Part shown: positions 1-25,464 of the stretch, piece by piece
Layout of the letters: each line of letters starts with the position of its first letter
How positions within the stretch are numbered: the stretch's first letter is position 1
From: a virus
Strand: one strand, 5' to 3'
DNA: 25,464 nucleotides
IMG/VR virus record: IMGVR_UViG_3300018424_000229
Location: 1-25,464 of that record
Program-made: the position numbers and the translations under genes
Notes under the pieces: generated by a model
Databases searched by the model: none
The model's input: only the letters and a program-made list of their open reading frames with translations
What the model was told of the DNA's origin: nothing

Positions 1-623
1 AGGTTTGTGTACTTAGTAAAAGTTCTATAATCAGATGAAGTCAAAGATTCGCGTGAACGAACTAGCATTGTAGAAGTATCAATCTTTGAATCATCAATTT
101 TAAATTTTTGTCTTTCAATACGATTATCTACGCGATAAGATAAGGTATTTAATCTTCCCTCATGGATTGTTACATTATCAAACACATATTGATTTGAACT
201 ATTTTTTGTTGCAATATAAGATTTATTAGTAACAAAGTCTTTTTGCTCTGAACCAATTTGACCAGAGAATGTAGTACCTTTGGTGATTTGTAATGTGGCT
301 GCAGAATCTGCATCACCAGTTACAGTTACTTTTAAAAGAGCTGTTGCAGCAACATTTGATTGCGGAATATATCCAAGGTCTTTTGCTCTTGATACAACGT
401 TAGAACGAATTTGTGCAGTATCTAAATACGCTTCATTTGCTACCATATGAGATAGTAAAGCGTTATATTGAGTATTATATGACAAAACATCTAAAAGAAC
501 ATTGAGGCCTGCACCATCAAAGTCGTAGTCATTAAACTTTTCTTGAGAACTTAGATAAGCTTTCAGATTTGTTTTAATCTGATCAAAATCCAGCTCCGTG
601 ACATTTTTAATTTTTGTAGCCAT
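1..623 (-). CDS. 6: Baseplate wedge protein gp6, N-terminal part (runs off the window)
   Basis: Reading the minus strand from the ATG at 623 gives an open frame to the window edge, starting MATKIKNVTELDFDQIKTNL and continuing with the motif FNDYDFDGAGLNVLLDVLSYNT and an NEAYLDTAQIRSNVVSRA segment. This is typical of the N-terminal half of T4 gp6, which forms the inner ring of the baseplate wedge and links it to gp25 and gp53. About 207 codons are visible and the C-terminus lies outside the window. The gene follows gp25 with the stop and start codons directly abutting (TAAATG), so it is probably translationally coupled and is the next gene of the late baseplate operon. The assignment rests on family recognition by eye. 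Confidence 0.85.
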   Translation of the reverse strand, partial: MATKIKNVTELDFDQIKTNLKAYLSSQEKFNDYDFDGAGLNVLLDVLSYNTQYNALLSHMVANEAYLDTAQIRSNVVSRAKDLGYIPQSNVAATALLKVTVTGDADSAATLQITKGTTFSGQIGSEQKDFVTNKSYIATKNSSNQYVFDNVTIHEGRLNTLSYRVDNRIERQKFKIDDSKIDTSTMLVRSRESLTSSDYRTFTKYTN

Positions 624-1067
624 TTATCTTGTTCTCTCTAAAAATAATTCAACGTCAACGATTTCTTGTCTTGATAATACTAATACTGAAATAGAAACAA
701 ATATAGCATTATTATCAGATCTATCTTCTACATCAACGCGTTGTACAGCAACCCTTGGCTCAAATCTTTTAATTGCATTTATAATTTCGTCTTTAATTAA
801 TGATATAGTAATTGGATCAGGATTCTCAAACATAAATTGAGTGACACGACTTCCAAAAGTAGGTTGGAATGGTCTTTCGCCATAGCCCGTAAGTACAATA
901 TTTTTTACAGAATTTTTAATTGCCACAAGGTCCTTAGTTGGAACAACATCTCCAAAATTTGGATGTGGCTTAAACTTTAAGTCTAAATCTGTGTATGGCT
1001 TAGCGCGTGCAACTACTTTTGCAGATGCAACCTCTACGTTTTTATCTGATAAAATTTGTGTACTCAT
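624..1067 (-). CDS. 25: Baseplate wedge protein gp25 (lysozyme-like fold family)
   Basis: The product has 147 residues and belongs to the gp25 family, the conserved wedge component that contacts gp6 and gp53 and is homologous to TssE of type VI secretion. The diagnostic block near residues 45-75 is present: an AIKNSVKNIVLTGYGERPFQP stretch followed by FGSRVTQFMFEN. T4 gp25 is 132 residues, so the size fits, with a short N-terminal extension here. No clear Shine-Dalgarno sequence precedes the ATG. A late-promoter motif ends only five bases upstream of it. The stop abuts the gp6 start. The gene sits in a minus-strand baseplate operon after the PAAR gene. Confidence 0.9.
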   Translation of the reverse strand: MSTQILSDKNVEVASAKVVARAKPYTDLDLKFKPHPNFGDVVPTKDLVAIKNSVKNIVLTGYGERPFQPTFGSRVTQFMFENPDPITISLIKDEIINAIKRFEPRVAVQRVDVEDRSDNNAIFVSISVLVLSRQEIVDVELFLERTR

Positions 1068-1072
1068 GCTAT

Positions 1073-1080
1073 TATTTATA
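1073..1080 (-). promoter_or_regulatory. T4-type late promoter motif upstream of gp25
   Basis: The exact octamer TATAAATA lies on the minus strand in the 18-bp gap between PAAR and gp25. In T4 this is the sole late-promoter element, recognised by RNA polymerase carrying gp55 and gp33. Placed here, transcription would begin close to the gp25 ATG and give little or no leader. A chance match in AT-rich DNA cannot be excluded. Confidence 0.5.
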
Positions 1081-1085
1081 TCTGT

Positions 1086-1376
1086 TTAATTGACGTTTAC
1101 ACTTCCAGCACCATTTGCGCCAGAACTTCCGCATGAAATAGCATCTCCAACTCGATGTATGGGTTTACCATTTACATTTACATTTGGTGAACCTGCTGCA
1201 GCTGTAGCTCCATGAGGAGGCGCACCTGGACAAGCATGAGCAGCATATGCATCACCTTGTCTCACTACTGCCTTACCTTCTATAAAAACATCTCCACTAA
1301 AAGCTGAAGGCGGTCTTGGAGGAGCACCGCATGGATCTCCAGTAGATGCAGATCCTTGAACAACTGGATTAGGCAT
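1086..1376 (-). CDS. PAAR-repeat tail spike tip protein (T4 gp5.4-like)
   Basis: The product has 96 residues and is rich in Gly, Pro and Ala. It shows the PAAR pattern: FIEGKAVVRQGDAYAAHACPG, a PHGATAAAGSPNVNVNGKP stretch, and a closing HRVGDAISCGSSGANGAGS. The conserved His and Cys residues are those that bind the metal ion at the cone apex. PAAR proteins cap the beta-helical gp5 (VgrG-like) spike and sharpen the tip that pierces the outer membrane. The gene lies nine bases downstream of the gp5 gene, as expected for a partner, and ahead of gp25. A good SD (AGGAGAAAATT) precedes the ATG. Confidence 0.9.
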   Translation of the reverse strand: MPNPVVQGSASTGDPCGAPPRPPSAFSGDVFIEGKAVVRQGDAYAAHACPGAPPHGATAAAGSPNVNVNGKPIHRVGDAISCGSSGANGAGSVNVN

Positions 1377-1385
1377 AATTTTCTC

Positions 1386-3530
1386 CTATGATGTCATAAT
1401 TTTAACTAACCATGAAGGAGCATTGGCTGATCTACCAGAAGCTCCCCAATATGTGGCTGAATTGGCCGGTACTGTATTTCCAGCAGATATGTCGAGGTGA
1501 ACGCCAACATTACCCATATAACCAATACCCGCTCCAATTGCGGTAGCTCCAGCATTTTTAGCAGCTTGGACCCAAGCATGAAGATCTGGTGAATTTACAG
1601 TCAAACGCTTACCATCTTTATAAAGCCATACATCAGCAGCATATCCATTTAAGTGACGATCGGAGCCAGTTCTTCTTTGAGGTGTCATACCACCAGAGAA
1701 AATTTCAACATCCAAGCCAGTGGAGTTAGCTGCAGAAATAATAATGCTTTCAAGTGCTGGTTGAATTTCTTTATTACGAGTTGCATATTGATTAACATAT
1801 TTAACTCTTGGTGTATCATTAATAATTTTACCAGTTGAAGATATAGTTCCTGAATCTGTTTCTGGAATTTGAGTATCTGTAGCTGAAAGACTTGTACCAC
1901 TCCATCCAGAAATTCTAGAATTACTTTCTCCTGATCTACCAGTAAGTCTAAGAGCATCAATTTGTTGAGACACAGAAGAAGTACCATCAGGCTTAATTAC
2001 AGAATATTTTGGAGTTGGAAATTGAATATCAGTATCAGCTTCTTCAATCTCAATTAAGAATGGTGTTGCTTCGTCATCTGTAAATCCAACACCTGGTAAA
2101 TCTACTCTTTCTAGAAGTTCGTCTGGTGTATGTAATATAGGAGCTTCTGCGCCAGGAGAAGAAGGACTAAATGGACTCATAGTTCCACCTGGGTTCAAAT
2201 TCAAAGTAGAAGATTTAATATTTGTAGTTCCAGAAGATCCAACATTAGTTGTTGCACCAGAAATATTTACTTCAGAATCTCCATCTATATTTGTGGTTGC
2301 AGATGTAATATTTGCTTCAGAAGAAGCATCAGCATTAAATGTAGTTGTCAAAAGATTTATTTCTGAATCTGCTTCTAGGTCAATCGTGGAAGTAGCACTC
2401 ATTGAAATATTATCTGTTTTGATTGCTAATTCTGAGATGCTCATATCTAAATTATCAATTTCACCTTTTAGATTAGGAGCATCCATGTAAATTTCTTCTG
2501 TAGCATTAATGGAATACTTTGGACCATTAGCACCAAAAGAAGTATGAGCTGTTAAGAAAATATGGTCTGCTACTGCAGTAATTGTATCTTGAGCTGAAAA
2601 AGTAATATTAGGAGCAATATAAAATTGATCTCCATCTGATCTAACTGTTAATGACCCAGAAGCATCAACTCTCACGTCACCCAATGTTTTTACATTAATG
2701 TCGCCTTGAGTTTGAAGTTGAGTATTTCCAGTTGTATATGTTACAGAAGATCCATTAATACGATTAATTGAATTACCTTTAACATCAATATTAGAATTTC
2801 CCTTTACGGCTAGGTTAGCATTTCCTTGAACTGTGGTGGACATATTACCACCAACATTAACTGATGCATCTCCTGTTATTGTAACAATCCATTGGGTCAT
2901 TGCGTCATATCGTTCTTTTGAACGAGTGCGCATTTTGTTATCTGGGCGTAATTCTATAAAAGCTCCGGCGCGGTGTTGAATATTAATTCTTTCCGCTCCA
3001 GGAGTATCATCAAATTCGATAAGATGACCTGATTCAGTAAGTCTTACTTTATTATATGGATATTCTGCAGCATAAGCATCTTCAGGCTCATATACTCCAA
3101 CTGGAACTTTTCTCTCATAATCCAGTCCTACTGCTCTTGTTCCTACATCGGTTCCTGCTTCTCTAGGGAAAACACCATACGGATCATTAAATCCCATAGT
3201 AGGTTCTGCCCCACTATCATTAATGCCCATAATAGTTCCCATAACAACTGGATCTTGAGCATCAGGTCCATCTCTAAAGAATCCCATAACCCATGAACCT
3301 TCAACCAAGCCATGAGTACCATCACCCACACCAGAAGTACCTGAAGAAGTAGTTGGCATTAAAACAGCAGCCCAAGGAAGATCTGCTGTTGGAAGCTTAT
3401 CTTTATTTTCAGTATGGTATCCAAAGACTCTTACTTTTACGCGGTTCAAAAGAACAGGATCATGTCTATCTTCCACAACTCCCGTAAACCATACAAATTC
3501 AGTTGATCTAAATCCTGCTACATTATTCAT
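1386..3530 (-). CDS. 5: Baseplate hub/spike protein gp5 with C-terminal M15-like peptidase domain
   Basis: The product has 714 residues. Residues about 10-120 form the gp5/VgrG OB-fold (FTGVVEDRHDPVLLNRVKVR and the DLPWAAVLMPTTSSGTSGVG block). Residues about 210-460 carry short repeats such as VQGNANLAVKGNSNIDVKGN that fit the triple-stranded beta-helix. The C-terminal part (about 575-700) resembles the M15/VanY-like D,D-peptidase family, with candidate zinc ligands H626 and D633 in HLNGYAADVW and H678 in GVHLDIS. This differs from T4 gp5, where a lysozyme domain lies between the OB-fold and the helix. It probably forms the membrane-puncturing spike and cuts peptidoglycan peptides during entry. 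Its ATG overlaps the gp27 stop by one base. The enzyme class is inferred from the motif only. Confidence 0.88.
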   Translation of the reverse strand: MNNVAGFRSTEFVWFTGVVEDRHDPVLLNRVKVRVFGYHTENKDKLPTADLPWAAVLMPTTSSGTSGVGDGTHGLVEGSWVMGFFRDGPDAQDPVVMGTIMGINDSGAEPTMGFNDPYGVFPREAGTDVGTRAVGLDYERKVPVGVYEPEDAYAAEYPYNKVRLTESGHLIEFDDTPGAERINIQHRAGAFIELRPDNKMRTRSKERYDAMTQWIVTITGDASVNVGGNMSTTVQGNANLAVKGNSNIDVKGNSINRINGSSVTYTTGNTQLQTQGDINVKTLGDVRVDASGSLTVRSDGDQFYIAPNITFSAQDTITAVADHIFLTAHTSFGANGPKYSINATEEIYMDAPNLKGEIDNLDMSISELAIKTDNISMSATSTIDLEADSEINLLTTTFNADASSEANITSATTNIDGDSEVNISGATTNVGSSGTTNIKSSTLNLNPGGTMSPFSPSSPGAEAPILHTPDELLERVDLPGVGFTDDEATPFLIEIEEADTDIQFPTPKYSVIKPDGTSSVSQQIDALRLTGRSGESNSRISGWSGTSLSATDTQIPETDSGTISSTGKIINDTPRVKYVNQYATRNKEIQPALESIIISAANSTGLDVEIFSGGMTPQRRTGSDRHLNGYAADVWLYKDGKRLTVNSPDLHAWVQAAKNAGATAIGAGIGYMGNVGVHLDISAGNTVPANSATYWGASGRSANAPSWLVKIMTS

Positions 3531-5284
3531 TATTGAGGCCCTGTTCCATCTTCTGAAGAGCGTTCATCACTCGTTTTCTTAAGTTCATCTTCTAGATCTT
3601 CTTCTGTGAATGCATTACCTACAGCAGCTCCAGCTCCTCCAAATGCTGATAACTCATCACCAGCATTTTCTGCTGTACGCACATCAGTATCACCAGCAAT
3701 TTGATCTGCTGCTGCAGCCGCGGCTGCTAGTGCTGGATCAACTTCACCAACTTCATATCCAACAACCACTGTTTCTTTTGGAGCTGGTTCTCCGCGTAGA
3801 CCATCATCTGGACCACCCTGCTTAATTCCTGAAACATTTAGTGGTTCTGATAATGGAGCTCCAGTTGATGGATTACCATACGTTGGATCTGGCTGACCTT
3901 GAACTGGTCTTGCAGCTAATCCACCTCTATCAATACCGTCTCTTGCAAGTTTTATTTGAGTTGTATATCCATTATTATCAAAAGTGTGAGTTGCGCTAAT
4001 AATAAGATATCGACCAGATAATAGAAGATCTGGTTCGCGCTCTTTTTCAGTATCTGCAGCGCCTGACTTTGGAATTTCAATTTCAATAGTTCTACCAGAA
4101 GTTAAAGAAGGATCTCCATGTAATTTAACTAAATGCTCAATTTGGCCAAGGTTAGCTAAGATAGCTCTTCTTTGTGCTCCAATAAATGGCATATGCTCGT
4201 GAATACCAACTTCGGCTCTATCAGCAAAAGCTTGAGAGTTTAATGAATAATATAAAGCATGTGTATCGGCCGTATTTGTATAATCAATTCCCGAAACAGA
4301 AAAGTTTGGATGCATCACAAGATCTTTATCCAACATTGGAAGAGAATCTCTAAAAGAGTTAAAATCTCTTAAAACATAAGATTTTGTTTGCCAATCAATT
4401 GTGTGAGTTCTTGTTGTATAAGCTCCATCTCTAAAACCTTTATATGGAGAGAATCCAAGGTTAGATGAAATTTCTAATATTCTACGTCTCTTTTCTTCGA
4501 ATGCTTGGTCAGTTAAAGCTTCTGCCATACTAAAAGATGCATGATAGTAGCGATCCATTGCTGGAGCTTCAATCATCTTATTGTATGAATTCAGAATATG
4601 CTGACCGCCAATAAAGGTTTCATATGCAAAATAAGGAGCTCCATTTGGACCAGCTGTTTTTGATAAAATTTGTTGAATTGCATCTGAATAAGTTGGCTTT
4701 GGTGGAATATATGTAAAAGGTGGTGTGGATTCTTTATCATTGGTTAATAGATGAATATTGTTACCATCACCACGATAATCTTGAACTTCAATCAATTGAC
4801 CTACAATGTCTTTATAATCAACTCCACATTCTCTATAAAGAGTTTGTAAAATTTCAACAGCAGTCCCTTTATGAACATGCTCAACTCTTCTCATTTTAGA
4901 TATTAATCCAAATGGAGATACTAGTCTAATTGTGTAAACTTGAGCATCTGGCTTTGGACGAGCAAATAACGGCATATCCATTACGTACCAAGATGTAGTA
5001 ATCTCAGCTGGTTGTTCAATGCCATTTAATTTTTTAATTAAAACACATTGTACTTTTTCGTTACCAGTAATATGAAAATCTTCTAAAAAGTTAACACCAT
5101 CTGCAACAGTCATTTCAGCAATCAATGCCTGTTGATATACTGATTCGATAACTCTGAAAGAATCAACTAATTGAGTAATGTCTTTTGTATCTGCTTCTTG
5201 ATTTTCGATGGTAATCTGCATACGAAAAGCAGATGGATCACCAGCGGCCTCAGAAGTAGTAATGTGTAATCCAGACTGTTTCAT
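3530..5284 (-). CDS. 27: Baseplate hub protein gp27-like
   Basis: The product has 584 residues and is encoded directly upstream of gp5, as expected for the hub protein whose trimer holds the gp5 spike. Residues about 30-420 read like the gp27/gpD hub fold, with segments RVIESVYQQALIAEMTVADG, a YTIRLVSPFGLISKMRRVEH block and GRYLIISATHTFDNNGYTTQ near the end of the conserved part. T4 gp27 is 391 residues. This one carries about 130 extra C-terminal residues of low complexity, with an Ala run and an acidic, Lys/Glu-rich tail, probably disordered. Its start overlaps the gp53 stop by four bases and its stop overlaps the gp5 start by one base. The assignment rests on context plus weak motif recognition. 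Confidence 0.75.
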   Translation of the reverse strand: MKQSGLHITTSEAAGDPSAFRMQITIENQEADTKDITQLVDSFRVIESVYQQALIAEMTVADGVNFLEDFHITGNEKVQCVLIKKLNGIEQPAEITTSWYVMDMPLFARPKPDAQVYTIRLVSPFGLISKMRRVEHVHKGTAVEILQTLYRECGVDYKDIVGQLIEVQDYRGDGNNIHLLTNDKESTPPFTYIPPKPTYSDAIQQILSKTAGPNGAPYFAYETFIGGQHILNSYNKMIEAPAMDRYYHASFSMAEALTDQAFEEKRRRILEISSNLGFSPYKGFRDGAYTTRTHTIDWQTKSYVLRDFNSFRDSLPMLDKDLVMHPNFSVSGIDYTNTADTHALYYSLNSQAFADRAEVGIHEHMPFIGAQRRAILANLGQIEHLVKLHGDPSLTSGRTIEIEIPKSGAADTEKEREPDLLLSGRYLIISATHTFDNNGYTTQIKLARDGIDRGGLAARPVQGQPDPTYGNPSTGAPLSEPLNVSGIKQGGPDDGLRGEPAPKETVVVGYEVGEVDPALAAAAAAADQIAGDTDVRTAENAGDELSAFGGAGAAVGNAFTEEDLEDELKKTSDERSSEDGTGPQ

Positions 5285-6066
5285 CTATTAATCAGCTTCT
5301 TATACGCTCTTGCAAAATCTTGCACTAATGGTTTTTTCAAAACTTTAATTTTAGCATTTGCTTCATTCAATGCTTCTTCATATTCACGATTTGTAATTTC
5401 AGTTAAATCCGTTTCACCTTTAGAAAATAATGTTCTTGGAACTTCGGCATCATTTGCATCTTCATAATGATGAGCTGCGTTATATTCTTCTTCAACTGAA
5501 AAATCATATGAAGAATTTCTAAATAAACGATGTCCATCAATAGAACCAACAATTTCAGTATCTTGAGCAAAGTCGCCTGTAGCATTTTCAATTACGACTT
5601 GGTTTAAAGTGGACTTAATCTCTTTTACTGTAGCTGTATGTCCAGTTACGTTTCCAGTAAGAGTTTCTCCTACATAAAATTTTGGATAAACATAATGCCC
5701 AATTCCACCATTTCTAGAAGTTAAAGCATACTGTGTACTCATGTAAGATGTGATTACTTTATTTGGATATTTTTCTTTTATATATGTTTGCAATTCGTTA
5801 TATTCTTTTGGCCAATTATGAAGGCCATCTCTTAAATGCTCATTTAAAAGAAAGAATGTCCAGTAATATTGAGTTGTTTCATAAAGATTATATGAAACAT
5901 TATCTGGTCTTTCTCCATCTTGAATATCATAATAAGCATAGGCTGCTGCATCATCTACAGTAACACCGGCTTTTACATGTCTAAAAATATCAACAACAAT
6001 TTGATTGGTATTATTATCTTTAAACTGATAACCTGTAATAGGAAAGTTTTTGAAAAAATGAGGCAT
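5281..6066 (-). CDS. 53: Baseplate wedge protein gp53
   Basis: The product has 261 residues. The N-terminus (HFFKNFPITGYQF, then IVVDIFRHVKAG) and the following DGERPDNVSYNLYETTQYYW and FFLLNEHLRDGLHNWPKEY segments are typical of gp53. Gp53 joins the gp6-gp25 wedge and is needed for wedges to join around the hub. The middle (about 125-180) contains a SH3-like or LysM-like stretch, YPKFYVGETLTGNVTGHTAT, common in marine phage versions. T4 gp53 is 196 residues, so this is longer. It lies between gp48 and gp27, overlapping each by one and four bases, in the late baseplate operon. Confidence 0.88.
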   Translation of the reverse strand: MPHFFKNFPITGYQFKDNNTNQIVVDIFRHVKAGVTVDDAAAYAYYDIQDGERPDNVSYNLYETTQYYWTFFLLNEHLRDGLHNWPKEYNELQTYIKEKYPNKVITSYMSTQYALTSRNGGIGHYVYPKFYVGETLTGNVTGHTATVKEIKSTLNQVVIENATGDFAQDTEIVGSIDGHRLFRNSSYDFSVEEEYNAAHHYEDANDAEVPRTLFSKGETDLTEITNREYEEALNEANAKIKVLKKPLVQDFARAYKKLINR

Positions 6067-6830
6067 TATAATAATCCTCTAATATCATTTTGAGTAAGAA
6101 CTCTTGTTTCTTGGAATGTGACTGAAATATCTACTTCAGTAGGCGCGCCATCAGCAAAAGTAAGATGAGAAGATGAATTAAATGTAGTTTGAAAACTTGT
6201 CAAATAAGACTCATAGATTTTTGGCAAGAAAAAGTTTTCATCTGAGGTACCACCACGCATAAATGAGATAGACCATTTTGCTGGATATTTCAAAACATAA
6301 CCTACTGAATTGTCAGTGTCTGCATACATAAATTCTCTAAAATAGTTTTGAACTCTTTTAATATCTTGAGATTCTTCTTGCGATTCTGCAACCATTTTAA
6401 AGTTGAATACAAAAGAACGAATATTCATATTCTGAAAAGCTGTTACAGTGTTTGGATTCATCACAATAGAATTTTGCTGTTGATATGTTTCCGCCGCTTT
6501 ATCTGCTCCTGGAATAACCGAAGCGTTTGATAAAGCTTTTGCGGCAATAATTGTTTTTAATTCTGGAGAACTTTCAGCGGCCGTCACAGCTTGTTGTAAC
6601 GCACCTTGTGTATCACCACTATCAAGACCTTGAGCAATTGTAGCACCAATTGGTCCCATATCAAAAGTAGAATAGCCAGCACCATCTGCCCAAGATAAGT
6701 TTGGTGGGCAATATAATGCTATTGAAGCTAATCCGACTCCATCTTTATCTCTCGCTGTAAAGACAACATAGTTTGAGTCTGAAGTATATAAGTTACTTGG
6801 ATATACGAGAGGCGCTTTAAACCCGGCCAT
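6066..6830 (-). CDS. 48: Baseplate tail-tube cap protein gp48
   Basis: The product has 254 residues and is the first gene of the minus-strand baseplate operon. The segment NPNTVTAFQNMNIRSFVFNF followed by KMVAESQEESQDIKRVQNYF is characteristic of the T4 tail-cap (gp48) family, which sits on the hub and, with gp54, starts tail-tube growth. The C-terminal SFQTTFNSSSHLTFADGAPT and VDISVTFQETRVLTQNDI fit a tail-tube-like beta fold. T4 gp48 is longer (364 residues). An SD (TATGGAG) precedes the ATG. The minus-strand late promoter at 6869-6876 lies 39 bases upstream. The partner gp54 gene is on the opposite strand at 7971. Confidence 0.85.
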   Translation of the reverse strand: MAGFKAPLVYPSNLYTSDSNYVVFTARDKDGVGLASIALYCPPNLSWADGAGYSTFDMGPIGATIAQGLDSGDTQGALQQAVTAAESSPELKTIIAAKALSNASVIPGADKAAETYQQQNSIVMNPNTVTAFQNMNIRSFVFNFKMVAESQEESQDIKRVQNYFREFMYADTDNSVGYVLKYPAKWSISFMRGGTSDENFFLPKIYESYLTSFQTTFNSSSHLTFADGAPTEVDISVTFQETRVLTQNDIRGLL

Positions 6831-6840
6831 TTGAACTCCA

Positions 6841-6848
6841 TATAAATA
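6841..6848 (+). promoter_or_regulatory. T4-type late promoter for the plus-strand structural module
   Basis: The exact TATAAATA octamer lies 34 bases before the gp4 ATG in the 52-bp divergent region. Transcription would start around 6858 and run rightwards through gp4 and the following genes. It faces the minus-strand copy at 6869-6876. Confidence 0.75.
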
Positions 6849-6868
6849 ATGTTAAGAGTAGTTATGAT

Positions 6869-6876
6869 TATTTATA
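6869..6876 (-). promoter_or_regulatory. T4-type late promoter for the minus-strand baseplate module
   Basis: The exact TATAAATA octamer on the minus strand, 39 bases upstream of the gp48 ATG. The predicted start point, near 6858, nearly coincides with that of the plus-strand promoter at 6841-6848, so each promoter lies inside the other's transcript. Confidence 0.75.
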
Positions 6877-6882
6877 AGGCAA

Positions 6883-7335
6883 ATGGCGAAGACTTATAAG
6901 GGCAAATACAGAATTAAGAAGCCCGAAAAATATATGGGTGATCCAAAGAGTGTAACATATCGTTCGCTTTGGGAAAGACAAGCTTTTCGATGGTGTGAAG
7001 AGCGAGATGATGTTGTGGCATGGTCATCAGAAGAAACAGTAGTGCCATATGTGTGTCCAACAGATAAACGTGCTCATAGATACTTTATAGATCTTAAAAT
7101 AAAATTCAAAGGCGGCAGAATTGTTTTGGTTGAAATAAAACCAAAATCTCAAACTCAACCTCCAAAGAAACCTTCAAGGCAAACCAAAAAATATATTAGT
7201 GAAGTTATGACATATGTTAAAAATGAAGCTAAATGGAAAGCTGCTCAAAAGTATGCTAAAGATAGAGGCTATCATTTTGAAATATGGACTGAAGATACTC
7301 TAAAATCTCTAGGGATGAAACTTCTCACTGGCTAG
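6883..7335 (+). CDS. 4: Head completion protein gp4 (TnsA-like nuclease fold)
   Basis: The product has 150 residues, the same length as T4 gp4, which is needed to finish the DNA-filled head before tail joining. The pattern YMGDPKSVTYRSLWERQAFR, then WSSEETVVPYVCP, HRYFIDLKIKF and IVLVEIKPK is the gp4 signature. It matches the TnsA-type nuclease core, with E31, D70, E84 and K86 in place for metal-dependent cleavage. Whether gp4 proteins cut DNA is a family-level inference. The gene is the first of the plus-strand late module and is followed by a second late promoter at 7336, right after its stop codon. Confidence 0.88.
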   Translation: MAKTYKGKYRIKKPEKYMGDPKSVTYRSLWERQAFRWCEERDDVVAWSSEETVVPYVCPTDKRAHRYFIDLKIKFKGGRIVLVEIKPKSQTQPPKKPSRQTKKYISEVMTYVKNEAKWKAAQKYAKDRGYHFEIWTEDTLKSLGMKLLTG

Positions 7336-7343
7336 TATAAATA
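7336..7343 (+). promoter_or_regulatory. T4-type late promoter
   Basis: The exact TATAAATA octamer immediately after the gp4 stop codon and 30 bases before the next ATG at 7374. It probably boosts expression of the gp2-like, gp54, gp26 and gp29 genes, none of which has a comparable motif of its own. Confidence 0.7.
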
Positions 7344-7373
7344 GTATTATATATTTGCTATTTAGTAGGAACT

Positions 7374-7967
7374 ATGGCCGAATCATTTTTCACAGATCTA
7401 GCTGCTAAAGCTTTTCGTGCTGGTATTACACCACGCACCGATGCGTCACGAGAATGGTTTCGTGATAATACTCGTAATTTGCGTGATGTAAACAGAAGAA
7501 AATTATTAAAGGATCCATTTGTTGAACCGCGGAATAGAGCTCGGGTTGGCTCAATGTATATGTACTTTTATAATCCAAAGCACGAAGCTACATTACCTTA
7601 TTACGATTTGTTTCCTTTAACAATTATGGTTCAGCCAGTAAGAGGTGGATTTCATGGATTGAATCTCCATTATCTACCTTTACCACTAAGAGCTAGATTG
7701 TTCGATGGTTTGATTGATATTACCAATAATAAAAAATATGATGAATCTACGCGATTCAAGCTTAGTTATGATTTATTAAAATCAGCTCAGAAATTAAAAT
7801 TTTTTAAGCCATGTTATAAGCACTACCTTTATTCTCAAATAGAAGGAAGAGTTGCAATGCTAGACTCTGCTGCTTGGGAAATGGCTTTATTCTTACCAAC
7901 TGAGCAATTTAGAAAAGCTACAAAGTCCGCTGTTTGGAAAGATTCCAGAGCAGCGATGAGAGGATAA
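7374..7967 (+). CDS. Conserved T4-like structural protein, possibly DNA-end protector gp2
   Basis: The product has 197 residues, is basic and has no membrane segments. The motif MYMYFYNPKHEATLPYYD with LFPLTIMV, followed by GGFHGLNLHYLPLPLRARLF, is well conserved in marine T4-like phages. As far as I can recall, such proteins have been labelled gp2, the protein that protects packaged DNA ends from RecBCD and helps finish the head. Its place beside gp4 supports a head-completion role, since genes 2 and 4 lie close together in T4. T4 gp2 is longer (274 residues), so the gp2 label is tentative. The gene is three bases upstream of the gp54 ATG and is probably co-translated with it. Confidence 0.55.
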   Translation: MAESFFTDLAAKAFRAGITPRTDASREWFRDNTRNLRDVNRRKLLKDPFVEPRNRARVGSMYMYFYNPKHEATLPYYDLFPLTIMVQPVRGGFHGLNLHYLPLPLRARLFDGLIDITNNKKYDESTRFKLSYDLLKSAQKLKFFKPCYKHYLYSQIEGRVAMLDSAAWEMALFLPTEQFRKATKSAVWKDSRAAMRG

Positions 7968-7970
7968 CAC

Positions 7971-8966
7971 ATGGCATTTGAGAATCCAACAGCTACAGTT
8001 GCAGCACAAATGGGAGCCCACGGCGGGCCAGCTCGTACTAACTATTTTGCTGTTACCTTTTCAGGTCCATCTACAATTACACCTGACAATGCTTTTGTTA
8101 ATGCACTATGCGAATCTGTTCAACTTCCTGGTCGTTCAATTTCTACATTTGAACATGGTACCACTCGTCAAGCTACAAAGCGTCCATATAGCTTTATTAA
8201 TGACGATGTAACTCTTACATTTATTGTTACAAATGATTTCTATATTAAGAATCTTTGGGACCAATGGATGCGTGCAGTTGTAGACGATAGAACCGGTAAA
8301 GTTCAATATAAGTCTACATATGCACATGATGTTACAATATCGGTATTAGACATGAATGCAAACCAAGTGTATGAGACAAACTTAGAAAATGCATTTCCAA
8401 TTAATATTTCTGCAATTGAATTATCTAATGCTGCAGAAAACGAATTAATGAAAATGACAGTGACTTTAACATATGATAATTTTACAACTAAAACAAAAGA
8501 CTTTGGATTCGTAACTTCTGTATTTGATTTCAACACTGCATTGTCTATTCCATCTCCAGGATTATCTTCGATTCCATTTAATCCATTTGGTGATATACCG
8601 AATCAAATTCAGTTTACAAGTCTAAGTGATTTGAAAGATGCTCTACGTGGAACATTAGATGGAGCACTTGATCAGATTAAGAATTCTATCACTGGTGGTA
8701 TTCGTGAGACTATTACTTCAGTTACTCGTCCAATTACAAATGCTATTAATTCTGTTTCAAACCAGATCTTTGGCGGATTTAATCAAGTTGTAGGTACAAT
8801 CACTGGTGGTATTACCGGTGTAATAAATAACATTAGCACAGGTATTTCAAGTGCAATTGGAAACGTGATTAATACTCCAATTGCTCAAGTAACTGGAGCT
8901 ATTAACAGTGGAATATCTGGTATTACTAATAGAATTTCGTCCGGATTAAAAGGACTCTTTGGATAA
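7971..8966 (+). CDS. 54: Baseplate tail-tube initiator gp54-like
   Basis: The product has 331 residues. Residues about 20-185 show the T4 tail-tube fold (gp19/gp54 family): NALCESVQLPGRSISTFEH, a YSFINDDVTLTFIVTNDFY strand pair, a WDQWMRAVVDDRTGKVQY helix and ENAFPINISAIELSN. The remaining 140 residues form an amphipathic, Gly/Ile/Thr-rich tail (repeated ITGGI, INSVSN and ISSAIG patterns). The length matches T4 gp54 (320 residues) rather than gp19 (163), so I call it gp54, which sits on gp48 and nucleates the tube. A tube protein (gp19) with an unusual tail is the alternative. Confidence 0.72.
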   Translation: MAFENPTATVAAQMGAHGGPARTNYFAVTFSGPSTITPDNAFVNALCESVQLPGRSISTFEHGTTRQATKRPYSFINDDVTLTFIVTNDFYIKNLWDQWMRAVVDDRTGKVQYKSTYAHDVTISVLDMNANQVYETNLENAFPINISAIELSNAAENELMKMTVTLTYDNFTTKTKDFGFVTSVFDFNTALSIPSPGLSSIPFNPFGDIPNQIQFTSLSDLKDALRGTLDGALDQIKNSITGGIRETITSVTRPITNAINSVSNQIFGGFNQVVGTITGGITGVINNISTGISSAIGNVINTPIAQVTGAINSGISGITNRISSGLKGLFG

Positions 8967-8994
8967 CATTATTGCTATATTATAGGAGATTATA

Positions 8995-9702
8995 ATGGCT
9001 TTACCTAGAATTGACTCGCCAAAATATGAACTAACGGTTCCAAGCACAGGTGAAACAGTTGAATACAGACCATATTTAGTTAAGGAAGAAAAGATCCTTA
9101 TGCTAGCTATGGAATCAAAAGATCAGAATCAAATGATTCGAGCTCTACGTGATGTAATTGCTGGTTGTACAGATGGAAAAGTACAAGTAGATAAACTAGC
9201 AATGTTTGATTTAGAATATGTTTTTCTAAAAATTAGAGCTAAATCAGTTGGTGAAACATCTAAGATCGGTGTTAAATGCACTGATTGTGATACTAAAAAC
9301 GAATTTGAAATTAACCTTGATGAGGTACAAGTTCAAGGGGAAGTAAAGAAAGAAGCTAAAGTAGCATTAACAGATAGTGTTGGTGTAGTACTACGTTACC
9401 CTACTGTGAAAGGTATTCAGAGACAGTTGGGTAAAGGCAAAGGGAATGACGCTGAAGTAAGTATGGCAGCTGTTGCAAGTGCAATTGAGTCTATTTACGA
9501 TGCTGAAAATGTTTATAGTGCAGAAGATGAAACTTCTGAAAGTTTAATTGGATTCTTAGATTCATTAACTTCTCAGCAGTTCAAAAAGATTTCTGAATAC
9601 TTTGAAGACATGCCTCGATTGAGACATGAAATAAATTATAAGTGTAAGAGTTGTGGAGTAGAGAATAAACAGACATTGGAGGGTCTGACAAATTTTTTCT
9701 AA
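8995..9702 (+). CDS. 26: Baseplate hub assembly protein gp26 (T4_baseplate family)
   Basis: The product has 235 residues. The N-terminus (ALPRIDSPKYELTVPSTGE, YRPYLVKEEKILMLAMES) is typical of the gp26 family. Two CxxC pairs, C95/C98 (KCTDCDT) and C217/C220 (KCKSCGV), look like a zinc ribbon. In T4, gp26 is needed for hub assembly. The gene has a strong SD (TAGGAG). It ends in the bases AAATTTTTTCTAA, and an open -1 frame continues past the stop to 9887, directly before the tape measure gene. This arrangement resembles the frameshifted tail-assembly chaperones of other tailed phages. See the separate entries on the slippery site and extension. Confidence 0.85.
   Translation: MALPRIDSPKYELTVPSTGETVEYRPYLVKEEKILMLAMESKDQNQMIRALRDVIAGCTDGKVQVDKLAMFDLEYVFLKIRAKSVGETSKIGVKCTDCDTKNEFEINLDEVQVQGEVKKEAKVALTDSVGVVLRYPTVKGIQRQLGKGKGNDAEVSMAAVASAIESIYDAENVYSAEDETSESLIGFLDSLTSQQFKKISEYFEDMPRLRHEINYKCKSCGVENKQTLEGLTNFF
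9690..9699 (+). promoter_or_regulatory. Candidate -1 ribosomal frameshift (slippery) site
   Basis: The bases AAATTTTTTC contain two overlapping heptamers of the X XXY YYZ form in the gp26 frame, A AAT TTT (9690-9696) and T TTT TTC (9693-9699). Both allow re-pairing of the P- and A-site tRNAs after a -1 shift. They lie within one to four bases of the gp26 stop (9700-9702). The -1 frame is open from 9669 to the stop at 9885-9887. Confidence 0.6.
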
Positions 9703-9887
9703 TAGCTCTTTCCCATGAGTCGTTAGAGAACTATTATAAGACCAACTTTGCGTTAATGCAACACCATAAATATTCTCTAACGGAGCTCGATGAGATGATG
9801 CCGTGGGAAAGAGAGATTTATGTTTTATTATTGAGTGAGTATATTAAAGAAGAAAACGAACGAATTAAAAACCAGAAACGTGGATAA
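9696..9887 (+). CDS. -1 frame extension of gp26 (tail-assembly-chaperone-like, gp51 position)
   Basis: In the -1 frame the sequence reads on from gp26 as FLIALSHESLENYYKTNF, then ALMQHHKYSLTELDEMMPWE, and ends in a charged helix SEYIKEENERIKNQKRG. It looks like genuine protein: it has a conserved-looking MPWEREIYV motif and an amphipathic C-terminus, and I recall similar segments between gp26 and gp29 in marine T4-like phages. The frame opens only at 9669 (after a TAA at 9666-9668). No ATG or GTG occurs before the internal ATG at residue ALM, which would remove the first third. Expression therefore most simply requires a -1 shift from gp26, giving a fused product of about 297 residues. The next gene is the tape measure, seven bases on. 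Confidence 0.65.
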   Translation, partial: FLIALSHESLENYYKTNFALMQHHKYSLTELDEMMPWEREIYVLLLSEYIKEENERIKNQKRG

Positions 9888-9893
9888 ACCATA

Positions 9894-12593
9894 ATGGCAG
9901 AAGATCAAATTGGCCCAAGCTTAGACGAGTTAACGGCTACCATTACTGAGCAAAATAAAGCTCTAAAAAATATGGAATCTCTTGGAAAGCTTGATACAAC
10001 TATCAAAGCTATGGAAAAGAGTAATACCGAAAATTCTGCCGCTTTGCGAGAACAGTTTAATTCTATTCAAACAGCATTACAAACGGCTGAAAATGACGAG
10101 CAGTTAGAATTAGCTCGCGAGCAATTGGAAGCATTAGAAGGTTTAGCTGGTACCGAAGAAGAAAATAGAGAATCTGCCAAACGTCAAGAAGAAGCGAATG
10201 AACTACTAAGTAAAATGGTTTCCGGTATTGATGGATTAGCCGATTCTTATGATAAGATGCTTGATAACTTAAAGCCATCAGCAGGTTTATTTGCTACATT
10301 AGGTGGTTTGGCATTATTGTTTACAGATCCAGAAACTCTATTTGCTGGAGTTCGAGCTGCTATTGATGGTGTATTTGCTATTGTTGATTCTATTAAAATG
10401 TTCTTAGATGGAGACTTTAGTGAAGGACTAGCTCTACTTGGAGATAATATTGGAGCAGTAGCTGCAATTATTGGTACTGTTGCTGTACTATTTGGTGGAC
10501 GTATTATTCGTCTTGTATCTTTAATGGTAAAGGGTGTACAAGGGATTATCAAAGGTGTTACTAAAGTTGGTGGATTCATAGCGCGTCTTGGCGGGCGTTT
10601 CGGTGGTTTGGCTAAAATATTTGGAAGACTTTTCTTACCATTTACGATAATCACCGGAGCAATCGGCACCATTCAAGGATTCATTGATGGTTTCAAAAAA
10701 GGAGGAATCATTGGTGGTATTGAAGGAGGTGTCAAAGGATTATTTAATACCTTAGTTGCTTGGCCATTAGACTTATTAAAAGATGGAGTTGCTTGGATTC
10801 TTGGTAAGTTTGGATTTGAAGACGCTAAGGCTACATTAGAAGCGTTTTCATTCTCTAATCTAATTAATAATTTAATTACCAGTGTATTTAATATGGTAAA
10901 AGGCGCAGTTAAATGGGTTGGAGAATTATTTACAGATCCAGTTGCAGCATTAGATAAATTGTCAATGGCTCTTATTGGTCCTGATGGAATCCTAGGAGTA
11001 ATTACTGCTCCAATTGATAAAGCAATCAATTGGGTAATGGGTTTGTTTAAACTAGGAGATCCCAGCAGACCATTCTCTTTATATGATACGCTCTATGATC
11101 CAATTGATAAAACTATTACGTGGGTCAAAGGTTTATTCACAGATCCTGTCGCGGCATTACAAAAAGCATGGAATGGCTTAGTTGGTGAAGGTGGATTAAT
11201 TGATATAATCTATTCTCCAATTGATAAAGCAATTGCTTGGATTCAAGGGCTATTCAATTGGGGAAATCCAGAAGAACCATTCAAACTTTCCACAGTAGTT
11301 AAAGATGCTTTCAAACTTGCAAAGGATTGGATTGTAGGTCTATTCACTTGGGGATCAGAAGCTGGTAGCGGTGAAGATGGATCTTGGTCACTATCAACAT
11401 TTATTCCAAACGCTTTTGCAGATGTAAAAACTTGGATAGTTGATAAATTTACTTTTGCTTCTGATATGGCAACAGAAGGCTGGACTAACCTAAAAGATTT
11501 TGCTCTTGGTAAATTTACCGAAGCTAAAGATTGGTTTATTAGTAAGCTTACATTTGCTTATGATATGGCAACTGAAGGATGGACTAACCTAAAAGATTTC
11601 GTGTCAGGTTTATGGACATCAGTAAAAACTTGGATTACTGATAAATTAACTTGGGCTTCAGATCTTACGACTGAAGGATGGACTAACCTAAAAGATTTTG
11701 TATCTACCAAATTTACCGAAGCTAAAGATTGGTTTATTGGTAAGCTTACATTTGCTTCAAATCTTGCTACTGAAGGTTGGACTAGTTTAAGTGCATTTGT
11801 TTCAGGTAAATGGAATGAAGTTCATACTTGGATTACAGGATTATTCGACTGGGCAAGTGATGGTCTATCAGAAGGATGGACTAACCTTACTGATTTTGTT
11901 TCAGGTAAATGGACCGCGACGAAAAAGTGGTTTACTGATATGTTTAGCTGGTCTTCGAATGAAGATGATAAAGGTGTAGTCCAACAACTATTTGATTCTA
12001 CTATTGAAAAGATAACTTCATTCTTTACAGGTCTATTTGACTTTTTGCCATCAATTTCTGAAATTAAAGAATCTTTACAAGGAATGCTTCCATCTTGGTT
12101 ACAACCAGATTCTGTTTCAGACATGGCAAGTGAACTTGAGTCAGAAGGTGGAGTTACAAGAGAAGAAGTATTAGCAGCTACTACTGATGAAGCAAGAGCA
12201 GCTCTAGCTGCAAGAGCAGATGATAACTCTTGGACTTATGGCTATAATGAAGCTATGAGAGCTATTGAAGCTATCCAAGCTGCAGAATTAAACCGTGGCG
12301 GAATTGTTAAAGCACCAGAAACTGGCGGTCTTGCGGTTATGCATGGCGCAGAAATTGTTGCACCATTGGATTCACCACAAGGTAAAGTTCTAATGGCCAT
12401 TAATGATTTGATGAATGCTAAAGCCGCAACCGGAACTGGTGAATATGGATCTCCATCTGCAGCTGCTATTGTTATGGGTGGTAATACTAATAAGTCAAAC
12501 ACAAACAACGTGAATACAACTAACTATACCATCCAGCAGGGAGTTACCCCAGACGACTTCCTCAAACGAGATTTTATAAATTTCTCATACTAA
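9894..12593 (+). CDS. 29: Tail tape measure protein gp29-like
   Basis: The product has 899 residues. Residues 1-125 are a charged coiled-coil region (ITEQNKALKNMESLGKL and Glu/Gln-rich heptads). Residues about 130-280 contain long hydrophobic Gly-rich helices (FATLGGLALLF, VAAIIGTVAVLFGG). The middle is built of Trp-rich helical repeats, and the C-terminus ends in an Asn/Thr segment and DDFLKRDFINFSY. This is the usual make-up of tape measure proteins, which sit in the tail tube, set its length and are ejected into the host envelope. T4 gp29 is 590 residues, so this tail should be longer. Five tandem 33-residue repeats lie at 11451-11945. The gene ends at a bidirectional terminator. Confidence 0.85.
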   Translation: MAEDQIGPSLDELTATITEQNKALKNMESLGKLDTTIKAMEKSNTENSAALREQFNSIQTALQTAENDEQLELAREQLEALEGLAGTEEENRESAKRQEEANELLSKMVSGIDGLADSYDKMLDNLKPSAGLFATLGGLALLFTDPETLFAGVRAAIDGVFAIVDSIKMFLDGDFSEGLALLGDNIGAVAAIIGTVAVLFGGRIIRLVSLMVKGVQGIIKGVTKVGGFIARLGGRFGGLAKIFGRLFLPFTIITGAIGTIQGFIDGFKKGGIIGGIEGGVKGLFNTLVAWPLDLLKDGVAWILGKFGFEDAKATLEAFSFSNLINNLITSVFNMVKGAVKWVGELFTDPVAALDKLSMALIGPDGILGVITAPIDKAINWVMGLFKLGDPSRPFSLYDTLYDPIDKTITWVKGLFTDPVAALQKAWNGLVGEGGLIDIIYSPIDKAIAWIQGLFNWGNPEEPFKLSTVVKDAFKLAKDWIVGLFTWGSEAGSGEDGSWSLSTFIPNAFADVKTWIVDKFTFASDMATEGWTNLKDFALGKFTEAKDWFISKLTFAYDMATEGWTNLKDFVSGLWTSVKTWITDKLTWASDLTTEGWTNLKDFVSTKFTEAKDWFIGKLTFASNLATEGWTSLSAFVSGKWNEVHTWITGLFDWASDGLSEGWTNLTDFVSGKWTATKKWFTDMFSWSSNEDDKGVVQQLFDSTIEKITSFFTGLFDFLPSISEIKESLQGMLPSWLQPDSVSDMASELESEGGVTREEVLAATTDEARAALAARADDNSWTYGYNEAMRAIEAIQAAELNRGGIVKAPETGGLAVMHGAEIVAPLDSPQGKVLMAINDLMNAKAATGTGEYGSPSAAAIVMGGNTNKSNTNNVNTTNYTIQQGVTPDDFLKRDFINFSY
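11451..11945 (+). repeat. Five tandem 99-bp (33-residue) repeats inside the tape measure gene
   Basis: Units start at 11451, 11550, 11649, 11748 and 11847. Each encodes a variant of TFASDMATEGWTNLKDF followed by a K-W/F-T-x-x-K-x-W-hydrophobic helix end. The invariant core is EGWT(N/S)L. Repeats of this period are a known way for tape measure genes to gain or lose tail length in steps. Confidence 0.9.
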
Positions 12594-12594
12594 T

Positions 12595-12622
12595 AAAAAA
12601 GGGACCCGAAGGTCCCTTTTCT
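12595..12622. terminator. Bidirectional Rho-independent terminator
   Basis: The stem GGGACC-CGAA-GGTCCC (12601-12616) is flanked by A6 on the left and TTTTCTTTTT on the right, so it has a T-run for transcripts from either side. It lies exactly between the converging gp29 and gp32 genes. Confidence 0.9.
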
Positions 12623-12624
12623 TT

Positions 12625-13521
12625 TTATTGGCCTGATGCCAATTTCTGGAAATAACTTAAGGTATCATCATCATTAGAAGATGCCGTTGATGTTTCCACT
12701 GGTTCATACGTTGGTTGTGATGGAGCTGGTGCTGGATCATCAAGTGAGACTGATTCAGCTGTAGTCATTACCATATCCTCTTGACCAAGAACACGGTTCA
12801 ACTTAGTTTTCAGTTCATCATATGTTTTATAGTTTTTAGGATCGAGGAACTCCTGTAAACTATACAAGCGATTATAAACACCTTCTAGCTCATCATCATC
12901 TTGTGATAGAGCAGAGGCATTTGCAAACTCAGATTTATCATAGTTACGATAACCCGCAACTTGTTGAATCTTAAGTTTGAAATTCGCACCATCCCAGAAA
13001 TCAAACGGATTTACTGGATCCTCATCAGCAAATTGTGGTTGCATAACATCCATAATCTTATCAAAGATTTTCTTACCAAACTTATAAAGGAATACTTTGC
13101 CTTCATTGTCTGGATTTCCTGGATCAGAAATAACTTGAATGTTAGACACATAATGTAAACGACGTTTACGATCACGTGCGATTTGCTTATCTTCTTCACG
13201 ACCAGAATTCCACAGTACTGAATTCATTTCAGATACTGGATCGTTTTGACCAATTGAAGTAAGAGAGTTTTCGATATACCAAAGACCAGATGGACCTTGG
13301 AAACCATGATCCCAATAACGAACCCAAGGGAGATCCTCGCCCTGAGGTGCTGGAAGGAAACGAATTACTGCATAACCGTTACCAGCTTTATCAACTGTTG
13401 GCTTCCAAAAACGATCATCTACATAAGATTGTTTTTGTTGTTGACCACCACCTACAGCTTCAGCTGCTTTAGTAAGTGCATCGATAGAACTGCGGTTGCG
13501 TTTTAGATCTGCAAAAGACAT
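12625..13521 (-). CDS. 32: Single-stranded DNA-binding protein gp32
   Basis: The product has 298 residues, close to T4 gp32 (301). The N-terminal basic start (SFADLKRNR) fits the cooperativity LAST-type region. The core shows DRFWKPTVDKAGNGYAVIRF, the segment HGFQGPSGLWYIENSLTSIG and VFLYKFGKKIFDKIMDVMQP, plus FDFWDGANFKLKI and RNYDKSEF. The acidic, Ser/Thr/Asp-rich C-terminus (DDDTLSYFQKLASGQ) is the tail that recruits replication partners. Unlike T4 gp32, the protein has no cysteine at all, so the zinc-binding site is missing, as in cyanophage-type versions. The promoter TTTACA-17-TATAAT lies at 13578-13606, inside the end of gp59. Confidence 0.93.
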   Translation of the reverse strand: MSFADLKRNRSSIDALTKAAEAVGGGQQQKQSYVDDRFWKPTVDKAGNGYAVIRFLPAPQGEDLPWVRYWDHGFQGPSGLWYIENSLTSIGQNDPVSEMNSVLWNSGREEDKQIARDRKRRLHYVSNIQVISDPGNPDNEGKVFLYKFGKKIFDKIMDVMQPQFADEDPVNPFDFWDGANFKLKIQQVAGYRNYDKSEFANASALSQDDDELEGVYNRLYSLQEFLDPKNYKTYDELKTKLNRVLGQEDMVMTTAESVSLDDPAPAPSQPTYEPVETSTASSNDDDTLSYFQKLASGQ

Positions 13522-13577
13522 ATATTTTTCTCCGTATTTGCGTTGTATATTACTGAATTATCCACTTTATACATAAT

Positions 13578-13606
13578 ATTATAAACCATTTGTGTCCTTA
13601 TGTAAA
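13578..13606 (-). promoter_or_regulatory. Sigma70-like promoter for gp32
   Basis: On the minus strand, TTTACA (13606-13601) and TATAAT (13583-13578) are separated by exactly 17 bases, the same spacing as the other early promoters in the window. It lacks the GGGG in front of TTTACA. The -35 box overlaps the last codons of gp59, so gp32 can be expressed separately from gp59. Confidence 0.75.
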
Positions 13607-14185
13607 TACCCTGAGAACAATATTTTTTGCTTTTTCAAGGTCAAAGCTTACAAATGATTTGTACTTACGAATCTTTCGTGAGACCTCTGGCCAAACGATA
13701 GTTTCCGTAATCTGTTTATCAGCATCTTTCATAAAACCAGTTAACTGGTCAATAATACATACTGACTCTATATTTATATCACCACGAATGTATGCAGTGA
13801 TAATGGGAGGGTGTCCCCTTGATGCATCTAAGATCTGATCAAAGTTACCTTCTATAGCAACCTTATGCAAATCTTGTTCTAGCATATAACCCATTGATTG
13901 ATTGCGCTTAAGCCACTCGGTATAGACTTCTTCGTTCTCCACCATTTCTCCTACCCATTTATTATCTGCAACAAAATGTGCGGCGTAATACTGAACTAGG
14001 TCAGATGCCGAATCAAACTTTTTACCTATTTTTGCAAAGAAGTATTTGTCTTTGCGCTTCCAAAACGACTGCGGTTTAGCAGAAGTCTTATAGTTATATT
14101 TGATAGCATCATATGAATCTGACTCAAAATGCAGTTTCATAGATTGATAAAAACGATATGCTTCAAAGGGTTCCATAATTCTCAT
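13598..14185 (-). CDS. 59: Loader of replicative helicase, gp59
   Basis: The product has 195 residues; T4 gp59 has 217. The N-terminal FEAYRFYQSMKLHF and YDAIKYNYKTSAKP followed by WKRKDKYFFAKIGKKF closely parallels the T4 gp59 block (KYDVIKYNW, RRDKYFFQKL). The end (VSFDLEKAKNIVLRVF) parallels the T4 C-terminus. Gp59 binds forks and gp32-coated ssDNA and loads the gp41 helicase, so its position next to gp32 is meaningful and matches the T4 order. The first ATG overlaps the gp33-like stop as ATGA; a second Met three codons on is an alternative start. Confidence 0.88.
   Translation of the reverse strand: MRIMEPFEAYRFYQSMKLHFESDSYDAIKYNYKTSAKPQSFWKRKDKYFFAKIGKKFDSASDLVQYYAAHFVADNKWVGEMVENEEVYTEWLKRNQSMGYMLEQDLHKVAIEGNFDQILDASRGHPPIITAYIRGDINIESVCIIDQLTGFMKDADKQITETIVWPEVSRKIRKYKSFVSFDLEKAKNIVLRVFT
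13771..13778 (-). promoter_or_regulatory. Possible internal late promoter for gp32
   Basis: A TATAAATA octamer on the minus strand lies within gp59, about 250 bases upstream of gp32. T4 gene 32 is also read from several promoters, including late ones. The match may be chance. Confidence 0.3.
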
Positions 14186-14415
14186 ATTGGTAATGTCGCG
14201 GTATTTGAATCTTTAATCATATTGTACTTAATAGCTTCAGCTTTAATTTTTTCCATAAGAGTTGGAGTAATTACTCTATTCACGTCTTCAACTGGAAACT
14301 CAAGTTCTTCGCATACTTCTAAAATCGCGTCAAGGTAATCCATATTAAATTTGAAAACTTTCTTTTCTACCATTTGAGAAAAACGTTTCTTTGTAAGTAT
14401 TTTTCCTTCTAACAT
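14182..14415 (-). CDS. 33: Late-transcription co-activator gp33-like
   Basis: The product has 77 residues starting MLEGKILTKKRFSQMVEKK, then FNMDYLDAILEVCEELEFPV, VNRVITPTLMEKIKAEAIKY and NMIKDSNTATLPI. This helical, acidic pattern resembles the gp33 proteins of marine T4-like phages. Gp33 bridges the sliding clamp gp45 and RNA polymerase at late promoters and represses unenhanced transcription. The position supports the call, since T4 also has 33-59-32 in a row. T4 gp33 is 112 residues. I chose the ATG at 14415, seven bases after the hydrolase stop, because the open frame further upstream only overlaps that gene. The TATAAATA promoters in the window need such a factor. Confidence 0.65.
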   Translation of the reverse strand: MLEGKILTKKRFSQMVEKKVFKFNMDYLDAILEVCEELEFPVEDVNRVITPTLMEKIKAEAIKYNMIKDSNTATLPI

Positions 14416-14422
14416 TGGTTGA

Positions 14423-14947
14423 TTAGTTCCACCTATAATATTTGTGGGTACCGATTTGAGTTGTGTAGTTGAGCGTTTTAGCCCAAGTGGGGTTAACATA
14501 TTTAGCATGATAATGAGTTGCGCCTTCCGTAATATCAATGTTGTTATACCATAAGGCCAAAGTTTCGCGAACTACTATTTGTACCTTGTCAATCAATTCT
14601 TCATTTACCATACGATCCGATCTACCATCACAATACCAGCTAAATTGGCACTGATGTCTTAAAGGGTTTCCTTTGGAATCAGTAGGACCTTGATAAACTA
14701 CTTCGCAAATGCTATTTGGATACCGAGGATCATAAGTACGATTTAATACTACATTAGTGACTCCCATTACAGAAGCATAGCCATCTGATCGAGCTTCAAA
14801 ATATCCATTTTGAATTAAGCATCGTAAATCTTCAGAATTAATTTCCTTTAAGCTTTTAGCATTTACCGGTCCAACGCTCGCAATAAGACACAATCCGAGT
14901 TGAGCCGCCCATTTGGTGAATTTGTTTTTGTAGTTAAAGTTTGCCAT
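14423..14947 (-). CDS. SleB-type cell wall hydrolase with signal peptide
   Basis: The product has 174 residues. Residues 1-30 look like a signal peptide (basic start, WAAQLGLCLIASVGPVNA, probable cut after VNA). The rest matches the SleB/CwlJ (Hydrolase_2) family: GYFEARSDGYASVMGVTNVV with the family's catalytic Glu as E51, LNRTYDPRYPNSICEVVYQG, CQFSWYCDG and GATHYHAKYVNPTW. Such enzymes cut the glycan strand of peptidoglycan and are common in marine phages, where they probably act in lysis. The signal peptide is encoded in the last 85 bases of the upstream gene in another frame. No SD is visible. It occupies the place of rnh/dsbA beside gp33 in T4. Confidence 0.85.
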   Translation of the reverse strand: MANFNYKNKFTKWAAQLGLCLIASVGPVNAKSLKEINSEDLRCLIQNGYFEARSDGYASVMGVTNVVLNRTYDPRYPNSICEVVYQGPTDSKGNPLRHQCQFSWYCDGRSDRMVNEELIDKVQIVVRETLALWYNNIDITEGATHYHAKYVNPTWAKTLNYTTQIGTHKYYRWN

Positions 14948-15981
14948 GTATTATCAATCTGCTTTATTGTTTTTGCCTGCACAATTGGAAGAACCTCTTC
15001 GGGTTTTCTCAATTTAATCTTACGGGATTGTTCATCAACGTTTTGCAATGTAGTCCCTTTTACTTCAAATCCTTTAGATGAATTAGAAATATATTCGGTA
15101 AGCTCCTTTGTTTTAACATTGAAGACATACAACCTCATAGCCCCAACAATAGTAATAGGCAAGATTGATGTCACCTTAAAGTCATTGCTATCTTTTAGAT
15201 ACTTAAGATTAGCAACTTGTTTATCGGCAGCACGTGGCTTTGGAGTACGAGTTTTACGAGTAGCTTTAGCAGATGCTTTAACTCTATCCAAATCCGCTAT
15301 CATATCCTGAATTAACTTAATTCGACGACGAAGAGCTGGACGCTTGACATGTGAATAGCCTTCAACAGCTTGTTCACATCGCTTATGATACGCATCTTCA
15401 TAATCCAATAGCCAACCTTCAAGACGCTTAAGAACTGGAGCAATATGAGCATTACTTAGTCCATGCTTCTTAAAAGTTGTATACATATCAAATTCCGGCT
15501 CTTCGCCGTCAATCCAAGCGTCTTCCAAATCATCCAAGTCAGTCATAATTGTTTCTTGGATTTTATTGAAGAGACGTTGTTGAGGAGTAAGAACTACAAT
15601 ATTAGAAGTAGCATTTGCCTGAGCATCTTTTTCCTCAAGGATTTTTTTACCTGAATCAATTAATTCAGAATAGAATTCTTTAATACGATTAATCGCATTT
15701 TTATAATTTGAAGGCAGAGTCAATTCAAGGTTAGTCCAATAAATTGCTGCTGCATGTAGTGAGTACATATAGAAATTGTACTCAGGATTTGCGAGAATAG
15801 CTTTGGCATCCTCTTTTGAAAAGTTAGCTTTTACAAAAGGTTTTGTAATTGCCGTAAGTTCTTTACGATCAACTTCCATATGAACATAGTATTTGAATTT
15901 TTCAAAACCATCGGACATCGGAGCTCCTGGTAAACCTGTTTTTGGTCTTGCACGAACTTTAACTTTTTTACGAGCTGCCAT
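14863..15981 (-). CDS. Conserved T4-like phage protein of unknown function, 372 residues
   Basis: I do not recognise a domain. The protein starts with a very basic leader (AARKKVKVRARPKTGLPGAP). It has a helical middle (about 30-240) rich in Lys, Glu and Asp with LEDAWIDGEEPEFDMYTTF, then an Arg/Lys-rich linker KATRKTRTPKPRAADKQ, and a C-terminal beta-rich part with VGAMRLYVFNVKTKELTEYI that resembles a small OB- or SH3-like sheet. Basic linkers of this kind suggest nucleic-acid contact, which is inference. It has a strong SD (GAGGAGAAATAGCT) and is preceded by both an early-type and a late-type promoter, so it may be made throughout infection. Its 3' end overlaps the SleB-like gene by 85 bases. 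Confidence 0.8.
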   Translation of the reverse strand: MAARKKVKVRARPKTGLPGAPMSDGFEKFKYYVHMEVDRKELTAITKPFVKANFSKEDAKAILANPEYNFYMYSLHAAAIYWTNLELTLPSNYKNAINRIKEFYSELIDSGKKILEEKDAQANATSNIVVLTPQQRLFNKIQETIMTDLDDLEDAWIDGEEPEFDMYTTFKKHGLSNAHIAPVLKRLEGWLLDYEDAYHKRCEQAVEGYSHVKRPALRRRIKLIQDMIADLDRVKASAKATRKTRTPKPRAADKQVANLKYLKDSNDFKVTSILPITIVGAMRLYVFNVKTKELTEYISNSSKGFEVKGTTLQNVDEQSRKIKLRKPEEVLPIVQAKTIKQIDNTWQTLTTKTNSPNGRLNSDCVLLRALDR

Positions 15982-16003
15982 AGCTATTTCTCCTCAGTGA
16001 ATA

Positions 16004-16011
16004 TATTTATA
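16004..16011 (-). promoter_or_regulatory. Late promoter motif overlapping the early promoter
   Basis: TATAAATA on the minus strand, 22 bases upstream of the 15981 ATG. It touches the -10 box (TAGTAT, 16016-16011) of the early promoter, so the two share one base. Confidence 0.5.
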
Positions 16012-16039
16012 TACTATCACAAGTAACAACAAATGTAAA
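16011..16039 (-). promoter_or_regulatory. Early-type promoter (GGGGTTTACA family)
   Basis: TTTACA (16039-16034), 17-base spacer, TAGTAT (16016-16011). The bases TGCACTTTAGGGG directly upstream of the -35 match the other family members (near 17391, 21075 and 22891). Confidence 0.8.
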
Positions 16040-16052
16040 CCCCTAAAGTGCA

Positions 16053-16364
16053 TTATTTTAAAGAAATAATCCACTGATTTTTTTCTGAGTGGCGTTTATT
16101 AAAAAAAGATCCAATCATTCCTGGAAAAGTTTTATCGAGTCTTTCTTGTGGCATTAGCATTTGATATTCAAAAAGCTCTTTTGATTTAATTGGAGTTGTT
16201 GCTCCAAGTTTAACAACTTCACCAGTTTGGCGATTAGTTAGCTTTACTTTCGCGTCAATTGCATATTGACCTTTATCTAAAGTTGAATACACTGCTTTAC
16301 CCATATAATTTTCTTTATATGTAAATGTAGAACCAACCTCAGTTGCTAGCATAACTGTTTTCAT
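16053..16364 (-). CDS. Small phage protein of unknown function, 103 residues
   Basis: Not recognised. The sequence is mixed alpha/beta with a basic C-terminus. Notable parts are TEVGSTFTYKENYMGKAVYS, the turn-rich VKLTNRQTGEVVKLGATTP and a PQERLDKTFPGMIGSFF stretch. No membrane segment or cysteine motif. It is separated by three bases from the SH3-like gene upstream and probably belongs to the transcript started near 17368. An SD-like AAAGGA lies upstream of the ATG. The stop codon is beside the early promoter of the next gene, with no terminator hairpin between them. Confidence 0.75.
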   Translation of the reverse strand: MKTVMLATEVGSTFTYKENYMGKAVYSTLDKGQYAIDAKVKLTNRQTGEVVKLGATTPIKSKELFEYQMLMPQERLDKTFPGMIGSFFNKRHSEKNQWIISLK

Positions 16365-16367
16365 AAT

Positions 16368-16637
16368 CTATCCTTTCACAAAATTTTTCACAGTTTCTAC
16401 TTTAAAAGACCGCCAGTCTTGTAGACCAGTATCAAATACACGAAGAGCTTTTAATACGGTTTCAAGGCCTTCGCGTAATTCTGGAGTATCATCTCCCTTT
16501 GGACGTTTATTCTCTGGAATAAGATCCATATTTAAAGTGCATCGCATAACACGAGTGTCACCATTAACTTTTGTAAAGGTTACTTCACATTCACCACCAC
16601 GTAATTCACGTAGCATATTTTCTTGAGTTAAATCCAT
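16368..16637 (-). CDS. SH3-like beta-barrel fold protein (DUF2693-type)
   Basis: The product has 89 residues from the ATG at 16637. The pattern REL(R)GGECEVTFTKVNGDTRV, MRCTLNMDLIPENKRPKG and LKALRVFDTGLQDWRSFKV is that of a family widespread in tailed phages and described as an SH3 beta-barrel-containing protein (DUF2693). Its role is unknown. I chose the ATG at 16637 because an excellent SD, AAGGAGAG, lies nine bases upstream. The frame also allows an ATG at 16670, 11 codons earlier, which overlaps the preceding stop as TAATG and so could be used by coupling. Confidence 0.78.
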   Translation of the reverse strand: MDLTQENMLRELRGGECEVTFTKVNGDTRVMRCTLNMDLIPENKRPKGDDTPELREGLETVLKALRVFDTGLQDWRSFKVETVKNFVKG

Positions 16638-16669
16638 ACTGAAAACTCTCCTTACAAATGGTATAGACA

Positions 16670-17038
16670 TTAGTTTCTTCTCATTGTTGCAAAATTTTTC
16701 GGATCATCTCCCCTTCCGACAGGGACGAGGTTTGATTTGTGCATTGTTGCGATTCCGATAATGTAGTCTCCTGAGTAGACTTGCTGTTCTTTTCTTTCAC
16801 CATTCGCAGGTACGCAGTCCGACGTGCGGCTTGGATAATTCTTTGTCTCGCGGCGAAAGCTGGATTCTTTCGGTTCATAAGGTACAAACTCCTGTTTCTT
16901 TGGTTTTGCATCTGGATCAATGCCCATCTTAATTAACCAAGCTCGATGTTCAGCTTCGCGCTGTTTCCAACCTGGCTTTTTCTTTTGCTTTCGTTTGGAG
17001 CCATGAACTTGCACTCCACGAATCATATGCATACTCAT
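16670..17038 (-). CDS. Conserved phage protein with C-terminal MHKSN motif, unknown function
   Basis: The product has about 122 residues. The N-terminal half is very basic (GSKRKQKKKPGWKQREAEHR) and helical. The C-terminal DYIIGIATMHKSNLVPVGRG followed by DDPKNFATMRRN is a small motif I recall seeing at the C-terminus of many marine and T4-like phage proteins, always without an assigned role. I start it at the ATG at 17038; the open frame extends four codons further to a TTG, which is less likely. The start overlaps nothing but lies two bases from the preceding stop. A weak GGAA serves as SD. Confidence 0.72.
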   Translation of the reverse strand: MSMHMIRGVQVHGSKRKQKKKPGWKQREAEHRAWLIKMGIDPDAKPKKQEFVPYEPKESSFRRETKNYPSRTSDCVPANGERKEQQVYSGDYIIGIATMHKSNLVPVGRGDDPKNFATMRRN

Positions 17039-17040
17039 AA

Positions 17041-17337
17041 TTAGTTCCAATCGTTATCAAAACGAGTTGTTTCACGCATGGTTTCACCATAATACTTTTC
17101 AGCATACTTAGAAGCATCTGACCAGTGGTTATGGTTCTCATCCATTTTTTCGATTTCTTGATCATAAGCTTTTTGAGCTTTTGCTCGACGAGGAGCTTCT
17201 ACCTCATCAGTCCAGCGACGAACGACTGAACCCTGCGCTTTTAGCTTAGCGGTAAAAGCAGCTTGACGCTTTTTCTTCTCCGCGATTTGCTTGATTAGGG
17301 CCAAACGATCTGCTTTTTGCTGAGCTGTCATAGTCAT
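17041..17337 (-). CDS. Small, highly charged helical phage protein, 98 residues
   Basis: Not recognised. The protein is almost wholly helical and rich in Lys, Ala, Glu and Gln (ALIKQIAEKKKRQAAFTAKL), with a Trp/His-containing C-terminal part (ENHNHWSDASKYAEKYYG). No membrane segment. It is the first gene after the early promoter at 17368-17396, with a clear SD (GGAGAAACAAAT) before the ATG, and is followed within three bases by the MHKSN-motif gene. Its make-up suggests a small nucleic-acid or protein binder made early, which is inference only. Confidence 0.75.
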   Translation of the reverse strand: MTMTAQQKADRLALIKQIAEKKKRQAAFTAKLKAQGSVVRRWTDEVEAPRRAKAQKAYDQEIEKMDENHNHWSDASKYAEKYYGETMRETTRFDNDWN

Positions 17338-17367
17338 ATTTGTTTCTCCATCATTAAATATAGGTAT

Positions 17368-17396
17368 ATTCTACCACAACTTTCTGTGTTTGTAAA
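17368..17396 (-). promoter_or_regulatory. Early-type promoter (GGGGTTTACA family)
   Basis: TTTACA (17396-17391), 17-base spacer, TAGAAT (17373-17368), preceded by TGCATTTTAGGGG. It drives the minus-strand genes from 17337 leftward. The A-rich run further upstream could act as an UP element. Confidence 0.85.
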
Positions 17397-17437
17397 CCCC
17401 TAAAATGCATTTTTTTGAAAAAAGTGTAAATAAAAAA

Positions 17438-17494
17438 CCCTTTAAAATCAATGGCTTATGATGAGGAGAAACGTAACCTATTGATTTTAAAGGG
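17438..17494 (-). terminator. Long terminator hairpin with a CUCCUC loop
   Basis: A perfect 15-bp inverted repeat (CCCTTTAAAATCAAT at 17438-17452 and its complement at 17480-17494) encloses 27 bases. On the minus strand the hairpin is followed by TTTTTT and so ends the 18595-17525 operon. The stem can extend into the loop with a few pairs. The apical loop of the minus-strand RNA shows CGUUUCUCCUCAU, which is complementary over 13 bases to the Shine-Dalgarno leader of the same operon (18599-18611). Confidence 0.85.
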
Positions 17495-17524
17495 AAAAAT
17501 AATTTGTAACAAATTGTATTTTTT

Positions 17525-17758
17525 TTACCTCTGGACTTGAACTATGTCATATGTACCTTCTGACAAGTTCCAAGCCTTCATTAGTTTAAGATACATTTCC
17601 GGCTTGAATGTAACTACATCGAACCGGTTTGTCTTTTCATTCCACTGACGAATATGGCAATAGTCATCATAGAGCAAAGCGCTTACATCTTCAAGTTCTC
17701 CTGTATTATCCATTATAGTAATACAGGTTTCATCTAAATCAAACTCTACAGTAATCAT
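17525..17758 (-). CDS. Small early protein of unknown function, 77 residues
   Basis: Not recognised. It is acidic, with segments TVEFDLDETCITIMDNTG and ALLYDDYCHIRQWNEKTNRF, and looks beta-rich in the first half and helical in the second (PEMYLKLMKAWNLSEG). It is the last gene of the four-gene operon begun at 18595 and overlaps the preceding gene by four bases. The terminator hairpin begins about 30 bases after its stop. Confidence 0.72.
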   Translation of the reverse strand: MITVEFDLDETCITIMDNTGELEDVSALLYDDYCHIRQWNEKTNRFDVVTFKPEMYLKLMKAWNLSEGTYDIVQVQR

Positions 17759-17961
17759 AGAGCTTCAACAGTCACTTTGTACCAAGTGCCAGATTTGTCT
17801 TGCACCTTAATAGTTTTCTTAGTAGACACCATGTATCCATCTTCGGGATGTAGATCCCATTCAACTTTATCTACGTAACGAACAAGAGAAGAATCACGAT
17901 AACTATCTTCTCTCATATAGTTTTTGATTTTATCAGCAATGTAATCACAATATTGTAACAT
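17755..17961 (-). CDS. Small early protein of unknown function, 68 residues
   Basis: Not recognised. An N-terminal helix (QYCDYIADKIKNYMREDSY) is followed by beta-like strands (RYVDKVEWDLHPEDGYMVST, IKVQDKSGTWYKVTVEAL). Its ATG overlaps the previous stop by one base and its stop overlaps the next ATG by four, so it is translated as part of a tightly coupled operon. No catalytic or metal-binding motif is visible. Confidence 0.7.
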   Translation of the reverse strand: MLQYCDYIADKIKNYMREDSYRDSSLVRYVDKVEWDLHPEDGYMVSTKKTIKVQDKSGTWYKVTVEAL

Positions 17962-18218
17962 TATTTAGAGCTCTCCATAATGCGTTGTAAAAGATCGTCA
18001 ACAATTGGTTTAACGGTTTCAAGATCTCCTTCTTGTTCTGCTGCTTCCATATGCATAATTTCTAAAAGAGTCACTGCCATAGCTCGATCATCTTCGGTAA
18101 GACAATAATCTAAAAGAAACTTGACTTCAGAAACAGTTTGACATGCCCAGAGCATATCACAAAGCTCTGCTTGTCGTGGACTCAATCCATGTAGTTGAAT
18201 ATTGCCATCTCCGCTCAT
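17961..18218 (-). CDS. Small acidic helical protein of unknown function, 85 residues
   Basis: Not recognised by function. It is acidic and helical, with HGLSPRQAELCDMLWACQTV, FLLDYCLTEDDRAMAVTLLE and a Glu-rich C-terminus. I recall similar sequences among small proteins of marine T4-like phages, without a known role. It overlaps the 126-residue gene by four bases (ATGA) and the next gene by one base. Three cysteines are scattered and do not form a CxxC pair. Confidence 0.72.
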   Translation of the reverse strand: MSGDGNIQLHGLSPRQAELCDMLWACQTVSEVKFLLDYCLTEDDRAMAVTLLEIMHMEAAEQEGDLETVKPIVDDLLQRIMESSK

Positions 18219-18595
18219 GCTGCCTCCTCATATAGCTTTTTGATTTTGAGGCGATCTTCGAAGCCAACACCTTGCTTCCACATAAAGTAGTCAAAGTCAT
18301 AAGAAAGGTCATCACCTTCTGCTTCAGCAAGAACTTCCACTGCACGATTCCATGTACAGTTCATAAGATCCATTACTTTACGAAGAGACTGGCGAAACTC
18401 ATTCAGAGCGTTCTCTTCTTCAAGACGCTGCATTTCCATAGCGTCATCCAAGTCAGCAATTAAGCTATCCCATGTAGCTTGCTTCTGATCAGCGTTAAAA
18501 GCCGCCCACATATTCCACCATCCTTCACGAGGACGAAAGCCATAGGCTTCTTTATGAAGATCTGAGATGATAGTTTCGTCAAATGTATAAGTCAT
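18215..18595 (-). CDS. Conserved phage protein of unknown function, 126 residues
   Basis: Not recognised by function. The N-terminal YTFDETIISDLHKEAYGFRP with REGWWNMWAAFNADQKQATW is a pattern I recall from other marine myovirus small proteins. The rest is acidic and helical. It is the first gene of the operon behind the early promoter at 18625-18653. Its leader, AATCAATGAGGAGAAACGATT, carries a strong SD and is complementary to the loop of the operon's own terminator. It overlaps the next gene by four bases. Confidence 0.77.
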   Translation of the reverse strand: MTYTFDETIISDLHKEAYGFRPREGWWNMWAAFNADQKQATWDSLIADLDDAMEMQRLEEENALNEFRQSLRKVMDLMNCTWNRAVEVLAEAEGDDLSYDFDYFMWKQGVGFEDRLKIKKLYEEAA

Positions 18596-18624
18596 AATCG
18601 TTTCTCCTCATTGATTATATGTAT

Positions 18625-18653
18625 ATACTAACATACTTTGAAGTGAATGTAAA
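18625..18653 (-). promoter_or_regulatory. Early-type promoter (TTTACA family, without GGGG)
   Basis: TTTACA (18653-18648), 17-base spacer, TAGTAT (18630-18625). Upstream are A-runs but the GGGG element is replaced by ACTG. It drives the 18595 operon. Confidence 0.75.
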
Positions 18654-18688
18654 CAGTTTTTTTCACTTTTTTTCAAAAAAGTTGCATT

Positions 18689-18729
18689 TTGTTATCGCTA
18701 ACAATCTATACATAATTATGTGATAAATA
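18689..18729 (+). promoter_or_regulatory. Candidate plus-strand promoter with inverted repeat
   Basis: A perfect inverted repeat TTGTTA-TCGC-TAACAA (18689-18704) lies over a possible -35 (TTGTTA) with CATAAT 16 bases on. GATAAATA at 18722-18729 differs by one base from the late octamer and sits 14 bases before the ATG. Either could serve the two plus-strand genes that follow; the inverted repeat could be an operator. None of this is firm. Confidence 0.35.
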
Positions 18730-18742
18730 AAGGAGATGATAA

Positions 18743-18997
18743 ATGTGTTCACCATATATTCGCAAAGAAGCTAATCGATTTTATTGGATTGTGAAAGGAA
18801 AATTGATTGATGAATCTTGGTCGGATAAAGATGTTGAAGCAACTTATCATTCTTATATGAAACGTCTCTGGGGAAACCATGAGAATTGTGTTCATGAAGA
18901 TGGATTTGAAGAAGCATGGAAGCGAAGAGAAGCAAGAAAAATGCTTCGACAGCAAAAGGATGAAATAGATTATGTTGCGAGGCTTGGTTATAATTAG
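18743..18997 (+). CDS. Small charged protein of unknown function, 84 residues
   Basis: Not recognised. It is highly charged, with aromatic-rich N-terminal strands (YIRKEANRFYWIVKGKLIDE) and a Lys/Arg/Glu-rich C-terminal helix (AWKRREARKMLRQQKDEIDY). A textbook SD (AAAGGAGATGATAA) precedes the ATG. It is one of only two plus-strand genes in this accessory stretch, and its last 26 bases overlap the start of the lipoprotein hydrolase, so the two are probably co-expressed and coupled. Confidence 0.75.
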   Translation: MCSPYIRKEANRFYWIVKGKLIDESWSDKDVEATYHSYMKRLWGNHENCVHEDGFEEAWKRREARKMLRQQKDEIDYVARLGYN

Positions 18998-19484
18998 TGC
19001 TCTGCTTTTAGCGGGTTGCAATACAAATCTATCACAAATTCCCAATAGTGTTTCTGTACCAACTGACTCTCCGGTTTTGACTGCTAGTCAAAAGATGGGT
19101 CTACACGAAGTGGAAGATAATGAGGAGCTGCGTTCTTTTCTTGGTATAGACCCATCAGTTACTGAATGGTGTGCTGCGTTTGTGAATGCTATATTGAAAG
19201 AGCATGATATTGAAGGTTCCTCTCCATATCCTCTTATGGCTCGTTCATTCCTAGACTGGGGAGTCTCTGTCGAAGAGCCTCAAGTTGGAGATGTTGTAGT
19301 TTTTCCACGAGGAGATCAAGGCTGGCAAGGACATGTTGGCTTTTATATTATGACCACCGCCGATGGTAAGTATTATTATATTCTTGGAGGAAACCAAGAT
19401 GATAAAGTAACTATTTCTCGGTTTCCTTCGTCTTTGGCATTAGATATTCGGCGTAAAAACACATCGCCTTCTCGCCCTCAGTAA
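18972..19484 (+). CDS. Lipoprotein CHAP/NlpC-like hydrolase (TIGR02594-type), probable lysis enzyme
   Basis: The product has 170 residues. The first 16 residues (MLRGLVIISALLLAGC) are a lipoprotein signal with lipobox LAGC, so the protein is probably lipid-anchored at C16. The rest matches the TIGR02594 group of cysteine peptidase/amidase proteins: TEWCAAFVNAIL with nucleophile C67, the segment ARSFLDWGVSVEEPQVGDVV, GHVGFY with H121 and LGGNQDDKVTISRF with N141. These enzymes cut peptidoglycan peptide cross-bridges or amide bonds. A lipid anchor is unusual for a phage endolysin and points to action at the periplasmic membrane face. Its 3' end overlaps the convergent 62-residue gene by 74 bases. 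Confidence 0.82.
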   Translation: MLRGLVIISALLLAGCNTNLSQIPNSVSVPTDSPVLTASQKMGLHEVEDNEELRSFLGIDPSVTEWCAAFVNAILKEHDIEGSSPYPLMARSFLDWGVSVEEPQVGDVVVFPRGDQGWQGHVGFYIMTTADGKYYYILGGNQDDKVTISRFPSSLALDIRRKNTSPSRPQ

Positions 19485-19599
19485 AATCTAAGGTTAGACT
19501 TCTCGCCGAAATCTGACATTTATCTAGACTATCATAGTCGTTATAGAAGGTAACTCGATTCTCTCCTTCTATCATACTCATTACGAATAATACCCACAT
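19411..19599 (-). CDS. Small protein of unknown function overlapping the hydrolase gene
   Basis: The product has 62 residues, starting MWVLFVMSMIEGENRVTFYN, then SLDKCQISARSLTLDF and EGEKAMCFYAEYLMPKTKE. Not recognised; the shape resembles small phage proteins that begin with a short hydrophobic segment followed by a strand-rich domain with two cysteines. I accept it because its ATG overlaps the stop of the upstream membrane gene by one base (TAATG), as for other genes in this operon. Its last 74 bases are antisense to the end of the lipoprotein hydrolase, which weakens the call a little. Confidence 0.6.
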   Translation of the reverse strand: MWVLFVMSMIEGENRVTFYNDYDSLDKCQISARSLTLDFTEGEKAMCFYAEYLMPKTKETEK

Positions 19600-19817
19600 T
19601 ATTCTTCTTCTTTCTCTTCGATTTCTTTTGCTTTGAGCTCTTTTAATTCTGTGGTTAGACTAGCGAGCTCGCTCTCTAAGATAGAAATCTTCTGTTTAAG
19701 ACTATTGTTTTGCTGCCATACATTCTGATCTATATTCTGTACTTCATTATAGACCATATAGACTATGATACCACCGACAGCTGTGATAGCACCTATAAAG
19801 TAAATAAACATTTCCAT
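19599..19817 (-). CDS. Single-pass membrane protein with C-terminal coiled coil
   Basis: The product has 72 residues. Residues 3-22 form a membrane segment (MFIYFIGAITAVGGIIVYMV), followed by heptads with Leu, Ile and Glu (LKQKISILESELASLTTELK) and a very acidic end (EIEEKEEE). This is the plan of inner-membrane spanin-like or other phage membrane-anchor proteins, but no spanin family motif is seen, and the partner o-spanin is not evident. It lies one base from the upstream gene and overlaps the downstream ATG by one base. Being next to a lytic enzyme on the opposite strand, it could take part in lysis; this is inference. Confidence 0.72.
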   Translation of the reverse strand: MEMFIYFIGAITAVGGIIVYMVYNEVQNIDQNVWQQNNSLKQKISILESELASLTTELKELKAKEIEEKEEE

Positions 19818-19818
19818 T

Positions 19819-20028
19819 TTATTCTGTATAACTCCTGTCTACTGCTGACGCATCCCATACCCATTCTCTATAGGTAGGATCTCCATAGACAACGACGTCT
19901 TTCTCTCCAACTTCGCTATCTACTCTTGCGTCGTTCCATTTGTGATAATAAGCTGGACCACCCCAAACTCGTCTAGCACGCAAATAAGTAGCTTCATCCA
20001 TTCCAACATAGTGTACTGTACGATTCAT
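19819..20028 (-). CDS. Conserved small phage protein with RARRVWGGPA motif
   Basis: The product has 69 residues. The motif TYLRARRVWGGPAYYHKWND followed by ARVDSEVGEKDVVVYG is one I recall in small proteins of several T4-like phages of alpha- and gammaproteobacteria; its role is unknown. No membrane segment. The ATG overlaps the stop of the upstream two-pass membrane gene by four bases, and an SD (TAGGAGAAAAGA) is present. It separates two membrane-protein genes in the same operon. Confidence 0.75.
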   Translation of the reverse strand: MNRTVHYVGMDEATYLRARRVWGGPAYYHKWNDARVDSEVGEKDVVVYGDPTYREWVWDASAVDRSYTE

Positions 20029-20255
20029 TCTTTTCTCCTACTATAATATAATAACATAAACACTAGAGTAAGTACACAACTAATTACGTATTCTTCCAAC
20101 ATATTCTTCTCATACCAATAGACTATAGTATCTCCAAATAGAGCTACCCAGAGCATAGTAATGAAATATGCTATAAAGGGAGTAAGGAATACGAGTAATT
20201 TCAACAAAGGTTTTTCACCATTTTTTTCCAGAGAAATTTTTTTATAGGGAAACAC
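20025..20255 (-). CDS. Two-pass small membrane protein, holin-like in shape
   Basis: The product has 76 residues. A basic N-terminus (YKKISLEKNGEKPLLK) precedes two membrane segments (LVFLTPFIAYFITMLWVALF and YVISCVLTLVFMLLYY), with a short loop and a basic C-terminus (SRRKE). Size and topology fit small holins, but no family motif confirms it. The only start in frame is GTG (20255-20253), and no SD precedes it. The frame upstream is open back to the amber stop of the 31-residue gene, so poor initiation, coupling or readthrough are possible. Confidence 0.6.
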   Translation of the reverse strand: MFPYKKISLEKNGEKPLLKLLVFLTPFIAYFITMLWVALFGDTIVYWYEKNMLEEYVISCVLTLVFMLLYYSRRKE

Positions 20256-20281
20256 TATAAAACAAATCTGAGTTTTTCTGA

Positions 20282-20292
20282 GGCGGGCTGTC
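20282..20292 (-). repeat. GACAGCCCGCC repeat, copy 1
   Basis: An 11-base GC-rich sequence begins at the last base of the stop codon (TAG) of the 31-residue membrane gene. An identical copy begins at the stop of the next small membrane gene (20468-20478). Too long to be chance in this AT-rich DNA. Confidence 0.7.
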
Positions 20293-20387
20293 TATAATAG
20301 TATATAGTCTATTAGACCTGCAAGTAGGAGAAATACTCCTCCATATAGTATTCCTTTTAATAGTATATAGGTCACGAGCTCGTGCAT
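20292..20387 (-). CDS. 31-residue membrane micro-protein A
   Basis: Starting at ATG 20387, the frame encodes MHELVTYILLKGILYGG followed by VFLLLAGLIDYILL and a TAG stop. It is almost entirely one hydrophobic helix with a negatively charged Asp near the end. A good SD (GAAAGG) lies eight bases upstream. No family is recognised. It has exactly the same length as the next upstream micro-protein (96 bp each), and both stops run into the same GACAGCCCGCC sequence. Genes this short are easily missed by gene callers. Its reality rests on SD, composition and context. Confidence 0.6.
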   Translation of the reverse strand: MHELVTYILLKGILYGGVFLLLAGLIDYILL

Positions 20388-20476
20388 GATTAAACCTTTC
20401 TTCACTGAATTACCGCTGGAGCCTTAGCCCCCGTAGAGACACCTGCCCTCATATCGCTCAATATAATGGCGGGCTG
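20388..20476 (-). other. GC-rich spacer with RNA hairpins between micro-protein genes
   Basis: Between the two 31-residue genes is an 89-base GC-rich stretch. On the minus strand it can form GGGGC-UAAG-GCUCC and a GCCC/GGGC pairing around an AU-rich hairpin. It also contains a 16-codon frame (20452-20402, starting MRAGVSTG) without a convincing SD. Function unknown. Confidence 0.35.
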
Positions 20477-20478
20477 TC
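20468..20478 (-). repeat. GACAGCCCGCC repeat, copy 2
   Basis: Second identical copy of the 11-base sequence, overlapping the TGA stop (20479-20477) of the second 31-residue membrane gene. The two copies are 186 bases apart and in the same orientation. Confidence 0.7.
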
Positions 20479-20572
20479 ACATGAGGAAGTGCAGAGGTAC
20501 CACTATACACATACTAATACACGTGCCTACGAGTGCACTCTGTATCGCTCTCCATAATATAACCTGATTCAT
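20477..20572 (-). CDS. 31-residue membrane micro-protein B
   Basis: Starting at ATG 20572, the frame encodes MNQVILWRAIQSALVGTC then ISMCIVVPLHFLM and a TGA stop. It is one amphipathic-to-hydrophobic helix with two cysteines. A strong SD (AAGGAG) lies seven bases upstream, and directly before that is the 3' arm of a long RNA stem (20586-20598), so translation may be governed by that structure. No family is recognised. Confidence 0.58.
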   Translation of the reverse strand: MNQVILWRAIQSALVGTCISMCIVVPLHFLM

Positions 20573-20585
20573 AATAAACTCCTTA

Positions 20586-20707
20586 CTGGATACGCCCCTA
20601 GTATCTCCAATATCCTCGCACGGACTTATTGACGTTGCCGCTCTGATTCTATCGAAACTAACAAAGGTGCTTTTAGCCGGCCGGGTCCTCTACACGGACG
20701 TATCCAG
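20586..20707 (-). ncRNA. Candidate structured RNA closed by a 12-bp stem
   Basis: On the minus strand CTGGATACGTCC (20707-20696) can pair with GGGGCGTATCCAG (20598-20586), giving twelve pairs with one G-U, around 97 bases that are GC-rich compared with the surroundings and contain CCGGCCGG. The closing stem ends right beside the SD of micro-protein B. I could not match it to a tRNA, ribozyme or known riboswitch. It may be a cis-regulatory leader. Confidence 0.45.
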
Positions 20708-20715
20708 AAAAGAGT

Positions 20716-20799
20716 CTATGCTACTATATAGAGTAATACTCCTGTTACTAGTACAAAGTTCATGATACCTGATACGAAATCAATAAGTAAGCTTTTCAT
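20716..20799 (-). CDS. 27-residue membrane micro-protein C
   Basis: Starting at ATG 20799, the frame encodes MKSLLIDFVSGIMNFVLV followed by TGVLLYIVA and a TAG stop: a basic start and one membrane helix. Its ATG overlaps the stop of the 75-residue gene by one base (TAATG), and the end of that gene supplies an SD-like AAAGG, so it is probably translated by re-initiation. It heads the run of small membrane proteins. Confidence 0.6.
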   Translation of the reverse strand: MKSLLIDFVSGIMNFVLVTGVLLYIVA

Positions 20800-21026
20800 T
20801 ATGCAACCTTTCCTGTCATCAACCATTCATATTCATCAGCCATAGCATCAAAGCATTCGTTAAGATAATCAGTAGCATAGAACGCTGATAGATCCATATG
20901 CAAGTCAGCTTCTACAAAGTTCCAGTTAATAGAGCCGTCAACGTTCTGGTTCTCAGGGTTGTCGATCGCTTTGTTAAAAGAATCGATTACGTCGTTTTTA
21001 ATAACTGATCCATTTGGTAGTAACAT
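20799..21026 (-). CDS. Small acidic protein of unknown function, 75 residues
   Basis: Not recognised. It is acidic, with a central NVDGSINWNFVEADLHMDLS and a helical end FDAMADEYEWLMTGKVA. No membrane segment. A clear SD (AAAGGAGAATATATC) precedes the ATG and the early promoter at 21052-21080 lies just upstream. It is the first gene of a long operon that continues into the membrane micro-proteins. Confidence 0.75.
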   Translation of the reverse strand: MLLPNGSVIKNDVIDSFNKAIDNPENQNVDGSINWNFVEADLHMDLSAFYATDYLNECFDAMADEYEWLMTGKVA

Positions 21027-21051
21027 GATATATTCTCCTTTTGATATAACT

Positions 21052-21080
21052 AGTATAACATATTCTCTAGAGATTGTAAA
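21052..21080 (-). promoter_or_regulatory. Early-type promoter (GGGGTTTACA family)
   Basis: TTTACA (21080-21075), 17-base spacer, TATACT (21057-21052), preceded by GTGCATTTTAGGGG. The spacer contains the palindrome TCTCTAGAGA (21064-21073), a possible operator. It drives the 21026 operon. Confidence 0.85.
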
Positions 21081-21108
21081 CCCCTAAAATGCACTTTTTT
21101 TATTTTTT

Positions 21109-21366
21109 TTATGCCACCTCATAACCAAACATAGATACTAGGAACTTATTACCAAATTCCTCTGCGATCGCCAATAGGATCTGCTCACGTGGTTCAGTAT
21201 CCACTTCATCGATATGCGCTGCAGCACCATCAAAGTCTTTCATTGCCATAAGGAACTGTGCCTCTTGGAATGATTTCATGTCATCTACATATAGTTGCTC
21301 TAGGTCTGTGCCTTTTGCTTCGATTGCGTAGCTGAATGTTTGATCGATAAGTTTCTGAACTGACAT
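21109..21366 (-). CDS. Small acidic helical protein of unknown function, 85 residues
   Basis: Not recognised. The protein starts MSVQKLIDQTFSYAIEAKG and is acidic and helical (VDDMKSFQEAQFLMAMKDFD, DTEPREQILLAIAEEFGNKF). I start it at ATG 21366 because a textbook SD (AAAGGAGATTATATC) precedes it and the early promoter at 21392-21420 lies just upstream; the open frame extends 26 codons further but that would run back through the promoter. It is a single-gene transcription unit followed by the next early promoter, without a visible hairpin terminator. Confidence 0.78.
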   Translation of the reverse strand: MSVQKLIDQTFSYAIEAKGTDLEQLYVDDMKSFQEAQFLMAMKDFDGAAAHIDEVDTEPREQILLAIAEEFGNKFLVSMFGYEVA

Positions 21367-21391
21367 GATATAATCTCCTTTTCTTATATAC

Positions 21392-21420
21392 AGTATACCA
21401 TATAAAGAACCGAATGTAAA
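21392..21420 (-). promoter_or_regulatory. Early-type promoter (TTTACA family)
   Basis: TTTACA (21420-21415), 17-base spacer, TATACT (21397-21392). It lacks the GGGG element (TTTTTG in its place). It drives the 85-residue gene at 21366. Confidence 0.75.
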
Positions 21421-21466
21421 CAAAAACGTTTCGTTTGTTTTCAATAACTTAGCATTTTTTTTCTAT

Positions 21467-21498
21467 ATAGTATACCTCCCTCTCCCCAGTATCACTAT
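21467..21498 (-). other. Hairpin at the 5' end of the transcript from the 21525 promoter
   Basis: On the minus strand ATAGT-G-ATAC pairs with GTATACTAT (nine pairs, one bulged G) around the loop TGGGGAGAGGGAG. The loop is purine-rich and contains two SD-like GGAG-type sequences. No T-run follows, so it is not a terminator. Confidence 0.4.
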
Positions 21499-21617
21499 AC
21501 TATTATACCACACTTTGGGCATTCTGTAAACCCCTCTGAGAACTTTTTCGTGCGCTTCAGTCTGCCGATTTGGTCTGACCTCAGCAGCTGCCCTTTGCAC
21601 GTTTTTTGAGGTACCAT
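21495..21617 (-). CDS. Possible 40-residue zinc-knuckle-like micro-protein
   Basis: From ATG 21617 the frame encodes MVPQKTCKGQLLRSDQIGRL, then KRTKKFSEGF and TECPKCGIIV, ending in TAG. The CPKCG end and a further Cys at residue 7 look like a small zinc-binding protein, and the middle is basic. Against it: there is no SD, a terminator lies just upstream, and a consensus early promoter (21502-21530) is embedded in its last third. It could be expressed by readthrough of the terminator. Treat as a candidate. Confidence 0.35.
   Translation of the reverse strand: MVPQKTCKGQLLRSDQIGRLKRTKKFSEGFTECPKCGIIV
21502..21530 (-). promoter_or_regulatory. Early-type promoter (GGGGTTTACA family), exact consensus
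   Basis: TTTACA (21530-21525) with GGGG directly upstream, 17-base spacer, TATAAT (21507-21502). It would give a second, longer transcript for the 21366 gene, starting at the hairpin at 21467-21498. It overlaps the possible 40-residue gene. Confidence 0.7.
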
Positions 21618-21641
21618 AGATCTATACGGAAAACGTTTAAA

Positions 21642-21662
21642 AGCCCCCTATAAAAGGAGGCT
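21642..21662 (-). terminator. Rho-independent terminator
   Basis: On the minus strand AGCCTCCT-TTTAT-AGGGGGCT (eight pairs, one G-U) is followed by TTTTAAA. It lies 53 bases after the stop of the 93-residue gene and ends the 22842-21715 operon. Confidence 0.75.
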
Positions 21663-21714
21663 CCTCAGTTTGTCTACTATAGACTTATATAAGTTTTTTA
21701 AGGGCTTATACTCT

Positions 21715-21996
21715 CTAGTCTACCATAACTTTTACATATTGCAGTTTTTTATCTTCTGGCCAGTTAGTAAAGTAATCATTATCTTTATCGAATTGAGATA
21801 ATAGAGATTCTTTATCTAATATAGTAGCATCACTAATAGATTCTCCTATATGATATTGAGAAAATTCTTCCACTTCTTCACATGTAACAGAATCTTTAGC
21901 CCAAGATATAGCTTCATTATCGGATAGAGACTCTGGTACAGCTACAGCATACCTTATTCTAAACGTGCTAATAGTATCTACTAATACATATTTCAT
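21715..21996 (-). CDS. Conserved small phage protein of unknown function, 93 residues
   Basis: The sequence begins MKYVLVDTISTFRIRYAVAV and goes on AISWAKDSVTCEEVEEFSQY, then HIGESISDATILDK and DKDNDYFTNWPEDKKLQ. It is acidic and alpha/beta. I recall homologues with the same start and the WA.D.VT...EFSQ.H.GE pattern in many T4-like phages, with no assigned function. It lies six bases after the 138-residue gene and is the last gene before a terminator. Confidence 0.78.
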   Translation of the reverse strand: MKYVLVDTISTFRIRYAVAVPESLSDNEAISWAKDSVTCEEVEEFSQYHIGESISDATILDKESLLSQFDKDNDYFTNWPEDKKLQYVKVMVD

Positions 21997-22002
21997 AATC
22001 TT

Positions 22003-22419
22003 TTAATCCCATAGTCCTTCATAATACTTACCAAAGAGACGAAATCCATTTGATATACGTTCTTGTTCTTTCTTAGCTTCTTCTATATCTTCTATTCTGA
22101 TATAAGGTTCATCTTTATTGGCTTTACAATCAAATGCATATATCATTTCATCAAGTACATAGTCCCAACGTTTAAAATGGTTATCATCAGTATCGTATTC
22201 ATTCTCTTTGGGCGGAGCTGATATAGATTTCAATTCCTTTGGTACATCCTTATCATCAACAGATGGTGCACCATGCGTAGTGGCTTTTAATTGCTTTAAC
22301 ATTGGAAGAATGATTAAGGCTAAGGTATGATCCATATTCCATGTATCATACGAATGAATCACTACATGTTCTTCTCTTGGAATATCATCATCTCGATATC
22401 TACCGATTTGTACGTACAT
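22003..22419 (-). CDS. Conserved phage protein with HGAPSVDDKDVP motif, 138 residues
   Basis: Segments SYDTWNMDHTLALIILPMLK, KATTHGAPSVDDKDVPKEL, and HFKRWDYVLDEMIYAFDC form a pattern I recall from hypothetical proteins of T4-like phages. The function is not known to me. The protein is acidic with a helical C-terminus (IEDIEEAKKEQERI). A strong SD (GAAGGAGC) precedes the ATG, and the first 17-20 bases overlap the end of the upstream gene in another frame. Confidence 0.78.
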   Translation of the reverse strand: MYVQIGRYRDDDIPREEHVVIHSYDTWNMDHTLALIILPMLKQLKATTHGAPSVDDKDVPKELKSISAPPKENEYDTDDNHFKRWDYVLDEMIYAFDCKANKDEPYIRIEDIEEAKKEQERISNGFRLFGKYYEGLWD

Positions 22420-22606
22420 CTAAAAGCTCCTTCTCATACTGAGTCATATAGAATGATTGTACATCCTTTAGCATGTTATATTCAGCAATAGTAGCTTCGG
22501 CAGGGGATGTAGTAGTGGTTAAAAGATCTTCAATTTCTTTTAAACTACGCTCAACCTGCTCTATCTTGATAGCTATTGATGAAAGCTTTTCGATATTCTT
22601 TGTCAT
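22400..22606 (-). CDS. Small coiled-coil protein of unknown function, 68 residues
   Basis: Not recognised. It is almost entirely helical, with two likely antiparallel coiled-coil arms (KLSSIAIKIEQVERSLKEIE and MLKDVQSFYMTQYEKELLD) joined by a TTTTSPAEA turn. An SD (AAAGGA) lies upstream of the ATG. It is the second gene of the operon behind the promoter at 22868-22896. Confidence 0.72.
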   Translation of the reverse strand: MTKNIEKLSSIAIKIEQVERSLKEIEDLLTTTTSPAEATIAEYNMLKDVQSFYMTQYEKELLDVRTNR

Positions 22607-22650
22607 GGTATATTCCTTTGCATTCCCAGAATCTGAGAATCCTTTCGGGC

Positions 22651-22842
22651 TCAGAAAGGTATTTCATCTCCGTGTCCCGAATCGATGTGTTGTACAGTTC
22701 TATCTTCACTTGGTATTCTAAATCCATTTACCTCTTCCCATATATGAAGTTGCGCTTTACCATACTTATTACAAAAATCAATAAGGCTCATATCCTCTGC
22801 CGCTTCTTGCATTTCAATTACCCAATTACCAATCTTGCTCAT
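22651..22842 (-). CDS. Small protein of unknown function, 63 residues
   Basis: Not recognised. Segments NWVIEMQEAAEDMSLIDFCN and AQLHIWEEVNGFRIPSED suggest a helical first half and a polar tail. It is the first gene after the early promoter at 22868-22896, with SD GGAGAAATGAA. Its stop codon lies inside one of two mutually exclusive hairpins (22632-22659) that separate it from the next gene. Confidence 0.72.
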   Translation of the reverse strand: MSKIGNWVIEMQEAAEDMSLIDFCNKYGKAQLHIWEEVNGFRIPSEDRTVQHIDSGHGDEIPF

Positions 22843-22867
22843 TTCATTTCTCCATTCTATATTATCT

Positions 22868-22896
22868 ATTATACCAAAAAAAGAGGGGTTTGTAAA
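22868..22896 (-). promoter_or_regulatory. Early-type promoter inside a terminator hairpin
   Basis: TTTACA (22896-22891), 17-base spacer, TATAAT (22873-22868), with CATTAGGGG upstream. The -35 box is in the loop and arm of the terminator at 22875-22901, and the terminator's T-run fills the spacer. Confidence 0.85.
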
Positions 22897-22901
22897 CCCC
22901 T
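22875..22901 (-). terminator. Rho-independent terminator overlapping a promoter
   Basis: On the minus strand AGGGGTT-TACA-AACCCCT (22901-22884), seven perfect pairs with a four-base loop, is followed by CTTTTTTT. It starts at the TAG stop of the 59-residue gene and contains the -35 box of the next promoter. Confidence 0.85.
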
Positions 22902-23079
22902 AATGATAATTTTTTTGAAAGTTTTCAATATCAATTTGAGTTCCAGTGACAGTAATATTGGGATTTCCACCACCAGGTCCAATTGGTTCAAATGATTGAA
23001 TGGTAAGATTATGTTGTTGAAGGATTAAAAGAAAATCCTGTACGGGACAATCGAATGCGATGTCAAATGAATAGGTCAT
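22900..23079 (-). CDS. Small early protein of unknown function, 59 residues
   Basis: Starting at ATG 23079 the frame encodes MTYSFDIAFDCPVQDFLLIL, then QQHNLTIQSFEPIGPGGGNP and NITVTGTQIDIENF. Not recognised; it looks alpha/beta with a Gly/Pro turn. A strong SD (AAAAGGAGAAACAACT) precedes it and the early promoter at 23110-23138 lies just upstream. The stop codon touches the next terminator/promoter. It is a monocistronic unit closed on both sides by terminator/promoter elements. Confidence 0.72.
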   Translation of the reverse strand: MTYSFDIAFDCPVQDFLLILQQHNLTIQSFEPIGPGGGNPNITVTGTQIDIENFQKNYH

Positions 23080-23109
23080 AGTTGTTTCTCCTTTTTAAAC
23101 TATAATACC

Positions 23110-23138
23110 CTTATAACACAAAAAAGGGAGTCTGTAAA
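23110..23138 (-). promoter_or_regulatory. Early-type promoter inside a terminator hairpin
   Basis: TTTACA (23138-23133) with GGGGG upstream, 17-base spacer, TATAAG (23115-23110). The -35 box lies in the loop of the terminator at 23120-23149. It drives the 59-residue gene. Confidence 0.8.
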
Positions 23139-23149
23139 CCCCCTTTTTT
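23120..23149 (-). terminator. Rho-independent terminator overlapping a promoter
   Basis: On the minus strand AAAAAAGGG-12 bases-CCCTTTTTT forms nine pairs and ends in its own T-run. It lies 26 bases after the stop of the outer-membrane-type gene and overlaps the following early promoter. Confidence 0.75.
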
Positions 23150-23175
23150 CATTTTTTGCATTTTTTTTAAAAAAA

Positions 23176-23541
23176 TTAGAACTTAAAGCTTGCGCCTACA
23201 GTAATGTCTGTGCGCTCTTCTAGTTCAAAGTCATAACCTACTTCACCATATAGCTCTAGGTTGTCCCAGATTTGGCGAGCAGCTTTAAAGTCTAGTGTTG
23301 GCATTTCATCGCCTAATACGAAATCATCGTTATATACTGAGATTTCTGAACCTGCTGTGAAATCAATACCCGCAAATGCATAACCAATTTCTGGCTCTAT
23401 AGTCAATGTCATGTTTTCTGCATCTACATTGTACTCTGCTGTAGTAGTTGTAGTTGCGGTAAGACCTGCAATACCTAGTTCGATTGCAGATGCTGAAGTC
23501 GCGGCAAACATTGCCACCGCTGTTGCGATTGCTAATTTCAT
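23176..23541 (-). CDS. Small outer-membrane beta-barrel-type protein with signal peptide
   Basis: The product has 121 residues. A clear signal peptide (MKLAIATAVAMFAATSASA, probable cut after A19) is followed by about 100 residues of alternating polar/hydrophobic strands (MTLTIEPEIGYAFAGIDF, NLELYGEVGYDFELEE) and the C-terminus TDITVGASFKF. A final Phe with alternating aromatics is the signature recognised by the BAM complex, so it probably sits in the outer membrane. It is too short for more than about six to eight strands. Phage-encoded outer-membrane proteins can change host surface properties, for example block superinfection; here that is only inference. SD AAGGAC. It may be co-transcribed with the Fis-like gene upstream. 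Confidence 0.75.
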   Translation of the reverse strand: MKLAIATAVAMFAATSASAIELGIAGLTATTTTTAEYNVDAENMTLTIEPEIGYAFAGIDFTAGSEISVYNDDFVLGDEMPTLDFKAARQIWDNLELYGEVGYDFELEERTDITVGASFKF

Positions 23542-23629
23542 TTTAAACGTCCTTGTATTAAAAATTACGAATTATATATTTGAAGGAGCGTTAAAAATTA
23601 GTAGTAAAAAGAAATATGGCATAGCTGTA

Positions 23630-23860
23630 TCATTTAGGTAACAAGTTATACTTCTTACATTTAGATAAGAGTGTGGTTCTTTTCAAACCCAATTTTCTAC
23701 TTGCTTTTGATTGATTCCAGTTTAAATCAATAAGCGTATCTTTAATCTTATCAATTATAAACTCATCCACTTCATCGTTTAAGCATACGCTTTCTCTTTC
23801 AACAATTAGCTTATCGAAAGTATCCCACATTACATCTTGTTCTTCTTTTTTATTAATCAT
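23630..23860 (-). CDS. Fis-type helix-turn-helix DNA-binding protein
   Basis: The product has 76 residues. The C-terminal half (about 33-76) follows the Fis/NtrC HTH_8 pattern: a helix VDEFIIDKIKDTLIDL, then NWNQSKASRKLGLKRTTLLS and KCKKYNLL, the consensus being GN-s-AA-LGi-R-tL--K. The N-terminal half is acidic. Fis proper is 98 residues; this looks like a shorter phage regulator with the same DNA-binding unit. A perfect 16-bp palindrome lies eleven bases upstream of its start, inside its likely promoter, which suggests autoregulation or control of the divergent late gene. The first Met lacks a good SD; Met 11 is an alternative. Confidence 0.75.
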   Translation of the reverse strand: MINKKEEQDVMWDTFDKLIVERESVCLNDEVDEFIIDKIKDTLIDLNWNQSKASRKLGLKRTTLLSKCKKYNLLPK

Positions 23861-23870
23861 ATATTATATA

Positions 23871-23886
23871 TGTCATTTAAATGACA
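23871..23886. promoter_or_regulatory. Perfect 16-bp palindrome, probable operator
   Basis: TGTCATTTAAATGACA is a perfect palindrome in the divergent gap between the Fis-like gene and the late promoter at 23906. On the minus strand it lies just upstream of a TATAAT (about 23869-23864), in the spacer of a weak promoter for the Fis-like gene. The bound protein is not known; the neighbouring regulator is the obvious candidate. Confidence 0.6.
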
Positions 23887-23905
23887 GTCTTAATAGGTAA
23901 TATAA

Positions 23906-23913
23906 TATAAATA
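23906..23913 (+). promoter_or_regulatory. T4-type late promoter for the exported repeat protein
   Basis: The exact TATAAATA octamer lies 32 bases before the ATG at 23946. It implies that the two exported proteins downstream are made late, together with virion proteins. Confidence 0.7.
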
Positions 23914-23945
23914 GTTTTAGACCTACTCAATCTCGGAGAAACTCG

Positions 23946-25136
23946 ATGTCTAGATTCATCTCGACGTTTGTTGTTTTTCTTGCAATGTTATCTGTCTCAT
24001 CCCACGCACAAGTTGCTAACGACGCCGACGGAAATTTTGATTCAACAAGCTATGTGGAAACTGATAATACCACTACTTCAACTACGACTAGTGATATTAC
24101 TACAGATAACACTAATACCAATAACACTACGATAGATTCGACTAGTACTAGTACGACAACTAATACTAATACGAACAACACTACTATTAATAGTACGAAT
24201 ACCAATACAAATAACAATACAAATAATACTACCATAGACTCTACCAGTAGTAATACTAATGTTAACACTAACACAAATAATACTACAATAGATTCTACTA
24301 CAACTAGTACTAACACAAACAATAATACCAATAACACCACTATTAATAGTACTACAGATAATACTAATACGAACAACAATACCAATAACACTACGATTAA
24401 TAGTACAACTACAAACACAAATAATAATGTTTTAAGTGGTGGTACAAATAATACGAACACAAATACCAATACTAATACTAATAATACCACTATCGATCAA
24501 ACTACTAATTCAACCATTGATCAAAACGTAAATCAAACAACTAATTCTACTATTAATCAAAACGTAAATAGTAATAGTAATATTACTTCAAACAACACAA
24601 ACACTAACATTAACAATACAACAAGCAATAACACCAATACAAACACTAATAATACTACGGTCAATTCAACTGCAAATAATACAAACAATAACAATAATGT
24701 TAACACAAATAATAGCAATATTGTACAAGAAGTAATTTCTCCTCCACCAAGCGCAATAGCTCCTACAATTATGGGTGGTGGTAATGATACATGTACTGTT
24801 ACATATTCTGCAGCTGTTCAAACTCAAATACTTGGTGCTTCTGGTGGTGGACATGTTCGTGATTTAAATTGTGAACGTTTAAAAAATGCTAAAACCCTAT
24901 ACAATATGGGAATGAAAGTTGCTGCTGTTTCTTTAATGTGCCAAGAGCCAACTGTGTTTAAGGCAATGGAAATGGCTGGTACTCCTTGTCCATTTAAAGG
25001 AGAAATTGGAGCTACTGCTCAAGCACTATGGGACAATAGCCCAGAGGATTTACCTGTAAAGGGACATCAACCAAATGAAACAACTAATCTACTTCTTGGT
25101 AGCGGTTTGCTTCTTTTGCTTCTCGGCATTCTCTAG
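23946..25136 (+). CDS. Exported Asn/Thr-rich repeat protein
   Basis: The product has 396 residues. Residues 1-21 are a signal peptide (FISTFVVFLAMLSVSSHA). Residues about 40-258 are almost only Asn, Thr, Ser and Ile, with the core NNTTI(D/N)ST at residues 59, 77, 93, 111, 129, 147 and 179, mostly 18 apart. A compact domain follows (about 265-365) with PPPSAIAPTIMGGG, the segment SGGGHVRDLNCERLKNAKTL and a second AMEMAGTPCPF part, carrying Cys 283, 309, 332 and 348. It ends in a hydrophobic tail (LLLGSGLLLLLLGIL). I recall similar C-terminal domains in marine T4-like phages but no function. A beta-solenoid or amyloid-like surface filament is a reasonable guess. SD CGGAGAAACTCG. Confidence 0.78.
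   Translation: MSRFISTFVVFLAMLSVSSHAQVANDADGNFDSTSYVETDNTTTSTTTSDITTDNTNTNNTTIDSTSTSTTTNTNTNNTTINSTNTNTNNNTNNTTIDSTSSNTNVNTNTNNTTIDSTTTSTNTNNNTNNTTINSTTDNTNTNNNTNNTTINSTTTNTNNNVLSGGTNNTNTNTNTNTNNTTIDQTTNSTIDQNVNQTTNSTINQNVNSNSNITSNNTNTNINNTTSNNTNTNTNNTTVNSTANNTNNNNNVNTNNSNIVQEVISPPPSAIAPTIMGGGNDTCTVTYSAAVQTQILGASGGGHVRDLNCERLKNAKTLYNMGMKVAAVSLMCQEPTVFKAMEMAGTPCPFKGEIGATAQALWDNSPEDLPVKGHQPNETTNLLLGSGLLLLLLGIL
24063..24720 (+). repeat. Asn/Thr coding repeat with 54-bp period and mixed codons
   Basis: Six units of about 54 bp encode the NNTTI core and Asn/Thr linkers, followed by looser repeats and two 12-residue STI(D/N)QNVN units. All four Thr codons and both Asn codons are used in turn, so the DNA copies are much less alike than the protein copies. 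Confidence 0.75.
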
Positions 25137-25464
25137 CGCTCAAGAAACATCTTACACATATGATGGTACTCTGACTCAAGACGACATTGATCAGAGTACT
25201 CTTTATGGTTCTCCAGATGATATTAATCAAATGGATGAAGGTAAAGCATATATGGATCAAATCATTGTTCCAAATGATTATGAAGCTACTACAGGCTGTT
25301 TACTTGTTCAGCAAAGAACATGGAATGGCACCGAGGGTGGGCAATGCGCAAATGGTATTGATGGAACATACACATTTGGCTATGGTCAGACTGTTATTGC
25401 TCAAACCCAAGATGCTATAGCTGAGGCTCTTAAAGTTGCAGGAATTACTGTTGTTGGTTATCGC
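25075..25464 (+). CDS. Second exported protein, N-terminal part (runs off the window)
   Basis: From ATG 25075 the frame stays open to the window end (130 codons). It starts with a signal peptide (MKQLIYFLVAVCFFCFSAF, probable cut after SSA), then a polar acidic stretch (TYDGTLTQDDIDQSTLYGSP) and two cysteines (TTGCLLVQQ, GGQCANGI) in a Gly/Thr-rich region, followed by an alpha-helical AQTQDAIAEALKVAGITVVG. Not recognised. The first 62 bases overlap the end of the Asn/Thr repeat gene in another frame, with AAAGGGA as SD, so the two are co-expressed late and both exported. The C-terminus is outside the window. Confidence 0.75.
   Translation, partial: MKQLIYFLVAVCFFCFSAFSSAQETSYTYDGTLTQDDIDQSTLYGSPDDINQMDEGKAYMDQIIVPNDYEATTGCLLVQQRTWNGTEGGQCANGIDGTYTFGYGQTVIAQTQDAIAEALKVAGITVVGYR

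Follow-up and report, generated by a model that had tools for sequence, protein, structure and literature searches.

The window analysed here, a 25,464-nucleotide stretch of viral DNA (IMG/VR record IMGVR_UViG_3300018424_000229, positions 1 to 25,464), derives from an uncultured marine-type T4-like phage that appears to make a tail assembly chaperone in both a short and a long form. Very probably, -1 programmed ribosomal frameshifting at the end of gp26 yields tail chaperones of the G/GT type from gp26 and gp51. Frameshifts of this type are well known in long-tailed phages. A first, sequence-only reading of the window had proposed such a layout at gp26, and the proposal is supported by conservation of the slippery heptamer, by the identity of the -1 frame product as gp51 and by homology to T4 gp51. 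The junction would provide a clean recoding site with very wide conservation among abundant marine phages.

Gp26 belongs to the T4_baseplate family (Pfam PF12322, E 5e-67; PHROG 150, E 2e-70). Its final codons are ACA AAT TTT TTC TAA, and the stop directly follows two overlapping heptamers, A AAT TTT and T TTT TTC, both of which are present in the correct phase, as had been noticed in the sequence alone. In the -1 frame, no stop interrupts 9669-9887 until the final codon (72 amino acids plus stop). It had been described as lacking an early ATG or GTG, and its first ATG, GTG or TTG is indeed an ATG at 9756-9758, which is located within the conserved part. The next gene had been taken for the tape measure, and the frame at this location matches tape-measure PHROGs (E ~1e-17). 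A tape measure gene directly 3' of the gp26/gp51 locus gives this locus the position of G/GT-type chaperone genes. The main features of the window are as follows:

8995-9702, + strand: gp26, T4_baseplate family, predicted short form of the tail assembly chaperone, 235 amino acids (PF12322, PHROG 150, AlphaFold2 model)
9678-9683, + strand: SD-like GGAGGG, 9 nt 5' of the heptamer, probable slippage stimulator
9690-9696, + strand: heptamer A AAT TTT, in phase, incidental
9693-9699, + strand: slippery heptamer T TTT TTC, in the phase of gp26, conserved in relatives
9699-9887, + strand: -1 frame extension with the gp51 domain (PHROG 634), 62 amino acids after slippage, stop at 9885-9887
9700-9702, + strand: zero-frame stop of gp26, TAA
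9721-9782, + strand: possible long-range stem, CGTTAGAGAA (9721-9730) with TTCTCTAACG (9773-9782), z -1.8
9894-12593, + strand: tape measure protein, expected client of the chaperone (PHROG 58, 167, 1535 and 1272, E 6e-17 to 2e-15)

No second gp26-like protein was found among the eight window proteins scanned against Pfam and PHROG. Rfam and tRNA searches of the window gave no match, and a search of NCBIfam returned nothing useful. Inside the tape measure gene, positions 11424-11899 consist of tandem repeats with units of 99/198 bases (33/66 amino acids, 'TEGWTNLKDFV'). Upstream of gp26, a tail-tube-like protein of the gp19 family (7971-8966) carries an extra C-terminal part of ~120 residues that is rich in I, G, N and S and weakly matches tape-measure PHROGs. 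A 396-amino acid open reading frame at 23946-25136 has a signal-peptide-like start, ~200 residues of repeats rich in Asn and Thr, and a hydrophobic C-terminus.

The -1 frame had been judged protein-like. It is open, and its product is gp51, with residues 9-71 matching PHROG 634, 'baseplate hub assembly catalyst' (E 1.4e-30). The same product shows similarity to the final 55 positions of the gp26 family, PHROG 150, and weak similarity to the C-terminus of a 244-amino acid 'baseplate protein' family. Such matches would be expected if both parts were fused in some relatives. A tblastn search finds the gp51 extension in 670 phage records, mostly from cyanophages. In the first set of loci gathered, the extension is detectable in 83 sequences, namely 82 loci plus the window, and every one of them has it in the -1 frame. 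Immediately beyond the junction the peptide is conserved, reading ALSH[DE]SL in most lineages, and nucleotide changes in the post-junction region fall mostly at third positions. The frame is open in all relatives and ends 149-215 nt beyond the gp26 stop in the set clustered at 70% identity.

Relatives were drawn from IMG/VR and GenBank. With the T4 group left aside, 251 gp26 loci were usable, and these form 120 clusters at 90% protein identity. Slippery bases and the -1 frame are both kept at their gp26 junctions. An in-phase T TTT TTN occurs near the end of gp26 in 116 of the 120 clusters (96 TTTTTTC, 19 TTTTTTT and 1 TTTTTTG). The heptamer is fixed in position among these sequences, but the zero-frame stop shifts, the heptamer preceding it by 7, 10, 13, 16 or 31 nt. 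At the two loci with the 31-nt distance (L176 and L202), the short form gains a tail of ~8 residues and the -1 extension is unchanged. Four clusters are exceptions: three belong to Ackermannviridae, and the fourth is Vibrio phage K367 g2. All four retain an in-frame NNT TTY, which constitutes a T_TTY slippery tetramer. These loci (L260, L262, L265 and L267) are without T6, and in three of the four an ATG overlaps the stop (TAATG), with ATT in BSP101. Reinitiation, or a weaker form of slippage, may operate there.

As the protein conserves Phe-Phe, codon choice was tested as well. TTT encodes the first Phe of the junction without exception, and the preceding codon always ends in T. Measured against own-gene usage, with the 116 clusters taken as independent, these choices have log10 P values of ~ -27 and -19. 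The corresponding values are ~ -18 and -13 in the 67 of 71 clusters (70% identity) that have the heptamer. Kinship among the phages makes all of these P values overstated, and loci were scored on having the heptamer. Among 64 further Phe-Phe pairs within the gp26 sequences of representatives, only 3 are written as T TTT TTN. By these sequence comparisons, T TTT TTN at the junction is not a product of chance. A AAT TTT was considered as a working site and rejected, being in phase in only 12 of the 116. The suggestion that both heptamers are slippery consequently stands for T TTT TTC and falls for the other, which is incidental; the pattern of conservation points to T TTT TTC, rather than A AAT TTT, as the working heptamer.

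Pairing of the GGAGGG upstream of the heptamer to the anti-SD sequence is calculated at -9.8 kcal/mol in the window. The SD-like site of relatives ends 7-9 nt before the heptamer and has a mean of -5.5 kcal/mol at its best position, whereas random 8-mers taken from these genes score ~0. Part of this signal is due to a conserved [EKR]-G-L peptide. The observed mean of -5.71 nevertheless beats 100 of 100 synonymous recodings (-4.88, sd 0.16). Spacing between the SD-like site and the heptamer is kept even where the stop moves, and because this distance is constant when the stop is elsewhere, the site serves the heptamer and not a start codon.

Folding 3' of the heptamer is, on average, stronger than expected from synonymous recoding (mean z -1.41 versus -0.41 in control windows). 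Strong hairpins are present within ~60 nt 3' of the heptamer at seven loci: L144, L266 (S-SKS1), L270 (ACG-2014f), L013, L109, L216 and L234. Their positions differ by lineage, and they are stabler than synonymous recoding gives. In the window there is no clear local hairpin adjoining the heptamer (z -0.26; not better than shuffled), and RNAalifold detects no covarying pair among sequences of its clade. The idea that this clade conserves a stimulatory structure was therefore rejected. The 10-bp long-range stem at 9721-9782 is a possible, putative element. In 10 close relatives 75% of its cells are paired, with no compensatory change among them.

As a rival to frameshifting, gp51 could be a separate small protein with its own start, made either from an internal ATG or by ribosomes that reinitiate once they have passed the gp26 stop. 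GenBank does annotate gp51 as a separate gene with starts at varied places, yet 50 of the 120 clusters, the window included, lack any ATG, GTG or TTG in the -1 frame between -31 and +45, and the window has none before 9756. Where one of these codons is close to the junction (126 of 264 loci), independent translation of gp51 is possible, and in some relatives an ATG or GTG even overlaps the stop, for example, TAATG in R11Z and VAP7 or TGATG in Mendera. However, the peptide 5' of the first start is conserved, and a downstream start would discard it. The SD-like site tracks the heptamer, so that a start at +2 would sit 18-21 nt away. The sequence-only reading had itself named a second frame with its own SD and start codon as the rival to look for in relatives; these have no conserved start and no correctly spaced SD for this frame. 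Since T4 gp51 also corresponds to the full-length fusion (see below), a separately initiated gp51 is improbable.

The same two protein parts would result if RNA polymerase, rather than the ribosome, slipped on the T run and added one extra U. Runs of 7 or 8 Ts occur in 19 of 116 relatives, but the other 97 have exactly 6. Six Ts is short for slippage by RNA polymerase. Moreover, an SD-like site at fixed spacing and downstream hairpins are sensible only for a ribosome, and we consider a transcriptional origin of the fusion very improbable. Finally, a homopolymer at the junction is a classic site of error, and a single gene might appear split because of a sequencing or assembly mistake, or the two frames might overlap by chance. 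The probability of this is negligible. Comparative data already contradict it, in that the same frame relation and T run are found in isolate genomes and across ~250 loci in which the zero-frame stop varies.

Ribosomal frameshifting would also account for the inconsistent annotation of gp51 starts. The annotated starts differ widely among S-SM1, S-RSM4, Melnitz, P-HM2 and others in GenBank, and an ATG or GTG just 3' of the stop, where relatives have one, has been taken by annotators as the gp51 start. In P-HM2 (L268) and S-RSM4 (L083), gp51 is annotated as a tiny gene, 93 bases long in P-HM2, that starts deep in the conserved domain. Such annotations look artefactual, as would follow from a missed frameshift.

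The best independent evidence that the predicted fusion is a real functional unit comes from profile alignment to T4 gp51. In T4, gene 26 (208 amino acids) and gene 51 (249 amino acids) are divergently oriented. Residues 6-249 of T4 gp51 align collinearly, across the junction, with the predicted gp26-gp51 fusion (profile comparison, prob 99.6, E 2e-24). The alignment of T4 gp26 is confined to the short form (profile comparison with Straboviridae gp26, E 7e-29), and the two T4 proteins are paralogues of each other (profile comparison, E 7e-21). Since T4 gp51 resembles the fusion and T4 gp26 the short form, T4 has a separate gene for each chaperone form, and the two genes are paralogous. Their products are both counted among the hub assembly chaperones, and gp51 is reportedly missing from the finished particle (PMC3004832). 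The likeness between the two systems thus extends over the whole short and the whole fused form. The difference lies in genetic organization, with separate divergent genes in T4 and, as predicted here, one gene plus a -1 shift for both forms.

On balance, we favor a model in which the junction in Kyanoviridae and other non-Straboviridae T4-like phages is a three-part, dnaX-like cassette in which an SD-like stimulator precedes T TTT TTN and hairpins that differ by lineage follow it. Frameshifting within one gene would be ancestral, and the two genes of T4 would be a derived duplication that froze each form. If this is correct, the 'gp51' annotated in several hundred marine phage genomes is not a separate gene. 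On the frameshift reading itself, one assembly pair has found two solutions: frameshifting in the marine relatives and a pair of paralogous genes in T4.

Structure prediction is consistent with a chaperone role for gp26. An AlphaFold2 model built from 51 sequences, drawn from the window and IMG/VR loci only, has a pLDDT of 92.8. Residues 1-90 of the model superpose on 3fgx (Z 8.1) and on the HK97 tail assembly chaperone, 2ob9 (Z 7.0; 84 residues, 4.1 A), and the next row in the VIA-align results scores 3.3. Foldseek gives no significant PDB match for the model (E 3.7), and a gp26 sequence search against the PDB gives no credible match. The chaperone-like fold predicted for the N-terminus is supportive only. 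Compared with 2ob9 and 3fgx, gp26 has ~145 more residues beyond the matched region, including CxxC pairs and a beta-rich part.

In the mechanism proposed here, most ribosomes translating gp26 would end at 9700-9702 and release the 235-amino acid short chaperone, equivalent to G. A minority would slip back one base at T TTT TTC with TTT in the P site and TTC in the A site, probably aided by pairing of GGAGGG with 16S rRNA. Slipped ribosomes would then read the -1 frame (GLTNFF followed by LIALSHESLENYY) to produce a 297-amino acid gp26-gp51 fusion equivalent to GT. The predicted junction-spanning peptide of this fusion is GLTNFFLIALSHE, and the junction would read NFFLIALSHE. If lambda G/GT is a guide, the gp26 part common to both forms may bind and coat the tape measure, and the gp51 part may recruit components of the tail tube or hub. 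We infer the occurrence of slippage in cells and its rate, as well as these roles of the two parts.

A 2016 review describes G-T frameshifting as conserved in long-tailed phages 'except T4' (PMC5009743). According to papers that cite their work, Vladimirov, Gautam and Davidson (2022, Virology 566:9-15) identified tail chaperones of T4-like phages and reported poly-T slippage; to this extent the core point made here is already in print. The sequence-only reading had stated that the layout is not a standard annotation for T4-like gp26. This is accurate for GenBank, where no relative among those examined carries a joined-gene annotation of both frames, but the tail chaperones of T4-like phages had, as citing papers report, already been identified in the 2022 paper. 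A literature search for gp26/gp51 frameshifting returned no paper on this locus, and its matches were mostly phages sharing gp numbers. Two details may be new, namely the SD-like stimulator and the hairpins that differ by lineage. They offer a natural series for studying how frameshift rates are tuned.

Several characterized systems resemble this junction in part. The lambda G/GT genes likewise encode a short and a -1 frameshifted long form 5' of the tape measure (Xu et al. 2004; PMC5009743). Unlike lambda, the phages studied here use the heptamer T TTT TTN and conserve an SD-like stimulator upstream; the likeness is one of layout. The dnaX gene of E. coli also has an SD-like element 5' of its slippery heptamer, and many relatives here have a 3' hairpin as well. 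The dnaX slippery sequence is A AAA AAG, and frameshifting there makes the shorter product. At gp26, by contrast, the shifted product would be the longer one, and no hairpin is evident in the window. A poly-T slippery site is likewise present in the Vandenendeviridae/Andersonviridae chaperone locus represented by phage Adele (GTTTTT in Adele), where the -1 extension is routinely annotated as a separate hypothetical gene (PMC12846349). Adele belongs to another phage lineage, and the resemblance to its locus is one of layout.
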